From Asanoa sp. WMMD1127 (lineage in GTDB: Bacteria; Actinomycetota; Actinomycetes; Mycobacteriales; Micromonosporaceae): a stretch of 64,000 nt of DNA. The position numbers and the translations under genes were made by a program. Positions 1 to 64,000 of the stretch are shown here, one piece after another. Numbering within the stretch: the first letter of the stretch is position 1; each line of letters begins with the position of its first letter. Below the pieces are notes generated by a model. The model ran no database searches and had not been told where the DNA came from. It saw nothing but the letters and a program-made list of their open reading frames with translations. The stretch is from the NCBI RefSeq assembly GCF_029626225.1, contig NZ_JARUBP010000001.1, positions 3,038,001 to 3,102,000 of the forward strand, read 5' to 3'.

Positions 1-1653
1 CGGGATCAGCGACTCGCCGCCCTCGAGCGAGAACCGCTTCTGGCCCACATATTTGGTCTGCAGGAAGGTCTCGAACGCCTCGGCCGCATTGAGCCGATTG
101 AGGATGTGTTTCTGCTCCTCGGCCGTCGGCTTCTCGTATTTGCGCTCTATGCGCTCCTGGATCCAGCGCCGCTCTTCCGGGTCCTGGATGTGCATGTATT
201 CGACGCCGACCCGGCGGCAGTAGCTGTCGCGCAGCACGCCGAGGATGTCGCGCAGCTTCATCGTCTGCTTGCCGGCGAAGCCGCCGACCGGGAAGCTGCG
301 GTCGAGGTCCCACAGGGTCAGGTCGTGCTCGAGCACGTCGAGGTCGGGGTGCTTGCGCATCTTGAACTCGAGCGGGTCGGTGTCGGCCATCAGGTGACCG
401 CGCACGCGGTACGCGTGGATCAGCTCGATCACTCGCGCGGTCTTGTCGATCGCGCCCTCGGAGCTGACCGCCACGTCGCGCATCCAGCGCACCGGCTCGT
501 AGGGGATGCGCAGCGAGGTGAAGATCTGGTCGTAGAACCCGTGCTCGCCCAGGACCAGCTCGTGGATCGTCTTGAGGAACTCGCCGGACTGCGCGCCCTG
601 GATGATGCGGTGGTCGTAGGTGCTGGTCAGCGTGATGATCTTGCTGACCGCCAGCTCCGCGAGCTTCTCCTCGGACATGCCGGCGTACGGGGCCGGGTAC
701 TCCATCGCGCCCACGCCGATGATCGTGCCCTGGCCGATCATGAGCCGGGGCTGCGAGTGCACCGTGCCGATGCCGCCGGGGTTGGTCAGCGAGATCGTCG
801 TGCCGGCGTAGTCGTCCATGGTGAGCTCGTTGCGCCGGGCCCGCCGCACGATGTCCTCGTAGGCCTGCCAGAACTGCCGGAAGTCCATGGTCTCGGCGTT
901 CTTGATCGACGGCACGACCAGCGTGCGGGTGCCGTCGGGGCGCTTGAGGTCGATCGCGATGCCGAGGTTGACGTGCGCGGGCTGCACCACCGCGGGCTTG
1001 CCGCCGACCTCGGTGAACGAGTTGTTCATCTCCGGGTTGGCCTGCAGCGCCCGGACCATCGCCCAGCCGATCAGGTGGGTGAAGCTGACCTTGCCACCGC
1101 GGCCGCGGGCCAGGTGGTTGTTGATCACGATGCGGTTGTCGACCAGGAGCTTGGCCGGGACGGCCCGCACGCTGGTCGCGGTCGGGACGGCCAGCGAGGC
1201 GTCCATGTTCTGGACGATCCGGGCGGCCACGCCCCGCAGCGGGGTGGTCTCGGCGGTCTTCTCGGCCGGCGGGGCCTCCTTGGCGGCGGGCGCGGCGGCC
1301 TTGACCGGGGCGGCGGCGCGCGGCTGCGCCGGGGCCTTGGTCGTCTTCGGGGCGGTTTCGACCTTGCCGTCACTCTTTGCGGGTGCCGGCTTGGCGGTGG
1401 CCCGGGGCTCGGGGGAGGAAGCCGCGCCGGGCGCGTCGGTGCCGGCCTTGGCGGCGCTCTGCTTGGCGGTGGCCGCGGTCGCCTGGGTGGGCGACGCGCC
1501 GTCCGCCTCGGGGCGGTAGTCGGCGAAGAAGTCGTGCCACGCCGGGTCTACGCTCGTCGGGTCCGCGAGATAGCGCTGGTACATCTCGTCGACGATCCAC
1601 TCATTGGGGCCGAAACCCGCCAGTGGGTTCTCGGATGTCTGCTGGCTCGACAC
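1..1653 (-). CDS. kgd: Multifunctional 2-oxoglutarate decarboxylase (E2-E1 fusion), 5' part
   Basis: N-terminal 551 residues of the actinobacterial 2-oxoglutarate decarboxylase/dehydrogenase fusion (Kgd/OdhA type, about 1,230 residues in mycobacteria), a TCA-cycle enzyme; the rest runs off the left edge. The GTG at 1653 opens with [14 protein letters not shown], typical of the family. An Ala/Pro/Lys-rich linker spans roughly residues 45-115. A succinyltransferase-like domain follows, with [11 protein letters not shown] near residue 347, then the start of the E1 region ([15 protein letters not shown] near 410, [14 protein letters not shown] at the edge). The thiamine-diphosphate site lies outside the window. 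A GGAAGAGG lies about 10 nt upstream of the start, a little far for a ribosome site. Upstream are about 130 bp before the next minus-strand stop, enough for its own promoter. Confidence 0.95.
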
Positions 1654-1786
1654 GGCCGGTAATCGCCTCTTCCGCGCGCTGTGTGTATGTGTGAGAAGAC
1701 ATTTCCAAGGCTACGCCGCGCGACATGGACGGCCGTCGGCGACGTCCGTCCGTGTCACGTCTCACAGGTTAAAACGCGGGAACGCG

Positions 1787-2617
1787 TTAGGAGATGTCTC
1801 GCGTGCGGGTGATCAGGGTGCCGATCGTCCCCGTGACGACGGCCCAGGCCACGAGGATGACCGCGCCGACCCAGTATTCGGGCTGGCCGGGCAGGTCGCG
1901 GCCGGCGACCATCAGGCCGGAGGCGATGGACGGCAGCGCGTATTGGATGTCTTCGATCCAGTCCTGGTCGAGCGCCTGGGACAGCAGCGTGAACAGGAAG
2001 CCGACCACGGCCGTGCCGAGCACGTAGGCCAGCACGGCGGTGACGGTCGCCGCGATCTGGCTGCGCATGAGCACGCCGATGCCGACGCCGAGGATGCCCC
2101 AGAGCAGGTAGGCCACACCGTTCAGCAGGATCGCCCGCTGCACCGACGAGTCGCCGAGCAGCGTCGGCAGGTCTTCGGAGCGCAGGAAGATCATCGTCGC
2201 CGGGATGTTGAGGGCGGTGGTGACCACCCAGAACAGGACGCCGATGAAGGCCGCGACGCCGAGCTTGGCGCTGATCACGGAGGTGCGGTGCGGCGTGGTG
2301 AGGAACGTCGAGGTGGCGGTCTGGTGGTGGAACTCGTTGGTGACCATCAGGATGCCGAGCAGCACGACGAACAGCAGACCGGTGAACTGGCCCGAGGTGT
2401 AGAGGTTGGCCGCCTGGTAGATCTGGTCGCTGACGGCCGCGATCTGGGCCGCGTCTTCCGGCGAGACGTCGGTCGGCGGCGCCTGGGTCAGCGTGAAGTG
2501 CGCGAACGTGGCGTTGAGCGCGAACGTCGCGGCCCAGCACAGGAGGGCGCCGAGGGCGAACAGCCACCACGTGTTGGTGGTCAGCAGCTTGCGGAACTCC
2601 GCGTTGACCAGCCTCAT
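1787..2617 (-). CDS. ABC-2 type transporter permease
   Basis: Integral membrane subunit of an ABC exporter, 276 residues, beginning MRLVNAEFRKLLTTNTWW, the usual N-terminus of actinobacterial ABC-2 permeases. One membrane segment lies near the start, followed by an external loop of about 50 polar residues. About five more segments follow, including the FVVLLGILMVTNEF stretch after which MVTNEFHHQT enters the cytoplasm. The ATG at 2617 overlaps the stop of the ATPase gene by 4 bp (ATGA), so the two are almost certainly translated together and work as one transporter. The substrate cannot be read from sequence. Related pairs export lipids, drugs or antibiotics; no biosynthetic genes stand beside it. 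Confidence 0.9.
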   Translation of the reverse strand: MRLVNAEFRKLLTTNTWWLFALGALLCWAATFALNATFAHFTLTQAPPTDVSPEDAAQIAAVSDQIYQAANLYTSGQFTGLLFVVLLGILMVTNEFHHQTATSTFLTTPHRTSVISAKLGVAAFIGVLFWVVTTALNIPATMIFLRSEDLPTLLGDSSVQRAILLNGVAYLLWGILGVGIGVLMRSQIAATVTAVLAYVLGTAVVGFLFTLLSQALDQDWIEDIQYALPSIASGLMVAGRDLPGQPEYWVGAVILVAWAVVTGTIGTLITRTRDIS

Positions 2618-3528
2618 CGGATGCCCGCCTTTCCGGCCGTGAGCTCCAGGAAGACGCCTTCGAGGTCGGGGCGTTCGGGGGTCAGCTCGTGCAGCTCGAC
2701 GCCGGCGGCCAGGGCCGCCTTGCCCACGGCCGGCGCTTCGACGCCGGTGACCAGCAGCGAGCCGTCGGCGCGCGGGGTGACCGCCGCGCCCGGGATGCCC
2801 TCGAGGGCGCTGCCGAGCGCGTCGGCCTGCGGCGTGCGGACCCGCACGTGCGTCGTGGCGGTCATCGACGCGAGCACCTCGGACACCGGGCCCTGCCGGA
2901 TCAGCTTGCCGGCCGCGATGATCACCACGTCGTCGGCCAGCAGCTCCATCTCGGAGAGCAGGTGGCTGGAGACCAGCACCGTGCGGCCCTGCTGGGCCAG
3001 GTTTTGCAGGAACCCGCGCATCCACCGGATGCCCTCGGGGTCGAGACCGTTGGCCGGCTCGTCGAGGATCAGCACCCGGGGGTCGCCGATCATGGCGGCC
3101 GCGATGCCGAGACGCTGCCGCATGCCGAGGGAGTAGCCCTTGAACTTGCGCTTGGCGGCCGGCGTCAGGCCGACCATCTCGAGCACCTCGTCGGCGCGCC
3201 GGCTGGGCAGCCCGGCGGCCGCGCAGATCACGCGGAGGTGGTTGCGGCCGGTGCGGCCGCGGTGCGCGCTGGACGCCTCGAGCACAGCGCCGACCGTGCG
3301 CAGCGGGTCGCGCAGGTCGGCGTAGCGCTGACCGCCGATCGTCGCGGTGCCCGCGGTCGGCGTCACCAGGTTGAGCAGCATGCGCAGCGTCGTGGTCTTG
3401 CCGGCGCCGTTGGGGCCCAGAAAGCCGGTCACGCGACCCGGCTCGACGGTGAACGACAAACCGTCGACGGCCATGAGCTGCTTGTATCGCTTGGTGAGAC
3501 CGGAGACCACTAGCTGGCCGTCGGACAT
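2614..3528 (-). CDS. ABC transporter ATP-binding protein (ABC-2/DrrA type)
   Basis: 304-residue ATPase driving the permease encoded just downstream. Visible motifs in order: Walker A GPNGAGKTT (near residue 38), ABC signature YSLGMRQRLGIA, Walker B VLILDEPANGLDPEG, and the switch histidine in SSHLLSEMELLADD. The C-terminal 80 residues form the small accessory domain common in DrrA/CcmA-like ATPases. The ATG at 3528 has a strong ribosome site (GGGGAGGAG about 5 nt upstream on the minus strand). The pair is probably transcribed from the short region between 3529 and 3592. The substrate is unknown. Confidence 0.93.
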   Translation of the reverse strand: MSDGQLVVSGLTKRYKQLMAVDGLSFTVEPGRVTGFLGPNGAGKTTTLRMLLNLVTPTAGTATIGGQRYADLRDPLRTVGAVLEASSAHRGRTGRNHLRVICAAAGLPSRRADEVLEMVGLTPAAKRKFKGYSLGMRQRLGIAAAMIGDPRVLILDEPANGLDPEGIRWMRGFLQNLAQQGRTVLVSSHLLSEMELLADDVVIIAAGKLIRQGPVSEVLASMTATTHVRVRTPQADALGSALEGIPGAAVTPRADGSLLVTGVEAPAVGKAALAAGVELHELTPERPDLEGVFLELTAGKAGIR

Positions 3529-3592
3529 CTCACTCCTCCCCCTGGGTGACGTCGCCGCACACCATACCGGCGGGGTGTGACGTTCGCTGTCC

Positions 3593-4252
3593 TTAAATCG
3601 CTACCCAGGTGGCCCGTGCGTGCGCCACAAGCTCGCCGTCCGGTGTGTAGAGAGCGGTGTGCACGGCCGCTCGCCGCCCCTCGACGCCGGCCAGCATCCC
3701 GACCGCCACCGACTCGCTGCCCGGCGCCGGCAGCGCGGAGACGACAGCGGCCATCCGGCCCAGGACGTACGCCCGGCCGGGGGAGAGCACCGACCAGCCG
3801 CCCGGGCAGTCCAGCGCCGCCCACACGGTTTCCGTGGTGACCTCGGCCGGCGCGGTGAACGGCGCCGCCACGACGCCGTCGACCGGCCCGGGAAAGATCC
3901 GCAGCCCGTCGGCGCGCTCCGGACCGCAGACATAGCAGGTCGGGAACGGGTGGTCGGCGAAGCCGGCGTACCGGCCCGCCGCGTCGGTGGCCGCCGCCAG
4001 CGACACGGCCGGGGCCACCACCTCGAACTGCGGGACGGCGCGGACGGCCGCGACCACCTGCCCGGCCGGGTCGACCACCTCGCCGTCGCCGGCGGTCAGC
4101 GGGGTGTCCAGCGGCGGTGGCTTGACGAGCGTCACCTCGGGCACGCCCCCGGCGCCGACCAGGGCCGCGAACGTGCCCGCGGACCAGCCACCGTTGCCGG
4201 TGCCCGGCGGCCCGTTGAACCGGCTCGGGATGATCAAAGAACCGCTGTCCAC
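3593..4252 (-). CDS. Hotdog-fold thioesterase-like protein
   Basis: 219-residue protein resembling actinobacterial two-domain hotdog proteins often annotated as acyl-CoA thioesterase-like. I recognise the general layout (N-terminal SRFNGPPGTGNGGWSAG, mid-protein HPFPTCYVCGPERADGLRI, second half with WAALDCPGGWSVL), but no proven catalytic residue is obvious. The GTG at 4252 is preferred because GAAGG sits 7 nt upstream; an in-frame GTG at 4258 would have the same site only 1 nt away. It is divergent from the olsB-like gene with about 108 bp between. A role in releasing or trimming acyl chains near two acyltransferase genes is inference. Confidence 0.65.
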   Translation of the reverse strand: MDSGSLIIPSRFNGPPGTGNGGWSAGTFAALVGAGGVPEVTLVKPPPLDTPLTAGDGEVVDPAGQVVAAVRAVPQFEVVAPAVSLAAATDAAGRYAGFADHPFPTCYVCGPERADGLRIFPGPVDGVVAAPFTAPAEVTTETVWAALDCPGGWSVLSPGRAYVLGRMAAVVSALPAPGSESVAVGMLAGVEGRRAAVHTALYTPDGELVAHARATWVAI

Positions 4253-4360
4253 CTGCACACCTTCGCACACCGAGCGCCGAGGTCCGGCGTTCACGCAATC
4301 GACATCCACGCACCCGTTGGGCGACACGCGTGTGGTAGCCGGCACACTTACACAGAACGC

Positions 4361-5092
4361 ATGGACCTCCTGACCAGGACCGGCGGCTACACCCTGCTGA
4401 TCGCGGACGACGCGCAGCAGGTGGCCGCCGCTCAACGGCTGCGCTACCAGGTGTTCGCCGACGAGCTGGGCGCCACCCTGCAGACCACGGTTCCCGGGCA
4501 CGACGTCGACGAGTTCGACGACGCCTGCGACCACCTGATCGTCCGTGACGACAAGTCCGGCGCGATCGTCGGCACCTACCGGATGCTGCTGCCCGGGCGT
4601 GCCCCCAAGCGCTACGGCGACACCGAGTTCGATCTGTCCGCCCTGGACCCGCTGCGGGACGCCCTGGTCGAGACCGGCCGCTCGTGCGTCGCGGCGGAGC
4701 ACCGGTCCGGCGCGGTGATCAATCTGATGTGGGCCGGCATCGCCCGCTACCTGCACCTGCACAACAAGCGGTGGCTCGGCGGCTGCGCGTCGATCCCGCT
4801 GAACGACGGCGGCACGATGGCCGCGGCCGTGTGGGAGCGGGTCCGGGTCAAGCACCTCTCGCCGCCCCGCATGCGGGTCACCCCGCGCCACCCGTGGGAG
4901 ATCCAGCCGGCCGCGCCGGCCTCCGCCGCGCTGATGCCGCCGCTGCTCCGCGGTTACCTGCGGCTGGGCGCTTGGATCTGCGGCGAGCCGGCGTACGACC
5001 CGGACTTCGACTGCGCCGACCTCTACGTGCTGCTTTCCCTGGACCGGATGGACCCGCGCTATCTGCGGCACTTCCTGGGGGTCGATCAGTGA
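4361..5092 (+). CDS. olsB: OlsB-like acyl-ACP/ornithine N-acyltransferase (GNAT fold)
   Basis: 243-residue member of the GNAT-type acyltransferase family that includes OlsB, which N-acylates ornithine to lyso-ornithine lipid (also called the hemolysin or autoinducer-synthase-like family). The RYQVFADELGA stretch, DEFDDACDHLIV, VGTYRMLLP and ETGRSCVAAEHR are typical core motifs. The protein has no membrane helix. The stop overlaps the start of the next gene (GTGA, 5089-5092), and that gene is PlsC/OlsA-like. The pair could therefore carry out both steps of ornithine-lipid synthesis. No clear Shine-Dalgarno lies before ATG 4361. The exact amino-acid acceptor cannot be decided from sequence alone. 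Confidence 0.75.
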   Translation: MDLLTRTGGYTLLIADDAQQVAAAQRLRYQVFADELGATLQTTVPGHDVDEFDDACDHLIVRDDKSGAIVGTYRMLLPGRAPKRYGDTEFDLSALDPLRDALVETGRSCVAAEHRSGAVINLMWAGIARYLHLHNKRWLGGCASIPLNDGGTMAAAVWERVRVKHLSPPRMRVTPRHPWEIQPAAPASAALMPPLLRGYLRLGAWICGEPAYDPDFDCADLYVLLSLDRMDPRYLRHFLGVDQ

Positions 5093-5922
5093 CGCTGTGG
5101 CGGCCGCGGAACGACTGCGGCACGGACTGCCTGGTCACTGGCGACGAGCCGGCCGAGGCGCCGAAGGCGCTGCAGGTGCTGCGCTTCGTCCGGCTGCTCG
5201 GAGCGGTGCTCGTCGGCGCGCTCCTGGTGCCGGTCCTGCCGCTGCTCACCGAGCGAGGGCGCGAGCGGGCCGGCCGGTTCTGGGGCCGGCTCACGCTGGC
5301 CGCGCTCGGCGTGCGGCTGCGGCTGCGCGGCCGGCCGCCGCGCGGCAAGGCGCTGGTGGTGGCCAACCACGTGTCCTGGCTCGACATCGTCGCGCTGCTG
5401 GCCGTGGCGCCGGGCCGGATGCTGGCCAAGGTCGAGGTGCGCAACTGGCCGCTGTTCGGCGCGCTGGCGGCCTCGGGCGGCACGATCTTCGTCGACCGCT
5501 CCCGGCCCAGGACGCTGCCCCGCTCGGTGGCCGACGTGGCCGACGCGCTGCGGTCCGGCGCCGTCGTCACCGTCTTCCCGGAGGGCACCACGGGCTGCGG
5601 CGCGTCGGTCGGCCCGTTCCGCCCCGCGATGTTCCAGGCCGCGATCGACGCCGGTGCGACGATCGTGCCCGTGACCCTGCGGTACGGCAGCCCGGCGGCC
5701 TCCTTCATCGGCGACGAGACTTTGTGGGCGTCGGTCCGTCGGGTGCTGGCAATGCCGAAGCTGGTCGCGTCGGTCGCCGTCGCGCCGGCCCTGCACCCCG
5801 AGCCCGCGGCGTCCCGGCGGGCGCTGGCCCGGGTGGCCCAGGCCGCCGTCGGCACCCCGGTGTTCGTGCCCGCGCCGGTCGAGGAGACCCCGATCCCCGT
5901 ACCGCTGGCCCTGGCCGCTTGA
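5089..5922 (+). CDS. OlsA/PlsC-like 1-acyl-glycerol-3-phosphate acyltransferase
   Basis: 277-residue acyltransferase with one or two N-terminal membrane segments (VRLLGAVLVGALLVPVLPLL). The two hallmark PlsC motifs are present: NHVSWLD (H94-x4-D99) and FPEGTT (residues 163-168). Family role: transfer of an acyl chain to lysophosphatidic acid or, in OlsA, to lyso-ornithine lipid. It starts at the GTG that overlaps the stop of the OlsB-like gene by 4 bp, so translation is coupled. That coupling is the main reason to prefer an OlsA role over a general PlsC role. The protein ends with a short Pro/Val-rich tail without a domain. Confidence 0.82.
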   Translation: MTLWRPRNDCGTDCLVTGDEPAEAPKALQVLRFVRLLGAVLVGALLVPVLPLLTERGRERAGRFWGRLTLAALGVRLRLRGRPPRGKALVVANHVSWLDIVALLAVAPGRMLAKVEVRNWPLFGALAASGGTIFVDRSRPRTLPRSVADVADALRSGAVVTVFPEGTTGCGASVGPFRPAMFQAAIDAGATIVPVTLRYGSPAASFIGDETLWASVRRVLAMPKLVASVAVAPALHPEPAASRRALARVAQAAVGTPVFVPAPVEETPIPVPLALAA

Positions 5923-5950
5923 TCGCCCCGCTCGGAGGCCGCTGGCATAA

Positions 5951-5964
5951 CGCGATACATCGCG
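5951..5964. promoter_or_regulatory. Candidate PadR operator: CGCGAT-ac-ATCGCG
   Basis: A 14-bp inverted repeat, CGCGAT/ATCGCG around a 2-bp centre, lies 31 bp before the DUF4097 gene start. The CGCGATA half recurs at 5961-5967, so direct and inverted repeats are overlaid. The operon it precedes encodes a PadR regulator, so autoregulation is the simplest reading. That binding is inference. Confidence 0.5.
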
Positions 5965-5995
5965 ATATGCTCAAGCGGCTTTCGGGAGGTGATCC

Positions 5996-6829
5996 GTGTC
6001 CAACCGCTGGACCGTCGAGGAGCCGCGCGAGATCGCCGTCGAGGCGGCCATCGATCGGGTCGACGTCAACCTGGTCTCCGGCCAGGTCAACCTGGTCGGC
6101 ACCGACGACGGTCCGGCCCGGGTCGACGTTACGCGGGCCGGCCGCACGCCGGTGATCGTCGAGGTGGTCGACCGCACGCTGGTGGTCCGGCACAACCGCC
6201 TCCCGCGCTTTCCCGGCGTGTTGTGGTGGATCGGGCAGCTGCGCCGCCGGTTCCGGGTCGACGTCTCGATCGGCGTGCCCCGCTCCACCGCCGCCTACCT
6301 GCGCCTCGTCGACGGCGCCGTGGTCGTCGCCGGTCTGCGCGACGACACCGAGGTCGACCTGACGTCCGGCCGGATCACGCTGATGGGCCTCGGCGGCCGC
6401 ACCCGCGCCAAGGTGGTCGCCGGGCCGGTCGAGGCGCTCGGCGTCGACGGCGACCTGACCCTCAAGACGGTCTCCGGCGAGCTGGTGCTGGCCGACAGCT
6501 CCGCCGACCGGGTGGAGATGACGACGGTCTCCGGGTCGGTCACCTGCGACCTCGACAACCCCCATCACCGCGAGCTCCGCCTGCACACCACCTCCGGCAG
6601 CGTCACCGTGCGGGTCCGCGCCGACGCCGACCTCGCCGTCGACCTGCACACGCAGTCGGGGCAGATCACCAGCGCCTTCCCGCTGGCCGGCAGCGAGCGA
6701 CACGGCGCTTCGCGGCACCGGCGCGGCGACCTCGGCCGCGGGACCGGCAAACTCTGGGCGACGACCGTCTCCGGCAGCATCGCGTTGCTGGCGAGCCCGG
6801 TCGACGAGGAAGGGGAGACGCCGGAATGA
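5996..6829 (+). CDS. DUF4097-type beta-repeat protein
   Basis: 277-residue soluble protein of the DUF4097/adhesin-like type. It is a series of short beta-strand repeats: VDVNLVSGQVNLVG, AYLRLVDGAVVVAG, EVDLTSGRITLMG, LTLKTVSGELVLAD, MTTVSGSVTCD and LHTTSGSVTVRV. It has no signal peptide or membrane helix. GTG 5996 is chosen because a near-perfect ribosome site (GGGAGGTGATCC) stands directly upstream. The stop overlaps the PadR regulator by 4 bp (ATGA). DUF4097 genes commonly stand beside PadR regulators in actinobacteria. The family function is unknown; a sensor or partner role for the regulator is only a guess. Confidence 0.8.
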   Translation: MSNRWTVEEPREIAVEAAIDRVDVNLVSGQVNLVGTDDGPARVDVTRAGRTPVIVEVVDRTLVVRHNRLPRFPGVLWWIGQLRRRFRVDVSIGVPRSTAAYLRLVDGAVVVAGLRDDTEVDLTSGRITLMGLGGRTRAKVVAGPVEALGVDGDLTLKTVSGELVLADSSADRVEMTTVSGSVTCDLDNPHHRELRLHTTSGSVTVRVRADADLAVDLHTQSGQITSAFPLAGSERHGASRHRRGDLGRGTGKLWATTVSGSIALLASPVDEEGETPE

Positions 6830-7419
6830 CGGCCGTTTTCAGCCATGGGCGGTTGCGCCTCTACCTGCTCAAGCTGCTCGACGACGGCCCGAAGCACGGC
6901 TACGAGTTGATCCGGCTGCTGGCCGACCGGTTCCACGGCACCTACGCGCCCAGCGCCGGCACGATCTATCCACGGCTGGCCCGGATGGAGAGCGAGGGCC
7001 TGGTCACGCACACCGCAGCCGGCGGCCGCAAGACCTACTCGATCAGCGACAGCGGCCGCACGGAGCTGCGCCAGCGCTCCGGCGAGCTGGCCGACCTCGA
7101 GCAGGACATCAACGCGTCCGTCGCCGACCTCGCCGCCGACATCCAGGCCCAGGTGCACGGCTCGACCCGCGACCTGAAGAAGGAGCTGCGCGAGGCCGCC
7201 CGCAAGACCCGCCGGAGCGCCTGGGTGTTCGACGTCCAGCTCGGCGGCGGCGGTCATCCGAGCGGCGACGTGCGGGACGAGTTCGACCGGCGGCTGGTGG
7301 CGTTCACCGACGAGGTGCGTGCGATCGTCCGCCGTGGGCGGTTCAGCGACGACCAGCTGCGCACCGCGTCCCGCCTGCTCGACGGGGTGCTCGACGGCCT
7401 GCGCCGGCTGCAGCGCTGA
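6826..7419 (+). CDS. PadR family transcriptional regulator
   Basis: 197-residue regulator. The N-terminal winged helix (residues about 8-85) carries the PadR signature LKLLDDGPKHGYELIRLLAD, then APSAGTIYPRLARMESEGLVT and the wing GGRKTYSISDSGR. A longer C-terminal part, helical and charged (DLKKELREAARKTRR), is of the PadR/DUF4097-operon subtype. It probably dimerises through the C-terminal helices and represses its own operon through the CGCGAT palindrome at 5951-5964. The start overlaps the preceding stop by 4 bp, so both proteins are made together. The ligand is unknown. Confidence 0.9.
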   Translation: MTAVFSHGRLRLYLLKLLDDGPKHGYELIRLLADRFHGTYAPSAGTIYPRLARMESEGLVTHTAAGGRKTYSISDSGRTELRQRSGELADLEQDINASVADLAADIQAQVHGSTRDLKKELREAARKTRRSAWVFDVQLGGGGHPSGDVRDEFDRRLVAFTDEVRAIVRRGRFSDDQLRTASRLLDGVLDGLRRLQR

Positions 7420-7439
7420 GGGGTGCCGCACAGCCGACT

Positions 7440-7450
7440 TTCAGGTTCAG
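7440..7450 (+). promoter_or_regulatory. TTCAG-g-TTCAG direct repeat before two-component operon
   Basis: Two TTCAG pentamers one base apart lie 40-50 bp upstream of the response regulator gene. OmpR-family regulators bind short direct repeats, and mycobacterial MprA boxes contain CAG-centred repeats. The operon has the mprA-mprB-pepD gene order, so this could be its autoregulatory site. The match is short and could be chance. Confidence 0.3.
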
Positions 7451-7489
7451 TCCAGCGACGGCACAGCGTACGGGTAAATGATGGGTGTC

Positions 7490-8191
7490 ATGGCCGCACC
7501 ACAGACCGAGGCGAGACTGCTCGTCGTCGAAGACGACCCCAACATCCTCGAGCTGCTCTCCGCCAGTTTGAAGTTCGCCGGGTTCGAGGTGAGCACGGCG
7601 ACCAGCGGCAGCTCCGCCGTCAGCGCGGCCAAGGACCGCCGGCCCGATCTGGTCGTGCTCGACGTGATGCTGCCGGACCTCGACGGCTTCGAGGTGATAA
7701 GGCTGATGCGCGAGGGCGGCACGCGTACGCCCGTCGTGTTCCTGACCGCCCGCGACGCCACCGACGACAAGATCCGCGGCCTGACGCTCGGTGGCGACGA
7801 CTACGTCACCAAGCCGTTCAGCCTCGAGGAGCTGACCGCCCGCATCCGCGCCGTGCTGCGCCGCACCTCCGCCGGCGACCAGAGCGCCTCCCGGCTCACC
7901 TTCGCCGACCTGGAGCTCGACGAGGAGACCCACGAGGTCTACCGCGCCGGCCAGCGGGTCCAGCTGTCGCCGACGGAGTTCAAGCTGCTGCGCTACCTGA
8001 TGCTCAACGCCAACCGGGTGCTGTCCAAGGCGCAGATCCTCGACCACGTGTGGAACTACGACTTCCGCGGCGACGACAACATCGTGGAGAGCTACATCTC
8101 CTACCTGCGCCGCAAGATCGACAATGGCCAGCCCCGGCTGATCCACACCCTGCGTGGGGTCGGCTACGTCCTTCGTAAGCCAGCGGCCTGA
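7490..8191 (+). CDS. OmpR/PhoP-type response regulator
   Basis: 233-residue response regulator. The receiver domain (residues about 8-120) has the acidic pair VVEDD, phospho-acceptor Asp58 in VVLDVMLPDLDGFE and Lys108 in DDYVTKPFSLEEL. The C-terminal winged helix runs about 140-230 (SPTEFKLLRYLM, VESYISYLRRKID, HTLRGVGYVLR). The sequence is most like mycobacterial PhoP/TcrX regulators. Three in-frame ATGs exist (7478, 7481, 7490); 7490 is chosen because MAAPQTEARLLVVEDD starts close to the domain, and no Shine-Dalgarno decides it. It is first in an operon with the kinase (11 bp gap) and HtrA. It is phosphorylated by that kinase by inference from synteny. Confidence 0.92.
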   Translation: MAAPQTEARLLVVEDDPNILELLSASLKFAGFEVSTATSGSSAVSAAKDRRPDLVVLDVMLPDLDGFEVIRLMREGGTRTPVVFLTARDATDDKIRGLTLGGDDYVTKPFSLEELTARIRAVLRRTSAGDQSASRLTFADLELDEETHEVYRAGQRVQLSPTEFKLLRYLMLNANRVLSKAQILDHVWNYDFRGDDNIVESYISYLRRKIDNGQPRLIHTLRGVGYVLRKPAA

Positions 8192-8202
8192 CCAGGAAGC
8201 TC

Positions 8203-9846
8203 ATGTTGGCTCCCCTGCGCGGCACCCCGCTGCGCGTCAAGCTCGTCGCCGCGGTGTTGGCGCTGGTGACGGCCGCCCTGCTCGTGATCGGGGCGGCCAG
8301 CACGTTCTTCCTGCGCAACTACCTGCTCGACCAGGTCGACGGCAACCTGCGCAGCCTCAACAACAACGTGCAGGCGCTGCTCCGCGACAACATCCAGTTC
8401 GCCGTCGGCGACAACGCGTTCGCCGTGGCGTCCACCCCGGCGCAGCCCACGCTCAACGACCTGAGCAGCCGGCCGGGCCAGCTGTTCACGCCGGACGGGC
8501 CGGACCTGCCGCAGAACTACACCGGCCTGCAGGAGTCGCTGCGGCAGCACCACAACGACCCCTACACGGTCAAGGCGATCGGCAGCCAGGTCCGCTGGCG
8601 CGTGCTGGTCGTGCAGCCGCAGGACAGCACCGCGATCGTGGCCGTCGGCTTCAACCTCTCCGACGTGGACCACACCGTCAAACAGCTGCTCTGGATCGAC
8701 GGCCTGGCCGGCGGCACGGTGCTGATCGTGCTGGCCACCCTCGGGGCGGCGATAGTCCGCAGCAACCTCAAACCGTTGCGGCAGATCGAGCGCACGACGG
8801 TGGCGATCGCGGCCGGCGACCTGAGCCAGCGTGTTCCCGACCCCGAACCCGGCGCCGAGGAGCCCAAGACCGAGCTCGGTCGGCTGTCCCGCGCGCTCAA
8901 CGCGATGCTCACCCAGATCGAGACCGCGTTCGCCGCCCGGGCCGAGTCCGAGGCCGCCGCCCGCGACGCGGCGTTCTCCGCCCAGGCGTCGGAGGCGCGG
9001 GCGTTGCGCTCCGAGGAGCGGATGCGGCAGTTCGTCGCCGACGCCTCCCACGAGCTGCGTACGCCGCTGACCACCATCCGTGGCTTCGCCGAGCTCTACC
9101 GGCAGGGCGCCGCGGCGGGGTCGCCGGAAGACACCGCACGGCTGGTCCGTCGCATCGAGGACGAGGCGGCCAGGATGGGCCTTCTCGTGGAAGACCTCCT
9201 CCTGCTGGCCCGCCTCGACCGGGAACGACCGCTCTCGCTGTCGCCGGTCGAGCTGCGGGTGCTGGCCAGCGAGGCGGTGCAGGCGGCGCAGGCGATGGCG
9301 CCCGACCGCGAGATCGCGATCGAGGTGGCGCCGCGGGCCGGGCTGCTGGTGGTGCGGGCCGACGACGCCCGGCTCCGCCAGGTGCTGGGCAACCTGCTGA
9401 CCAACGCGATCATCCACACGCCACTGGACGCGCAGATCACCGTCCGGCTTCGCTCCGACGGCGACTCGGCGATCGTCGAGGTGGTCGACACCGGCCAGGG
9501 TCTCCCGCCCGAGCAGGCCGAACGCGTCTTCGAGCGGTTCTACCGGGCGGACGCCGCGCGCCGGCGCGACCGCGAGGCCACCAGCACCGGGCTGGGGCTG
9601 GCGATCGTGGCCGCGCTCGTGCGAGCGCACGGCGGGACGGTCGAAGTGGACACCGTGCCGGGGCAGGGCTCGACGTTCCGCGTCCGGCTGCCGCTGGCCG
9701 GCGGCGACGACGTGGCCGGCGGGGACGACGTGGCCGGCGGGGACGACGAACAGGAGGACCCGGGCCCGGGCGCCAACGGGAACGGGCACTCTCAGACAAC
9801 GCTCAGCCCGGCCCCAGGCCGGTCGCAGAGCGGTGGGGAAAGGTAA
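8203..9846 (+). CDS. Sensor histidine kinase (HAMP-HisKA-HATPase)
   Basis: 547-residue membrane kinase. TM1 lies at about residues 10-33. An extracytoplasmic sensor of about 130 residues follows, then TM2 near 167-187 and a HAMP linker (SNLKPLRQIERTTVAIAAGDLSQ). The HisKA domain has His283 in DASHELRTPLTTIRG. The ATPase domain has the N box (LGNLLTNAIIH), G1 (VVDTGQGLP), F box (FERFYRAD) and G2 (TGLGLAI). The tail after residue 499 holds three 6-residue repeats rich in Gly/Asp. It partners the regulator encoded upstream. The extracytoplasmic loop has no recognisable domain, so the signal is unknown. The stop is 5 bp before the HtrA start, which suggests joint expression. Confidence 0.92.
   Translation: MLAPLRGTPLRVKLVAAVLALVTAALLVIGAASTFFLRNYLLDQVDGNLRSLNNNVQALLRDNIQFAVGDNAFAVASTPAQPTLNDLSSRPGQLFTPDGPDLPQNYTGLQESLRQHHNDPYTVKAIGSQVRWRVLVVQPQDSTAIVAVGFNLSDVDHTVKQLLWIDGLAGGTVLIVLATLGAAIVRSNLKPLRQIERTTVAIAAGDLSQRVPDPEPGAEEPKTELGRLSRALNAMLTQIETAFAARAESEAAARDAAFSAQASEARALRSEERMRQFVADASHELRTPLTTIRGFAELYRQGAAAGSPEDTARLVRRIEDEAARMGLLVEDLLLLARLDRERPLSLSPVELRVLASEAVQAAQAMAPDREIAIEVAPRAGLLVVRADDARLRQVLGNLLTNAIIHTPLDAQITVRLRSDGDSAIVEVVDTGQGLPPEQAERVFERFYRADAARRRDREATSTGLGLAIVAALVRAHGGTVEVDTVPGQGSTFRVRLPLAGGDDVAGGDDVAGGDDEQEDPGPGANGNGHSQTTLSPAPGRSQSGGER
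9700..9753 (+). repeat. Three tandem 18-bp repeats in kinase 3' end
   Basis: Units 9700-9717, 9718-9735 and 9736-9753 encode GGDDVA, GGDDVA and GGDDEQ. The first two differ at one base. They lengthen the acidic tail in frame, and copy number could vary by slippage. Confidence 0.8.
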
Positions 9847-9851
9847 ATGTC

Positions 9852-11363
9852 ATGACCGAGCACGAAAGCGACCCCCGGCGCGATCCCGAGCGGGGCACCG
9901 AGCCGGGCGCCGGGACCGCGCCCGCCGCGGGCGCCGCCGCCGGTGCCGAGCAGCCGACGGAGCAGCAGCCGCGCCCGTACGGCGCCGACCAGCCGACCGC
10001 GCAGCAACCCACCCTCCCCACCGAGTCCCAGCCGGTCAGCGGCGCGCACGCGGAGCAGCCGCGCAGCCCGTGGCAGCCGGCCGCGCAGCAGCCGCCGCAA
10101 TATCCGCAGGCCGGCTCCGGCTACCCGCACTACACCTACCCGGGCTACGGGCAGGGCGGTTACGCCGGCACCCACCAGCAGCAGCACGGCACGCCGATCC
10201 CGTGGGCCGGTGGCGGCCCGGGCGGTCCGCCGGCGGGCCCGCCATGGCAGCAGCACGTGCCGAGTCCCGGCGATCCGCGGCGGCCCAACAAGGTCGGCCG
10301 CTGGATCGCCGCGGCCGCGGTGGCGCTGGTCCTGCTGCTCGGCGCCGGCCTGGTCGGCGGCGTGATCGGCGCGGCCCTCAACGGCAACGACGCCGACAAC
10401 GCGCGGGCCCGGGCGGCCGCCGCGCCGGTGGTCAACCGGTCCTCGCTGGCCGAGATCGCGCAGAAGGTGGAGCCGAGCATCGTCTCGATCACCACCGGCA
10501 GCGGCGAGGGCTCGGGCGTGGTGCTCACCGACGACGGCTACGTGCTGACCAACAACCACGTCGTGGCCAGCGCGAGCGGCAACAGCGTGACCGTGGTCTT
10601 CGACAACGGCAAGCGCGCCAGCGCCACCATCGTCGGCACCGACCCCAAGAGCGACCTGGCCGTCGTCAAGGCGTCCGGCGTCTCGGGCCTGAGCGCGGCG
10701 AAGTTCGGCGACAGCGCGGCCGTGCAGGTCGGTGACACCGTGCTCGCCCTGGGCAGCCCGCTCGGCCTGCAGGGCTCGGTGACCGCCGGCATCATCAGCG
10801 CCAAGGACCGCACGATCCGCACGCAGTCCGAGCAGGACCAGCAGCCGAACCCGTTCGGCGGCAACCCCAACCAGCAGCCGACCGCCACGTCGCTGTCGGG
10901 CCTGCTGCAGACCGACGCGCCGATCAACCCGGGCAACTCCGGTGGCGCTCTGGTCAACACCAACGGCGAGGTGATCGGCATCAACACCGCGATCGCCACG
11001 TCGGGGCAGGGCAACGGCAGCATCGGCGTCGGCTTCGCGATCCCGAGCGCCAAGGCCGAGCAGGTCGCGCAGGCACTGCGCAACGGCGAGAAGGTCTCCC
11101 ACGCCGCGCTCGGCGTGCAGGTCACCGAGACCGAGAACGGCCAAGGCGCCCTGGTCGGCGCCGTCACCCCGAACAGCGCGGCCGCCAAGGCCGGGCTGCA
11201 GCAGGGCGACGTCATCACCAACTTCGGCGGCGAGGCGATCAACACCTCCGACGAGCTGGTGGCCGCGGTGCAGTCGCACAAGGTCGGTGACCAGGTGCAG
11301 CTGACCTACACGCGAAACGGATCCGGAAACACCGCAACCGTGACGCTCACCGAAGCGTCTTAA
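9852..11363 (+). CDS. HtrA/DegP-type membrane-anchored serine protease with PDZ domain
   Basis: 503-residue trypsin-like protease. The first 150 residues are a cytoplasmic, Pro/Gln/Gly-rich, disordered region, followed by one TM (about 151-176). The protease domain lies outside, with catalytic His236 (NNHVVA), Asp268 (DPKSDLAVVK) and Ser363 (INPGNSGGALVN). A single PDZ domain covers about 405-500 (AALGVQVTE, GLQQGDVITNFGGEAI). The architecture matches mycobacterial PepD/HtrA. Family role: envelope protein quality control under stress. The start is 5 bp after the kinase stop, giving the order regulator-kinase-protease seen in mprA-mprB-pepD. Likely regulation by the adjacent two-component system is inference. 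A strong terminator follows at 11426. Confidence 0.92.
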   Translation: MTEHESDPRRDPERGTEPGAGTAPAAGAAAGAEQPTEQQPRPYGADQPTAQQPTLPTESQPVSGAHAEQPRSPWQPAAQQPPQYPQAGSGYPHYTYPGYGQGGYAGTHQQQHGTPIPWAGGGPGGPPAGPPWQQHVPSPGDPRRPNKVGRWIAAAAVALVLLLGAGLVGGVIGAALNGNDADNARARAAAAPVVNRSSLAEIAQKVEPSIVSITTGSGEGSGVVLTDDGYVLTNNHVVASASGNSVTVVFDNGKRASATIVGTDPKSDLAVVKASGVSGLSAAKFGDSAAVQVGDTVLALGSPLGLQGSVTAGIISAKDRTIRTQSEQDQQPNPFGGNPNQQPTATSLSGLLQTDAPINPGNSGGALVNTNGEVIGINTAIATSGQGNGSIGVGFAIPSAKAEQVAQALRNGEKVSHAALGVQVTETENGQGALVGAVTPNSAAAKAGLQQGDVITNFGGEAINTSDELVAAVQSHKVGDQVQLTYTRNGSGNTATVTLTEAS

Positions 11364-11425
11364 ATAAGCGCACACCTGGGACTGGCGAGCCGCGCGACCC
11401 GCGGTGACGGTCCTCCTCCCAAGGT

Positions 11426-11467
11426 GGCGGGTGGCACGGCCCTCGGGGGTTGGTCGTGTCACCCGCC
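11426..11467 (+). terminator. Rho-independent terminator after htrA-like gene
   Basis: GGCGGGTG pairs with CACCCGCC, extended by a G-T wobble and CACG/CGTG, giving a 13-bp stem with a 16-nt loop. The TCCGCCTTTT tail follows. It ends the two-component/HtrA operon. Confidence 0.8.
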
Positions 11468-11614
11468 TCCGCCTTTTCCGGCCCTTTTCCGGCTCTGCGT
11501 GACGGGGCCGTGACGGCCCGCCGACACCCGCTGTCGGGTGGCGGACATGAGGTCGAATCCGATCAATGAGACGCCTACTCTGCATCCCCGGTGGCTTAGG
11601 GGAGGCGGGGCGCC

Positions 11615-14600
11615 GTGACGGTCGTCGAGACCCGGGTGAGTGTGTGGGAGGCGCTGGCCGGGCGGGCGCCCGGGCAGCCGGTGGGCCCGCACGACCCCGG
11701 CATGTGGGCGGCCGTCGTCGAGCGACTCAATCCGGCGCGGGCGCGGCCCGTGCGGCGCGCGGGCATCGAGCAGGTCGACCTGGTCTCGGTGCGGGGCGTT
11801 CCCTACGTGATGCTCCGCTCGCCCGACGACCGCGGCGGCGCCTGCTACCTGCGGCTCACGCCCGAGGAGTGGCAGCTTGCCACGTTGATGGACGGCTCGC
11901 GTACGGTCGCCCGACTGGTCGCGGAGTTCGCCCGGATCGGCGGCCGGCTCGCCCCTGACCAGGTCACCCGGGTGGTCGCCGATCTCGCCGCCAACCGGAT
12001 GCTGGCCGAGCTGCCGGTCGACGCGTTCCTGCCGCTGCGCAACGTGCGGCGGCGACCCTGGCCGGTCCGGATCGGCCGCACGCTGCTGGCGTTCGCGCAG
12101 GGCCGGCGCACCGTGGTCGCCGACATCGACCCGCTGGTGGGCTTCCTCTACCGGGCCGGCGGCCGGCTGCTGTTCCACAAGGCCGTCGTCGCGCTGCTCG
12201 GCGTCGTCGCCCTGGCCGGCCTGCTCGCGTTCGGCTGGACCTGGTGGCACGGCGAAGAGTCGATCTTCCTGACCGGCGGCTCGTACGCGACCGGAGCGGC
12301 CGTCCTGCTCGGCCTCAATGTGCTCGCTCTGGCCTGCCACGAACTCGGCCACGCGCTGGCCACCAAGCACGCCGGTCGGCGGGTGCCGGCCGCCGGCTTC
12401 CTCGTCTACTTCGGCATCCCGTCCGTCTTCGTCGACACGACGGACGTGTGGATGGCCGGCCGGCGCGCCCGGATGACCACCACCGCCGCCGGCCCGGCCA
12501 CCGGGCTCGTCCTGGCCGGCGTCGCCGGGCTCGTCGGCGTGTTCGTGCCCGAGGCCGCGCCGTGGACGTTCAAGCTCGCCTTCGCCTGGTACCTCAACGC
12601 GCTGTTCAACCTCAACCCGTTCCTCGCGCTCGACGGCTACTACCTGCTGATGGACTGGCTCGAGATCCCCAACCTGCGCGCCCGGGGGCTCACCTACGTC
12701 GTCAGCCGGCTGCGCCGCCGCCCGCCGCGCTGGTCCGAACTGGACCGCGAAGGCCGGCTGGTCGCGCTTTACGGCACCGTCGCCGTCCTGTGGATCGCCA
12801 TCGCGGTCAACCTGGGCTGGCGCATCTGGACCGACCGGGTCGCGGGCCTCACGATCGGCCTGTGGCGGTCGGGCTGGCCGGCCCGGCTCCTGCTCGTCGC
12901 CGTGGTCTGCGGACTCGCGGCGCCCCTGGTCTACCTGGCGTTCAGCTGGCTCGCCGCCCGGGTCCGGGCACTGCGGCGGCGGCTCGCCCAGCGCCGCCAC
13001 GACCTCGACATGCCCCGGCGGCTCGACGCCCTGCGGGCCTCGGCCCTCGGCCGGCTCTCCGGCGCCGCGCTCGCCGACCTCGCCGCGGCCGCCACCTGGG
13101 TCCGCCCGCGCACCGGTCAGCCGCTGGTCTTCGCCGGCGCCGCCCAACGCGCCGTCTACGTCGTCGTCGACGGTGCGGTGGAGGCGCGCCGGCCCGACGA
13201 CCCGTCGGGCCTCGTCCGCCAGCGACTCGGCGCCGGCGGCGTGGTCGGCCTGGCCAGCGCGTTGAGCGGGGCGCCGGCCGCGCTGTCCTGGCACACCGCC
13301 GGGACCACCCTGCTGTCGCTGCCGCCGTCGGCGGTGTCGCGGGCGATCGGCCCGGTGCCGGGGCCGCCGCCGGCCGAGTGGGACGAGGCGGACCGGCTGT
13401 TCGCCGAGGCGCCCGCCCTGCAGTCGCTGAGCGCCGAGGACCGGATGGGGCTCGTGTCGGCCGCCCGGCCGGTGCTGCTCGCGCCGGGCGAGCCGGTGCT
13501 GCTCAACGGCGCCACGGACGCGGTGGTCATCGAGTCGGGCAGCGTGGTGCTGCCGGACGGGGTCGAGCTGCGCCGCGGCACTCTGATCGGGCCGATCGGC
13601 GACGGGCCGGGCGGCGTCGTGGCGTCCGCGCGGACCCCTACGCGCCTGTGGTCGGTGCCCGCGCTGCCTGGCGTACCCCTGCTGCTCGGCGCCGATCCCA
13701 GCGTGGTCGCGTCGGCGGCCGGCGCGCGCCCCGCGGCCGGCGTGCACCCGACCGGCGGCTACCCGCCGCTGGCGGCGCCGCCGGGGCCGCCGCCGGTGAT
13801 CGACGAGACCGTCGACGGCCGTTTCGAGCGCCGGCTGTGGTGGCTGGTCGCCCTGCTCCTGCTGCTCGCGCTGCTGCTCACGGCGACCAACTTCATCCCC
13901 GGGCCGGCCTGGGCCGAGATGCCCGCCGACCGCGCCCTGCTGTCGACCACCCGGGGCACGGCCGAGGTGTCGGTCGACGGCCGGCCGGTGCGGCTGACCT
14001 CCGGCGACAAGGTGTACGTGACCGAGGGCGACCAGGTCCGCCTGCGCGACCGGTCGGCGGCGACGCTGACCTTCCGCGGCGGCTCCGTCACGGTGCTCTG
14101 CGCGGGCAGCGGGATCGTGATCGGTCCTCTGTGGAGCGAGGGAGGGCGGCGCACCGAGCCGCACGGAACGCTGCGGTTGGCCGACGGGCGGGTGCTGGTC
14201 GACACAGCCAGCACGCGGAGCACGTTCCGGCCGCTGGATCTCTCGCTGGAGGTCCTCGGGCTGCGACTGAACAACGAGGGGGCGGCCTGGTACTGGGCCA
14301 ACGCCGTCGGCACGAGCGTTGTCTCGACGGGAACGGTGCGGGTCGACGGGCAGCTCCAGCCGGCCACGGACGAAGCGCTCGACTGCGGTGACGGTCGCGA
14401 GGTGCCCCGGCCGGCCGGGCCGACCGAGGAGCCGGTGCCGAGCGAGGAGCCGACCCCGTCCGAGCTGCCGTCCCCGACGGTCACGCCGAGCCCGACCCCG
14501 ACACCGCCGGCCGACGAGGACGATGACGACGACAACGGCGGCGACCCGCCGGCGAACCCGCCGCCGGGCGGCAATCCTCCGGGCGGGAACCCACCCGGCG

Positions 14601-15025
14601 GCAATCCGACGACCAGGCCGCCGACAAGTCCGCCGACGTCGCCGCCGGACGACAACGACCCGCCGGAGATCACCTGGGTGACCGACCCCGGCGGCACCAT
14701 CGACCAGCAGATCGGCGGCGAGGGATCCTGCGGCAACAACCGCACGGAGGCCTTCCCGGTGGTCGCGGTCAGCGACGACAAGGACCCTGATCAGGTCATT
14801 AAGGTCACGGTCTCGTGGTCCGGCTTCGCATCCGGCAGCGATGCCATGTCGTGGGACGGCAACTTCTACGGCCGTATCGGCCCGGTGCCCTACTCCGGCG
14901 AGCCGAACACCGGTGGCGCCTTGTCGATCAGGGTGACCGCGACCGACTCCGAGGGCGAGAGCAGCTCGATCTCCGGCACCGACGTGACCGTTGCGGGGTG
15001 CCGCTTCCAGGAACCACCCACCTAA
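11615..15025 (+). CDS. Large M50 metalloprotease-like membrane protein with PqqD-like, cNMP-like and FecR-like regions
   Basis: 1,136 residues. Parts in order: a PqqD-like winged-helix region (about 50-130; CYLRLTPEEWQLATLMDG); membrane segments from about 190; zinc motif HELGH at 242-246 and a second metal-site motif NPFLALDGYYLL (Asp340), as in M50 site-2 and YydH-type peptidases. Two degenerate cyclic-nucleotide-binding-like folds follow at about 485-600 and 605-700. A TM lies near 742-762, then a FecR-like beta domain (about 770-850), a Pro/Thr/Asp-rich linker, and a C-terminal Ig-like domain (about 1015-1130) probably outside the cell. GTG 11615 has GGGGAGG upstream. No ABC or HlyD exporter partner is nearby. 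It is followed at once by the zinc-finger gene, whose ribosome site overlaps this stop. A peptide-processing or signalling role is inference. Confidence 0.75.
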   Translation: MTVVETRVSVWEALAGRAPGQPVGPHDPGMWAAVVERLNPARARPVRRAGIEQVDLVSVRGVPYVMLRSPDDRGGACYLRLTPEEWQLATLMDGSRTVARLVAEFARIGGRLAPDQVTRVVADLAANRMLAELPVDAFLPLRNVRRRPWPVRIGRTLLAFAQGRRTVVADIDPLVGFLYRAGGRLLFHKAVVALLGVVALAGLLAFGWTWWHGEESIFLTGGSYATGAAVLLGLNVLALACHELGHALATKHAGRRVPAAGFLVYFGIPSVFVDTTDVWMAGRRARMTTTAAGPATGLVLAGVAGLVGVFVPEAAPWTFKLAFAWYLNALFNLNPFLALDGYYLLMDWLEIPNLRARGLTYVVSRLRRRPPRWSELDREGRLVALYGTVAVLWIAIAVNLGWRIWTDRVAGLTIGLWRSGWPARLLLVAVVCGLAAPLVYLAFSWLAARVRALRRRLAQRRHDLDMPRRLDALRASALGRLSGAALADLAAAATWVRPRTGQPLVFAGAAQRAVYVVVDGAVEARRPDDPSGLVRQRLGAGGVVGLASALSGAPAALSWHTAGTTLLSLPPSAVSRAIGPVPGPPPAEWDEADRLFAEAPALQSLSAEDRMGLVSAARPVLLAPGEPVLLNGATDAVVIESGSVVLPDGVELRRGTLIGPIGDGPGGVVASARTPTRLWSVPALPGVPLLLGADPSVVASAAGARPAAGVHPTGGYPPLAAPPGPPPVIDETVDGRFERRLWWLVALLLLLALLLTATNFIPGPAWAEMPADRALLSTTRGTAEVSVDGRPVRLTSGDKVYVTEGDQVRLRDRSAATLTFRGGSVTVLCAGSGIVIGPLWSEGGRRTEPHGTLRLADGRVLVDTASTRSTFRPLDLSLEVLGLRLNNEGAAWYWANAVGTSVVSTGTVRVDGQLQPATDEALDCGDGREVPRPAGPTEEPVPSEEPTPSELPSPTVTPSPTPTPPADEDDDDDNGGDPPANPPPGGNPPGGNPPGGNPTTRPPTSPPTSPPDDNDPPEITWVTDPGGTIDQQIGGEGSCGNNRTEAFPVVAVSDDKDPDQVIKVTVSWSGFASGSDAMSWDGNFYGRIGPVPYSGEPNTGGALSIRVTATDSEGESSSISGTDVTVAGCRFQEPPT

Positions 15026-15034
15026 GGAGATCTG

Positions 15035-15250
15035 GTGCTCTGTTGGTTTTGTCCTAAGGCGGCGCGGGGGTCGTGCCGGTTCTGCGGGCGCGGGGTCTGC
15101 GAGGACCACGCGCGGTTCGGGCCATTCCTACTGGAGGTGCACCGGTCCGAGACCCGCAACCGGGCCGAGGGTCTGGTCGTCGAGGACGCCGTGCAGTGCG
15201 GCACCTGCCGGCCGCGACCTCAGCCGGTGCCGATGCCCGAGCTCGACTGA
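15035..15250 (+). CDS. Small Cys-rich zinc-finger-like protein
   Basis: 71-residue protein with paired cysteines: C3-x2-C6, C14-x2-C17, C22 followed by EDH, and C55-x2-C58. This is a plausible two-zinc, B-box or FYVE-like treble-clef pattern. No other domain is present and I do not recognise a named family. GTG 15035 is supported by AAGGAG at 15024-15029, which overlaps the TAA of the M50-like gene. Expression therefore looks tied to that gene. It may be a protein-binding adaptor in the same system; this is inference from position. Confidence 0.65.
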   Translation: MLCWFCPKAARGSCRFCGRGVCEDHARFGPFLLEVHRSETRNRAEGLVVEDAVQCGTCRPRPQPVPMPELD

Positions 15251-15292
15251 CGGGGCTACGGTAGGAGCGCCATCGATGGGGAGGGGCCGGCG

Positions 15293-16099
15293 ATGAGTGA
15301 CTTCGACGAGGTGCTGGAACGACTGGTCGTGGACCCGGCGTTCGCCAGCGCCCTGGCGTCCGACCCGGGGCTGGCGCTGGCCAGCTACTCGCTGAGCGAC
15401 GACGAGGTGGCGCTCCTGCACACCCAGGTCGGCGGCGCGCCGGCCACCGAGCACGCGGTGGAGACTCGGGCCAACCAGTCCAGCACGTTCGGCCTGCTCG
15501 GCTCGCTGGGCGGGATCCTCATCGACGGGCCGATGGCGGGCGGCTCGGGCGTCGGCCACGCGGCGACCTCCGGGTTCGACTCGGTGGGCGGATCGTCGGG
15601 GATGGGACCGGCCGGTTACGACGGCTTCGGGCCCTACGCCCAGGCCGAGGGCAGCCACGGTGGGATGGGCGGCCTGTCGGGCTTCGGCGACGAGATCGGC
15701 GCGGGCCTGCGCGACACGGCGCCGGCCGGCACCGACGCGATGGGTCCGGCGCCGACCGCCGCCGGTCTCGGTCCCGCCCCGGTCGAGGGCACGACCGGCC
15801 TGGGCGCGGCGCCGGCGGAACCGTTGAGCACCGCGCCGCCGGCGGGCTACCACACGCGGGTCGACGTCGACGGTGACGGCGACTGGGACAAGCACGTCCT
15901 GCTGGGCCGCGGCGACGGCGGCGTCGACATCCTGGTCGACAACAACCGCGACGGCCGGGTCGACTTCGTCGGCCACGACACCGACGCCGACGGCCTGGTC
16001 AATTCGGCCGACTACGACAAGGACGGCGACGGCGTCTTCGAGAAGACGATGTACGACGACAACGGCGACGGCTGGATGGACCGCACCGTCAACCATTAG
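15293..16099 (+). CDS. Acidic protein with short helical leader, Gly-rich middle and Asp-repeat (Ca-binding-like) C-terminus
   Basis: 268 residues. The first 45 form a compact helical segment ([20 protein letters not shown], then [20 protein letters not shown]) like the short LigA-subunit-type helical domain sometimes found as a leader. Residues about 50-185 are Gly/Ala/Pro-rich and low complexity. Residues about 186-268 contain repeated Asp-rich loops ([47 protein letters not shown]), as in EF-hand/dockerin or thrombospondin-3 calcium loops. No signal peptide is visible, so export, if any, would need a special route. It is third in the M50-like locus (42 bp after the zinc-finger gene). Its stop overlaps the convergent response-regulator stop by 4 bp. 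It may be the substrate of the M50 protein; untested. Confidence 0.7.
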
Positions 16100-16746
16100 G
16101 GCCTAGCGCGCAGATAGGTGAGCACGGCGACGACCCTGCGGTTGCGGTCGTCGTCGGGCGGCAGGTCCAGCTTGGCCAGGATGTTGCCGACGTGCTTGCC
16201 CACCGCCGCCTCCGAGACCACCAGCTGCCGGGCGATCGCCGCGTTGGAGTGGCCCTCCGCGACGAGCTGCAGCACCTCGCGCTCGCGGGCCGACAGTTGG
16301 GCCAGCGGGTCCCGGCGGCGCCGCACCAGCTGCGCGACGACCTGCGGGTCCACCACCGTGCCGCCGGCCGCGACCTGGCGCAGCGCCGCCACGAAGTCCT
16401 CGATGTCGACCACCCGATCCTTGAGCAGGTAGCCGACGCCGCGGCCCCCGCCCGAGTCCAGCAGGTCGGCGGCGTAGCTCTGCTGCACGTACTGGCTCAG
16501 CGCCACCACCGCCAGGCCCGGATGCCGCCGTCGCAGCTCGACCGCGGCCCGCAGGCCCTCGTCGGTGAAGCCGGGCGGCATCCGGATGTCGGTGACCACC
16601 AGGTCGGGGACGTCCGCGTCGACGGCGGCGACCAGCGCGGACGCGTCGCCGACGGCGGCCGTGACAATGAACCCGAACCGGTCGAGGATCCCCGTCAGCC
16701 CCTCGCGCAGGAGGGTGCCGTCCTCGGCCAGCACGGTCCGGATCAC
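16096..16746 (-). CDS. NarL/LuxR-family response regulator
   Basis: 216-residue regulator. The receiver domain (VLAEDG, then phospho-acceptor in [10 protein letters not shown], and YLLKDRV) is followed by a C-terminal LuxR-type [23 protein letters not shown], then [17 protein letters not shown]. The start is the GTG at 16746, which overlaps the kinase stop by 4 bp (GTGA), so the two are translationally coupled. The 3' end overlaps the convergent Asp-repeat gene by 4 bp. It probably controls its own operon through the TAGTCCT repeats at 18093-18110. The target genes are otherwise unknown. Confidence 0.92.
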
Positions 16747-18044
16747 CGCCACGGCAGTTCCGCCCGCAGCAGCGTCGGCCCGCCGGCCGGGCTGGACAGC
16801 CGGGTGGTGCCGCCGACCGCCGCGACCCGGTCGGCGAGCCCGGTCAGCCCGCTGCCGTCGCCCGGTGCGGCGCCGCCGTGGCCGTTGTCGCTGATCTCGA
16901 CGACCAGCGTCCGGCCGGACCGCGCCGCCGAGACGGTCACCGCCGACGCCCCGCTGTGTTTGGCCACGTTGGCCAGTGCCTCGGCCACCACGAAGTACGC
17001 GGTTGACTCGACGTGCTCCGGCGGCCGCTCCGGTAGGTCCATCTCGACCGTCACCGGAATGGTCGACTGGTCGGCCAGCTCGCCCACCGCCGCGGCGAGG
17101 CCGCTGTCGGTCAGCACCTGGGGGTGGATGCCCCGGATCAGCTCCCGGAGCTCCGCCATGAGCTGCTTGGCCTGGCCGTGCGCCACGGCGACGCTGCGCC
17201 CGGCCGGGCTGTCCGGTGGCAGGTCGAGTTGGGCCACACCGAGCTGCAGGGTCAGGCTGACCAGGCGCTGCTGCGCGCCGTCGTGCAGGTCGCGCTCGAT
17301 CCGCCGCCGCTCGGCGCCGAACCCGTCGACCAGCCGGGCCCGCGAGCTGACCACCTCGGCCAGCCGGTGCTTGGCCTGCTCGTCCGCGCCGCCGAGCAGC
17401 ACCCGGGCCAGTGCGCCGTGCGCACCGGCGACGGCGCCCAGGAGGTACGGGACCCCGGGCAGCAGGACCAGCCCCAGCAGGGCGTACGGCAGCGCCTCGG
17501 TCGGTGTGTCGACCGCCGCCCGGCCCATCGTGATCGGGTCGCCGGCGCTGACCAGGAACGGGCTGGAGACCAGCGCCACGATGGTCAGCACGCCGATGCC
17601 GGCCGCGAAGTAGACGAGTGGCACCAGCGAGCCCAGCGCGAAGCCGTAGACGACCGCGCGCCAGGTCGCGCCGTCGGTGTAGCGGTCGCGCAGCCAGCGG
17701 AACCACTGACCGGGCGCCGGCGGCGGCAGGCCGGGCAGCGGCCGGTCGTCGACCAGGCGCAGCCGGTACCGCTCGATCGCCGCGAGCAGCACCGCGCTGA
17801 CCGGCGCGACCGTGGCGAGCAGGAACGTGCCGGAGCAGACCAGCAGCGCCAGTTGCGGGCCGGACAGGTGGACGCTGTGCCGGACGAGCCGGTCGGCGGC
17901 GACCACCCAGGGCAGCGCGACGGTGCCGAACACCACGGTCGCGACGAAGCCGACCGGAGCGGTGGTGAGCAGGTAGCCCAGCGCCCGCCAGGGCCAAGCG
18001 GTCAGCAGGTATCTCTTGGCGGCGAGGGCACGCAACGCGGTCAT
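16743..18044 (-). CDS. DesK/NarX-type sensor histidine kinase
   Basis: About 433 residues. Five to six membrane segments occupy the first 230 residues ([34 protein letters not shown] and others). A HisKA_3 domain follows with the phospho-acceptor in [20 protein letters not shown], then a HATPase domain ([36 protein letters not shown]). The ATG at 18044 ([14 protein letters not shown]) is preferred because it begins just before the first helix. An in-frame ATG at 18116 would place the regulatory repeats inside the gene. Neither has a clear Shine-Dalgarno. It pairs with the overlapping NarL-type regulator. The signal is probably membrane or envelope state by family analogy. Confidence 0.88.
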
Positions 18045-18092
18045 GCCGAAGACGTTATTGATCGCCGCCACCGAACCCCATACCCCTGCCGA

Positions 18093-18110
18093 TAGTCCTC
18101 GGGTAGTCCT
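18093..18110 (-). promoter_or_regulatory. TAGTCCT direct repeats upstream of two-component pair
   Basis: TAGTCCT occurs at 18093-18099 and 18104-18110, 11 bp apart, on one face of the helix. They lie about 50-65 bp before the kinase start at 18044. Such spaced heptamers fit binding by a NarL-type dimer. Autoregulation is inferred. Confidence 0.4.
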
Positions 18111-18186
18111 AGGCATACACGTCCGAGATTGCCCTGGCGTCGATGGTCATCGACGTTCCACCATGGCGGGTGGGAGGTGTTGGACA

Positions 18187-19461
18187 GTGGTGGCCATCGG
18201 CACGGAGGAGCTGACCAAGGTATTCGACGACGGGACCGTCGCGGTCGACCAGGTCAGCCTGGTCGCCGGGTCCGGGGAGTTCCTCGTGCTGCTCGGGCCG
18301 ACCGGGTGCGGCAAGTCGACGATCCTGCGGCTGGTCGCGGGGCTCGAGGCGCCGACCAGCGGGCACGTGCGGATCGACGACCGGGTGGTCGACGACGTGC
18401 CGTCCCGCGAGCGCCGGCTGGCGATGGTCTTCCAGGACTACGCGCTCTATCCCCACCTGACCGTCGCCCAGAACATCGGCTTCCCGCTGAAGGTCCGGCA
18501 CGAGCCGCCGACCGACGTCTCGACCCGGGTCGGCGAGGTCGCCGAGCAGCTCGGCATCACGGGCCTGCTGCGCAAGCTGCCCGGCGCGCTCTCCGGTGGC
18601 GAGCGGCAGCGGGTCGCCATGGCCCGCGCGATCGTCCGCCAGCCGCAGGGCTTCCTGCTCGACGAACCACTGTCCAACCTGGACGCCGGGCTGCGGGCCG
18701 AGCTCCGCTCCGACGTGGCCGCGCTGGCCCGGCGGCTCGGCGTGACCACCCTCTACGTCACGCACGACCAGACCGAGGCGATGACCATGGCCGACCGGGT
18801 CGCGGTGCTCCGCCGCGGCGTGCTGCAGCAGGTCGGCCCGCCGTCGGAGGTTTACAACGACCCGGCGACCCTGTTCGTGGCCGCGTTCCTCGGCACACCG
18901 CGCACCCGGCTGCTGGAGGGCGCGGTCTACGCCGACGGCGACCGGGTGGTGATCGACCTCGGCTCCCAGGTGGTCGAGCTGCCGGGCGACCATCCGGTGC
19001 GGGAGCGCCACACCGACCGGGTCACGGTCGCGCTGCGGGCCGACGCGCTCAGCCCCGCGCCGGCCGGGCACGCCGGGCCAACGCTGTCGGGCACCGTGCG
19101 CCAGGTCGAGAATCTCGGTCACGAGGCGCTGGTCCACGTCGACACCGGCGCCCTGCCCACCTCGACCGAGCAGTCGAGGCTCGAGCTGCCGGGGCCGCGG
19201 GCCGCCGCGCTGATGCGAGAGGCGCCCCGGCCGGCGGCGGCGCGCACGGAATACGGCTTCTACCCGGCGTACGACCCGGAGCTGCCCGGCGAGCCGCCGC
19301 CGGTGGGCGAGGTGGTGGTGCGGATGCCGGCGGCCGGACTGCCGCGCCGCGACGAGCCGCTGCGGCTCGCCGTCGACCCCGACCGGCTGCTGCTGTTCGA
19401 CCGGGCCGGGGCGCGGATCCGGCTACCCGCCGCCGGGAAGGCCGGCCAGCGCCAGGTCTAG
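18187..19461 (+). CDS. Orphan MsiK/MalK-like sugar ABC transporter ATPase
   Basis: 424-residue ATPase of the carbohydrate-uptake (CUT1) type. Motifs: Walker A GPTGCGKST, Q loop VFQDYALYPHL, signature LSGGERQRVAMARA, Walker B GFLLDEPLSNLD, H loop YVTHDQTEAMTMADR. The regulatory OB domain covers about 240-330 and resumes near the end. An unusual stretch of about 50 residues (around 330-385) lengthens it beyond the usual 370-380. GTG 18187 has GGGAGGTG upstream. No permease or binding protein is in the window. In streptomycetes one MsiK ATPase serves several sugar importers, and that role would fit here. The 3' end overlaps the convergent kinase gene by 39 bp. Confidence 0.88.
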   Translation: MVAIGTEELTKVFDDGTVAVDQVSLVAGSGEFLVLLGPTGCGKSTILRLVAGLEAPTSGHVRIDDRVVDDVPSRERRLAMVFQDYALYPHLTVAQNIGFPLKVRHEPPTDVSTRVGEVAEQLGITGLLRKLPGALSGGERQRVAMARAIVRQPQGFLLDEPLSNLDAGLRAELRSDVAALARRLGVTTLYVTHDQTEAMTMADRVAVLRRGVLQQVGPPSEVYNDPATLFVAAFLGTPRTRLLEGAVYADGDRVVIDLGSQVVELPGDHPVRERHTDRVTVALRADALSPAPAGHAGPTLSGTVRQVENLGHEALVHVDTGALPTSTEQSRLELPGPRAAALMREAPRPAAARTEYGFYPAYDPELPGEPPPVGEVVVRMPAAGLPRRDEPLRLAVDPDRLLLFDRAGARIRLPAAGKAGQRQV

Positions 19462-20763
19462 GCGCTCGGCGTACGGGCGGCTGATCGCGCCCTCGCCCGC
19501 GCGCACGGCGACCTTCTCGCGCAGCTCGTCGACCCGGGCCTCGCGGGTCTCGGCGGCGTGCAGTCCGCGCGTCAGGTTGCGCAGGTCGACGGCGGCGTCC
19601 TGGCGGATGTCGCCGGCCTGCTGCCCTTCGGTGATCACGCCGTCGAGCCGGCTCAGCGCCTCGACGAGGGAGCCGGCGGCCGACGGTGACGGCGGTGGCA
19701 CCGTCGCCGGCGGCGGCGCGCTGGTCGGCTGGACCGCCACACCGCCGGGCTCTGGTGCGCCGTCGCGGAGCAGGGGGACGAGGGCGGCCGCGCCGAGCAT
19801 CAGGAGCACCACGGCGGCCATTCCGACGATGACGGTTCGGCGCCGCCGCCCGCTCGGGGCCGCGGAAGCCGGGGCCGGGGCCGGAGCCGGGGCCGGGGCC
19901 GGGGCTGGGGCTGGGACCGGGTCGGGCCCAGGCTCCGCGAGGGCCGCGTGCAGCTCGACGGCGGCGTTGTGCGCCGTCGGCCGGGCCAGCGGGTCGCGGG
20001 CCAGGCAGCGCAGGCACAGCTCGGCCACCGCGGGCGGCAACCCCGGCACCTCGAGCGGCGCCGGGACACGGCCGGCGGCCAGCGCGCGGGTCAGGTCCTC
20101 CCAGGTGTCCGCGGGCACCGGGACCTGCCCGGTCAGCGTCTCGTAGAGCAGCACGCCCAACGCGTAGGTGTCGGTCGCCGGCTGCGCCGGGGTGCCGTCG
20201 AGGCGCTCGGGCGCCACGTACGCCGGTGTCCCGAAGGTCTCGCCCTCGGCGTCCTCGTCGGGCGCGCCGATCCGGGTGGCGATGCCGAAGTCGAGCACCT
20301 TCGCACCGGTCGCGGTGAGCATCACGTTGGCCGGGGTCACGTCGCGGTGCACGACGCCGAGCCGGTGCGCGGCGGCCAGCGCCTCGGCCACCTCGGCGCA
20401 CACCCGCACGGCGGCCGGCCAGGGCAACGCGCCCTCGGTCAGCCGCGACTCCAGCTCCTCGCCGACGAGCAGCTCCATCACCACGAACGCGGTCACGGTG
20501 CCGTCGGGCGCGACCGTTTCCGCGTAGTCGTGGACGGTCGCGACATGCGGATGCACCAGTTGTGCGGCGGCCCGGGCCTCGTCGCGCACCATGTCCCGGA
20601 AGCGGGCGTCGGCGGCGAGCGAGGCGGAGAGGACCTTGACGGCGACCGTACGGTCGAGCACCTCGTCGCGGGCCCGCCAGATGATCGACATGCCGCCGGC
20701 GCCGACCCGGTCGATGAGCCGGTAGCGGCGCGCGAGGAGGACGCCCGGAGTGAGCGTGGACAT
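19423..20763 (-). CDS. Ser/Thr protein kinase (PknA/B-like), single TM
   Basis: 446 residues. The kinase domain runs about 14-275. It has glycine loop VGAGGMSIIW, catalytic Lys43 (VAVKVL), Asp141 in HRDVTPANVM, DFGIATR and the APE motif YVAPERLDG. A Pro-Ala dipeptide run precedes a basic RRRR and one TM (VIVGMAAVVLLMLGAAALVPLL). An extracytoplasmic Ala/Arg-rich helical tail of about 110 residues contains no PASTA repeats. ATG 20763 has a G-rich GGGGGTGG site 7 nt upstream. The HRDVTPAN version of the loop is a mild departure from HRDLKPAN but keeps the catalytic residues. It is divergent from the patatin gene with 93 bp between. Substrates are unknown. Confidence 0.93.
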   Translation of the reverse strand: MSTLTPGVLLARRYRLIDRVGAGGMSIIWRARDEVLDRTVAVKVLSASLAADARFRDMVRDEARAAAQLVHPHVATVHDYAETVAPDGTVTAFVVMELLVGEELESRLTEGALPWPAAVRVCAEVAEALAAAHRLGVVHRDVTPANVMLTATGAKVLDFGIATRIGAPDEDAEGETFGTPAYVAPERLDGTPAQPATDTYALGVLLYETLTGQVPVPADTWEDLTRALAAGRVPAPLEVPGLPPAVAELCLRCLARDPLARPTAHNAAVELHAALAEPGPDPVPAPAPAPAPAPAPAPASAAPSGRRRRTVIVGMAAVVLLMLGAAALVPLLRDGAPEPGGVAVQPTSAPPPATVPPPSPSAAGSLVEALSRLDGVITEGQQAGDIRQDAAVDLRNLTRGLHAAETREARVDELREKVAVRAGEGAISRPYAERLDLALAGLPGGG

Positions 20764-20856
20764 GCGGTAGCCACCCCCTGGGATCGATTCAATCTCGGCG
20801 ATGCCCGGTGGCTTGTCAACCAGGAGGGAACCGGTCCACCGTGCCAGGATGGGGGC

Positions 20857-21705
20857 GTGGGTGGTGGTCGGGTGGCGTTCGTGCTGGGTGGCGGCGGTGT
20901 GCTGGGCGCCGTCGAGGTCGGCATGCTGCGTGCCCTGTTCCGCGCCGACATCAAACCCGACCTGGTGATCGGCACCTCGATCGGCGCGGTCAACGGCGCG
21001 CTGGTGGCCGCCGACCCGACCGAGGCGGTCACGGATCGGCTGGTCCGGCTGTGGGCGAGCCCCGAAGCCAGCGAGGTCTACGGCGACTCGGTGGCCCGCC
21101 AGCTCCGCCGGTTCGCCGCGCGTACCCACCTGCACTCGCCGCGACCGCTGCGCCGCCTGCTCGAGCGGGAGCTGGGCGAGGAGACCACGTTCGAGGAGCT
21201 CAAGATCCCGTTCCGGTGCTGCGCGGCCAGCATCGAGCGGGCCGCCGAGCACTGGTTCTCGACCGGCCCGCTGGTCGACGCGGTGCTGGCCAGCGCGTCC
21301 GTGCCCGGCCTGCTGCCGCCGGCGCGGATCGGCGAGGAGCACTACGTCGACGGCGGCATCGTCAACTCGATCCCGATCAGCGAGGCGGTCAGCAGCGGGG
21401 CACGGCACATCTTCGTGCTCCAGGTCGGCCGCATCGAGCGCCCGCTGACACCTCCGCGCCGCCCGTGGGAGGTGGCCCAGGTGGCATTCGAGATCGCCCG
21501 ACGGCACCGTTTCGCCCGCGAGCTGGCGGCGTTGCCGGACGATGTACATGTGCACGTGCTTCCCACGGGGGGCCTGGAGCCCCGAGACGACACACCCTGG
21601 GCCTACCGCGACATGGCCGCGGTGGGCCGCCGGATCAGCCGCGCCTACACGGCTTCCCGCCGCTATCTCGCCCAGCACCCGCGCGCCGGAAGGGACGAGG
21701 ACTGA
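20857..21705 (+). CDS. Patatin-like phospholipase (RssA type)
   Basis: 282-residue patatin family hydrolase. The oxyanion loop GGGGVLGAVEVG is near residue 11, nucleophile Ser41 is in GTSIG, and the dyad Asp165 is in VDGG. It has no signal peptide, so it probably acts on lipids or acyl esters at the inner membrane face. GTG 20857 begins GGGRVAFVLGGGG, directly at the first beta strand; a G-rich stretch precedes it but the ribosome site is not clear-cut. The stop overlaps the start of the acyltransferase gene by one base (TGATG). A joint role in phospholipid remodelling, deacylation then reacylation, is suggested by this coupling. Confidence 0.9.
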   Translation: MGGGRVAFVLGGGGVLGAVEVGMLRALFRADIKPDLVIGTSIGAVNGALVAADPTEAVTDRLVRLWASPEASEVYGDSVARQLRRFAARTHLHSPRPLRRLLERELGEETTFEELKIPFRCCAASIERAAEHWFSTGPLVDAVLASASVPGLLPPARIGEEHYVDGGIVNSIPISEAVSSGARHIFVLQVGRIERPLTPPRRPWEVAQVAFEIARRHRFARELAALPDDVHVHVLPTGGLEPRDDTPWAYRDMAAVGRRISRAYTASRRYLAQHPRAGRDED

Positions 21706-22745
21706 TGGGGCCCCCGCCCCGCTGGCTGCGGCGGCTCGTCCTGGCGCCGCTGGTCATCGTGCTCGCGGTGGTCCTGCTGACCACGCTGCCGGTCTGGCTG
21801 CTGCTGGCCGCGGCGGCCTCGCCGCTCGTACCCGGCCGGCTGCGCCCGCTGCGGGTGATCTGGCTCGGCACCGTCTACGTGGTGTGGGACGCCGTCGCCC
21901 TGATCACCATGTTCGCGCTCTGGGTCGCGTCCGGCTTCGGCTGGAAGGTGCGCTCGCCGGCGTTTCAGCGCGCGCACTACGTACTCACCGGCGCGTTCCT
22001 GCGTTTTCTCTTCGCGCAGGCGCGGTGGACGCTCAAGCTGCGGCTCGACATCGCCGGCAGCGACCCCGACACCGCTCTGCCCGGCCGGCCCGAGCTCGTG
22101 GTCTGCCGCCACGCCGGGCCCGGTGACTCGTTCGTGCTGGTGCACGCGCTGGTCAACTGGTTCGACCGCGAGCCGCGGATCGTCCTCAAGGACACGCTGC
22201 AGTGGGATCCGGCCGTCGACGTCATGCTCAACCGGCTGCCCAACCGGTTCATCGCGCCGCAGCGCGACCCGGGCGGGCTCGAGAAGACGGTCGGCAACCT
22301 CGCGGTCGGGCTCGACGAGAACGACGCCTTCGTGATCTTCCCGGAGGGCGGCAACTTCACGCCGCGCCGCCGACTCCGGGCGATCGAGCTGCTGCGGTCG
22401 CGTGGCCTGCACCGGATGGCCGCCAAGGCCGAGAAGATGCGCAACGTGCTGGCGCCGCGCCCGGGCGGGCTGCTCGCCGCGCTGGACGCCGCGCCCGACG
22501 CGGGCGTGATCTTCGTGGCCCACACCGGGCTCGACCGCATGCTCACGGTCGGCGACGTGTGGCGCGAGCTGCCGATGGACAAGCAGATCACCATGCGGTT
22601 CTGGTCGGTGCCGCCCGACGAGGTCCCCGACGATCGCGAGCAGCGGATCGAGTGGCTGTTCGACTGGTGGGCCAAGATCGACGCGTGGATCGAGGAGAAC
22701 AGGCCCGTCGTGGTCGTGCCTGAGCACCACCTGACCACCACCTGA
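21705..22745 (+). CDS. PlsC-like acyltransferase, membrane anchored
   Basis: 346 residues. Two N-terminal membrane segments (LVLAPLVIVLAVVLLTTLPV, and a second near residue 55-75) precede an acyltransferase core. H136-x4-D141 lies in RHAGPGDS, replacing the more common NHxSxxD context. FPEGGNFTPRRR (Glu214) is followed by the basic acyl-acceptor region. The C-terminus has WLFDWWAKIDAWI. It is translated together with the patatin (TGATG). The family transfers acyl chains to glycerolipids; the changed His-box context means the acceptor could differ. Confidence 0.83.
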   Translation: MGPPPRWLRRLVLAPLVIVLAVVLLTTLPVWLLLAAAASPLVPGRLRPLRVIWLGTVYVVWDAVALITMFALWVASGFGWKVRSPAFQRAHYVLTGAFLRFLFAQARWTLKLRLDIAGSDPDTALPGRPELVVCRHAGPGDSFVLVHALVNWFDREPRIVLKDTLQWDPAVDVMLNRLPNRFIAPQRDPGGLEKTVGNLAVGLDENDAFVIFPEGGNFTPRRRLRAIELLRSRGLHRMAAKAEKMRNVLAPRPGGLLAALDAAPDAGVIFVAHTGLDRMLTVGDVWRELPMDKQITMRFWSVPPDEVPDDREQRIEWLFDWWAKIDAWIEENRPVVVVPEHHLTTT

Positions 22746-22784
22746 GTACGCACACTCTGTGGCGCCGGCGCCCGGCCGGACAGG

Positions 22785-25700
22785 ATGCGGAGCGTGACCT
22801 ATCCGTGCCCGTCCTGCCAGGCGCCGGCCTCGCTGGAGACCGGTTGCCCCAACTGCGGCCGCGGCCCTGACCCGGCCGCCGCCGAGGTGCTGCGACTCAA
22901 CGCCGAGATCGCCGCGCTGACTCCGTCGGTCGAGGAAGCGCGTCGTGCGTACGCCGATCTGTCGGCTCGGCTCGGCGCCCTGCACCGGCGGCGGGAGGAG
23001 GTCGCCGCGCGGGTCCGGGCGGCGGCGTTCGTGTCCGCGGCGCCGGCCCCTGTGTCGGCCCGTCCTGAAACCTCCCCGCGTACGGCGCAGAACGTGCTGT
23101 TCGTCCTCGGCGGCCTGCTGGTGGGCGCGGCGGCCATCGTGTTCACGGGGGTGGCCTGGGCGACCTACGGCGCGGTCGGGCGGGCGGTGGCGCTCGCGGT
23201 GGTGACGGCCCTGGTGTTGGCGGTGCCGCCGCTGGCGACGCGGCGCGGCCTGCGCTCGACCGCGGAGACGTTCGCGGCGCTGGGCATGCTGCTGGTGGTG
23301 CTGGACGGCTACGCGGCCTGGTACGCGAACCTGCTCGGGCTGGCCGCGGTCGACGGCGCGGGCTACGCGGCGGTGGTGTGCGCGGTGACGGCCGGGGTGG
23401 GCGCGGCCTACGGGCGGGCGACGGGCCTGACGGGCCCGGGACTGGCGGCGCTGGTCCTGCTGCAGCCGGTGCCGCCCCTGCTGGCGGCATGGCTCGGCGC
23501 GGACACCGCCGCGACGTGGTCGCTGGCCTTCGCCACGGTGGCGGCGCTGGACCTGGCGCTGCTGCGGCTCCTCGCGGCACGGCCCGCCCGGGTGGTGGCG
23601 TGGATCGGCTTCGGGTGCGCACTGGTTTCCTCGGGGGTGTGCGCGCTCGGGGTGCTGCTGGTCTTCGCCAGCGCACCGCCCCTGCTGACCGGTCTACCGA
23701 CCCTGCTGGTGGCTTTGCTGCTGGCGGCGGCCGGGCCGGTCGGCCGGGTGCGCTGGCTGGGCGTCGTCGGCGCGGCCGCCGTGCCGCCGGCCCTGGCGAT
23801 CGCGGTGCTGCGCCCGGTGGCCGAGCTACGCGATTCGGTCCTTCTCATCGCGGCGGCCGGGGTGGTCCTGCTGATCGCTCTGGCCTCTCTTCGGGTGCCG
23901 GCGGGTCGGCTCGGGGCGCAGCTCACCGCGGGGGCGTTCGCGGTGGTGCCGGGGCTGATCGCGGTGACGGTGGCGGTGGCGACGCTGGGCGCGTCCCTGC
24001 CGCCGTTCGCCGGGGACGGCATCACCGCGGCCGACCTGCCGTCGGATTGGCAGCTTCCAGCCGCCCTGCTCCTCGGGGCCGTGGCGTTGGCTCTGGTGGT
24101 TCCTTCGGCGTTCCGCACCATCACGGTGACGACTGGCGTCCTGCTCGCGTTGCTGGCGCTGCCGACGTGGGTGTCGCTGCCGTGGTGGGCCGTGTCCACA
24201 GTCGACCTTTTCGCGGCTGCGGCGTTGGTGGTCGCGGCCCGTCGGGCGCTGGTCTTCACCGCGGCGTCCGCGACGCTCGCCGCGCATGCGGTGCTGGTCG
24301 CCTTGGCACGGCCGTGGTCCGCGGCGGCGGCTTTGGGCGTGGTGGCGCTGCTGGGCGTGGTGGCGGTGGTCCGTGCGGCGCGCGGGGCGGCGTGGTGGTG
24401 CGCGGCCGGACTGGCGGCGGTGCCCGCGGCGGCCGCCGCCACGGTTTACGCGGCCGGCGCGGTCGGCGCGTGGCCCGCTCGCGCGGGGCTGGCCGCGGTC
24501 GCGTTTCCGCTTGCGGCGACGATCTGGTTCGCCCGCGCACCGCGCCTGACCGGCTACGCGGGCCCGGCGACGATCGCGCTGTCCCTTTCCGCCGGCGTAG
24601 CCGGCATCTGGCCTGCGTTGTCCACTTTGGACGAGCCAGCCGGCGTTTACCCTTCTCTGGCCCTGCTGGCCCTGGCCGCAGCCGCCACCCACGTCGCCAA
24701 ACCACCTGCCGTTCGACCCGGCCGGAGATCCGTGGCAGCCGGGCGGCCCGACACCAAGGACGAGGCGGCTGGGCCGTCGGTCCGTCGGCCGGACGCCCCT
24801 GCGCTGCAGGCGGTTCGTCAGCGCCAGACCGAGCAGCGGGCGTTTGCCCTGCGGATGGCCGCCTGGGTTGCGCTCGGCGTCGCGGCGGTGCCGGTCGCTG
24901 TGGTGGCGGCGTTCGCGGCCGTGCCCGCGTTGGCTGTGCTGCTGTTGGCGCCCTACGGCTGGTGGGATGAGGCTTGGAGCGGCATGCCCGACGGCGTGGG
25001 CCTGACGCCCGCCGGCACTGCTGTGATCACCGCCGGCCCGGCCGCGACGCTGCTGATACTCGCTGCCGCGAGTCTCGCCTTCGCCCGCCGGCCCCGGCTG
25101 GCACCCCAGACCGCGCACGGATCGCCCGTCGCCGCGTCGTCGGCTGAGCCTGTCGACGGCCCACCGGCCGATGGTCCTGCGTCGTCGGTTGAGCCTGGCG
25201 GCGGCCCGGCGGCCGATGGTGGCGCGTCGTCGGTTGAGCCTGGCGGCGGCTCGCGGGCCGATGGTGCCGCGTCGTCGGATGCCTCGGCTGGGGCCGCGGA
25301 CGACGAGGGAGCGGCGCCTTCCTGGATTGGGGCGGCTTTGGTCGTAGCCGGGTTCCTCGGCGTCAGCGGACTGCTGGCGGTGCTGGCGGCGGCCGAGGTG
25401 CCGTGGCCTGTGGTGCCGGCTTTCGCTCTGGCCGCCGGCCTGGTCGCCGGGATCATCGGGGCCGAGCGCCGCAAGGGCGCCATCGTCGCAGCCCCGGTCG
25501 TGCTGCTGATCGCCGCAGGGTTCTCCGGCCTCCTGCCCACGGCGGGCAGCACCCTGGGCGCCCTCGGCGCGCTGATCGCGACGGGCGCCCTTGCCGGCGC
25601 CACGGGCGCGACGACCACGGCCCGCATCGTCGGCTGGCTGACCGCCGTCGGCGCGGGCGCCGGGTTCGCTGTCGCGGCGGTGGCCGCCGCCGATCTTCCG

Positions 25701-26432
25701 CTGCGGCACGCCGCGTTCCCAGTGGTCGGGGTGGGTGCGCTGGCGCTCGGCCTCGGCCACCTCCTCAACCGCCGCGGGCGCCGAGGAGAAGGCCGCGCCG
25801 TCGACGCCGTCGGCCACGTCGCGATCGGCCCGGCGCTCGCGCTCGCCTGGGCGGACCCCCGGATGGCCGCCGCCGTAGCCACCGTCTGGGGCGCCGTGCT
25901 CGGAATCCGGGCCGTGTTGCCGGGGGAGCGGGCCCGGACCACCCTGGCCTTCGCCGCCGCTGCGAGTGAGCTGCTCGCCTGGTGGTTGCTGCTCGCCGGT
26001 TGGGACGTCGCGCTGCGGGAGGCCCACACGCTCCCTGCGGCCGCGCTCGCGCTCGCCGCCGGGCTGGTGGCGATCAGACGGCAGCGGCTCGGTAGCTGGC
26101 TGGCCCTCGGTCCGGGACTGGCCGCGGCGCTGTTGCCCAGTCTCACCTCCGTGCTGATCGCGGGCGGCCAGGTCGAGCGGCGGCTGCTGCTCGGGGCCGG
26201 CGCCGTCGTGGTCGTGCTGGTCGGGGCGCACTGGCGGTGGCAGGCACCGGTCGTCGCCGGTGGGTTGACGCTGGTCGTGCTGACCGTGCACGAGCTGGCG
26301 GTGTGGGACCTGCTGCCGCGCTGGGCGTACCTCGCGGGTGGGGGTCTGCTCCTGATCGCCGTCGCGATGACCTATGAGCGGCGGCTGCGCGACCTGCGCA
26401 AGATCCGCGGAACCCTCGCCAGAATGACCTAG
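22785..26432 (+). CDS. Very large polytopic membrane protein with N-terminal zinc ribbon
   Basis: 1,215 residues. An N-terminal ribbon has two CxxC knuckles (CPSC, CPNCGRG), followed by a short coiled-coil-like helix (about 35-75). Then come some 25-30 hydrophobic segments of Ala/Leu/Val-rich sequence, interrupted by a hydrophilic loop at about 640-690 and a low-complexity Ser/Gly/Glu-rich loop near 780-840 built from 45-bp repeats. Similar giant actinobacterial proteins are annotated as hypothetical membrane proteins; no transport or enzyme motif is visible. ATG 22785 is used; the GTG at 22794 (VTYPCPSC) is equally possible. It stands 39 bp after the acyltransferase gene, so it may share its transcript. 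Confidence 0.8.
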   Translation: MRSVTYPCPSCQAPASLETGCPNCGRGPDPAAAEVLRLNAEIAALTPSVEEARRAYADLSARLGALHRRREEVAARVRAAAFVSAAPAPVSARPETSPRTAQNVLFVLGGLLVGAAAIVFTGVAWATYGAVGRAVALAVVTALVLAVPPLATRRGLRSTAETFAALGMLLVVLDGYAAWYANLLGLAAVDGAGYAAVVCAVTAGVGAAYGRATGLTGPGLAALVLLQPVPPLLAAWLGADTAATWSLAFATVAALDLALLRLLAARPARVVAWIGFGCALVSSGVCALGVLLVFASAPPLLTGLPTLLVALLLAAAGPVGRVRWLGVVGAAAVPPALAIAVLRPVAELRDSVLLIAAAGVVLLIALASLRVPAGRLGAQLTAGAFAVVPGLIAVTVAVATLGASLPPFAGDGITAADLPSDWQLPAALLLGAVALALVVPSAFRTITVTTGVLLALLALPTWVSLPWWAVSTVDLFAAAALVVAARRALVFTAASATLAAHAVLVALARPWSAAAALGVVALLGVVAVVRAARGAAWWCAAGLAAVPAAAAATVYAAGAVGAWPARAGLAAVAFPLAATIWFARAPRLTGYAGPATIALSLSAGVAGIWPALSTLDEPAGVYPSLALLALAAAATHVAKPPAVRPGRRSVAAGRPDTKDEAAGPSVRRPDAPALQAVRQRQTEQRAFALRMAAWVALGVAAVPVAVVAAFAAVPALAVLLLAPYGWWDEAWSGMPDGVGLTPAGTAVITAGPAATLLILAAASLAFARRPRLAPQTAHGSPVAASSAEPVDGPPADGPASSVEPGGGPAADGGASSVEPGGGSRADGAASSDASAGAADDEGAAPSWIGAALVVAGFLGVSGLLAVLAAAEVPWPVVPAFALAAGLVAGIIGAERRKGAIVAAPVVLLIAAGFSGLLPTAGSTLGALGALIATGALAGATGATTTARIVGWLTAVGAGAGFAVAAVAAADLPLRHAAFPVVGVGALALGLGHLLNRRGRRGEGRAVDAVGHVAIGPALALAWADPRMAAAVATVWGAVLGIRAVLPGERARTTLAFAAAASELLAWWLLLAGWDVALREAHTLPAAALALAAGLVAIRRQRLGSWLALGPGLAAALLPSLTSVLIAGGQVERRLLLGAGAVVVVLVGAHWRWQAPVVAGGLTLVVLTVHELAVWDLLPRWAYLAGGGLLLIAVAMTYERRLRDLRKIRGTLARMT
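25134..25268 (+). repeat. Three tandem 45-bp in-frame repeats
   Basis: Units 25134-25178, 25179-25223 and 25224-25268 each encode 15 residues of the form ASSVEPGGGPAADGG. A partial fourth begins at 25269. They build a hydrophilic loop of the giant membrane protein. Confidence 0.8.
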
Positions 26433-26507
26433 GTAGGGCTGGCACCACCGCGGGTTCGGGGGACCACGGGCTTATTGCCGGGGCCCCCGGCCGGGAGGCT
26501 GGTGGGC

Positions 26508-27524
26508 ATGACTGTGATCGCCCAGGAACGACCCGCCACCGGGGAACGCGGAAGTGACTTCGCCCGGCTCTCCCGCGAGATAGCCGCGGCGGGGCTGATG
26601 CGGCGGAGGCCCGGCCGGTACGCGCTGACGATCGGCCTGACCGGGCTGCTGTTCGCCGGCTCCTGGGCGGCGTTCGTCGTCGTCGGCAACTCGTGGTGGA
26701 CCCTCGCGATCGCCGCCCTGCTCGCTGTCGCCACCACCCAGGTCGCCTTCCTCGGCCACGACGCCGGGCACAAGCAGATGTTCCGCGGTCGGCGGGCCAG
26801 CGAGATCGCCGGGTTGACGGCCGGCAACCTGGCCACCGGGCTCAGTTTCGGGTGGTGGATCGACAAGCACAACCGGCACCACGCCAACCCCAACCACGAG
26901 GATCATGACCCGGACGTCGGCGAGGGTGTGCTCGTCTGGACCGAGAAGCAGGCCGCGAAGCGCACCGGTTTCGGCCGGTGGATGGCCCGCAACCAGGCCA
27001 AGCTGTTCTTCCCGCTGCTGACCCTCGAAGGGCTCAACCTGCACTGGTCCAGCATCAAGGCCCTCAAGGACGTGCCGATGCGGCACCGGAAGGCCGAGGC
27101 GCTCCTGCTGTTCCTGCACACCGCGGGTTACCTCGGGCTGGTCTTCGCCGTGCTCCCGCCCGGCAAGGCGTTCGCCTTCATGGCCGTGCACCAGGCGCTC
27201 TGGGGTGTCTACATGGGACTCTCATTCGCGCCCAACCACAAGGGCATGCCGGTGTTGACCGCCGAGGACCAGCTCGACTTCCTGCGCAAGCAGGTGCTCA
27301 CCTCGCGCGACGTGCTCGGTGGCCGGTGGGTCGACGTGGCCCTGGGCGGGCTCAACTACCAGGTCGAGCACCACCTGTTCCCGAGCATGCCGCGGGCCAA
27401 CCTGCGCCGGGCCGCGCCGATCGTCCGGGCCTACTGCGCCGAGAACGGCATTCCGTACCACTGGACCGGGTTGGTCGACTCCTACCGCCAGGCGCTGCGC
27501 TACATGGACAGCGTCGCCAAATGA
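26508..27524 (+). CDS. Membrane fatty acid desaturase (acyl-CoA/acyl-lipid, front-end type)
   Basis: 338 residues with the three histidine boxes of the di-iron membrane desaturases: HDAGH (84-88), HNRHH (121-125) and QVEHH (His288, His289). The QVEHH form is typical of front-end/linoleoyl-CoA-type enzymes and of mycobacterial DesA3. Hydrophobic hairpins lie about 40-85, 145-160 and 205-240. ATG 26508 has GGGAGG some 10 nt upstream. No cytochrome b5 or ferredoxin-reductase gene is adjacent, so the electron donor is encoded elsewhere. A perfect hairpin terminator follows 5 bp after the stop. Confidence 0.92.
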   Translation: MTVIAQERPATGERGSDFARLSREIAAAGLMRRRPGRYALTIGLTGLLFAGSWAAFVVVGNSWWTLAIAALLAVATTQVAFLGHDAGHKQMFRGRRASEIAGLTAGNLATGLSFGWWIDKHNRHHANPNHEDHDPDVGEGVLVWTEKQAAKRTGFGRWMARNQAKLFFPLLTLEGLNLHWSSIKALKDVPMRHRKAEALLLFLHTAGYLGLVFAVLPPGKAFAFMAVHQALWGVYMGLSFAPNHKGMPVLTAEDQLDFLRKQVLTSRDVLGGRWVDVALGGLNYQVEHHLFPSMPRANLRRAAPIVRAYCAENGIPYHWTGLVDSYRQALRYMDSVAK

Positions 27525-27529
27525 AACGG

Positions 27530-27571
27530 CCCGTACCCCCGTCGGAGCGGGGGCGCCGACGGGGGTACGGG
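27530..27571. terminator. Bidirectional terminator, 16-bp perfect stem
   Basis: 27530-27545 pairs perfectly with 27556-27571 (CCCGTACCCCCGTCGG arm) around a 10-nt loop. It lies between the convergent desaturase and lipoprotein genes and can end both transcripts, although no T-run follows. Confidence 0.85.
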
Positions 27572-27588
27572 AGGGGGAGAGGAACGCC

Positions 27589-28362
27589 TTACTTGGCGCC
27601 GAGGGCCTGGAGCAGCGAATCCGGCGCCTCGACCACGTCGGCCGCCGGCGGCTGGGCCACGGTGACCGCCGCGCCGAAGTCCGAGTAGGTCGTGGTCATC
27701 TTGCCGAGCTGCGGGTCGATGGTGCTGAGGTCGAGGCTGAGCTGGGTCAGCCGGCCCTCGGAGTCGGTCGTGGCGGTGAACGGCACCTTGTTGCCCTTGC
27801 CGCCCAGCACGTCGACCGACACGCCACTGCCGGCGACCTTGGTCAGGTCGATGGAGCCCTGGTAGGAGCCCTCGCCCGACTTGGTCACATCGGCCATCCG
27901 CTCCACGAACTTGCCGGCCCCGGCGGCGTCGCCGTCGGGCAGCGCGTCGAACGTGGTGCCAGCCAGCCGGGCGCCGTCGATGTGCAGCCACTTGCCCGGC
28001 TCGACACCCGGCACGCCGGTGGCCTGCAGCCAGGCGTCCTCGCCGATCGACCGCAGGTCGATGCTCGAGTTGTTGCCGATGCGCACGCTCATGGTGGCCT
28101 TGTCGGCCTTGGGGTCGAGGTTGCCGGTGCTGCGCACCGTCGCCGACTCCAGGGTGACCTTGACCGTGTCATCGTTGAGCTTCTGCGCGGCCGCGGTGAG
28201 TTCCGCGGTCGCTTCGCTGGGCGGGGACGCGTCAGCGCTGCCGGTCGCGCCGGCCGAAGGGGTGGACGTCACGCCCGGTGCGGTCGTGTCACCGCAACCG
28301 GCGAGCCCGATGCAGAGCGCGGCGAACACGCCGAGCCCGGAGGTCGCAAGTCGAATCCGCAT
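27589..28362 (-). CDS. LppX/LprAFG-type lipoprotein (copy 1)
   Basis: 257 residues. A lipoprotein signal peptide ends in the lipobox LAGC (near residue 23), then a Thr/Ser/Ala/Gly linker leads to a domain resembling the mycobacterial LppX/LprA/LprF/LprG fold, which binds acyl lipids and moves them across the cell wall space. Conserved patches are AAQKLNDDTVKVTLES, LDPKADKATMSV, KWLHIDGARLAG, GRLTQLSLDLS and YSDFGAAVTV. ATG 28362 (MRIRLATSGLG) starts the signal peptide; no good Shine-Dalgarno is seen. It is the downstream member of a tandem pair. The partner (28437-29210) has the same length and layout, so this is a local duplication. The lipid ligand is unknown. Confidence 0.85.
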   Translation of the reverse strand: MRIRLATSGLGVFAALCIGLAGCGDTTAPGVTSTPSAGATGSADASPPSEATAELTAAAQKLNDDTVKVTLESATVRSTGNLDPKADKATMSVRIGNNSSIDLRSIGEDAWLQATGVPGVEPGKWLHIDGARLAGTTFDALPDGDAAGAGKFVERMADVTKSGEGSYQGSIDLTKVAGSGVSVDVLGGKGNKVPFTATTDSEGRLTQLSLDLSTIDPQLGKMTTTYSDFGAAVTVAQPPAADVVEAPDSLLQALGAK

Positions 28363-28436
28363 GCGGGCGAAGGTGCCCGATCCACCCCAACGGCAAACGT
28401 CGATCAAGCGCCAAATGGCTCGATCAGCGGCCGAAC

Positions 28437-29210
28437 TCAGCCGCCGGTGAGCATCTTGACCACCTGGTCGGACGCGGGCACGGTGTCGCCGGCCGGCGGT
28501 GGCTCGACGGTGACCGTCGTGCCGAAGTCGGAGTAGGTCGCCTTCGTCTTGCCGGCGCTCGCCTCGACCGAGGTGATGTCGATTTCGGTGCTGGTCAGTC
28601 GGCCCTCGTCGTCGACGGTGGCCTTGAACGGCAGGGCCTTGAACTTGTCGCCCAGCTGGGCCGCCTGGTTGGGGTTGCTCGTCTTGTTGAGGTCGATCGT
28701 GGCGCTGAACTGGCCGGGCCCGTCCTTCTTGACGTCGGACAGCGCGTTGAGCAGCCGGTTGGTGCCGGCCGGGTCATCTTCGGGGAAGACGTCGAAGCTC
28801 GAGCCGGCGAGCCGGGACCCCTCGATCTCGAGCCACTTGCCGCCCTCGGTGCCCGGCAGCCCGTCGGCCTGCAGGTAGACGTCTTTGCCGATGGTGCGAA
28901 TCTGGATGTCGAGCGAGCGGCCGGCGGCCGCGACCTTCATCGTCATCTCGCCCAGCTTGCGCTGGGGGTCGAGGCTGCCGGTGCTGGTGGTGCCCACCGA
29001 CTCCAGGGTCATCTTCATGGTGGTCTCGTTGAGCTTGCGCGCCGCGGCGGTCAGCTCCTCCTTGGGATCGGCCGGCGCGGCCGAGGTGGCGGGCGGTGCG
29101 CTGCCGGTGGCGCCGCCGGAATCGCCGGCGTCGCCGCTGCCGCAGGCCGCGACCGTGATGGCAAGGGCGGAGAGCACGCCGAGCCCCGTAATCAATCGTC
29201 GTATCCGCAT
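28437..29210 (-). CDS. LppX/LprAFG-type lipoprotein (copy 2)
   Basis: 257 residues, paralogous to the neighbour downstream. The signal peptide MRIRRLITGLGVLSALAI ends with lipobox VAAC. The mature part begins with a Gly/Ser/Asp linker, then AARKLNETTMKMTLES, LDPQRKLGEMTMKV, KWLEIEGSRLAGSS, GRLTSTEIDIT and YSDFGTTVTVEPPP. Every conserved patch aligns with copy 1, but the sequences have drifted, which implies an old duplication and possibly different ligands. About 75 bp separate the two genes, room for a separate promoter. Likely attached to the outer face of the membrane. Confidence 0.85.
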   Translation of the reverse strand: MRIRRLITGLGVLSALAITVAACGSGDAGDSGGATGSAPPATSAAPADPKEELTAAARKLNETTMKMTLESVGTTSTGSLDPQRKLGEMTMKVAAAGRSLDIQIRTIGKDVYLQADGLPGTEGGKWLEIEGSRLAGSSFDVFPEDDPAGTNRLLNALSDVKKDGPGQFSATIDLNKTSNPNQAAQLGDKFKALPFKATVDDEGRLTSTEIDITSVEASAGKTKATYSDFGTTVTVEPPPAGDTVPASDQVVKMLTGG

Positions 29211-29296
29211 GCGTAACAGTTAACCGGCGCCGTCAAATCGAACGACGGACAGTTTGGCAGCCGGGAATTCGAAGCGCGGCGGGCGATGATGAGCGC

Positions 29297-30343
29297 ATGC
29301 CCGAGCCGGACGCGACCCGCCAGCACCACCACGGGCCGCACCACGAGCACGACCACAACAGGACCTGGCGGCACCGCGTACGCCACGCCCTCCGCCCCCA
29401 CTCGCATGACACCGCCGACCAGGTCGACCGCGAGCTCGAGGCCAGCAACGAAGGCATCCGCGCGGTCTGGGTCTCCCTGGCCGTCCTGGCCGTGACGGCG
29501 GCCCTCCAGGCGGTCGTGGTCGCGTGGTCCGGCTCGGTCGCCCTGCTCGGCGACACGCTGCACAATGTCGCGGACGCCCTCACCGCCGTCCCGCTGTTCA
29601 TCGCGTTCGTCGTCGGCCGGCGCCCACCGAACCGCCGCTACACCTACGGCTACGGGCGGGCCGAGGACCTGGCCGGCATCGTGATCGTGCTGTTCATCGC
29701 CGCCTCGGCGGTGATCGCGGCGGTCGAGGCGATCCGCCGGTTGGTCAACCCCGCCGACGTCGACCACCTGCCCGCGGTCGCGGCGGCCGGCCTGCTCGGC
29801 TTCGCCGGCAACGAGATCGTCGCCCGCTACCGGATCACGGTCGGCCGCAGGATCGGCTCGGCCGCGCTGGTCGCCGACGGCCTGCACGCGCGCACGGACG
29901 GCTTCACCTCGCTCGGCGTGCTGGTCGGCGCCGGCGGCCTCGCGCTCGGCTGGCGTTGGGCCGACCCCGTCGTCGGCCTGCTGATCACGGTCGCGATCCT
30001 GGCGGTGCTGGCCGGCGCGGCCCGGCAGGTCTACCGGCGGCTGATGGACGCGGTCGACCCCGCCCTGCTCGACGCGGTCGAACGGACGCTGCGGGAGACC
30101 GACGGCGTGCTCGACATCGGCCCCGCCAGGCTCCGCTGGATCGGTCACCGGCTGCGCGCCGAGTGCGAGATCGTGGTCGACGAGCGGCTCGACGTGGTGG
30201 CCGCGCACGCCATCGCGGTGGCGGCCGAACATCGGCTCCTGCACGGCGTACCCCGCTTGGCGTGGGCTCTTGTGCATGCCGACCCCAGGGCGCGGGACGG
30301 TGCCGATCACCATGCGGCGCTGGCCCACCACCACCGCCCGTGA
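29297..30343 (+). CDS. Cation diffusion facilitator (CzcD/ZitB-type metal exporter)
   Basis: 348 residues. A His-rich N-terminus (HHHGPHHEHDH) and a His-rich C-terminus (DHHAALAHHH) flank six membrane segments. Two metal-site motifs of CDF proteins are clear: LLGDTLHNVADA in TM2 and VADGLHARTDGF in TM5 (both HxxxD). A cytoplasmic beta-alpha domain follows (about 245-320). Family role: proton-driven export of zinc or similar divalent cations. It is divergent from the lipoprotein pair with 86 bp between; no metal-responsive operator is evident there. Confidence 0.92.
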   Translation: MPEPDATRQHHHGPHHEHDHNRTWRHRVRHALRPHSHDTADQVDRELEASNEGIRAVWVSLAVLAVTAALQAVVVAWSGSVALLGDTLHNVADALTAVPLFIAFVVGRRPPNRRYTYGYGRAEDLAGIVIVLFIAASAVIAAVEAIRRLVNPADVDHLPAVAAAGLLGFAGNEIVARYRITVGRRIGSAALVADGLHARTDGFTSLGVLVGAGGLALGWRWADPVVGLLITVAILAVLAGAARQVYRRLMDAVDPALLDAVERTLRETDGVLDIGPARLRWIGHRLRAECEIVVDERLDVVAAHAIAVAAEHRLLHGVPRLAWALVHADPRARDGADHHAALAHHHRP

Positions 30344-30394
30344 GCTGGTCGTAACGGGATTGCGCGCGTGCGCGTGGGCGGTATGGTCTGGTGC

Positions 30395-30688
30395 GTGGCA
30401 GAGGTCTTGGGTGCCGAAGAGCTGCGGACGGCGCTGGCCGAGCTCGACGGTTGGGCGGGTGATCCTTCGGCGATCAGCCGCGGCGCGGAGCTGGCCAGTT
30501 TCCCGGGCGCGATCGCGGTCGTCGACCGCGTCGCCGAAGTGGCCGAGGAGCTCGACCACCACCCCGACATCGACATCCGCTGGCGGCGCCTGCGGTTCAC
30601 GCTGAGCACCCACTCGGCCGGCGGGGTCACCGTCAAAGACCTCGAGCTGGCCCGCCGCATCGACGCGATCGTGAAGGACGCGGCATGA
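30395..30688 (+). CDS. 4a-hydroxytetrahydrobiopterin dehydratase (PCD/DCoH family)
   Basis: 97-residue protein with the pterin-4a-carbinolamine dehydratase pattern: an amphipathic first helix (EELRTALAELDGW), the catalytic region AEELDHHPDIDIRWRRLRF, then STHSAGGVTVKDLELARRID. The tandem HH and later H are the active-site histidines. GTG 30395 is chosen because it gives the normal family length; upstream ATG/GTG codons would add a basic tail without matching residues. The stop overlaps the FHA gene by 4 bp (ATGA). No aromatic amino acid hydroxylase is nearby, so its true substrate here is uncertain. Confidence 0.85.
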   Translation: MAEVLGAEELRTALAELDGWAGDPSAISRGAELASFPGAIAVVDRVAEVAEELDHHPDIDIRWRRLRFTLSTHSAGGVTVKDLELARRIDAIVKDAA

Positions 30689-31794
30689 GGTTCGAGATCT
30701 CCCGCGTCCTCGACGCGATCGAAAGCCGGCTGTGCCTCGACCCCGCGCTGGCCCGCGCCGTCGTCGACCTGGGCGAGGTCAGCCGGTTCGTCGACCTCGA
30801 CGGCGGCCGCCCGGCGACGCTGCTGCGCCTCGGCATCGCGGTCGACGCCCTCGGTCGCCAGCTCGAGGAGGAGAATGTCCCGGTCTACGTGATCGCGCCG
30901 CGGGCACTGATCTCCGACGCCGATCTGACTTCCAACGAGCGCATGGTGGTACGCCGTTGGGCCGACGACGGCCGCATCGAGGTGCTGCGCGAGCCGGGCG
31001 ACCGGTTGCTCGAGGTCGCCGAGCTGCTCGGCCTGCCGGTCGTCAGCCGCAACCGGTTCGACGGTGCGCGGCAGCGCTACGGCTGGCTGGCGCAGCCCGG
31101 CCGCCTGCTCGCCCCGGTCAACGGCCCCGGCGGCCCGACCCTGATCGCCCGGGTCGGCGGCGGTGCCGAGCCCGGAATGGCCGACCCGTCACCCGTGGGG
31201 CTGAAACTGCTGTCCCGGCTGTGGCGGTGCCCGGAGCCGGGCTGCTCGTCCTACGGTGCGCGCCCGGCCGGCCGCCCCGGCGGCCAACCGCCACCCAGCC
31301 TGCGCACCGGCGCACCCACCTGCCCGCGCCACGAGCAGCGGCTCGGCGACGGCGGCCCGCGCCCGCCGGTCGAGGTCCTGTCGGCCCGAGTGGGCGGCGT
31401 GGTCCGGCAACGCTTCGTGGTGGCTGCCGACCAGCCGGTCATCGTGGGCCGCGCACCCGACCGCGGCGTGATGCTCGGGCAGTGGCTCAACGACGAGGCC
31501 CGCCGCTGGATCAGCCGCAACCACGTGCGCTTCGAGCTGCACGGGCCCGATCTCGTCGTGCACGACGTCAGCACCAACGGCACCGGCCTGCGCCCCGGCG
31601 GCTCGATCGACGAGGACCACCGGATGACGCTGAAGTCGCAGAGCAGGGTGCTGGGGCTGGGCGATGTGGTCGAGCTCTATCCGGGCGTCCAGGTGGCGCG
31701 GGCCCGCACATGGACGACGGGCGGCGTGACTAATCCCAGTTCGGTCATGGCAGAAGCGCCGACCTCGACAATGCGGGCGTTGGACAGGCGTTAG
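30685..31794 (+). CDS. FHA-domain protein with zinc ribbon and PIN/NYN-like N-terminus
   Basis: 369 residues. Residues about 1-125 look like a PIN/NYN-type nucleotide-handling fold (VYVIAPRALISDADLTSNER, then VEVAELLGLPVVSRNRFDG read in the region near 110); this is tentative. A Cys cluster (CPEPGCSSYG and CPRH, about 175-215) could bind one zinc. The C-terminal FHA domain (about 240-350) has GRAPDRG, RWISRNHVRFEL and VSTNGTGL, the usual phosphothreonine-binding residues (Arg, Ser, Asn). It is coupled to the pterin dehydratase gene by a 4-bp overlap. Threonine kinases such as the one at 19423 could supply its ligand; this is inference. Confidence 0.75.
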   Translation: MRFEISRVLDAIESRLCLDPALARAVVDLGEVSRFVDLDGGRPATLLRLGIAVDALGRQLEEENVPVYVIAPRALISDADLTSNERMVVRRWADDGRIEVLREPGDRLLEVAELLGLPVVSRNRFDGARQRYGWLAQPGRLLAPVNGPGGPTLIARVGGGAEPGMADPSPVGLKLLSRLWRCPEPGCSSYGARPAGRPGGQPPPSLRTGAPTCPRHEQRLGDGGPRPPVEVLSARVGGVVRQRFVVAADQPVIVGRAPDRGVMLGQWLNDEARRWISRNHVRFELHGPDLVVHDVSTNGTGLRPGGSIDEDHRMTLKSQSRVLGLGDVVELYPGVQVARARTWTTGGVTNPSSVMAEAPTSTMRALDRR

Positions 31795-32273
31795 TTCTTG
31801 CCGCCCGCAGTGCCTACGCGGGGATCGTGTAGCTGCCGCGGCCGATATCGTTATTTGCGGTTCAGGGGCAACGCGGCGACTCGCGAGAATGCATTTCGAT
31901 TACGCCTTTGCGCGGTCCTCGATGTCGCACCCGATTTTGTGTTAGCTGAGTCTACGGGGGCGGTGTTAAGGTCCGGCCGAGTGCGCGTCGTCGTGAAACG
32001 ACTTGACCACGAATGTGATTGCCGGTCCTACGCACCTGACGCGGTGAACGCCGCTTCGATTCATTGTCCGGTATTGAACTGCTATCGCCTCCGCCGGCAG
32101 GAGCCCGCTGCGGCACGGTCAGCCGGCTTGCTTGTGTGGCTATACCCGCGCCGCCTTCGGTGGGGCGGTGCGGTCACTGGTTCCCATTTGCCTGCCTGGA
32201 ATCTTCAATTGAAGGAATATTGAGGTAGATCGAATGATAGCGGAGTAGGTTGGCGTCGCGAGATAATTTCCGC
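31795..32273. other. Lower-GC gene-free stretch
   Basis: About 480 bp with visibly lower GC than either side and many AT-rich words. One open frame (31798-32223) begins with TTG, has no ribosome site and no protein-like pattern, so I do not call it. No tRNA, hairpin terminator or insertion sequence end is visible. It probably carries the promoter of the repeat-protein gene at 32274 and marks the left edge of an acquired patch. Confidence 0.6.
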
Positions 32274-33734
32274 ATGCGACAGCTTCGGCTTTTCTCGGCG
32301 GCTCAGTTGGCCGCCATGCGGGATAGGACGAAGCGTCGTAACTATTCGGTTGAGGGTGAGAATTTTCGGCGTGAGCATGCCCGGGATCGGGACCGGGGTC
32401 TGGCGTTGCGGCATGCGTGGAAGTTGCGCCGGCTTTATGGCCATGTTCCCGATGGCGCGGAGGTTTTCGCTAAGTGGGGCCCGCGGTTGGTCGCGGCAGA
32501 AGCGGTCGGGCTGGTTGCGACGTTGGGCGGTCCGGTGACGCGGGCTCGCGCCTCGGTCCGAGCGGGCACGGACGTCGAGGCCGGGGCCATCGCGCCGGCT
32601 ATGCCACCGAGATCAGCGGCCTACGCAGCTAGAGACGATGGGGCCAAGGTCGAGCCAGTCGGAACGAAGCTGGCCAGGCCCGAGCCGGTCCGGTCCGAGG
32701 TGGCCGCGGCGGAGCTGGCCGGGTCTGAGCCGGTTCGGTGCGAGGTGGTCGGGGCGGAGCTGGCCGGGGCGGAGCTTGCCGCGCCCGAGCCGGTTCGGTG
32801 CGAGGTGGTCGGGGCGGAGGTGGTCGGGGCGGAGCTGGCCAGGTCTGAGTCGGTCCGGTCCGAGGTGGCTGGGGTGGAGATGGTCGGGGCGGCGCTGGGC
32901 CGGGACGAGCTGATGTGGGCGGCGCTGATCCAAGTTGAGCCGGGCAAGGTTGAGCCGGGCAAGGCCAGGCCCGTCAACGCCCAACCGCTCGGTTCAAGGC
33001 CGAGACCGCCGACGCAGAGCCGGTTGAGCCGCGCCGTATTGAGGTTCAGGGCGTGGCTTGGGGCGATCGCGCGGCGGCGGGTCCGCGATCGGCTGGCGGA
33101 TCCACGTCGGAGGAGCCCGGTCGGGCTCTGCTCGTCGTCAGATCGATCAGGCGCCGGCTGTCCGGACGAATCGTGGGTGAAGCCGTCCTGGCCGATCAGC
33201 GGTCCGGCTTTACCGAGCCGGTCGGCGGTGGCGACGGGCAGAGGCCGGGTTGCGCGAGGTCGACCCAGCGCGGGCGGCTGTCCAGGCCGGTCCGGTCAGC
33301 CGCGGGCGGCTGTCCAGGCCGGTCAGGGGCGCCGCAGGACCACGGAGGTGTCACCGCTCGCAACGCGCCGGAGCCAGTCGGGGAGAGCCCGCAGACCTTC
33401 GTGGCCGGCAAAGGCCAACCGCGAAGCCGCCCGGGGGACCGGGCCCCGCGCCACCGCGAGAGCCCGTCCCCGCCACCCTCGCAGCTACTTCAAGATGCCG
33501 CGCAGGGCGCTCACCGCGACGTCGATGTCGTCCTTGTCGATGATCAGCGGTGGGGCCAGGCGCAAGGTCGAGCCGTGGGTGTCCTTGGCCAGTATTCCGC
33601 GTTCCGCCAGGCGCTCGCATGCCTCGCGGCCCGTCATCAAGGCCGGGTCCACGTCGATGCCGGCCCACAGGCCGCGGCCGCGGACCGCGAGGAGGCCGTC
33701 GCCGACCAGGCCCGCCAACTCGGCGTGCAGGTAG
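32274..33734 (+). CDS. Unknown protein with pentapeptide-like repeats; 3' end probably frameshifted
   Basis: The N-terminal 75 residues look like a real basic domain (MRQLRLFSAAQLAAMRDRTK, then RNYSVEGENFRREHARDRDR, GLALRHAWKLRRLYG). From residue 126 a series of five-residue units follows (AELAG, PEPVR, CEVVG, AEVVG), coded by a 15-bp minisatellite. The central Leu/Val/Pro of each unit recalls pentapeptide repeat proteins, with Glu at the usual Asp/Asn place. Past about 32965 the repeat-like reading (AETADAEPVEPRRIEVQG) continues in another frame. The original frame then becomes Arg/Ser-rich and runs 250 bp into the 3' end of the ornithine aminotransferase gene on the other strand. I read this as an indel in the 3' part. 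Base composition is poorer in GC than the neighbours. I do not know its function. Confidence 0.4.
   Translation: MRQLRLFSAAQLAAMRDRTKRRNYSVEGENFRREHARDRDRGLALRHAWKLRRLYGHVPDGAEVFAKWGPRLVAAEAVGLVATLGGPVTRARASVRAGTDVEAGAIAPAMPPRSAAYAARDDGAKVEPVGTKLARPEPVRSEVAAAELAGSEPVRCEVVGAELAGAELAAPEPVRCEVVGAEVVGAELARSESVRSEVAGVEMVGAALGRDELMWAALIQVEPGKVEPGKARPVNAQPLGSRPRPPTQSRLSRAVLRFRAWLGAIARRRVRDRLADPRRRSPVGLCSSSDRSGAGCPDESWVKPSWPISGPALPSRSAVATGRGRVARGRPSAGGCPGRSGQPRAAVQAGQGRRRTTEVSPLATRRSQSGRARRPSWPAKANREAARGTGPRATARARPRHPRSYFKMPRRALTATSMSSLSMISGGARRKVEPWVSLASIPRSARRSHASRPVIKAGSTSMPAHRPRPRTARRPSPTRPANSACR
32649..32963 (+). repeat. 15-bp minisatellite, 21 degenerate tandem units
   Basis: Units of 15 bp (for example GCGGAGCTGGCCGGG, CCCGAGCCGGTTCGG, TGCGAGGTGGTCGGG) follow without spacing. 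Some blocks of several units are repeated, which points to unequal exchange. All units keep the reading frame of the gene at 32274. Confidence 0.85.
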
Positions 33735-34699
33735 GCGCCCTGTTCCTTGGCCCGCGCTTGGAACTCGCCGGTTTTCAGCAGATTGACCACCTCGATGGCG
33801 ACCGCGCAGGCGAGCGGGTTGCCGCCGAACGTGGAGCCGTGCTGGCCCGGCTTGATGACGCCGAGCACGTCCGCGTTGGCGGCGATCGCCGACACCGGCA
33901 CGATGCCGCCGCCGAGTGCCTTGCCCAGCACGTACACGTCGGGGATGACCTGCTCGTGATCGCAGGCGAAGGTGTCGCCCGTGCGGCCCAGGCCCGACTG
34001 GATCTCGTCGGCCACGAACAGCACGTTGCGTTGCGTGCACAGCTCCCCCACGCCCGGCAGGTAGCCGTCCGGCGGCACGACCACGCCCTGCTCACCCTGG
34101 ATCGGCTCGATCAGCACGGCCACCGTCGTGTCGTCGATCGCGGCGGCCATCGCCTCGAGGTCGCCGTAGGGCACGAGTCGGAAGCCCGGCGTGTAGGGGC
34201 CGAAGTCGTCGTGCGCGTCCGGGTCCGTGGAGAACGAGATGATCGTCGTCGTGCGGCCGTGGAAGTTGCCGTCGGCGACCACGATCGTCGCCTGGTCGGC
34301 CGGCACGCCCTTGACCTGGTAGCCCCACTTGCGGGCCAGCTTGATCGCGGTCTCGACGGCCTCGGCGCCGGTGTTCATCGGCAGGACCTGGTCCTTGCCG
34401 CACAGCTCGGCCAGCCCCGAACAGAAGGCAGCGAACTGGTCGTGTACGAACGCCCGGCTGGTCAGCGTGACCCGGTCGAGCTGGGCGTGCGCCGCCGCGA
34501 TCAGGGCCGGGTGCCGGTGCCCGAAGTTGAGCGCCGAGTAGCCGGCCAGGAAGTCCAGGTAACGCCGGCCGTCGATGTCGGTGACCCACGAGCCCTCGCC
34601 CGTGGCGATCACGACCGGCAACGGGTGGTAGTTGTGCGCGGTGTGGCGCTCCGCGTCGCGGATGGCCGCGGGCGTGCGCAGCACGTCGTCGAGAATCAT
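33485..34699 (-). CDS. rocD: Ornithine aminotransferase
   Basis: 404-residue PLP-dependent class III aminotransferase that converts ornithine plus 2-oxoglutarate to glutamate semialdehyde and glutamate. Features: LDFLAGYSALNFGHRHP, the MNTGAEAVETAIKLARKWGY region, EPIQGEQGVVVPPDGYL, the PLP-binding Asp in FVADEIQSGLGRTG, Lys in VLGKALGGG (Schiff base) and HGSTFGGNPLA. The length is normal for the family. ATG 34699 overlaps the stop of the upstream DDAH-like gene by 4 bp, so the two enzymes are made together. The same neighbour pair occurs in mycobacteria (rocD next to a DDAH-like gene), which supports arginine-to-glutamate catabolism. Confidence 0.95.
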   Translation of the reverse strand: MILDDVLRTPAAIRDAERHTAHNYHPLPVVIATGEGSWVTDIDGRRYLDFLAGYSALNFGHRHPALIAAAHAQLDRVTLTSRAFVHDQFAAFCSGLAELCGKDQVLPMNTGAEAVETAIKLARKWGYQVKGVPADQATIVVADGNFHGRTTTIISFSTDPDAHDDFGPYTPGFRLVPYGDLEAMAAAIDDTTVAVLIEPIQGEQGVVVPPDGYLPGVGELCTQRNVLFVADEIQSGLGRTGDTFACDHEQVIPDVYVLGKALGGGIVPVSAIAANADVLGVIKPGQHGSTFGGNPLACAVAIEVVNLLKTGEFQARAKEQGAYLHAELAGLVGDGLLAVRGRGLWAGIDVDPALMTGREACERLAERGILAKDTHGSTLRLAPPLIIDKDDIDVAVSALRGILK

Positions 34700-35541
34700 G
34701 AGTCGGCCCCTCCGCCCGTACGCAGCTCGAGCGTGCAGCACTTCGGTCCGCCGCCCGCTTTACGCAGTTCTGACATGTCTACACCGATTGTCCGGTAGCC
34801 CCGCTCCCGCAGCGCCGAAGCGAGCCCGGTCGCCTGCGCCGGCAGCACCACCGTCGACCCGTCGCTGACCGCGTTGAGGCCCAGCACCTCCGCGTCGGCC
34901 ACCGAGGCGATCACCGCGTCCGGGAACAGCCGCCGCAGCACGGCCTGGGAGCCGGGCGAGAACGCCTCCGGCAGGTACGCGATCCGCGCCGGCCCGACCC
35001 CGTCGGAGCCCGCCAGCACGCACAGCGCCGTGTCGAGGTGGTAGAAGCGCGGGTCGACCAGCTGCAGCGTGATCACCGGCCGGCCGAGCACCTCCTGGGC
35101 CCGGGCGTGCGCGGCGTGCGTCGTGCGGAACCCGGTGCCGGCGAGCACCACGTCGCCGGCGAGCATCAGGTCGCCCTCGCCCTCGTTGACGAACTTCGCC
35201 TCGTGTACGGCGTAGCCGGCGCGCTCGAACCAGGCGCGGTAGGCCGGACCCTCGTCGGCCCGCTCCGGGTCACGGAACTGGACGGCGAGGACGGTCCCGT
35301 CGACAACGGTCGCGCCGTTCGCCGCGAACACCATGTCGGGCAGACCGGGCAGCGGGTCGATCTCCTCGACCTGGTGCCCGAGGTCGAGGAAGGTCTGCCG
35401 CAGCGTCGACCACTGCGCGATGGCCAGCGCCGTGTCGTAGGGCGCCGTGGGGTCCATCCACGGGTTGATCTTGTAGTTAACGGCGAAGTACGTCGGCCGG
35501 CACATGAGGTACCGCCGTCCGCCGACCGAGTCCATCGTCAT
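34696..35541 (-). CDS. DDAH-family guanidine hydrolase, probably arginine dihydrolase-like
   Basis: 281-residue member of the pentein superfamily (dimethylargininase, arginine deiminase, arginine dihydrolase). A catalytic Cys is in PKCCTLEL (268 or 269) and His168 in RFYHLDTALC. The substrate loop is LPDMVFAANG, with Asn75 where classical DDAHs have an acidic residue (VED/QD types). In the cyanobacterial arginine dihydrolases ArgZ/AgrE an Asn at this place is linked to full hydrolysis of arginine to ornithine, CO2 and ammonia. The product ornithine would feed directly into the co-translated RocD. The start is ATG 35541 (MTMDSVGGRRYLM); ATG 35535 is also possible. Activity assignment is inference from residue and context. 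Confidence 0.8.
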   Translation of the reverse strand: MTMDSVGGRRYLMCRPTYFAVNYKINPWMDPTAPYDTALAIAQWSTLRQTFLDLGHQVEEIDPLPGLPDMVFAANGATVVDGTVLAVQFRDPERADEGPAYRAWFERAGYAVHEAKFVNEGEGDLMLAGDVVLAGTGFRTTHAAHARAQEVLGRPVITLQLVDPRFYHLDTALCVLAGSDGVGPARIAYLPEAFSPGSQAVLRRLFPDAVIASVADAEVLGLNAVSDGSTVVLPAQATGLASALRERGYRTIGVDMSELRKAGGGPKCCTLELRTGGGADS

Positions 35542-35588
35542 GCCGGCAACGCTATGTGCGCAGGTCGTACGCGGGCCATGGGAAAGGA

Positions 35589-35646
35589 TTGCGTCCTGCG
35601 GAAGATCGTTGCGTGATTCCCGGCGGGCACCCCTGATTCGTTGCGT
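35589..35646. promoter_or_regulatory. Three TTGCGT direct repeats upstream of arginine-catabolic pair
   Basis: TTGCGT at 35589-35594, 35609-35614 and 35641-35646, spaced 20 and 32 bp (about two and three helix turns), lies 48-105 bp before the DDAH-like gene. Lrp/AsnC regulators use spaced repeats like this, and the mycobacterial rocD locus has an AsnC-type neighbour. No regulator gene is adjacent here. Confidence 0.3.
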
Positions 35647-35661
35647 GCCCCGGACAGCATT

Positions 35662-35690
35662 TTGGGGGGCAGCGAACCGCTGCCCCCCAA
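35662..35690. terminator. Hairpin terminator, 13-bp perfect stem
   Basis: TTGGGGGGCAGCG (35662-35674) pairs perfectly with 35678-35690 around a 3-nt loop. It lies downstream of the minus-strand membrane protein gene ending at 35768 and insulates it from the arginine operon. Confidence 0.75.
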
Positions 35691-35767
35691 GCAACTGTGG
35701 GATCAGTGAACCACTTCTCCCAGCCTCGGAACGTTTGTCCGTGCCGCTCCGCGGACCTACTTTCCCG

Positions 35768-36589
35768 TCAGAACCGGTCGACAAACTGTGAGTCAAGCCA
35801 CCCACGGAAGCGCTCGACCCAGTCGGCGTCCGTGGTCGGCCAGGTGAACGTGCCGGTGAAGGCGAGGATGCCGACCACCACGGCGGCGCCACCGATGATC
35901 AGGCCGAGCGTGGCGTCGAGCTTGCCGGCGACGTGCCGCCGGCGGGTCGCGGGGAACGCGGCGACCGCGAACAGGAAGCCGATCGCGGCGACGGCGATGC
36001 CGTAGCCGGCGAGGGCGCCGCTGAGCACGAGGAAGGCGCCGCAGATCGCGAGGACCAGGCTGAGCGTCGCCAGCACGCTGGTCCGCGGCTTCGGCCCGGC
36101 GGGGACGACCTCGGGCCGGGTCTCGGTGTCGGTGGCGGGACCGGCGGGCGACGTCGGGCGGGCGTCGGCGGCGTCGGTGCCGCGCAGTCGGCGCTCCTCG
36201 TCCGTGTCCATGTCATGCGACCGGCGCTCGTCCGTCACGCCGGCGCCGGCCAGCCGCCGCTCCTCAGTCACGTCAGCGCCGGCACGCCGGCGCTCCTCGG
36301 TCACGTCGGTCGCGGCGAGCCGGCGCTCCTCCGCGGTCGGGGCGTTCGGCCCGGTCGACGGCGCGTGCGAACCAGGGGTCGCGGGCGCCGGACGGCCGGC
36401 GGCGGCAGCGTCCACCCGGGTGCGGTCGCGGTCGGCCCAGCGTCCGAACAGGGTGGGCCGGTCGGCCCGCTCCACCCGCTCGGTGTCGTCCGACGAACGG
36501 TCGCGGACCACGGTCTCCTCGGTCGCGGCGCGGTGCTCGTCCACATCGGCGCGTTCCTCGCGCCGCGCGAACGACGGAATCTTGACCAC
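35768..36589 (-). CDS. Membrane protein with long charged N-terminal repeat region (DUF4190-like)
   Basis: 273 residues. The first 165 residues are hydrophilic and disordered, rich in Arg/Glu/Asp/Thr, with repeats of the form DVTEERRLAGA from 33-bp units. Two or three membrane segments follow (VLATLSLVLAICGAFLVLSG, YGIAVAAIGFLFAVAAF, ATLGLIIGGAAVVVGILAF), in a pattern resembling short DUF4190-type membrane proteins, then a Trp-rich tail. GTG 36589 is supported by GGAGGTGT just upstream on the minus strand. It is not part of an obvious operon; the hairpin at 35662 follows it. The function is unknown; the long charged arm probably lies in the cytoplasm. Confidence 0.75.
   Translation of the reverse strand: MVKIPSFARREERADVDEHRAATEETVVRDRSSDDTERVERADRPTLFGRWADRDRTRVDAAAAGRPAPATPGSHAPSTGPNAPTAEERRLAATDVTEERRRAGADVTEERRLAGAGVTDERRSHDMDTDEERRLRGTDAADARPTSPAGPATDTETRPEVVPAGPKPRTSVLATLSLVLAICGAFLVLSGALAGYGIAVAAIGFLFAVAAFPATRRRHVAGKLDATLGLIIGGAAVVVGILAFTGTFTWPTTDADWVERFRGWLDSQFVDRF
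36234..36332 (-). repeat. Three tandem 33-bp repeats
   Basis: Units 36234-36266, 36267-36299 and 36300-36332 encode 11-residue blocks of the TEERRLAG type. A weaker fourth copy lies at about 36190-36233. All are in frame in the membrane protein gene. Confidence 0.75.
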
Positions 36590-36648
36590 AACACACCTCC
36601 ATCAGTGGTTACGGAGAGGCGATTACCCGTTGTGGCCGAAATCCATGC

Positions 36649-38025
36649 CTATCTAATCCCGAGCGCGTCGACCGCCTTCCGCGCCGCGATCAGCACCGGA
36701 TCCCAGACGGGGGCGTACGGCGGCGCGTAGCCGAGGTCGAGCCCGACCATGTCCTCGACGGTCATCTTGTTCCACAGCGCGACCGCCAGCGGGTCGATCC
36801 GCTTCGCCGCGTCGGATCGGCCGACGATCTGGGCGCCGAGCAGCCGACCGGTGCCCCGTTCGGCGAGCAGCTTGATGGTCATCGGGTCGGCGCCGGGGAA
36901 GTAGCCCGCGCGGTTGGTCGACTCGACGGTGGCGGTGACGTAGGAGTAGCCGGCGTCGTCGGCCTCGCGGGACAGCAGCCCGGTGCGGGCCACCTCGAGG
37001 TCGCACACCCGGGTCACCGCCGTGCCGATCACGCCGGGAAACGTGGCGTACCCGCCGCCGATGTTGATGCCGGCGACCCGGCCCTGCTTGTTGGCGTGGG
37101 TGCCGAGCGGGATGTGCACCGGCTGGCCGGTGACCCGGTGCACCGACTCGACACAGTCGCCGGCGGCCCAGACGCCCGGCACGCCGACCACCCGCATCCG
37201 CAGGTCGACCCGGACGCCGCCGGTCGGTCCGAGCGGCAGGCCGGCGTCCCGGGCCAGCGTGGTGTTGGGCTTGATGCCGAGGCCCAGCACCACGATGTCG
37301 GCCGGGATCGGTCCGTCCTCGGTGCGGACCGCGGAGACGACGCCCTCGCGGTGGTCGAGGCCGGTCACCGTCACGCCCGTGCGCACGTCGATGCCGAGCG
37401 TGCGGAGCCGGTCGGCGACCAGCTCGCCCATATCGGGGTCCACGGTCGACATCGGCTGCGGGCCGCGCTCGACGAGCGTCACGGAGAGGCCGCGGTTGAT
37501 CATCGCCTCGGCCATCTCGACGCCGATGTAGCCGCCGCCGACCACCACGGCCCGCTCGGGCTTGGGGTCGCGGAGCAGCCAGGCGTGCAAAGCGTCGCCG
37601 TCGTCGAGGGTCTGCACGCCGAAGACGCCGCTGATCCCGGACTCCGCCCAGCGGGGGTGCACGGGGGTCGCGCCGACGGCGTACACCAGTTGGTCGAAGG
37701 GCTCGCGGACCTCGCGCCGGCCCTCGTCGAGAGCGACGGCGACCACCTCCCGCCGCTCGAGGTCGATGTCGACGACCTCGTGCCGGGTCCGCACGTCGAT
37801 GTCGTAGTCGGCGCGGAACACCTCCGGCTGCCGGGCCACCAGCTCGTCGCGCTCGTCGACCAGGCCGCCGACCCAGTACGGGATGCCGCAGGCGGAGTAG
37901 GAGGTGAACCGGCCGCGCTCGAACGCCACGATCGACAGGTCGTCGGCCTTCCGGCGCCGGCGGGCCTGGGACGCGGCGGACATCCCGGCCGCGTCGCCGC
38001 CCAGGACCACGAGCCGCTCAGCCAC
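36649..38025 (-). CDS. FAD-dependent disulfide oxidoreductase, CoA-disulfide reductase-like
   Basis: 458 residues. The N-terminal FAD motif is VVLGGDAAGMSAASQARR. A single redox cysteine lies in SYSACGIPYWVGG, the site used by CoA-disulfide reductases and NADH oxidases of the Nox/CoADR group. The NAD(P)H motif is VVVGGGYIGVEMAEA, the second FAD motif is GVWAAGDCVES, and a dimerisation domain ends with VWDPVLIAARKAVD. GTG 38025 lies inside the 3' end of the upstream ligase gene (8-bp overlap), so the two are coupled. Joint placement with a glutamate-cysteine-ligase-like enzyme hints at thiol metabolism. Whether the substrate is CoA disulfide, a polysulfide or oxygen cannot be read from sequence. 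Confidence 0.87.
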   Translation of the reverse strand: MAERLVVLGGDAAGMSAASQARRRRKADDLSIVAFERGRFTSYSACGIPYWVGGLVDERDELVARQPEVFRADYDIDVRTRHEVVDIDLERREVVAVALDEGRREVREPFDQLVYAVGATPVHPRWAESGISGVFGVQTLDDGDALHAWLLRDPKPERAVVVGGGYIGVEMAEAMINRGLSVTLVERGPQPMSTVDPDMGELVADRLRTLGIDVRTGVTVTGLDHREGVVSAVRTEDGPIPADIVVLGLGIKPNTTLARDAGLPLGPTGGVRVDLRMRVVGVPGVWAAGDCVESVHRVTGQPVHIPLGTHANKQGRVAGINIGGGYATFPGVIGTAVTRVCDLEVARTGLLSREADDAGYSYVTATVESTNRAGYFPGADPMTIKLLAERGTGRLLGAQIVGRSDAAKRIDPLAVALWNKMTVEDMVGLDLGYAPPYAPVWDPVLIAARKAVDALGIR

Positions 38026-39163
38026 GGGTCTGCACCGCGAGATAGTCGATCACCTGGCTCATCTCCCCGGTCCGGGTGAACACCGAACGCTGCCGGGCCG
38101 CCCCGGTGCCGTGTGTGTGCAGCCGGCCCAGCAGGTAGCTCACCGTCTCCAGGTCGCCGTGCCGTTCGAGGTGCGGGCCGATCCGGTCGAAGAGCCTGCG
38201 GACCATCTTCCACGCCGGGTGGCTGCCGCCCTCGAACAGGTCGCAGGCGAGCCCTTCCAGGCCGTCGTGGGCGGCCCGCCAGTGGGCGGCGACCAGCAGG
38301 TGGTGCTCGACCGCCAGCGCCGGCCGGCCGGCCTCGATGTCCTCCATCGCGGCCGCCACCAGACCCCGGATCAGGGCGGCGACCAGGATCGTGTCGTCGA
38401 TGGTGAGGCAGACGTCGCCGATCCGGATCTCCACGGTGGGCAGGTGGGAGGAGAGCCGGGCGTACCAGTAGAGCATCCCCTCGTCGAGCAGCATGCCCGA
38501 GTCGATCAGCTCGTCGACGATGCGCAGGTAGTGCGCGTGCGACTCCAGCCAGGGCGTCGGACCGACCGGGGGCCAGCGGTTCCAGAGCACCGAGCGCCAG
38601 CTCGCGTAGCCGGTGTCGCGTCCGTTGTAGAACGGGGAGTTCGCGGTCGCCGCGTGCAGGATGGGCAGCCAGGGGCGGAGGTGGTTGAGCACCTCGACGC
38701 CGATCTCCGGGCTGGGTATGCCGACGTGCACGTGCATGCCGTTGTAGCCGGGGCCGGGCGACACGTTGCCGTAGCGCTCGATCATGCGGTGGAAGCGCGG
38801 GTTCTCGTAGATGCGCGGGCTGTGCTCGTCGTCGGGGCCCGCGGGACCCGTGCCCACCGCGAGCAGCTGGAAGCCGGCGCGTTCGGCGGCGGCGGACAGC
38901 CCCGAGCGGAGCAGGCCCAGCGAGTGCGCCAGCGCCTCCAGCTGCAGGCCGGGCGGGCTGCCGATCTCGATCTGGCTGGTCAGGAACTCGTGCTGCACCT
39001 GGCCCCGCAGGTCCGGCGGCACCTCCTCGAGGACCTGGTCGACCGCCTCGGCGGCCGCGCCGGTCGCCGGGTCGACCAGGAGGAACTCCTCCTCGACGCC
39101 GACGGTCAACAACGAATCGCCGGCGTCCCGCTCGAGCGGGGCATCTGCCACCACGTTTGACAT
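38018..39163 (-). CDS. Glutamate-cysteine ligase family 2 (YbdK-type carboxylate-amine ligase)
   Basis: 381-residue member of the GCS2 family, which joins glutamate to an amine such as cysteine using ATP. Family blocks: LTVGVEEEFLLVDP, QVQHEFLTSQIEIGSPP, GPGYNGMHVHVGIPS, NSPFYNGRDTGYASWRS and VEIRIGDVCLTIDD. The acidic EEEF and the HVHV metal/ATP residues are present. ATG 39163 starts shortly before the core. In actinobacteria this family includes EgtA-like and uncharacterised members; mycothiol producers do not need glutathione, so the true acceptor amine is open. Coupled to the disulfide reductase by an 8-bp overlap. Confidence 0.88.
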   Translation of the reverse strand: MSNVVADAPLERDAGDSLLTVGVEEEFLLVDPATGAAAEAVDQVLEEVPPDLRGQVQHEFLTSQIEIGSPPGLQLEALAHSLGLLRSGLSAAAERAGFQLLAVGTGPAGPDDEHSPRIYENPRFHRMIERYGNVSPGPGYNGMHVHVGIPSPEIGVEVLNHLRPWLPILHAATANSPFYNGRDTGYASWRSVLWNRWPPVGPTPWLESHAHYLRIVDELIDSGMLLDEGMLYWYARLSSHLPTVEIRIGDVCLTIDDTILVAALIRGLVAAAMEDIEAGRPALAVEHHLLVAAHWRAAHDGLEGLACDLFEGGSHPAWKMVRRLFDRIGPHLERHGDLETVSYLLGRLHTHGTGAARQRSVFTRTGEMSQVIDYLAVQTRG

Positions 39164-39194
39164 GCATCCATGGTTACCCAGCCTTCCGGTGCGG

Positions 39195-39986
39195 CTAATC
39201 CGTCGAAGACGTCGGCGCGTCCGGGCGTCCGGCGATCATGTTCTGGAGCCAGTCCTTGCCGGCGATCATCGGCCCCCGCAGCCGGCGCTCACGTTCGACC
39301 GCGCGGGTCATCTTGCGCTGCGCCCGCGGCTTGTCGCGCTGGTAGCGCCAGCGGGCCCAGGGCGAGTGCGGTCGGGCCAGCCGGATCGCGCCGACCAGGA
39401 TCAGGATCGGGAGGAACAGGCCGATCAGCCCGGTCCAGATCTTGCCTTTGATCAATGTGATGCCGGCGAGCAGGAAGTTGAGCACCAGCGCCGCCGTGCC
39501 GACCAGCCAGGTGGTCAGCGTGGACTCGCCGGCCGCGCGGGCCTCGGTGAAGTTGTCGACGCCGATCGGCCGGATGCCGAGCAGCAGCAGCCCGGTGAAC
39601 GCGACCGCGATGAACACGGCGTCGATGGAGGTGCGGCCCTTCTCGGACCAGTAGACGTCGTCGAGGTGCAGGATCAGCGAGAACTCGTCGAGTACGAGAG
39701 CCGAGCCGAGACCGAATATGCCGGCGAAGACCGCGTTCGCCGCGCCGTTGTCGGTGTTGAGCGCGAAGCCCGTGACGCCGGCGACGATCATGAAGATCAC
39801 CCCGAACACCACGTGGTGGATGTGATGGCCGCCGGGCGTCACGTTGCCGGGCCACCACTTCACGTTCGCCCGGATCATCCGCACCGAGAACCGGATGAAC
39901 GCGAACGTGACGATGAACCCCGCGAAGAAGCAGAACAGCGGAAGCCGGTTCGTTTCGACGATCGTGCGGGTGAACCATCCGGCCAT
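39195..39986 (-). CDS. Integral membrane protein of unknown function
   Basis: 263 residues with about seven membrane segments. The first follows MAGWFTRTIVETNRLPLFCF. A conserved-looking polar loop NVTPGGHHIHHVVFG could bind metal. Others are FGLGSALVLDEFSLILHL, DAVFIAVAFTGLLLLG and WTGLIGLFLPILILVGAIRL. The tail is strongly basic. ATG 39986 is preferred, with GGTGGGG 6 nt upstream; GTG 39998 is an alternative. It is divergent from lysX with about 120 bp between. The His cluster facing a membrane segment, together with DEFSL, suggests a membrane enzyme, but I cannot name a family. Confidence 0.75.
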   Translation of the reverse strand: MAGWFTRTIVETNRLPLFCFFAGFIVTFAFIRFSVRMIRANVKWWPGNVTPGGHHIHHVVFGVIFMIVAGVTGFALNTDNGAANAVFAGIFGLGSALVLDEFSLILHLDDVYWSEKGRTSIDAVFIAVAFTGLLLLGIRPIGVDNFTEARAAGESTLTTWLVGTAALVLNFLLAGITLIKGKIWTGLIGLFLPILILVGAIRLARPHSPWARWRYQRDKPRAQRKMTRAVERERRLRGPMIAGKDWLQNMIAGRPDAPTSSTD

Positions 39987-40110
39987 GGCGTACCCCACCC
40001 CCTCGCCGGCTATAAGTCCGTTTTACGAGAATCATTCTAGGTAGCAACTTATGGTCGGAGTTGGGATCCGCCGCTATCCCGCGGCTCGCTCAGGACATCG
40101 GGGGCGCCAC

Positions 40111-43100
40111 GTGACCACGACAGTCGAAGAGGCCGCGGAGATCTCCGCCGCCACACCGATAGCCCGGTCCCGGGGCCTGGGCTGGGGCCGCTACGTTCCC
40201 CGGATCTTCGGCCTGGTCATGTGGTTCGTCGCGATCGTCTCGTTCATCGCCGCGATCGGGCACATCTTCCACACCGGTGTGCAGCCCGTCCGCGAGACGA
40301 TCGACGCGCTGATCATCCCGGCGCCGGCCAACATCGCGTACGCCGTCTTCCTGGCCGCCCTGGCGACCGCGACGCTGCGCCGCAAGCGGGTGGCGTGGTG
40401 GCTGCTGACCATCTATTTCAGCCTGAGCGTGCTGATCACCGCGATCCTGGCCATCGTGCTGTCCAGCGTGTCGGACGCCGAGCTGCTCGACGATGCCGGC
40501 AACCGGCTCTTCGAGACCACCGGCGAGCTCGCCCTGCTCTGGGGCAGCCTGGCCATCTCGGTCGTCGCGCTGGCCGCGCTGATCCTGTTCCGCAACCAGT
40601 TCTACGCGCACGTGGCCAAGGGCAGCGTGCGGCGGGCGCTCACGGTCTTCATCGGCACCCTGATCATCGGCATCGGTTTGGGGCTGAGCCTCGTCACCGC
40701 GTTCCCCGGCAGCCTGCAGGGGACCGGCAACCAGCTGGCGTACGCCACCGAGCGGGTGCTGGGCGGCGGGTTCAGCTTCGACATCACCCGGGTCGGTGCG
40801 GCGCCCGGCTGGGTCAGCTTCATCCTCGGGCTGTTCGGCGCCGCCGCCGTCTTCGCGGCGCTGGCCACCCTGCTGCGCTCGCAGCGCCGCAACGCCGAGC
40901 TGCACGCCGGCGACGAGCGGCAGATCCGCACCCTGTTGGCCAAGTACGGCGACCGCGACTCGCTCGGCTACTTCGCCACCCGGCGGGACAAGTCGGCGAT
41001 CTTCTCGCCGACCGGCAAGTCCGCGGTCACCTACCGCGTGGTCAACGGCGTCAGCCTGGCCAGCGGCGACCCGGTCGGCGACCCCGAGGCGTGGGGGCCG
41101 GCGATCGACGCGTGGCTGGCCCAGGCGCGCTACTACGCGTGGACACCGGCGGTGATGGGGGCCAGCGAGGAGGGCGCGATCGCGTACGCCCGGACCGGTC
41201 TCAAGGTCATCCACCTCGGCGACGAGGCGATCCTGCTGACCCGGGAGTTCACCCTGGACGGTCGGGAGATGCGCCCGGTGCGGCAGGCGGTCAACCGGGT
41301 CGAGCGGGCCGGCTACACCGCCACCGTCCGCCGGCACTCCGACATCCCCGAGGAGGAGATGAAAGAGCTGACCCGACTCTCCACGGCGTGGCGCGACACG
41401 GAGAGCGAGCGCGGCTTCTCGATGGCCCTCGGCCGGCTCGGCGACCCCGCCGACGGGCGCTGCATGCTGGTCGAGGCGATCGACAGGAACAACGCGGTCA
41501 AGGCGATCATCTCGTTCAGCCCCTGGGGCACCCACGGCGTCTCCCTCGACCTGATGCGCCGGGCCCCCGACGCCGAGAACGGCGCGATGGAGTTCATGGT
41601 CGCGGCGCTGATGGAGAACGCGCCGCGCCTCGGCGTGGACCGGGTCTCGCTGAACTTCGCGGTGTTCCGGGCGGTGTTCGAGGAGGGCGCCCGGATCGGC
41701 GCCGGCCCGATCCTGCGGCTCTGGCGCAAGCTGCTGCTGTTCTTCTCCCGCTGGTGGCAGCTCGAGTCGCTGTACCGGTCCAACGCCAAGTACCACCCGG
41801 TCTGGCAGCCGCGCTACCTGTGTTACGGCGAGCGCCGCGAGCTGGTCCGCGTCGGCATCTCGTCGGCCATCGCGGAGGGCTTCCTCGCGATCCCGGGCAG
41901 CCCCGGCTCCCAGCTCGACGTGCTGCCGCCGGACGCGGGGGAGCGGGCCCGGGCGGCGGAGGAGATCGACGAGGCCGAGGCCCCGCCGCCGCCCGGGGCG
42001 ATCGACCACAAGGCGCCCGAGCAGATGCGGGTCCGGCTGGCCAAGCGCGCCCGGCTGATCGAGAACGGCGTCGACCCGTACCCCGTGAACTATCCGCGGA
42101 CCGACACCTGCGCCGAGGTGGTCGCCGCCCACCGCGACCTGGCGCCGGACAAGCGCAGCGGCGACACGGTCGGCGTCGCCGGCCGGGTCATGCTGATGCG
42201 CACGCACGGTGGCCTGCTGTTCGCGACCATCCGCGACTGGAGCGGCGACCTGCAGGTCATGCTCGGCGGCCGCGGCGCGGTCGACACGTTCGACGACACG
42301 ATCGACATCGGCGACCACGTCGGCGTCACCGGCGAGGTGATCACCACCCGGACCGGCGAGCTGACCGTCGAGGCGACCTCGTGGCAGCTCAACGCCAAGT
42401 GCCTGCGGCCCTTGCCGGACAAGCACCGCGGCCTGGCCGACCCCGAGGCCCGGGTCCGGCAGCGCTATCTCGACCTCGTGACCAACAAGCGCTCGCGGGA
42501 CATCCTGCGGGCCCGCAGCAACGCCATCTTCGCGCTGCGCGAGTCGCTGGTCGGCCGCCGCTACCTCGAGGTGGAGACGCCGATCCTCCAGCGGATCCAC
42601 GGCGGCGCCAACGCCAAGCCGTTCACCACCCACATCAACGCGTACGACCTGAAGCTCTATCTGCGGATCGCGCCCGAGCTCTACCTGAAGCGGCTGGCCG
42701 TCGGCGGTGTCGAGCGGGTCTTCGAGCTCGGCCGGACGTTCCGCAACGAGGGCGCCGACTACAGCCACAACCCGGAGTTCACGGTGCTGGAGGCCTACCA
42801 GGCCTACGGCGACTACGACACGATGCTGCGGCTGACCCGCGAGCTGATCCAGGAGGCGGCGATCGCGGCGTACGGGCAGGCGGTGGCGCGCCGGCCCGGC
42901 ACCGACGAGGAGGTCGACATCTCCGGCGACTGGCCGGTGCGGACGGTCAACGAGGCCGTGTCGACCGCGCTCGGCGAGGTGGTCGACGCCGACACCGACG
43001 TGGCGACGCTGCGCCGCTACTGCGACAAGGCCGAGATCGCGTACGACCCGAAGTGGACCCGCGGCGCGGTGCTGCTGGAGCTCTACGAGCACCTGGTCGA

Positions 43101-43473
43101 GTCGAAGACGGACCTGCCGACGTTCTACAAGGACTTCCCGACCGAGGTGTCGCCGCTGACCCGCCAGCACCGGCACGACGGGCGGCTGGCCGAGCGGTGG
43201 GACCTCGTGGGCTTCGGCTTCGAGCTGGGCACGGCCTATTCGGAGCTGATCGACCCGGTCGAGCAGCGGCGCCGGCTGACCGAGCAGTCGCTGCTCGCGG
43301 CGGGCGGCGACCCCGAGGCCATGGAGCTCGACGAGGACTTCCTGCAGGCGCTGGAGTACGCGATGCCGCCCACCGGTGGCCTCGGCATCGGCGTCGACCG
43401 GCTGGTCATGCTGCTCACCGGCCGCTCGATCCGGGAGACGCTGCCGTTCCCCCTCGTCCGCGCCGCGTCGTGA
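40111..43473 (+). CDS. lysX: Bifunctional lysylphosphatidylglycerol synthase / lysyl-tRNA synthetase (LysX)
   Basis: About 1,120 residues in three parts. Residues about 25-270 hold 6-7 membrane segments. A DUF2156/MprF-type transferase domain (about 270-590; RQIRTLLAKYGDRDSLGYFA, FSPWGTHGVSLDLMRR, ESLYRSNAKYHPVWQPRYLC) moves lysine from tRNA to phosphatidylglycerol. The C-terminal half is a class II lysyl-tRNA synthetase with OB fold (about 650-750), motif 2 FRNEGADYSHNPEFTVLEAY and motif 3 GGLGIGVDRLVMLLTG. Together these make lysyl-PG and lower membrane negative charge, giving resistance to cationic peptides, as shown for mycobacterial LysX. GTG 40111 follows GGGGG at 6 nt; ATG 40051 would add 20 residues. 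The next gene overlaps its stop. Confidence 0.95.
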   Translation: MTTTVEEAAEISAATPIARSRGLGWGRYVPRIFGLVMWFVAIVSFIAAIGHIFHTGVQPVRETIDALIIPAPANIAYAVFLAALATATLRRKRVAWWLLTIYFSLSVLITAILAIVLSSVSDAELLDDAGNRLFETTGELALLWGSLAISVVALAALILFRNQFYAHVAKGSVRRALTVFIGTLIIGIGLGLSLVTAFPGSLQGTGNQLAYATERVLGGGFSFDITRVGAAPGWVSFILGLFGAAAVFAALATLLRSQRRNAELHAGDERQIRTLLAKYGDRDSLGYFATRRDKSAIFSPTGKSAVTYRVVNGVSLASGDPVGDPEAWGPAIDAWLAQARYYAWTPAVMGASEEGAIAYARTGLKVIHLGDEAILLTREFTLDGREMRPVRQAVNRVERAGYTATVRRHSDIPEEEMKELTRLSTAWRDTESERGFSMALGRLGDPADGRCMLVEAIDRNNAVKAIISFSPWGTHGVSLDLMRRAPDAENGAMEFMVAALMENAPRLGVDRVSLNFAVFRAVFEEGARIGAGPILRLWRKLLLFFSRWWQLESLYRSNAKYHPVWQPRYLCYGERRELVRVGISSAIAEGFLAIPGSPGSQLDVLPPDAGERARAAEEIDEAEAPPPPGAIDHKAPEQMRVRLAKRARLIENGVDPYPVNYPRTDTCAEVVAAHRDLAPDKRSGDTVGVAGRVMLMRTHGGLLFATIRDWSGDLQVMLGGRGAVDTFDDTIDIGDHVGVTGEVITTRTGELTVEATSWQLNAKCLRPLPDKHRGLADPEARVRQRYLDLVTNKRSRDILRARSNAIFALRESLVGRRYLEVETPILQRIHGGANAKPFTTHINAYDLKLYLRIAPELYLKRLAVGGVERVFELGRTFRNEGADYSHNPEFTVLEAYQAYGDYDTMLRLTRELIQEAAIAAYGQAVARRPGTDEEVDISGDWPVRTVNEAVSTALGEVVDADTDVATLRRYCDKAEIAYDPKWTRGAVLLELYEHLVESKTDLPTFYKDFPTEVSPLTRQHRHDGRLAERWDLVGFGFELGTAYSELIDPVEQRRRLTEQSLLAAGGDPEAMELDEDFLQALEYAMPPTGGLGIGVDRLVMLLTGRSIRETLPFPLVRAAS

Positions 43474-44117
43474 GGCCGCCGCGCTGGCCGGCGGCCGCGT
43501 TCGCGGCGTCGTCCGCGCTCTACAGCTCGTGGCTGCTCGGCCCGTGGCTCAACCCGCGGCTGGGCATCGCGGGCGGGTTGGCGAGCGACCTGGCCGCCAC
43601 GGACCAGCCCTACCACCAGCTGTTCCGGGTGGCCGACCTGGCCGCCGGCTCGCTGGCCCTGCTCGGCTCGGCCCGCCTCCTGGTCGGCCGCCGCGTTCCC
43701 ACCGCGGAACGGGCGGGCTGGCTGTCCGCGGCGGCGTTCGGCCTGGCCACGATCTTCGACAGCAGCCTGACCGCGCTGTCCTGCGCCCCGTCGATCGACC
43801 CGGACTGCCCGGAGCTCTCCGGCGACCTGGCCGACGTGGCGCTGGACCCGCACACGCTGACCTCGGTGTTCGCGGCGCTGGGCGGGATCGGCTCGATCGT
43901 CTCGTTCTGGCTCGCGGCGCGGCCCGGCAGCGCCGACCGCACGTGGGCCGGCGGGTTGGCTGTCGGGAGTGTCGTGGTGAACCTCGGCCTGCTGGTCGAG
44001 CTGGTGCGGGAGGGGCCGCACGAGGGGGTCTGGCAGCGGGTCGAGCTGGCCAACCTGGCCGCGTGGTTGGTCTACGCCGCGGTGCGGAGCCAGCGGTCGT
44101 CGGGCTGGCGGGGGTAG
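43470..44117 (+). CDS. DUF998-like integral membrane protein
   Basis: 215 residues with about six membrane segments (AAFAASSALYSSWLLGPWLN, VADLAAGSLALLGSARLL, LSAAAFGLATIFDSSLTAL, and others) and a loop with two cysteines (CAPSIDPDC). The layout resembles DUF998 proteins. The GTG at 43470 overlaps the lysX stop (GTGA), so both are translated together. This suggests a helper role in lysyl-PG synthesis or flipping, a point not shown by the sequence. Two palindromic repeats follow 12 bp after the stop. Confidence 0.78.
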   Translation: MRPPRWPAAAFAASSALYSSWLLGPWLNPRLGIAGGLASDLAATDQPYHQLFRVADLAAGSLALLGSARLLVGRRVPTAERAGWLSAAAFGLATIFDSSLTALSCAPSIDPDCPELSGDLADVALDPHTLTSVFAALGGIGSIVSFWLAARPGSADRTWAGGLAVGSVVVNLGLLVELVREGPHEGVWQRVELANLAAWLVYAAVRSQRSSGWRG

Positions 44118-44128
44118 GTTCTGGCGCG

Positions 44129-44198
44129 GCTTTGCTCTGCAGCCATATACGCAACACGTGCGGCCAGGGGTGTTGCGCCCATGGCTGCAGAGCAAGGC
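44129..44198. repeat. 70-bp imperfect palindrome, copy 1
   Basis: Two 29-nt arms (44129-44157 and 44170-44198; 25 of 29 positions pair) around a 12-nt loop. Arms start GCTTTGCTCTGCAGCC and end CGCAACAC. The same element recurs at 44207 and 52773. No flanking ORF belongs to it. A folded RNA or cruciform is expected. Confidence 0.9.
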
Positions 44199-44206
44199 CG
44201 GCCCCT

Positions 44207-44273
44207 CTTGCTCTGCAGCCATATGCGCAACACCCCCGACCGCGGGTGTTGCGTCTTTGGCTGCAGAGCAAAG
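44207..44273. repeat. 67-bp imperfect palindrome, copy 2
   Basis: Arms 44207-44233 and 44246-44273 with the same core words TTGCTCTGCAGCCA and CGCAACAC as copy 1, 8 bp downstream of it. The centre and the three bases before CGCAACAC differ. Together the two copies fill most of the gap between the lysX operon and the oxidase gene. Confidence 0.9.
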
Positions 44274-44338
44274 CCGCTGAACACCACCCCAGCCCGGCCC
44301 CGCTATGCGTAAAATGTTCGGGTTCGGAGGTGGGCGCG

Positions 44339-45775
44339 ATGACGATCACCGCGACGACCGTCCAGGGCGGTCTGGCGACCCTGACCGATGAAGTCATCGA
44401 GGAGCTGCGCGGGCGGGTCTCCTGCCCGGTGCTGGCGCCCGAAGACACCGGGTTCGGCGACGTCCGCGAGGTGTTCAACGCGATGCACCCCGGCGACCCG
44501 GCGCTGGTGGTGAGCTGTTTCGGCGCGGCCGACGTGCGCGACGCGGTCACCTTCGCCCGAGACAACGGCCTGGTCGTCTCCGTGCGCGGCGGTGGGCACT
44601 CGATCGCCGGGCTGTCCGCATCGGACAGCTGCATGCTGATCGACCTCGCGCCGATGCACGCCGTGCACGTCGACCCGGCCGCGCGGCTCGCCCGGGCGCA
44701 GGGTGGCGCGGTCTGGGCCGACGTCGACCGCGAGACCCAGGCCTACGGGCTGGCCGCGCCGGGCGGCGTGGTCTCCGACACCGGCGTCGCCGGGCTCACC
44801 CTCGGCGGCGGCTACGGCTGGCTGCGCCGGAAATACGGTCTCTCCTGCGACCACCTGCTGGCGGCCGAGGTGGTCGGCCCCGACGGTGAGGTGCGGGTGG
44901 CCTCCGAGACGGAGAACACCGACCTGCTGTGGGCGCTGCGCGGCGGTGGCGGCAACTTCGGCGTCGTCACCTGGTTCACGTTCGGGCTCGTGGACGTCGG
45001 CCCGACCGTCGCCTTCGCCGGCACCTTCTATCCGGTCGAGGAGGCGGCCCAGGTGCTGCGCGGCTGGCGCAACTATGTCGCCGTCGCGCCGGACGAGGTG
45101 ACCGCGAGCTTCCTGACCGTCACGATGCCGGCCGACCCGGCGTTGCCGCCCGCGCTGCATGACCGGGCCTGCGCGCTGGTCGGCGCGGTCTACGCCGGTG
45201 ACGCCGCGGCGGGCCTGGACATCCTGCGGCCGCTGCGCGAGCTCGGCACGCCGTTGGCCGACCTGTCGGGGCCGCTGCCGTTCGTCGGCGTGCAGCAGAG
45301 CTTCGACACGTTCTTCCCACGCAACACGCTCCAGGCGTACTGGAAGTCGCGTTATCTCTCCTCGCTCGACGACGCGGCGATCGACTTCGTGGCGCGGTGC
45401 GCCGAGCAGCGACCCAGCCCGCAGACGCTGGTCAACGTGTTCCACATGGGCGGGGCGATCGCCGCGGTGCCGCCCGACGCGACGGCGTTCGCCCAGCGGT
45501 CCTCGCCGTTCCTGCTCTCCATCGACGGCAACTGGACCGACCCGGCGGACAACGCCGACAACATCGCCTGGGTACGCGAGGCGTTCCGCGAGTCGGCCCG
45601 ACACGGTGACGACGGGGTCTATCTCAACTTCACCGGCCGCGCCGACGAGCCGCCGGACATCGCGGTCGACAGCGCGTTCGGGGCCAACCTGCGCCGGCTG
45701 GCGGAGATCAAAGCGAGGTACGACCCGGCCAACATGTTCCGCGCCAACAACAACATCACACCCGCCCCCAGCTGA
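44339..45775 (+). CDS. FAD-linked oxidase (BBE/VAO family)
   Basis: 478 residues. PCMH-type FAD-binding domain: VSVRGGGHSIAGLS holds the histidine that links to FAD covalently, and PGGVVSDTGVAGLTLGGGYG is the pyrophosphate-binding region. The usual second covalent Cys (GxCxxVG) is not present, so flavin attachment is probably single. The C-terminal BBE motif RYDPANMFRANNNI ends the protein. ATG 44339 has CGGAGGTGGG upstream. Relatives oxidise sugars, alkaloids or polyketides with O2. It has no secretion signal and no pathway neighbour, so the substrate is unknown. Confidence 0.88.
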   Translation: MTITATTVQGGLATLTDEVIEELRGRVSCPVLAPEDTGFGDVREVFNAMHPGDPALVVSCFGAADVRDAVTFARDNGLVVSVRGGGHSIAGLSASDSCMLIDLAPMHAVHVDPAARLARAQGGAVWADVDRETQAYGLAAPGGVVSDTGVAGLTLGGGYGWLRRKYGLSCDHLLAAEVVGPDGEVRVASETENTDLLWALRGGGGNFGVVTWFTFGLVDVGPTVAFAGTFYPVEEAAQVLRGWRNYVAVAPDEVTASFLTVTMPADPALPPALHDRACALVGAVYAGDAAAGLDILRPLRELGTPLADLSGPLPFVGVQQSFDTFFPRNTLQAYWKSRYLSSLDDAAIDFVARCAEQRPSPQTLVNVFHMGGAIAAVPPDATAFAQRSSPFLLSIDGNWTDPADNADNIAWVREAFRESARHGDDGVYLNFTGRADEPPDIAVDSAFGANLRRLAEIKARYDPANMFRANNNITPAPS

Positions 45776-45852
45776 GCGGGCCCGACCATCAGCATGTTTC
45801 CAGGTTTCTCGGGTAGAAATCCCAGATCCCCCGACCCGAGGAGAGTTGAGGC

Positions 45853-46509
45853 ATGGCGCTGGCCGCACAGGGCGACCCGAGCGATCTTGGTGGGCTGACC
45901 GGCTGGGTGGCCGGGGTGATCGACTCCCTGGGCGTTCCCGGCGTGGGCCTGCTGGTCGCGCTCGAGAACCTGGTGCCGCCCATCCCCAGCGAGATCGTGC
46001 TGACGCTCGGCGGGTTCCTGGCCAACCAGGGGCGGATGAGCCTCCCCTTGGTGATCATCGCGGCGACGGCCGGCTCGGTGGTCGGCGCGCTGATCCTCTA
46101 CTGGCTCGGCCGCGGCCTCGGCGAGGACCGGCTGAAGCGCTGGCTCGACCACATTCCGCTTGTCGACACCGACGACCTGGAGAAGGCCGACCGGTGGTTC
46201 GAGCGGCACGCCAACATGGCCGTCCTGTTAGGACGGTGTGTGCCGGTGGTGCGCAGCCTGGTCTCGATCCCGGCCGGCGCCAACCACATGCCGCTCGGCC
46301 GGTTCGTCGCGTTCACCACGCTCGGCAGCGGGGTCTGGAACACGCTGTTCGTCGGCGCCGGCTACGCGCTCGGCTCCCGGTGGCAGCTGGTCGACCAGTA
46401 CTCCCGCTGGTTCGACTACGCCATCCTCGCGCTGATCGTCGTCAGCATCGCGCTGTGGGTGCGCAAGAAGGTCCGCAAGCGCCGCCGGGCCGACGCGCTG
46501 CATCGGTGA
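45853..46509 (+). CDS. DedA family membrane protein
   Basis: 218 residues with the DedA/SNARE-associated pattern: LGVPGVGLLVALENLVPPIP, SEIVLTLGGFLANQG, GSVVGALILYWLGRGLG, RWFERHANMAVLLGRCVPVV and RSLVSIPAGANHMPLGRF. Four to five membrane segments and a basic tail (KKVRKRRR). DedA proteins move undecaprenyl phosphate or phospholipids between leaflets; which one applies here is not clear. It sits 14 bp before the phosphatase-like gene, with which it may be transcribed. A GAGGAGAG ribosome site precedes the ATG. Confidence 0.92.
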   Translation: MALAAQGDPSDLGGLTGWVAGVIDSLGVPGVGLLVALENLVPPIPSEIVLTLGGFLANQGRMSLPLVIIAATAGSVVGALILYWLGRGLGEDRLKRWLDHIPLVDTDDLEKADRWFERHANMAVLLGRCVPVVRSLVSIPAGANHMPLGRFVAFTTLGSGVWNTLFVGAGYALGSRWQLVDQYSRWFDYAILALIVVSIALWVRKKVRKRRRADALHR

Positions 46510-46523
46510 CCTACGATCGCTCC

Positions 46524-47300
46524 ATGATCTTGAGTGACGCGGAGGTGGCCGTCGCGGCCGCCGAGGCCGGTGCCGCCGTGGTCCGCCACTACTACGGTGC
46601 GGCCGTCGACCGGCACGCCAAGACGGGACGGGACTTCGCCACCACCGCCGACATCGAGTCGGAACAGGCGATCCTCGGTGTGATCCGGGAGCATCGGCCC
46701 GACGACGGCTTCCTGGGCGAGGAGACCGGCCGCACCGGGCCGGCGGGCGGGCGCACCTGGTTGGTCGACCCGCTCTGCGGCACGCTCAACTTCGCGGTCG
46801 AGACCCCACTGGTCGCGGTCAACGTCGCGCTGCGCGACGGCGCCGCGGCCGCGGTCGACCCGCTGACGGGCGAGGTCTTCTGGACCGACGGCACCGGGGC
46901 CTGGGTGCGCCGGGCCGGCGTCGACACCCCGCTCACGCCGTCGGCCGAGTCGCGGCTGGTCGACGTCAACCTCGACCCGCCGTTCCCGAACGCCGCCCTC
47001 TTCCAGGCGACCAGCCTGCTGGCGGATCCGGCGTTCGGCGCCGAGTTCGGGCCGCGGGTGCTGTCGACGACGCTCGCGCTGACCTGGGTCGCGGGCGGAC
47101 GCCGGGCCGGTTATGTCACCGACGGCGACCTGCGCGACAGCGTGCACTTTGCGGCCGGCCTGGCGATCTGCCGCGCCGCGGGCTGCGTGGTCACCGGCCT
47201 GCACGGCCAGCCCCTGCACACCGGCATCGGCGGCCTGGTGGCCGCGGCCGACCTCGAGACCCACCAGACCCTGTTGCGGTTGATCCACGCACAGGGCTGA
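46524..47300 (+). CDS. Inositol-monophosphatase-like protein with altered metal site
   Basis: 258 residues with the IMPase/FBPase fold: GRDFATTADIESEQAI, GFLGEETG and WLVDPLCGTLNF. In active family members the motif is DPxDGT; here the second Asp is Cys85, although Asp82 is kept. The later PWDxAAG motif reads SVHFAAG, with His208 in place of the Asp ligand. Loss of two metal or catalytic carboxylates suggests weak or no classical phosphatase activity, or a changed metal use. ATG 46524 gives a normal N-terminus; a GTG at 46506 would overlap the DedA stop. Possible roles: moonlighting, regulatory, or a new chemistry. Confidence 0.8.
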   Translation: MILSDAEVAVAAAEAGAAVVRHYYGAAVDRHAKTGRDFATTADIESEQAILGVIREHRPDDGFLGEETGRTGPAGGRTWLVDPLCGTLNFAVETPLVAVNVALRDGAAAAVDPLTGEVFWTDGTGAWVRRAGVDTPLTPSAESRLVDVNLDPPFPNAALFQATSLLADPAFGAEFGPRVLSTTLALTWVAGGRRAGYVTDGDLRDSVHFAAGLAICRAAGCVVTGLHGQPLHTGIGGLVAAADLETHQTLLRLIHAQG

Positions 47301-47309
47301 GACGCCACA

Positions 47310-47342
47310 CCGCCGCCACGCCTTCCTCGGCAGTGGCGGCGG
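47310..47342. terminator. Bidirectional hairpin terminator
   Basis: CCGCCGCCAC (47310-47319) pairs with GTGGCGGCGG (47333-47342); an inner GCC/GGC pair shortens the loop. It lies between the convergent phosphatase-like and chitinase genes. Confidence 0.7.
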
Positions 47343-47357
47343 CGGGTCGTCGGTGCG

Positions 47358-48914
47358 TTACGAGAACTGTGCGGTGATGCGGGTGAACTCCCAGTCCGGC
47401 TGCGCGATGCTGGAGCAGTCGGAGCTGAGCGGGCCGCCGGGGCAGCCGCGGTCGCGGTTGACCGACCAGAACGCCAGCCGGGCCAGGCCGCGGGCCTTGG
47501 CCCAGTCGCGGATCGAGGCCCACTGCGCGGTCGTGGTGATCTCGTTCTGGTCGGAGCGGCCGTTCATGCCGGAGATGCCCATGTGGGCGTACGCAGTCGC
47601 GTCGGACCAACCGAACGCCGTCTTCAGCGCGTTCCTGAGCCCTTCGGCCGCGCTGACCGTCGACGCGTACATGTCGGCCCCGCCGCCGAAGTTGAACGGC
47701 ATGATGGTCCAGACGTCCACATTGGCCTGCAGCGCGGCGCCCTGGTTGATCAGGCGGGTGCCCCACCACGACGGGCCGGTGGTCGCGGTCGGGATCGTCA
47801 CGATGGTCTTCAGGCCGGGGTTGTTCTGCTTGAGGATCTTCAGCGCGCCGAGGATCCGGTCCTGCACGACCTCGCTCTCGAACTCGTCCGTGTTCTCCAC
47901 GTCGAGGTCGATCGCCTTGAGGCTGTACGTGTTGATCACCTGTTGCAGGGCGCCGGCCAGCGCCGAGGCCGAGGCGCAGTTCGGGCCGAGCTTGTTGCCG
48001 CTCCAGCCGCCGACCGACGGGATGATGTCGCCGCCGGCCGCCCGGATCGCCGCGATCTGCTGGGCGTCGCCGGCGCTGTTGATCGGCCGGTTGCCGTCCC
48101 AGGCCGGTGTGCAGCCGCCGCCGGAGAGGACGAACGCCTTGGTGAACCACTTGATGCCGGTGGCCGACATGACCGTGTTCAGGTTCGGCACGTTGCCCCA
48201 GGAATAGATGTACGGGGCCGCGCTCATCGCGCCCGTCCCACCGCCGGTGCAGCCGGTGGTCGTGCCGGACACCGCGCCGGACTTCGCCGACTCACCCTGC
48301 GCGTTGTAGGCGGCCACCGTGTAGGAGCGCGAGGTGCACGCCGGCAGCCCGCCGACCGTGGCGCTGGTGCCGGTGACGGTCGCGCGGACGGTCGTACCCT
48401 CGTAGACCCGGTAGCCCGTGGCGCCCGTCGAGGCGTTCCAGGCGACCGAGATCGAGTTGGCGGTGGTGCCGGTGACCCGCACGTTGCCGGGCGTCGGCGG
48501 GGCCTGCGGGTTGGTCGGGCCGCCGCCGGCGCACGAGCCGCCGTTGACGGTGCAGTTGGTCGGGTCGCCGCCGCCGGCCGCGATGAACCCGAAGCTGGCC
48601 GTAGCGTTGGGACCCAGCGTGCCGTTCCACGACTTGTTGGTGAACGTGAAGCGCTGCCCGGACCGCGTCATGTCGGCGTCCCAGAAGCTGCTCACCGAGG
48701 TGCCGCTCGGCAGGTCGAACGCCACGTTCCAGGACGTGATGGTCGACGACGTGTTGTTGGTGACGGTGAACCGGGCCTCGTAGCCGGAGCCCCAGCTCGC
48801 GGTGCGGACGAACGCCGCCGTGGCCGCGGAGGCGGCGGGGGCGACCGCCACGCCGACCACCATGGCCGCGAGGGCCAGGCCGGCGGTGACGGCGACCTTT
48901 CTGATCGGTCTCAC
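47358..48914 (-). CDS. Secreted GH18 chitinase with CBM2 and one FnIII domain
   Basis: 518 residues. Signal peptide (about 1-30, ending SAATAA), a CBM2-type carbohydrate-binding module (about 31-128; SFWDADMTRSGQRFTFTNKS), a Gly/Pro linker, one fibronectin III domain (about 140-225) and a GH18 catalytic domain. The active-site strand reads LKAIDLDVEN: the DxDxE core with the general-acid Glu is present, while the first Asp of the full DxxDxDxE is not (Lys instead), as in some GH18 subgroups. It hydrolyses chitin outside the cell. GTG 48914 has GAGGAG 5 nt upstream. It starts 9 bp after the stop of the next chitinase, so the two share a transcript. Confidence 0.93.
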   Translation of the reverse strand: MRPIRKVAVTAGLALAAMVVGVAVAPAASAATAAFVRTASWGSGYEARFTVTNNTSSTITSWNVAFDLPSGTSVSSFWDADMTRSGQRFTFTNKSWNGTLGPNATASFGFIAAGGGDPTNCTVNGGSCAGGGPTNPQAPPTPGNVRVTGTTANSISVAWNASTGATGYRVYEGTTVRATVTGTSATVGGLPACTSRSYTVAAYNAQGESAKSGAVSGTTTGCTGGGTGAMSAAPYIYSWGNVPNLNTVMSATGIKWFTKAFVLSGGGCTPAWDGNRPINSAGDAQQIAAIRAAGGDIIPSVGGWSGNKLGPNCASASALAGALQQVINTYSLKAIDLDVENTDEFESEVVQDRILGALKILKQNNPGLKTIVTIPTATTGPSWWGTRLINQGAALQANVDVWTIMPFNFGGGADMYASTVSAAEGLRNALKTAFGWSDATAYAHMGISGMNGRSDQNEITTTAQWASIRDWAKARGLARLAFWSVNRDRGCPGGPLSSDCSSIAQPDWEFTRITAQFS

Positions 48915-48923
48915 GGTGTCTCC

Positions 48924-50774
48924 TCAGGGCAGGGTGGCGAGGTGGGGGTCGACGGTGTTGGCGAACTGGTTGCCGTTGCTGACGTCCCAGTTGATGGACC
49001 AGGTCATCGCGCCGCGGATGCCCGGGTAGGTGCGCGGCGGGCGGAAGCTGCCGCAGTTGGTGCCGCGGGCCAGGCAGTCCAGCGCCTGGTTGACCAGGCT
49101 CGGCGCGACCACGCCACCACCGGCGGCGCCGGGGCCGGCGGGCAGGCCGAGCGCGACCTGGTCGGGCCGCAGCCCGGCTTCGAGCTGGATGCAGGCGAGC
49201 GCGGTCATGAAGTTGACCGTGCCCTGGGAGTACGCGAAGGACTGGTCGCAGCCGAGCATCGAGCCGGAGTTGTAGAACTGCGTGTGGACCACGGTGAGGA
49301 TGTCGCGGATGTCCAGGGCGAGCTTGAAGTAGGACACCGTCGGGTTCTGCATGTCGATCGTCTGCGGCGCCATCGTGATGATCAGGTTGGCGCCGACCCG
49401 GCTGCGCAGGCTCCGCAGCGCCTGGGCCATGTAGGTCGGGTTCAGGCCGTTCTCGAGGTCGATGTCGACGCCGTCGAAGCCGTACGACTGGATGAGGTTG
49501 AACATCGAGTTGCTGAAGTTGGTCGCGCTCGTGGCGTCGTTGACGGCCACGCGGCCCGCCTCGCCGCCGACGGAGAGGATCACCTTCTTGCCGCGCGCGT
49601 GCAGCGTGGCGATGTCGGCCCGGAAGTCGGCGTCGGAGTAGCCGCCGAGCGCGCTCGCCAGGCCCGGGTCGACGGCGAAGGTGACCGCGCCGGGTGTGGC
49701 GGTGGCCTCGGCGAAGGCGATGGCGATCAGGTCGTACGCCGCCGGCGTGTCCCGCAGCCGCAGCTCGACGGCCGGGTTGACGAAGTTGTGCCAGTAGCCG
49801 GTGAGGAAGTGCGCCGGCAGCGGGCCGGTCGAGCAACCGGTGGTGGTGCCGCTGACGGCCGCGCTGCGGGCGGACTCGCCAGCGGAGTTGTAGGCGGCCA
49901 CGGTGTAGGTGCGGGAGGAGCAGGCCGGCAGGCCGCTGATCGTCGCGGTGGTGCCGGTGACGGTGGCGCGGACGGTGCTGCCCTCGTAGACGCGGTAGCC
50001 GGTGACGGTGCCGCTGCTCGCGTTCCAGGCCAGCGAGATCGCGCTGCCGGTCGTGCCGGTGACCCGGGCGTTGCCGGGCGCGCCGGGCACCTGCGGGCCG
50101 GTGCCGCCGCTGGTGGTGCCGGTGACCGCCGCGCTGCGGGCGGACTCGCCGGCCGAGTTGTAGGCGGCGACCGTGTAGGTGTGCGTCGTGTTGGCGGCCA
50201 ACCCGCCGATCGTGGCGCTCGTGCCGCTGACGGTCGCGCGGACCGCGCTGCCCTCGTAGACGCGGTAGCCGGTGACGGTGCCGCTGCTCGCGCCCCAGGA
50301 CAGCGCGATGCTGGTCTGGGTGACGCCCGTGACGGTGGGCGCGCCCGGCGTGCCCGGCGGCTGGGTGCCCGGGTCGGTCGTGCCGCCGCAGGAGGCGCCG
50401 TTGAGCGTGCAGTTGGCGGGGGAGCCCGAGCCGGTGCCGATGAGCCCGAACGCGGCGGTGCCGCCCGGGGCCAGGGTGCCGTTCCAGGACTTGTTGGTGA
50501 ACGTGAACCGCTGCCCGGAGCGCGTCATGTCGGCGTCCCAGAAGCTGCTCACCGCGCTGCCCGACGGCAGGTCGAAGGCGACGGACCAGCCGTTCATGGT
50601 GGTCGTGCCGCCGTTGGTGATCGTGTACTTGCCCTCCCAGCCGGAGCCCCAGTCGGAGGTCTTGACGAAGGTCGCGGTCGGTCCGGCGGCCAGGGCGGGG
50701 GCCGCCACCACGACAGCGGTCACCCCACCGAGCAGGGTGACCGCCGCGGTGACCATCAGAGTCCGCAAGCGCAT
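48924..50774 (-). CDS. Secreted GH18 chitinase with CBM2 and two FnIII domains
   Basis: 616 residues. Signal peptide MRLRTLMVTAAVTLLGG, then cleavage near AAPALAAG. A CBM2 module (about 40-135) matches that of the neighbouring chitinase nearly word for word (SFWDADMTRSGQRFTFTNKS). Two FnIII domains follow, both containing the same TVTGYRVYEGS and YTVAAYNSAGESARSAAV phrases, which shows domain duplication. The GH18 domain has the full motif FDGVDIDLEN. ATG 50774 has AGGAGG 6 nt upstream. It is the first gene of the chitinase pair and has its own promoter at 50818-50847. Confidence 0.94.
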   Translation of the reverse strand: MRLRTLMVTAAVTLLGGVTAVVVAAPALAAGPTATFVKTSDWGSGWEGKYTITNGGTTTMNGWSVAFDLPSGSAVSSFWDADMTRSGQRFTFTNKSWNGTLAPGGTAAFGLIGTGSGSPANCTLNGASCGGTTDPGTQPPGTPGAPTVTGVTQTSIALSWGASSGTVTGYRVYEGSAVRATVSGTSATIGGLAANTTHTYTVAAYNSAGESARSAAVTGTTSGGTGPQVPGAPGNARVTGTTGSAISLAWNASSGTVTGYRVYEGSTVRATVTGTTATISGLPACSSRTYTVAAYNSAGESARSAAVSGTTTGCSTGPLPAHFLTGYWHNFVNPAVELRLRDTPAAYDLIAIAFAEATATPGAVTFAVDPGLASALGGYSDADFRADIATLHARGKKVILSVGGEAGRVAVNDATSATNFSNSMFNLIQSYGFDGVDIDLENGLNPTYMAQALRSLRSRVGANLIITMAPQTIDMQNPTVSYFKLALDIRDILTVVHTQFYNSGSMLGCDQSFAYSQGTVNFMTALACIQLEAGLRPDQVALGLPAGPGAAGGGVVAPSLVNQALDCLARGTNCGSFRPPRTYPGIRGAMTWSINWDVSNGNQFANTVDPHLATLP

Positions 50775-50817
50775 GAAAGTCCTCCTAGGGCCCGCGCTCA
50801 CATCGATAGATGGCCAA

Positions 50818-50847
50818 TTATTAAGACTGTTTACAGATACTTGTCAA
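50818..50847 (-). promoter_or_regulatory. Promoter of chitinase operon (TTGACA-18-TAATAA)
   Basis: On the minus strand a perfect -35 TTGACA (50842-50847) is followed after 18 bp by TAATAA (50818-50823), about 44 bp before the chitinase start. The spacer contains CTGT-aa-ACAG (50827-50836), a possible repressor site. No DasR-type box is visible. Confidence 0.75.
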
Positions 50848-50850
50848 TAC

Positions 50851-52230
50851 CTAGTTTCGGAACTGGAACCAGTTGACGTTGACGAAGTCGTTGGGCTGGC
50901 CGCTCGTGAACGTCAGGAAGACGGTGTGGGTTCCGGTGGTTGGGGTGATATTGCCCGGTACGGACCGCCAGCTCTGCCAGCCGCCGGTGTTGGCCAGGGC
51001 GAAGCTGCCGATCGGGGCGTTGCTCCGGCTGTCGAGGCGCACCTCGACCAGGCCGCTGACGCCGCCGCCGGCGCCCGACGCGACCCGGGCCACGAAGTCC
51101 CGTGCCGGCGTCGAGCCGAAGTTGACGTTGTTGAACTGGACCCAGTCGCCGCTGCGGACCGCGCCGATGTTCTGGCCGCCCTCGCTGCACGCCTCGACGA
51201 TCACGCCGCTCTGCGCGTTGAACGACTCCGCCTGGATCTGGTTGTACGCGGAGCCACCGCCACCCGGGTTGCCGGTCGGCGGCGGGGTGGTCGGGTTGGT
51301 CCCACCGCCGCCGCGGGTCCACACCGCGACGTAGTCGACCAGCATCGGCCGGCCGGAGACAGTGCTGGCCGTCGGCGTGGCCGAGCCCGCGACCCCGTTG
51401 GGGAACGCGCCGCCCATCGCGACGTTGAGCAGGATGAAGTAGCCGGCGTGGCTGGTCATGTTGGTCCAGTGCGGCTCGCCGACCTGCGACTGCGTGACGG
51501 TGTGGTAGAGCTGGCCGTCCACGTACCACCGCAGCTGTTGCGGGCTGATGCTGGCGTCCCACTCGAAGCGGTAGGTGTGGAACGCGGACTGGCACGTCGA
51601 ACCGGGGCAGGCCCGGTTGGCGCCGAGGCCGTTGAACTCGTTGCAGGGCCCGCCCGGCGCGACTCCACAGTGGAGCACGGCCCAGACGGAGTTGATGCCG
51701 TTGACGTTCTCCATGATGTCGAACTCGCCGATGCCCGGCCAGTTCCAGTAGTTGCCCCGGAACGGCGCGCCGAGGGCCCAGAACGCCGGCCAGTAGCCGG
51801 CCGCCTGCGCGCCGGTGACGTTGGGCATCTGGATGCGACCCTCGATCCGCAGCACCCCGCCCGACGGGGGCTTGAAGTTGCTGCGCTGGGTCTCGATCCG
51901 AGCGGAGGTCCACTGCCCGGAGCCGTTGCGGATCGGCGTGATCCGCAGGTTGCCGGAGCCGTCGAGGCTCACGTTCGACGTGCTGTTGGTGTAGGTCTGG
52001 ATCTCGCCGGTGCCCCAGTTGGCGGGCCCGCCCGGGTAGCTGGTGCCGGTGTCGATGATCCAGTTGGCCGACGAGGGCAGGGTGTTGGCCGAGCCGTTGA
52101 AGTCGTCGCTCCAGGCCAGGTTCCAGCCCGAAGGCGTGGCCGGCACGGATGCGTTGGCGGTGACCGCCGTGGCGACGGCCGCGACGGTGATCGTCGCGGT
52201 GGCGATGGATATCAGGACGCGTCGTCTCAT
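50851..52230 (-). CDS. Secreted GH16 beta-1,3-glucanase (laminarinase) with C-terminal CBM
   Basis: 459 residues. Signal peptide (MRRRVLISIATATITVAAVA) cleaved near ANAS. The GH16 domain (about 35-305) has catalytic motif GEFDIMEN (ExDxxE nucleophile and acid), AAGYWPAFWAL, and the Trp-rich WYVDGQLYHT strand. A Thr/Pro/Gly linker leads to a C-terminal CBM6/35-like beta-sandwich (about 335-459; IQAESFNAQSG, VRSGDWVQFNNVNFG, GGWQSWRSV, HTVFLTFTSG). It would degrade fungal or algal beta-1,3-glucan and fits with the two chitinases as a fungal-wall-degrading set. ATG 52230 has GAGAGG 6 nt upstream. Control by the operator at 52262-52275 is likely. Confidence 0.94.
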   Translation of the reverse strand: MRRRVLISIATATITVAAVATAVTANASVPATPSGWNLAWSDDFNGSANTLPSSANWIIDTGTSYPGGPANWGTGEIQTYTNSTSNVSLDGSGNLRITPIRNGSGQWTSARIETQRSNFKPPSGGVLRIEGRIQMPNVTGAQAAGYWPAFWALGAPFRGNYWNWPGIGEFDIMENVNGINSVWAVLHCGVAPGGPCNEFNGLGANRACPGSTCQSAFHTYRFEWDASISPQQLRWYVDGQLYHTVTQSQVGEPHWTNMTSHAGYFILLNVAMGGAFPNGVAGSATPTASTVSGRPMLVDYVAVWTRGGGGTNPTTPPPTGNPGGGGSAYNQIQAESFNAQSGVIVEACSEGGQNIGAVRSGDWVQFNNVNFGSTPARDFVARVASGAGGGVSGLVEVRLDSRSNAPIGSFALANTGGWQSWRSVPGNITPTTGTHTVFLTFTSGQPNDFVNVNWFQFRN

Positions 52231-52261
52231 GAATGGCCTCTCTCGTGCGGGGGACGGGCCG

Positions 52262-52275
52262 TGAGAGCGCTCTCA
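52262..52275. promoter_or_regulatory. LacI/CebR-like operator TGAGAGCGCTCTCA
   Basis: Perfect 14-bp palindrome TGAGAGCGCTCTCA, close to the CebR operator TGGGAGCGCTCCCA of streptomycetes. Its centre lies at the expected transcription start, about 6-20 bp after the -10 box, ideal for repression. The regulator gene is not in the window. Confidence 0.8.
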
Positions 52276-52280
52276 GACGG

Positions 52281-52309
52281 GTTGTAACGGACACAACAAC
52301 GTTTGTCAA
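52281..52309 (-). promoter_or_regulatory. Promoter of GH16 gene (TTGACA-17-TACAAC)
   Basis: Minus-strand -35 TTGACA (52304-52309), 17-bp spacer, -10-like TACAAC (52281-52286). It overlaps the 3' end of the decayed yidC-like gene. It stands 51 bp upstream of the GH16 start. Confidence 0.7.
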
Positions 52310-52735
52310 TGGCTGGGCCGGCGCAGCACCAGGTGCTCGAGCGCGGTCCAGGCGGTGGTGGTGACCAGGTACAACGTGGCCGCGAGGGGCAGCACGAGGG
52401 CCGTCGGCACGGTGAGAAAGGACATGAAGGGCAGCACTCGGGCCAATCCGGTCGGGTGTGGACCAATGGCCCGCGGTGAGCGGCGGGCGAAGAAGACCGC
52501 GAGCAGGATCAGCGCGACGATGAGGGTGCCGAAGACCGGGATCGTCGCACCGCCGAGGCGCCCCGGACGGCGGCGAGGGTGAGCGGCGAGATCGCGAGCC
52601 GCACGAGCAGGGTGAAGGCGACGACCGCCAGGGCCGCGGCGCAGGGGCCGGCCAGCGGCGTAAGCAGGCCGGCTAGGCCGGAAGGACAGAGGTCGCGGCG
52701 CCTACGCCGCCGTCGAGCGGAGTGAAAGCAAGCAT
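52306..52735 (-). pseudogene. Decayed YidC/Oxa1-like membrane insertase gene
   Basis: Reading the minus strand from ATG 52735 gives MLAFTPLDGGVGAATSVL, then a frame change near 52680 to SGLAGLLTPLAGPCAAA and VAFTLLVRLAISPLTLAAVR, the first membrane part of actinobacterial YidC/Oxa1 homologues. After a second break near 52565 the C-terminal membrane part appears in another frame: ATIPVFGTLIVALILLAVFF, ARVLPFMSFLTVPTALVLPL and TTTAWTALEHLVLRR. The central helical region with the conserved substrate-groove arginine is missing. Two frame changes and an internal deletion mean it cannot make a working insertase. A functional yidC must lie elsewhere in the chromosome. Confidence 0.8.
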
Positions 52736-52758
52736 GGTCGTTCCTCGACCGATCGGGG

Positions 52759-53118
52759 TCACCGCTCGCCAGGCTTTGCTCTGCAGCCATACACGCAACA
52801 CCTCCGGCGCGGGGTGTTGCGCATATGGCTGCAGAGCAAGGCGGCGCGCAGCGGTGGGATGGATGGGAGGCGCGGAAGGTCGGCCCGGCCGGTCAGGTCG
52901 GCGGGGCAGAGCGCGCGAGCACGGCGATCAGGCGACGTGCGGCGATGGGGCCCGGGGGCGGGGCGGCCGGCGCCGTCCGGGTCGAGGGCGCGGGGGGACG
53001 CGGCGCTGGCGGCGAGGGCGGCCAGGAACGCGAGCGGCGTCGGTGAGTCGCCGGCCTCGGCCAGGGCGAACAGGAGCGCCCCGGTGAGGGTGGAGATGGC
53101 CGGCCGCGCGACGACCTG
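52759..53118 (-). pseudogene. Remnant of small membrane protein gene (DUF6412-like)
   Basis: Open frame on the minus strand beginning after a TGA with no ATG/GTG/TTG start. It reads ISTLTGALLFALAEAGDSPT, then LAFLAALAASAASPRALDPD and GAGRPAPG, resembling the small hydrophobic proteins (DUF6412) that in related actinobacteria stand just before a YidC-like gene. The frame then becomes Arg-rich and runs through the third palindrome before stopping at 52759. The lost start, and its position before a decayed yidC, support a dead two-gene locus. The family call is tentative. Confidence 0.5.
52773..52842. repeat. 70-bp imperfect palindrome, copy 3
   Basis: Arms 52773-52801 and 52814-52842, the same length and sequence plan as the copy at 44129-44198, including the 12-nt loop. 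It sits between the two decayed genes. The sequence continues the remnant's frame on the minus strand, so it may have inserted into that gene. Confidence 0.9.
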
Positions 53119-53250
53119 TCAACCACTCGGCCGCAAGGTGGCGACGATCTTTAGGGCCGGCTTAACAAACGACCGCTCGCATTGAGGGACGCGGCTGCGT
53201 ACATCTATGGTCCGCCCTGGATCCGTAGGTGGGGGAAGGCAGGGGTGGGG

Positions 53251-55035
53251 ATGGCGCAACGGCGTGCCGCGTCGCGGCACCGGGCCGTGGACCCGCTGTT
53301 GCCCAAGGTCACCCGGCTGGCCAAGGCCGGCGAGCCCACGCTGCTCAAGCTGGTTCGCAACCGGCGGCAGGTGCTGATCGGCGCCGGCGCCGCGGTGGTC
53401 GCGACCGGTGCGGTCGGGTCGGCCGCGGCCGTGATGGGCGGCGGCGGCATCTCGGCCGCCCTCGGCGACAGCGCCACCTCGACCCGGTCGCCGCGGGACG
53501 CGGGCGCGTTCGCCGACCGGGACGCCAGCTACACCCAGTCGTTGGGTGACTCGATCGACCTCGGCGCCGCGGGTCTCATGGACACCGCGGGCGCCGCCGC
53601 CGCGGCCGCCGCGAAGGCGACCCCGACCAACCGCAACCTGCTCAGCCGCGACCCGATCCTGCACATGCTGCGCCGCGCGACCTTCGGGCCGACGCGGGCG
53701 CTGGTCGACGCGGCCGGCAAGACGGGCATCGACGAGTGGTTGGAGCAGCAGCTCAACCCGGGCAAGGTCGACGATCCGGTGGCGGCCAAGGCGTTGACCG
53801 CGTTCCCGACCGTCTCGATGAGCACCGCGGAGATCCGTCGCACGGTCAAGGAGTTCGACTGGCAGGCGCAGTACGAGCTGGGCCAGGCCACCATCGCCCG
53901 CCAGATGTGGAGCAGCCGCCAGCTCTTCGAGGTGATGGTCGACTTCTGGTCGAACCACCTCAACGTGACCAACCCGTTCGACGGCGGTTGGGACGTGCGG
54001 ACGTCGTACGACAATGACGTGATCCGCAAGCACGCGCTCGGCAAGTTCTCCGACATGCTCAAGGCCAGCGCCCGGCACCCGGCCATGCTGCGCTATCTCG
54101 ACAACGCCGACTCCGACCGTCGCTCCGTCAACGAGAACTACGGCCGCGAGCTGTTGGAGCTGCACACGGTCGGGATCGACGGCGGCTACAACGAGAAGGA
54201 CGTGCGCAACAGCGCGTACATCCTGACGGGTCGCACGGTGACCAACGAGGGCGAGTTCCGCTACGCGGCCGAGCGGCACTGGATCGACCCGGTGAAGGTG
54301 CTGGGCTTCAAGGACAAGAACCCCTCGCGGTCCAAAGGGCTGCAGGTCGGCGAGAAGTACCTGAGCTACCTGGCCACCCACCCGTCGACCGCGAAGAACA
54401 TCGCCCGCAAGCTGGCCGTGCGGTTCGTCTGCGACGCGCCGCCCAACGGGCTCGTGCAGCGGCTCGCCGACACCTACCTCGAGCACGGCACCGCGATCGC
54501 GCCCGTGCTGCGGGTGCTGTTCCGCTCGCAGGAGTTCTGGATCGCGACGGGCATGAAGACCCGGCGGCCGCTGGAGAACTTCGTGGCCACCGCGCGGGCG
54601 CTGGGCATCGCGCCCGGGTCCGACACCCGGGCCGGCGTCGAGGGGCTCTACTTCATGACGCAGCGGTTCGGTCAGGCGCCCATGGCGTGGGTGCCGCCGA
54701 ACGGCTACCCCGATGTCGCGGCCGCCTGGCGGTCGGCGCACGCCACGCTCGCGCTGTGGAACGCGCACCGTGCGCTGATCGGCGGCTACGAGCGCGGGCT
54801 CTCGTACCCGAAGGTCGAGGGTCTGATCGGCAAGCGGCCGAGCACCACGGGGCCCTATGTGGACGGTCTGGCGGAACGCCTCGTGTTCCAGAAGGTCACC
54901 GGCGGACACCGCAAGGCGCTGCTCACGTTCCTGTCGGCGAAGGACGGCACCGCGGTACGCAACAGCAGCCTCGGTGGCAAGGTCGAGCACCTGGCGCCGT
55001 TGCTGCTCGACTCCATCTACCACGCGTTGCGGTGA
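53251..55035 (+). CDS. DUF1800 family protein
   Basis: 594 residues. The N-terminus has a twin-arginine-like signal (RNRRQVLIGAGAAVVATGAV), then an Ala-rich linker and the DUF1800 domain from about residue 130: LLSRDPILHMLRRATFGPTR, LFEVMVDFWSNHLNV, RSVNENYGRELLELHTVGID, GGYNEKDVRNSAYILTGRTV and ENFVATARALGI. Proteins of this family are exported and nearly always encoded next to a DUF1501 protein; their biochemical role is not established. ATG 53251 is used; GTG 53245 with the better-spaced GGAAGG site is possible. The stop is 4 bp before the DUF1501 start. Confidence 0.88.
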   Translation: MAQRRAASRHRAVDPLLPKVTRLAKAGEPTLLKLVRNRRQVLIGAGAAVVATGAVGSAAAVMGGGGISAALGDSATSTRSPRDAGAFADRDASYTQSLGDSIDLGAAGLMDTAGAAAAAAAKATPTNRNLLSRDPILHMLRRATFGPTRALVDAAGKTGIDEWLEQQLNPGKVDDPVAAKALTAFPTVSMSTAEIRRTVKEFDWQAQYELGQATIARQMWSSRQLFEVMVDFWSNHLNVTNPFDGGWDVRTSYDNDVIRKHALGKFSDMLKASARHPAMLRYLDNADSDRRSVNENYGRELLELHTVGIDGGYNEKDVRNSAYILTGRTVTNEGEFRYAAERHWIDPVKVLGFKDKNPSRSKGLQVGEKYLSYLATHPSTAKNIARKLAVRFVCDAPPNGLVQRLADTYLEHGTAIAPVLRVLFRSQEFWIATGMKTRRPLENFVATARALGIAPGSDTRAGVEGLYFMTQRFGQAPMAWVPPNGYPDVAAAWRSAHATLALWNAHRALIGGYERGLSYPKVEGLIGKRPSTTGPYVDGLAERLVFQKVTGGHRKALLTFLSAKDGTAVRNSSLGGKVEHLAPLLLDSIYHALR

Positions 55036-55039
55036 GGTC

Positions 55040-56383
55040 ATGACTGTCGACAATGGACCACGCACGGCGGACGAGCTGGCCCGGCACGGCCCGAACCTGC
55101 CCGAGGCGGCGATCCGGGTGCAGGCCGAGGCGGTGGCGGCGGACCTGCAGGCGCAACGCGACCAGTGGCGCAAGGGTTTCACCCGCCGCCGCGTGCTGGC
55201 CGGCGCCGGCGCGGTCGGCGTCGCCAGCCTGGCCAACCAGGTCGTCACCACGCGGGTCGCGTTCGGCGCGCCGTCCACCACCAACCGCACGCTGGTCGTG
55301 GTCTTCCTCCGCGGCGGCATGGACGGCCTGTCGGTGGTGGTGCCGCGGGGCGACCGCAACTATCTCAACGCCCGCCGCGGCATCGCCGTGCAGCCCGGCG
55401 CGCTGCTGGCCGGCGACGACCGGTTCGGCCTGCACCCGGGGCTCGCGCCGCTGGTTCCGTTCTGGGAGGCCGGCAAGATGGCCGCCGTGCACGCGGTCGC
55501 GTCGCCGGACGCCAGCCGGTCGCACTTCCAGGCCCAGGACTGCCTGGAACGCGGCGCCGCCTCGACCGCCGTACACACCGGTTTTCTGGATCGGGTGCTC
55601 GAGCAGCTCGGACCCGGCACGACGTTCCGCGCGATCGCGGAAGGCTCGGCGCTGCCCCGGTCGCTGGTCGGCGGGCAGAGCAAGCTCGTGCTCCAGGGCA
55701 TCCGCGACTTCGATCTGCGCGCCGGCAGCGGCATGCGGGACAAGACGCTGACCGCGCTGAAGGCGCTCTACACGGGCCTGGGCAACCACCCGCTGGGCAG
55801 CCAGGCGGCCGAGACGCTGAAGTCCATCTCGACCGCACGCAAGATCGCCCAGAGCAACTATCAGGGCAGCGGGCAGTGGCCCGGTGGCGGCTTCTCCGAC
55901 CAGCTCCGCGACGTCGCCCAGCTGATCAAGGCGAAGGTGGGCCTGCGGGTCGCCGCCGTCGACATCGGCGGTTGGGACATGCACACCAACATCGGCGGGC
56001 CGGACGGCGGCGACATGCGCAACCGGCTCAACGAGCTGGCCGGCGCGCTGGGCGCGTTCGCCACCGACCTCGGCCCGGCCCTCGACAACACCTCGATCGT
56101 CACGATGAGCGAGTTCGGCCGCCGGGTCGAGGCCAACGGCAACTCCGGCACCGACCACGGTCACGGCGGGCTCATGCTGCTGCTGGGCGGCGGCATGAAC
56201 GGCGGCCGGGTGCACGGGCGGTGGCCGGGCCTGTCGGCCGGCTCGCTCGACCAGGGCGACCTGGCCGGTGCCAACGACTACCGCGACGTGCTGACCGAGT
56301 TGCTCGGCGCCCGGATGGGCGTCAAGGACTGGAAGAAGATCTTCCCCGGCTACCAGGCGAAGAAGATCGGCGTCTTCCGCTAG
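55040..56383 (+). CDS. DUF1501 family protein with Tat signal
   Basis: 447 residues. A helical N-terminal segment of about 45 residues precedes the twin-arginine motif FTRRRVLAGAGAVGVASLAN, so the Tat signal is internal rather than at the very start. The DUF1501 (sulfatase/alkaline-phosphatase-fold) domain follows: TLVVVFLRGGMDGLSVVVPR, AVASPDASRSHFQAQDCLER, VAAVDIGGWDMHTNIGG, NTSIVTMSEFGRRV and GTDHGHGGLMLLLGG. The Asp/His residues fit a two-metal site. It is encoded 4 bp after its DUF1800 partner. The pair probably forms an exported complex; the substrate is unknown. Confidence 0.9.
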   Translation: MTVDNGPRTADELARHGPNLPEAAIRVQAEAVAADLQAQRDQWRKGFTRRRVLAGAGAVGVASLANQVVTTRVAFGAPSTTNRTLVVVFLRGGMDGLSVVVPRGDRNYLNARRGIAVQPGALLAGDDRFGLHPGLAPLVPFWEAGKMAAVHAVASPDASRSHFQAQDCLERGAASTAVHTGFLDRVLEQLGPGTTFRAIAEGSALPRSLVGGQSKLVLQGIRDFDLRAGSGMRDKTLTALKALYTGLGNHPLGSQAAETLKSISTARKIAQSNYQGSGQWPGGGFSDQLRDVAQLIKAKVGLRVAAVDIGGWDMHTNIGGPDGGDMRNRLNELAGALGAFATDLGPALDNTSIVTMSEFGRRVEANGNSGTDHGHGGLMLLLGGGMNGGRVHGRWPGLSAGSLDQGDLAGANDYRDVLTELLGARMGVKDWKKIFPGYQAKKIGVFR

Positions 56384-56397
56384 GCCTTTGGGCTGCC

Positions 56398-57225
56398 TCA
56401 GCTGCGCAGGAAGTCCAGCACGTCCTTCTGGAACTTGTCCTTCTCGGTCGCGAACAACCCGTGCGGCGCGCCCGGGTAGACCTTCAGCTCGGCGTCCTTG
56501 ACGATCTTCACTGCCTTCTTCGACGCGTCCGCGAAGGGCACGATCTGGTCGTCGTCGCCGTGGATGAACAGCGTCGGCACGTCGATCGCCTGCAGGTCGG
56601 CCGTCAGGTCGGTCTCGGAGAACGCCTCGATGCAGTCGTAGGCGCCCTTGAGGCCCACGGTCATCGACTGCTCCCAGAAGTCGTCGCGGACGCCCTGCGA
56701 CACGTGGGAGCCCGGCCGGTTGGCGCCGAAGAAGGGCGCACTGAGGTCTTCGTAGAACTGCGAGCGGTCCGCCGTGAGCCCCTCCCGGAGCTGGTCGAAC
56801 ACCTCGATGGGCGTACCTTCCGGGTTCTGGTCGGTCTTGAGCATGAGCGGCGGGATCGCGCCGACCAGCAACATCTTCGCGACGCGGTCGGTGCCGTGCC
56901 GGCCGACGTAGCGGGTGATCTCGCCGCCGCCGGTCGAGTGGCCCACCAGGATGACGTCGTGCAGGTCGTTGCTCTCGATCACGGCCGCCAGGTCGTCCGC
57001 GTAGTGGTCCAGGTCGTTGCCGTCCCAGGGCTGGCTGGAGCGCCCACCACCGCGTCGGTCGTGCGCGATGCCACGGAAGCCGTTGTCGGCCACCATCATC
57101 ATCGTGTCGTCCCACGCGTCGGCCGTCAGCGGCCAACCGTGGCTGAACACGACCGGCTGCCCGCTGCCCCAGTCCTTGAAGAAGATGTCGGTGTTGTCGT
57201 TGGTCGAAACGTGTCCGGTGGTCAC
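56398..57225 (-). CDS. Alpha/beta hydrolase, cofactor-free haloperoxidase-like
   Basis: 275 residues of the alpha/beta hydrolase fold. [13 protein letters not shown] forms the oxyanion region, the nucleophile Ser is in [18 protein letters not shown], Asp is in [12 protein letters not shown], and His is in [15 protein letters not shown]. These phrases are typical of non-heme chloroperoxidases, which are really esterases or perhydrolases. No signal peptide. GTG 57225 is chosen because GGGGGA stands 5 nt upstream; ATG 57237 lacks a site. It stands alone, 14 bp from the convergent DUF1501 gene. Confidence 0.9.
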
Positions 57226-57367
57226 TGCATCCCCCATGCGTACGTCGGTCAACTGATTCCGACGCTACGACCGGTCGCCGCCCCGGTTCCGGCGTTCCCG
57301 CCATCCGCTGCCGCGGCGGCGTTGCCGCTGTGACCGGTGGTGGCGCAGCGACCGGCGGGCCGCGCGG

Positions 57368-57937
57368 TCAACGGACGCCGGCCGCGTCGAGCAGGGCGGT
57401 GGCGGTGGTCAGGCCCAGACCGTCGAGCGCGCTGTCGTGGACGACGGCGCGGGCGGCCGCGCCGTCGAAGACCACCGTGAGCTGCCGGGCCAGCAGGTCC
57501 GGATCGGTGGCGCCCCCCGCGCGGGCCTCGGCAGCGAACCAGTCGGTCAGCCGCTGCTTGAAGTCGCGGGCGATCCGCGCCGCCGGGTGGGTCGGGTCGC
57601 GCAGGTCGGTCGCGGTGTTGACGAAGCGGCAGCCGACGAAGTCGGGCTGACCGGACAGCTCGTCCTGCGCGCGGAACACGTGCAGGATCCGCTCCCGCGG
57701 GCGGCTCTCGGTGTCGTCGGGCAGGAACATCTGGTTGGTCGCCGGGCCGGCGGCCGTGAGCGCCTCGGCGACCAGCGCGTCCTTGGTCGGAAAGAGCTGG
57801 TACATCGACCGTTTCGAGACGCCGGCGACGGCGCAGAGCCGTTCGACGCCGGTCGCGGTCACGCCCTCGCGGTAGAAGAGGTCGGCCGCGGCTGCCAGCA
57901 GGCGCTCGCGTGGCGATGTGGTGATCCCCGTTGCCAT
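57368..57937 (-). CDS. TetR family regulator
   Basis: 189 residues. The N-terminal HTH is AAADLFYREGVTATGVERLC, then VAGVSKRSMYQLFPTKDALV; the C-terminal ligand domain is of the TetR_C type, with a Cys in FVGCRFVNTATDL. It is divergent from an SDR oxidoreductase gene, and the 92-bp gap holds two identical 14-bp palindromes, so it very likely represses that gene and itself. ATG 57937 is used; GTG 57943 is possible. The inducer is probably a substrate or analogue of the SDR enzyme. Confidence 0.92.
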   Translation of the reverse strand: MATGITTSPRERLLAAAADLFYREGVTATGVERLCAVAGVSKRSMYQLFPTKDALVAEALTAAGPATNQMFLPDDTESRPRERILHVFRAQDELSGQPDFVGCRFVNTATDLRDPTHPAARIARDFKQRLTDWFAAEARAGGATDPDLLARQLTVVFDGAAARAVVHDSALDGLGLTTATALLDAAGVR

Positions 57938-57969
57938 CGCCACAGCCTAACGCGATTTCTTGCCGATGG

Positions 57970-57983
57970 AAACCGATCGGTTT
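57970..57983. promoter_or_regulatory. TetR operator 1: AAACCGATCGGTTT
   Basis: Perfect 14-bp palindrome within an 18-bp block (GGAAACCGATCGGTTTAC) that is repeated exactly 24 bp further on. It lies 33 bp from the TetR start and 46 bp from the SDR start. Confidence 0.85.
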
Positions 57984-57993
57984 ACCGTTGTGG

Positions 57994-58007
57994 AAACCGA
58001 TCGGTTT
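57994..58007. promoter_or_regulatory. TetR operator 2: AAACCGATCGGTTT
   Basis: Second exact copy of the palindrome, 22 bp before the SDR gene and centred 24 bp from operator 1. Two sites can bind two dimers of the TetR protein on nearby faces of the helix and shut off both divergent promoters. Confidence 0.85.
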
Positions 58008-58029
58008 ACTCTTCACCGAGGAGCAGGAC

Positions 58030-58716
58030 ATGCAGATCAACGGCGCCACCGTGCTGGTCACGGGTGGCAACCGCGGCTTGGGCAAGGCGCTCGTCGAGGA
58101 GTTCCTCGACCGCGGCGCGAAGACCGTCTACGCCGGGGCGCGGGACCCGAGCACCGTCACCGAGCCCCGCGCCGTCCCGTTCGCCCTCGACGTGACCGAC
58201 CACGCCTCCGTCGAACAGGCCGCGGCCCGCGCGGGCGACGTGACCCTGGTCGTCAACAACGCCGGCATCGATTTGCACAGGCCGAGCCTGATCGACGACG
58301 ACCGGGCCGGCATCGAGCGCGTCTTCCGCACCAACGTCTTCGGTGTGCTCGACGTCACCCGGGCGTTCGTCCCGGTGCTCGACCGCAACGGCGGCGGCCA
58401 CGTGCTCAACGTCGCCTCGGTGCTGTCGTGGCTGCCCTCGGGCGCCTACGGCGCCACCAAGGCGGCGGTCTGGTCGGTCACCAACCACCTCCGGCGCGAG
58501 CTGGCACCGCGTGGGATCGGCGTGACCGGGCTTTACGTGGCATACCTGGACACCGACATGTCGGCCCACGTCACCCAGCCCAAGAACGACCCGCGGGCCG
58601 TCGCTCGGGCCGCCGTCGACGGCATCGAGGCCGACGCCGACGAGGTCCTGGCCGACGAGTTCACCAAGTCGGTCCGCGCCGCCCTCGGCGGCGACCCCAC
58701 GGCTTTGCTCGGATAA
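58030..58716 (+). CDS. Short-chain dehydrogenase/reductase
   Basis: 228 residues. The NAD(P) motif is VLVTGGNRGLGKAL, NNAG is in VVNNAGID, and the active site is Ser in VLNVASVLSWLP with YGATK (YxxxK). It is the divergent partner of the TetR regulator and is probably induced by its ligand. ATG 58030 has GAGGAG 6 nt upstream. Similar TetR-SDR pairs are common in actinobacteria and thought to deal with small carbonyl compounds; the substrate is unknown. A hairpin terminator follows. Confidence 0.92.
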   Translation: MQINGATVLVTGGNRGLGKALVEEFLDRGAKTVYAGARDPSTVTEPRAVPFALDVTDHASVEQAAARAGDVTLVVNNAGIDLHRPSLIDDDRAGIERVFRTNVFGVLDVTRAFVPVLDRNGGGHVLNVASVLSWLPSGAYGATKAAVWSVTNHLRRELAPRGIGVTGLYVAYLDTDMSAHVTQPKNDPRAVARAAVDGIEADADEVLADEFTKSVRAALGGDPTALLG

Positions 58717-58724
58717 CCCCCAGG

Positions 58725-58761
58725 CCGGGCGGCGGTTCGGTTTGGCCGGACCGCCGCCCGG
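58725..58761 (+). terminator. Rho-independent-type hairpin after SDR gene
   Basis: CCGGGCGGCGGT pairs with ACCGCCGCCCGG, extended inward through a wobble and CGG/CCG, giving a 16-bp stem with a 5-nt loop. No long T-run follows. It separates the SDR gene from the GH13 gene. Confidence 0.75.
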
Positions 58762-58776
58762 TTAACACATAGCCGC

Positions 58777-60429
58777 ATGGGTGACCGGTGGTATCAGAAG
58801 GCTGTCGTCTACTGCCTCGACGTCGACACGTTCCAGGACTCCGACGGTGACGGCGTGGGCGACCTGCGCGGGCTCATCGGGCGGCTCGACTATCTCGCCC
58901 GGCTCGGCGTGACCTGCCTCTGGCTGCACCCGATCCACCCCACACCCGGCCACGACGACGGGTACGACGCGACCGACTTCTACGGCATCGACCCGCGGAT
59001 CGGCACGCTGGGCGACTTCACCGAGCTGCTGCACCAGGCCGAGGACCGGGGCATCCGGGTCATCATCGACTTGGTGGTCAACCACACCTCCGACGAGCAT
59101 CCGTGGTTCCAGTCGGCGCGGTCGTCGCCCGATTCGCCGTACCGCGACTGGTATGTCTGGAGTGACACCGCGCCCGACGACCGCAAGCAGGGCATGGTCT
59201 TCCCCGGCGAGCAGGACGAGACCTGGAGCTACGACCGCACCGCGAAAGCCTGGTACTACCACCGGTTCTACAAGTTCCAGCCCGACCTCAACTTCGCCAA
59301 CCCGGCGGTACGCGAGGAGATCAAGCGGGTCGTCTCGTTCTGGCTGCGGCTCGGCGTCAGCGGCTTCCGGATCGACGCGCTGCCGTTCATCATCGAGCTG
59401 ACCGAGCCCGGCAACCCGGACTCGCCCAAGGATTTCGCCTTCATCTCGGAGCTGCGCCAGCACGCGCAGTGGCGGCGCGGAGACGCGGTGCTGCTCGCGG
59501 AGGCCAACGTCGAGCCGGCGCAACTGGTCGACTACTTCGGTGACGGCGGCGGTGCCAACGACCGCGTGCACATGCTCTTCGACTTCATGCTCAACGGGCG
59601 GCTGATGCTCGCCCTGGCCCGCGAGGACCCGGAGCAGCTCATCGACGCGCTGCGGGACACGCCGCAACTGCCGCCCGGCGGTCAGTGGGCCACCTTCCTG
59701 CGCAACCACGACGAGATCGACCTGTCCCGCCTCACCGCCGAACAGCGCGAGCAGGTGTACGCCGCTTTCGGTCCCGACGAGAACATGCGCCTCTACGACC
59801 GGGGCATCCGACGGCGACTCGCGCCGATGCTGGGCAACGACCGCCGGCGGCTGGAACTGGCCTACGCGCTGCAGTTCTCGCTGCGCGGCACGCCGGTCCT
59901 GCGTTACGGCGAGGAGATCGGCATGGGGGAGGACCTGTCGTTGAAGGGCCGGTTCGCCATCCGTACGCCGATGCAGTGGTCGCTCCTGCCCAACGGCGGC
60001 TTCTCCACCGCCGAGCCAGACAAGCTGATCCGGCCGGTGGTCTCCGGTGGCGAGTTCGGCTACGAGTCCGTCAACGTGACCGACCAGCGGCACGATCCGA
60101 AGTCGCTGCTGTCGTGGTTCGAGCGGATGATCCGCACGCTGCGCGAGGCGCCCGAGGTCGGCGCGGGCTCGTGCACCCACGTCGACGTGCCGGTGCCGAC
60201 CGGCGTGCTGGCGCACCGGGCCGACGGGCCGACGGGCTGCATGCTCTTCGTGCACAACCTCGGCCGGCGTGCGGCGACCGTCGACCTCGGCAAGCTCGCG
60301 GCGGAGGCGGACCACCCCAACGACGTGCTGGCGGACCAGGAATATCCCGAGGTGGGCGACCTGTCGCAGCTCAAGGTGGCCGGCCACGGCTACCGCTGGA
60401 TCAGGCTGAATCGCAACCCTGCCGGTTGA
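58777..60429 (+). CDS. GH13 alpha-glucosyl enzyme, trehalose-synthase-like
   Basis: 550 residues of the GH13 family (subfamily 16-like). Order of motifs: VVYCLDVDTFQDSDGDGVGD, IDLVVNHTSDEHPWF, catalytic nucleophile Asp in GFRIDALPF, acid Glu in VLLAEANVEP and FLRNHDEIDL with the third carboxylate. A C-terminal beta domain begins near 460. Trehalose synthases isomerise maltose and trehalose. This one begins directly with the catalytic domain, is slightly shorter than typical TreS and has no maltokinase fusion or neighbour, so a related glucosidase role is possible. No signal peptide, so cytoplasmic. Confidence 0.88.
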   Translation: MGDRWYQKAVVYCLDVDTFQDSDGDGVGDLRGLIGRLDYLARLGVTCLWLHPIHPTPGHDDGYDATDFYGIDPRIGTLGDFTELLHQAEDRGIRVIIDLVVNHTSDEHPWFQSARSSPDSPYRDWYVWSDTAPDDRKQGMVFPGEQDETWSYDRTAKAWYYHRFYKFQPDLNFANPAVREEIKRVVSFWLRLGVSGFRIDALPFIIELTEPGNPDSPKDFAFISELRQHAQWRRGDAVLLAEANVEPAQLVDYFGDGGGANDRVHMLFDFMLNGRLMLALAREDPEQLIDALRDTPQLPPGGQWATFLRNHDEIDLSRLTAEQREQVYAAFGPDENMRLYDRGIRRRLAPMLGNDRRRLELAYALQFSLRGTPVLRYGEEIGMGEDLSLKGRFAIRTPMQWSLLPNGGFSTAEPDKLIRPVVSGGEFGYESVNVTDQRHDPKSLLSWFERMIRTLREAPEVGAGSCTHVDVPVPTGVLAHRADGPTGCMLFVHNLGRRAATVDLGKLAAEADHPNDVLADQEYPEVGDLSQLKVAGHGYRWIRLNRNPAG

Positions 60430-60476
60430 GCCCGGCGTCCGCTACTCTGCGGTAACCACGACGGAAGGCGAAGGTC

Positions 60477-61229
60477 ATGCGGGTTGCGGTGGTCACGGGT
60501 GCGGCGCGGGGCATCGGCGCGGCGACGGCGCGGCGGTTGGCCGCCGACGGTCTCGCGGTGGCGGTGGTCGACCTCGACGAAACCGCGACGAAGTCCACTG
60601 TGGATGCCATCACGGCGGCCGGTGGCACGGCGGTCGGCGTCGGCGCCGACGTGTCCGACCGCGAGCAGGTCGACACCGCGGTGGCCCGGATCGCGTCCGA
60701 GCTGGGCCCGCCGACCGTGCTGGTCAACAACGCCGGCGTGCTGCGCGACAACCTGATCTTCAAGATGACCGACGACGACTGGGACACCGTGCTCTCGGTG
60801 CACCTGCGCGGCGCGTTCCTGGTCACCCGGGCCGTCCAGGCGCACATGGTGGCCGAGAAGTGGGGCCGGATCGTCAACCTGTCGAGCACGTCGGCGCTGG
60901 GCAACCGCGGCCAGGTCAACTACTCGGCGGCCAAGGCCGGCATGCAGGGCTTCACCAAGACACTGGCGATCGAGCTGGGCCGCTACAACGTGACCGCCAA
61001 CGCGGTCGCGCCCGGCTTCATCGAGACCGACATGACCGCGGCCACCGCCGCCCGGATGGGCGTCGACTTCGACCTCCTCAAGAAGGGCGCCGCCGAACAG
61101 ATCGCGGTCCGCCGCGTCGGCCAGCCCGACGACGTGGCCCACACCATCTCGTTCCTCTGCAGCGAGGGCGCGAGCTTCGTCAGCGGCCAGGTCATCTACG
61201 TCGCCGGCGGCCCCAGCTCCGGGCTTTAG
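60477..61229 (+). CDS. 3-oxoacyl-ACP reductase-like SDR (FabG type)
   Basis: 250 residues. NADP motif VVTGAARGIGAATARRL, NNAG in VLVNNAGVLRD, active-site Ser in VNLSSTSALGN, YSAAK (YxxxK) and PGFIETDMT. All four catalytic residues (Asn, Ser, Tyr, Lys) are present. The sequence is most like the FabG group used in fatty-acid or polyhydroxyalkanoate-type reduction, but without a fatty-acid cluster nearby the substrate is open. The GGAAGGCGAAGG region precedes ATG 60477. The stop overlaps the stop of the convergent membrane protein by 4 bp. Confidence 0.9.
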   Translation: MRVAVVTGAARGIGAATARRLAADGLAVAVVDLDETATKSTVDAITAAGGTAVGVGADVSDREQVDTAVARIASELGPPTVLVNNAGVLRDNLIFKMTDDDWDTVLSVHLRGAFLVTRAVQAHMVAEKWGRIVNLSSTSALGNRGQVNYSAAKAGMQGFTKTLAIELGRYNVTANAVAPGFIETDMTAATAARMGVDFDLLKKGAAEQIAVRRVGQPDDVAHTISFLCSEGASFVSGQVIYVAGGPSSGL

Positions 61230-61645
61230 GCGATCCGGCGCTTGCCGGCGTAGCGGAGCCAGAGCAGGCCGAGGATCGGCAGGATGAGCGGGACGTAGCC
61301 GTAGCCGCGGCCGAAGTCTGTCCAGACCGTGTCGTCCGGGAAGGCGGCCGCGTCGAAGACCGTCAGCAGGCCCACCGCGACCACTCCGGCCAGCTCGATC
61401 GAGCAGCTGACGAGCGCCACCCGGCGCCAGGTTTCGCCGCCCTTGGCCAGCGCGACCGTCGCCACGATGTAGACCACGGCAGCGAAGGCCGAGAGCAGGT
61501 AGGCCAGCGGCGCCTCGGAGAACTTGGCGCCGATCTGCACGGCTGCCCGGGCGCTGGCCGACAGGGCGAAGATGCCGTAGACGGCGATCAGCGCCCGGCC
61601 GGGGCCGGTGCCCAGCGTGGTGCGCGGCGCGGTCCGCTCAGCCAC
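61226..61645 (-). CDS. Four-helix integral membrane protein
   Basis: 139 residues. Four membrane segments (ALIAVYGIFALSASARAAV, LAYLLSAFAAVVYIVATVAL, VSCSIELAGVVAVGLLTVF and YVPLILPILGLLWLRYAGK). This is a familiar but unnamed actinobacterial small membrane protein. GTG 61645 overlaps the stop of the upstream membrane protein gene by 8 bp, so the two are coupled. No functional residues stand out. Confidence 0.82.
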   Translation of the reverse strand: MAERTAPRTTLGTGPGRALIAVYGIFALSASARAAVQIGAKFSEAPLAYLLSAFAAVVYIVATVALAKGGETWRRVALVSCSIELAGVVAVGLLTVFDAAAFPDDTVWTDFGRGYGYVPLILPILGLLWLRYAGKRRIA

Positions 61646-61997
61646 TCGTCACCACCTGCCACGTCTGGTGCAGGCGCAACACCAGCACCGGAACGGTCAG
61701 CGCGACCACCACGACGATCGCCGAGCCCCACCGGGTCGGTTCGAGCCGGGCGAGCACCCAGCCCAGCGGAGGCAGGCAGAGGACCGTCACGACGTAGCCG
61801 AGGAACGTCACCGCGCTGGCCGGGCTGTCGCCGCTGGTCGCCGCGGCGATGAGCAGCACGATCACGGCCAGCTCGACCACGCCGAGCCCGATCAGCTGGG
61901 CGCGGCCGGGTGCGCGGTCGCGCAGCGCCTCGACGAGCGCCCACGCGCCGACGAGCAGCGACAGCACGATCACTATCGCGGACAGGGTGCCGTTCAC
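61638..61997 (-). CDS. Small integral membrane protein
   Basis: 119 residues with about four membrane segments (LSAIVIVLSLLVGAWALVEA, GLGVVELAVIVLLIAAA, FLGYVVTVLCLPPLGWVLA and GSAIVVVVALTVPVLVL). GTG 61997 begins directly at the first helix; GTG 62003 is also possible. It overlaps the next membrane gene by 8 bp and is divergent from the oxidoreductase gene with about 55 bp between. Two coupled small membrane proteins suggest a heteromeric complex, but the role is unknown. Confidence 0.78.
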   Translation of the reverse strand: MNGTLSAIVIVLSLLVGAWALVEALRDRAPGRAQLIGLGVVELAVIVLLIAAATSGDSPASAVTFLGYVVTVLCLPPLGWVLARLEPTRWGSAIVVVVALTVPVLVLRLHQTWQVVTSG

Positions 61998-62052
61998 GGG
62001 CACACCGTACTCGCAGGCAGCAGGCCCGGACGCAGCGGGCAGAATGGGGCCC

Positions 62053-62949
62053 ATGCCTCTCCGGTTCGGCCTCTTCGGCACCGGCCCCTGGGCCACCGCC
62101 ACCCAAGCGCCCGCGATCGCCGCCCACCCCGACGCGGAGCTCGTCGGCGTCTGGGGGCGCAACCCCGACAAGGCGGCCGGCCTGGCCGCCGAGACCGGTG
62201 CCCGGGCCTACACCGACGTCGACGCGCTCCTGGCCGACGTCGACGCCATCGCCGTGGCGCTGCCGCCCGACGTGCAGGCCGAGATCGCCGAGCGGGCCGC
62301 CAAGGCGGGCCGGCACCTGCTGCTCGACAAGCCGCTCGCGCTGACCGTCGAGGCGGCCGACCGGGTGGTCGAGGCTGTCGACGCGGCCGGGGTGGCCTCG
62401 GTCGTGTTCTTCACCGCCCGGTTCCAGGACACCATCACCGCCGCGCTGCGCGAGATCACGGCCACCGGCGGCTGGCAGGGCGGCCGCGTGGCCCACCTCA
62501 GTTCGATCTTCCAGCCCGGCAACCCGTACGGCGCGTCCCCGTGGCGCCGCACCCACGGCGGGCTGTGGGACGTCGGCCCGCACGCCCTCTCCCAGGTGCT
62601 GCCGGTGCTGGGCCCGGTCGCCGAGGTGTCCGCCGTCGAGGGACCGCACCAGACGACCAACCTGTTGCTGCGGCACGCGTCAGGCGCGGTCAGCACGGTC
62701 ACCCTGACCGTCGACGCCCCGCCGGCCGCGGTGCTGCGCGACATCACCTTCTTCGGCGATCACGGCGTCGTCTCCGTGCCGCGTGGTGAGGGTGAGGTCC
62801 GGGACGCGTTCGCCGCGGCCGTCGACCTGCTGATCGCGGAGACCAAGGGCACCGCGCACGACGTCGGTGTCCACTTCGGACGCGACGTGGTCGCGGTGCT
62901 GGCGGCGGCCGAGCGGTCGCGCGAGTCCGGCCGGGTGGTCGCGCTCTAG
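62053..62949 (+). CDS. Gfo/Idh/MocA family oxidoreductase
   Basis: 298 residues. The N-terminal Rossmann motif is FGLFGTGPWATATQAPAI, then LLLDKPLALTVEAADRVVEA (the EKP-type motif, here DKP with the catalytic Lys). The C-terminal substrate domain contains GGLWDVGPHALSQVLPVLG with Asp and His of the usual active site. The family oxidises or reduces sugars, inositols or biliverdin-like compounds. ATG 62053 is used; an in-frame ATG at 62044 would add three residues. Its stop overlaps the stop of the convergent GGDEF-EAL gene by 4 bp (CTAG). Confidence 0.9.
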   Translation: MPLRFGLFGTGPWATATQAPAIAAHPDAELVGVWGRNPDKAAGLAAETGARAYTDVDALLADVDAIAVALPPDVQAEIAERAAKAGRHLLLDKPLALTVEAADRVVEAVDAAGVASVVFFTARFQDTITAALREITATGGWQGGRVAHLSSIFQPGNPYGASPWRRTHGGLWDVGPHALSQVLPVLGPVAEVSAVEGPHQTTNLLLRHASGAVSTVTLTVDAPPAAVLRDITFFGDHGVVSVPRGEGEVRDAFAAAVDLLIAETKGTAHDVGVHFGRDVVAVLAAAERSRESGRVVAL

Positions 62950-64000
62950 GCCGCGAGCTCCTTGCGGCGCAACCAGCGCAGCGCGTCGGGCAGCGGCATC
63001 GGTCGGGAGAAGAGGAAGCCCTGCCCGTACGGGCAACCGATCCGGCGCAGCAGGTCGCGTTCCTCGGTGGTCTCGATGCCCTCGGCGACCACCTCCAGGC
63101 CGAGCGTGTGCGCCAGCCGGACGATGCCGTCGACCAGCGCGCGCTGCTGCGTCGAGGTGGCCACCGTGCCCGTGAACAGCCGGTCGATCTTGAGGACGTC
63201 CAGCGGCACGTGCCGCAGGTAGCTCAGCGACGAGTAGCCGGTGCCGAAGTCGTCGATCGCCACCCGCACACCGAGGCGGCGCAGCTCGGCGAGGTCGTCC
63301 CAGACCTGGTCGTCGTCGCGCAGCAGCAGGCTCTCGGTGATCTCCAGCATCAGGCAGGACGCCGGCAGCCCGTGCCCGGCCAGCGCACCCCGGACCGTGC
63401 GGACGAAGCCCGGGGTGCGGAACTGCCGGGCGGAGACGTTGACGGCCACGTACGGCGCGGCGAACGGCTGCCGGCGGCGCCAGGTCGAGGCGGCCGCGAT
63501 CGCGGTCTTGAGCACCCACTCGCCGATCGGCACGACCAGCCCGGACTCCTCGGCCACGTCGATGAACGCGTCGGGGAGCAACCGCCCGCGGGTCGGGTGG
63601 TTCCACCGCAGCAGCGCCTCGAACCCGGCCGTGTGCCCGTCGTTGAGGCTGACGATCGGCTGGAACTCCAGCGCCAGCCCGCCGTCGTGGATCGCGTGGT
63701 CGAGCTCGGCCCGCAGCTCCAACCGTTCCACGAACGTCGTGTGCAGCTCCGGCTGGTAGCGCCGCCACTGCGCCTTGCCGGCCCCCTTGGCCACGTAGAG
63801 CGCGAGGTCGGCCTGGCGGAGCAGCTCCGGGCCGTCGGACGCGTCGGCCGTGGTGCCGATGCCGATGCTGGCCGAGCAGCTGACCAGCTCGCCGCTGACC
63901 GTGTAGGGCTCACGCAGGGTACGGGTGATCCGGTCCGCCGCGTCCTCGACGTCGGCCGGTTCGCCGGCGTCGTCGATCAGCACGGCGAACTCGTCACCGC
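62946..64000 (-). CDS. GGDEF-EAL protein, 3' part
   Basis: C-terminal 351 residues of a cyclic-di-GMP protein; the start lies beyond the right edge. The fragment opens at the GDEFAVLIDD motif of the diguanylate cyclase domain, continues through DLALYVAKGAGKAQWRRY, then an EAL domain (about 95-345) with FEALLRWNHP (Glu of EAL), EITESLLLRD, DDFGTGYSSLSYLRHVPLD, KIDRLFTG and EGIETTEE. These are the metal and loop-6 residues of active phosphodiesterases, so c-di-GMP breakdown is likely; cyclase activity depends on parts only partly visible. N-terminal sensor domains cannot be seen. Confidence 0.94.
   Translation of the reverse strand, partial: GDEFAVLIDDAGEPADVEDAADRITRTLREPYTVSGELVSCSASIGIGTTADASDGPELLRQADLALYVAKGAGKAQWRRYQPELHTTFVERLELRAELDHAIHDGGLALEFQPIVSLNDGHTAGFEALLRWNHPTRGRLLPDAFIDVAEESGLVVPIGEWVLKTAIAAASTWRRRQPFAAPYVAVNVSARQFRTPGFVRTVRGALAGHGLPASCLMLEITESLLLRDDDQVWDDLAELRRLGVRVAIDDFGTGYSSLSYLRHVPLDVLKIDRLFTGTVATSTQQRALVDGIVRLAHTLGLEVVAEGIETTEERDLLRRIGCPYGQGFLFSRPMPLPDALRWLRRKELAA

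Follow-up and report, generated by a model that had tools for sequence, protein, structure and literature searches.

What do three adjoining genes of Asanoa sp. WMMD1127 do together, if the first encodes a giant M50 metalloprotease-like protein, the second a small predicted zinc protein and the third an Asp-repeat protein? In the window (the whole stretch of DNA that was analysed, 64,000 nucleotides), these genes stand in a row with the tied translation signals that had been described for them earlier: the zinc gene, with GGAG upstream, starts 9 bp after the M50 stop, and the Asp-repeat gene begins 42 bp beyond the zinc gene. We give about 50% to the reading that they encode a system in which a full-size protein is matured by leader-guided proteolysis, with the giant as the predicted protease. 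The cassette and its neighbours are as follows.

7478..8191, + strand: OmpR-like response regulator, a syntenic neighbour outside the proposed system
8203..9846, + strand: histidine kinase, a syntenic neighbour
9852..11363, + strand: HtrA-type serine protease, a syntenic neighbour
11615..15025, + strand: RRE-M50-CNB giant (GTG start, 1136 aa), from NCBIfam matches and an AlphaFold model
15035..15250, + strand: predicted zinc protein gene (GTG start, 71 aa)
15293..16099, + strand: NHLP-leader Asp-repeat protein gene (268 aa)

The genes scanned between 5989 and 19481 encode PadR, the response regulator and histidine kinase, HtrA, a second histidine kinase/response regulator (opposite strand) and an ABC ATPase. 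A 101-aa ORF (14991-15296) was rejected as the zinc protein, being in a different frame. A promoter/terminator scan found none and a PHROGs search gave no useful match. Response regulator and HtrA genes are within reach of the cassette in 71/80 Micromonosporaceae loci; because the HtrA and two-component genes were not found beside it in four out-of-family MAG loci (one of which, L202, has little upstream sequence), we set them aside as core parts.

The giant was resolved into domains using an AlphaFold model (pLDDT 83.6) and alignments of its relatives.

11747..11992, + strand: RRE/PqqD-like domain (residues 45-126; three strands and three helices in the model)
12338..12352, + strand: HELGH motif (residues 242-246, within a long helix, 224-252)
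12629..12637, + strand: LDG motif (residues 339-341)
13022..13714, + strand: tandem CNB folds (residues about 470-700) with degenerate phosphate-binding cassettes
13805..13888, + strand: single long helix, taken as TM (residues 731-758; model and sequence)
13934..14344, + strand: beta-rich domain (residues 774-910), whose likeness to FecR is a by-eye call
14666..14992, + strand: C-terminal beta domain (residues 1018-1126; model)

The best curated match was NCBIfam daptide_HExxH (NF041824; E = 1.7e-35, 122.9 bits against a cut-off of 300), and residues 231-352 matched YydH/LiaK (NF058609; E = 3.1e-10, 40.1 bits, cut-off 225). E243, D340 and G341 are invariant and H242 and H246 at least 90% conserved in the 49 rows of alignment A4; Asp340 is presumably the third metal ligand of M50. 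The Pfam model PF02163 scores the giant below its gathering score (16.1 versus 27.2 bits) and matches 41/49 relatives at E ≤ 0.1. With its HExxH in a membrane helix and its distal LDG Asp, the giant is, by sequence and model, of the M50/S2P type, as the earlier note had read it, and proteolysis is predicted. Site-2 proteases of the RseP/SpoIVFB type hold an HExxH...LDG core in membrane helices, and the giant has this core in common with them; unlike them, it carries RRE and CNB domains and its partner bears a leader and is not an anti-sigma factor.

The PqqD-like N-terminus that had been called by eye withstood comparison with ten PqqD-family proteins (hhalign, 96.3%, E = 1.8e-9; control, A6 versus A7, 0.3%) and adopts the three-strand, three-helix fold in the model. 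An ApyI RRE model matched the giant at E = 5.6e-4, far under its cut-off, and the RRE profile matched PaaA at E = 0.0034; designed beta-trefoils that ranked above PaaA in the PDB search were taken as composition noise. Pfam PqqD gave no match in the Asanoa giant at E ≤ 1 and matched 4/49 relatives (best E = 7.2e-5). The two degenerate cNMP-like folds were likewise recovered: the top Foldseek matches of the region are tandem CNB structures (E = 7e-12), and the FGE...R-A phosphate-binding cassette is missing in the Asanoa giant and the seven main-group rows shown, whereas the first CNB of all six far proteins shown has it. The domain at residues 774-910 is modelled well; FecR was not upheld as its settled identity, with Pfam FecR (PF04773) matching 1/49 relatives (E = 0.042) and 0/21 genomes. 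A few relatives give weak Ig-like (Big_) matches in the C-terminal region.

The Asp-repeat protein joins a leader to a candidate calcium-binding cargo.

15293..15517, + strand: NHLP-type leader (residues about 1-48) and conserved stretch (about 56-70), from NF038399 and alignment A1
15845..16096, + strand: Asp-repeat cargo domain with five DxDxDG loops, from sequence and relatives

The short helical leader noticed earlier is recognizable as an NHLP-like domain, an N-terminal feature that the protein appears to have in common with the NHLP-type RiPP precursors of the Os1348 family (NF038399; E = 1.3e-7, 31.5 bits, cut-off 40) and the Franean1_4349 family (PF14407; 17.3, cut-off 48); the NHLP protein of a relative in locus L210 exceeds the NF038399 cut-off (46.2 versus 40). 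Searched against the PDB, the leader profile gave 16 matches (E = 0.01 to 0.8), 14 of them to nitrile hydratase alpha and a further one to an NHLP chimera. A VExRxx[QK][SA]S pattern occurs in 50/53 leader proteins. By pattern, the repeats are calcium-type DxDxDG loops, as had been supposed, and a distant relative has a TSP_3 match under the cut-off (E = 5.4e-4). Orthologues span 222-613 aa. No signal peptide is apparent in the cargo protein, nor any exporter dedicated to it.

The three-gene order, which the earlier note had left to be sought in other Micromonosporaceae, is conserved: the zinc gene is present in 73/80 fetched main-clade loci and the full order, including the NHLP/Asp gene, in 53. 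Across 200 Micromonosporaceae genomes, M50 orthologues (E ≤ 1e-20) were found in 105 and the NHLP leader profile in 81, of which 79 carry RRE-M50; RRE-M50 without an NHLP leader was seen in 26 and neither in 93. A Fisher test was applied to this co-occurrence with kinship ignored, and the whole-genome leader searches scored only the best first-look candidates (150; 29). The whole Asp-repeat protein as query matches 190/200 genomes on account of its widespread Asp-loop domain; since many of the weaker matches listed align to the Asp-loop end alone, the leader profile was used for the count. Of 16 loci from relatives with 31-38% identity, 13 contain an NHLP gene, and in these relatives a Zn-ribbon-like start is fused to the M50 protein. 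Outside the family, the NHLP, M50 and zinc set recurs in three MAGs: in 3/4 out-of-family MAG loci, M50-Zn is preceded by NHLP genes that share the VEQRTSKS stretch exactly or nearly so, and the cargo of these genes is different and acidic-looking.

Loss of the leader allows the catalytic site to be compared with and without it. HExxH and Asp are intact in 60/60 leader-positive rows and lost in 22/46 leader-negative rows, all 22 inside one leaderless clade of the Actinoplanes group (22 of its 36 M50s have lost HExxH); the other three of the four leaderless clades in the tree (6, 4 and 1 rows) show no HExxH loss. The coupling of decay to leader loss is borderline: a branch-length test gave p = 0.039 on the assumption that a lost site never returns (4 losses) and p = 0.18 under the default parsimony count (2 losses), and an independent-pairs comparison of leader and HExxH state, for which the 14 distant rows and L058 had been assigned a leader by hand, had too few pairs. 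Tree states for the parsimony count were measured; L058 was left out because its leader gene sits on another contig. Of 17 loci in one subclade with a decayed active site, 14 have a leaderless Asp-repeat gene whose start codon lies 15-18 bp beyond the zinc gene, too close for a leader to fit in between; a WSEFG stretch near the start of the leaderless cargo resembles, by eye, the post-leader stretch elsewhere.

Because the trio is conserved and the active site has often decayed in one leaderless lineage, these sequences suggest that the protease matures the Asp-repeat protein. The earlier proposal of a PqqD-M50 protease that processes a leader-bearing substrate thus gains from co-conservation and, more weakly, from active-site decay in one leaderless lineage; its FecR call is unproven. 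Neither of the refuting outcomes named with that proposal was observed, since the gene order is conserved and the giant has a PqqD-like fold. We infer leader binding, cleavage, the cut site and the destination of the cargo: the NHLP domain would bring the Asp-repeat protein to the cytoplasmic side of the giant, whose M50 core would cut in or just after the VExRxxQSSxFG/short hydrophobic Gly-rich stretch and so free the calcium-loop cargo, with the CNB pair and outer beta-domains probably regulatory. This places the likely cut at about residues 56-75 and not at 40-55, as suggested earlier. More tentatively, and at somewhat less than even odds, we envisage a previously undescribed Actinomycetota protein-maturation system in which a membrane scaffold, the RRE-M50-CNB protein, accompanied almost constantly by the new 71-aa zinc protein, recruited NHLP leaders in several lineages, so that full-size proteins with exchangeable cargo (calcium-loop, acidic or Gly-zipper-tailed) would be delivered and cut; on leader deletion, the cargo would be made directly mature and the protease could die while the scaffold persists.

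A different role, which we regard as unlikely yet the strongest competitor, is regulated intramembrane proteolysis, the M50 protein being a signalling site-2 protease that acts on another membrane protein, sensed via the outer beta-domains and CNB pair, and the NHLP protein a regulator or bystander. The far relatives speak for it: 13/16 far loci hold an intact-HExxH M50 together with a zinc gene but lack a convincing NHLP gene, and some listed loci have a signal-peptide- or TM-looking protein upstream (L221, L222, L225, L229) and a Crp-type regulator downstream (L223 has a CHASE2-cyclase), the canonical CNB motifs being found in far proteins as well. The 13 far M50s beside or near a zinc gene all keep HExxH, with one weak NHLP-like match (L219, E = 1.6e-4, opposite strand) in the stretches fetched, and the enzyme must therefore have other work there, which counts against a universal leader-catalysis link. 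The frequent proximity of response regulator and HtrA genes and the RRE, equally conserved with and without leader, fit signalling too. The equal conservation of the RRE, the intact HExxH of other leaderless M50s, the borderline decay test and the lack of an apparent signal peptide or exporter also tell against maturation. Against it, an NHLP leader almost always implies RRE-M50 in Micromonosporaceae, all observed HExxH losses fall in one leaderless clade, and no HtrA or two-component gene was found next to the cassette in any of the four out-of-family MAG loci.

Less probable still is a true RiPP pathway, in which enzymes from other loci, directed by the leader, would modify the Gly-Phe-Gly repeat or the Asp-rich region ahead of the M50 cut. 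GFG repeats vary in number among the 14 orthologues shown (one has none), and a HemK/PrmB-type N5-glutamine methyltransferase gene lies between the NHLP and M50 genes in L210 and, by eye, L208; NHLP leaders, like RREs, are hallmarks of RiPPs (excerpts of PMC2887384 and PMC10036551). Unlike NHLP-type RiPP precursors, however, the cargo is a 200-residue Asp-repeat protein whose domain also exists leaderless and whose orthologues reach the lengths given above, and the cassette has no modifying enzyme. The nine flanking genes scanned in five leader-positive loci include no classical RiPP enzyme by Pfam (ABC ATPases, BON, glycosyltransferase, FGGY kinase, acyl-CoA oxidase and unknowns). That three unrelated genes are merely held together by slow rearrangement is disfavoured and very improbable: response regulator, histidine kinase and HtrA genes are likewise kept close in most Micromonosporaceae loci, but the set recurs in other families amid other neighbours and with its NHLP genes on the opposite side, and a Zn-ribbon-like start is fused to the M50 protein in some relatives.

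RiPP-type leader recognition is usually seen as a small-peptide affair. If leader-guided maturation is correct, the NHLP-leader/RRE-M50 logic would extend to ordinary proteins of 222-613 residues, a group of RRE-M50 proteases without a substrate would gain a testable one, and the leader-loss lineage would be a ready-made natural control. The nearest known parallel is MpaP/DapP (NF041824), an RRE-dependent intramembrane peptidase credited with daptide leader removal in an excerpt of PMC10036551. Both proteins combine an RRE with an M50 intramembrane core; unlike MpaP/DapP, the giant adds a CNB pair, a TM helix and outer domains, and it is partnered by a large protein that bears an NHLP-type leader. 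The daptide oxidative decarboxylase, aminotransferase and methyltransferase were not found among the genes scanned between 5989 and 19481 (part of the ORFs). YydH/LiaK/EpeP (NF058609) has the M50 core in common with the giant, and EpeP is thought to cut and export EpeX (excerpt of PMC10885120); neither an epipeptide precursor nor its epimerase was found among the flanking genes scanned. The TMcin protease TmcP (DUF3267), described in an excerpt of PMC13252029 as an HExxH S2P-like enzyme acting on a RiPP leader in the membrane, resembles the giant in being HExxH S2P-like; its precursor is a TM peptide, and the excerpt makes no mention of RRE or NHLP. No description of the cassette was found in the open-licence PMC literature searched.

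The zinc protein is the best conserved of the three cassette proteins, with C3, C6, C14, C17, C22, H25, C55 and C58 invariant in 25 rows. It had no match above cut-off in Pfam or NCBIfam (C5HCH, DUF2180 and AN1 all fell below), and its PDB sequence matches were not credible. Leader-guided maturation would give this nearly invariant protein a function; as a near-constant partner of the M50 scaffold, it is likely a protein- or peptide-binding adaptor. In its model (pLDDT only 75), the best Foldseek match was NSD3 C5HCH (E = 0.098), followed by weaker matches to cross-brace and B-box fingers.

Three genes lie in a row in the window, as the earlier note had it; they are 9 and 42 bp apart, and GGAG precedes the second:

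11615-15025, + strand, giant M50 protein with RRE/PqqD-like and CNB domains (gene call)
15035-15250, + strand, 71-aa zinc protein
15293-16099, + strand, Asp-repeat protein

A stop-free antisense ORF overlies the giant, and relatives conserve the + strand reading; the nearest records in a named scan are Asanoa species (93–95% identity, N-terminal part of the M50). Genes for an OmpR-type regulator, a histidine kinase and HtrA (window 7478-11363) are kept upstream in most family loci, where HtrA and the M50 are approximately 1 to 9 kb apart. Further down, an ABC ATPase gene with a TOBE_2 domain (18016-19461) has counterparts downstream of the cassette in 3 of the 5 leader-positive loci listed; L037, L048 and L068 are the relatives' loci with such a gene. 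It is probably not an exporter.

An AlphaFold model of the giant (49-row alignment as input; pLDDT 83.6) has the following parts:

residues 45-126, three-strand, three-helix domain
residues 242-246, HELGH, in membrane helices
residues 339-341, LDG, in membrane helices
residues about 470-700, tandem CNB pair (also by Foldseek)
residues 731-758, further long helix
residues 774-910, beta-rich domain
C-terminal part, low-confidence linker, then final beta domain

The proposed HELGH/LDG M50 core in the membrane is thus borne out by the model, as are the two degenerate cNMP-like folds: PKA regulatory subunits are the top Foldseek matches of the CNB pair, whose cassettes are degenerate here; six far relatives have a canonical one in their first CNB. 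The suggested PqqD-like N-terminus also stands, given the fold of domain 45-126 and its profile comparison with 10 PqqD proteins from related genomes (96.3%, E 1.8e-9; control, 0.3%), with no Pfam PqqD match in the window giant itself. A FecR identity within the giant is not established. Among NCBIfam models, the daptide intramembrane metalloprotease scores best (E 1.7e-35; 122.9 bits versus 300 needed), followed by YydH/LiaK and, weakly, the ApyI RRE.

Residues 3-42 of the Asp-repeat protein match the Os1348-type NHLP leader model (E 1.3e-7; 31.5 bits versus a cut-off of 40), which an NHLP protein adjoining an M50 in a Frankiaceae MAG exceeds (46.2). Against the PDB, a 29-row leader profile found 16 sequences at E ≤ 1 (E 0.01 and up), including 14 nitrile hydratase alpha chains and one NHLP chimera. 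C-terminal to the leader, 50 of 53 orthologues (222–613 residues; average, 4.5 DxDxDG loops) carry VExRxx[QK][SA]S, followed, by eye, by a short hydrophobic Gly-rich run, a variable number of Gly-Phe-Gly repeats and then the loops. Loci L128-L133 and L138 (L138:7579-8097) encode leaderless 136–216-aa proteins of nearly all DxDxDG loops (MSDDYDVNVDVDGDG...), with no signal peptide obvious by eye.

Leader-guided maturation, in which the NHLP leader would bring the Asp-repeat protein to the RRE-M50 for release of the cargo, is slightly better than an even bet (about 0.5). In the available portions of the respective sources, M50 proteases cut the precursors of epipeptides and pearlins (PMC10885120), daptide leader removal is credited to an RRE-bearing M50 protease (PMC10036551), an S2P-like protease acts in TMcins (PMC13252029), and NHLP leaders are long, structured and recognised as proteins (PMC12455567); those portions describe no large protein cargo, zinc partner or cassette as found here. 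We file the enzyme as an RRE-M50 leader-peptidase-like protein whose paired NHLP leader sits on a full-size protein.

Of 200 family (Micromonosporaceae) genomes, 105 contain the M50 at E ≤ 1e-20 (by our own count, 85 main clade; 20 at 31–38% identity, the distant clade). Neighbourhoods were fetched for 80 main-clade and 16 distant matches, leaving out five matches in the distant clade and, in the main clade, those on genomes G002, G025, G033, G121, G154 and G197. The earlier note called for a search for the three-gene order in other Micromonosporaceae; order and strand were unchanged, with the zinc gene in 73/80 and the NHLP gene in 53/80 main-clade loci. The NHLP profile (E ≤ 1e-6) matched 81 of the 200 genomes, 79 of them with RRE-M50; the other two matches are both weak.

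In the distant clade, the NHLP gene occurs in 13/16 loci (absent from L114, a 4-kb contig, L126 and L127), and, judged by eye, several of its products have TSP3-like loops and end in a hydrophobic, Gly-rich C-terminus. A Zn-ribbon-like stretch opens the M50 protein in 8/8 loci shown (by eye), a kinase-like gene is next in four of these eight (one confirmed by Pfam), and three M50 proteins scanned gave FHA above and PqqD below cut-off. Loci L112-L125 (for example, L117:9422-12786) join Zn-ribbon-like start, FHA, PqqD-like and M50 parts in one protein near NHLP-leader genes, often, in the loci shown, with a Ser/Thr kinase gene nearby; we note this in passing as a phospho-linked counterpart of the cassette.

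Active-site decay was followed on a 110-row M50 tree made without motif columns (leader state unknown in four rows). HExxH and Asp are intact in 60/60 rows with a leader and lost in 22/46 without (HELAR, REYAR, REWAR, YELGH, QEFGH and so on). All 22 fall within one 36-row Actinoplanes-group clade, amounting to four losses if the site is not regainable (p 0.039 by branch length) or two by default parsimony (p 0.18); three other leaderless clades (6, 4 and 1 rows) retain the motif. Whole-genome NHLP searches of leaderless genomes (150 candidates scored) gave no match at E ≤ 0.01 in 22/23 and a marginal one (8.5e-4) in the remaining genome. In the largest dead subclade, the Asp-repeat gene starts 15–18 bp past the zinc stop in 14/17 loci, too close for a leader to fit, and these 14 genes have WSEFG near the start, by eye like what follows the leader elsewhere. 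One simple explanation is that the protease becomes dispensable once its product is made mature from the outset. Leaderless loci L092 and L103 carry opposite-strand thioredoxin-like and MerR-like genes at the Asp-repeat position, downstream of the zinc gene; L221 likewise has a thioredoxin-fold gene nearby.

The zinc protein is more similar among compared family loci than the M50 or Asp-repeat proteins (eight Cys/His invariant across 25 rows; mean column identity, 89%), with no family above its cut-off in Pfam and NCBIfam scans. Its profile matched 15/197 other genomes of the phylum. Sixteen such loci were fetched: 13 have an M50 match, mostly directly beside the zinc gene (approximately 1.8 kb away in L220), and only L219 an NHLP-like match, weak (E 1.6e-4) and on the other strand. 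In out-of-family MAG loci from the named scan, the M50 adjoins the zinc gene in 4/4, with NHLP genes upstream in 3/4. Thus, zinc protein and M50 form the widespread pair, which is probably also the more ancient one, and the NHLP cargo partners them in certain lineages.

All 13 far M50s retain HExxH, a finding that slightly lowers our confidence in leader-guided maturation. These active-looking enzymes without a found NHLP gene fit signalling proteolysis in far lineages, as do the neighbours listed: a signal-peptide/TM-looking protein upstream (234–266 aa; neither of the two scanned matched Pfam) and a Crp/Fnr-type regulator downstream at L221, L222, L225 and L229, or an upstream CHASE2-cyclase at L223. 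Also counting against leader-guided maturation, the RRE cannot serve the NHLP leader alone, as it is equally conserved without (mean identity 82.7 and 89.0%) and with the leader (81.9 and 89.2%); its binding partner may be the zinc protein. A HemK/PrmB-type N5-glutamine methyltransferase gene separates the NHLP gene from the M50 at L210:6014-6973, as does, by eye, the gene preceding the M50 in L208, and PrmC-like genes are also close to far M50 loci L222 and L229.
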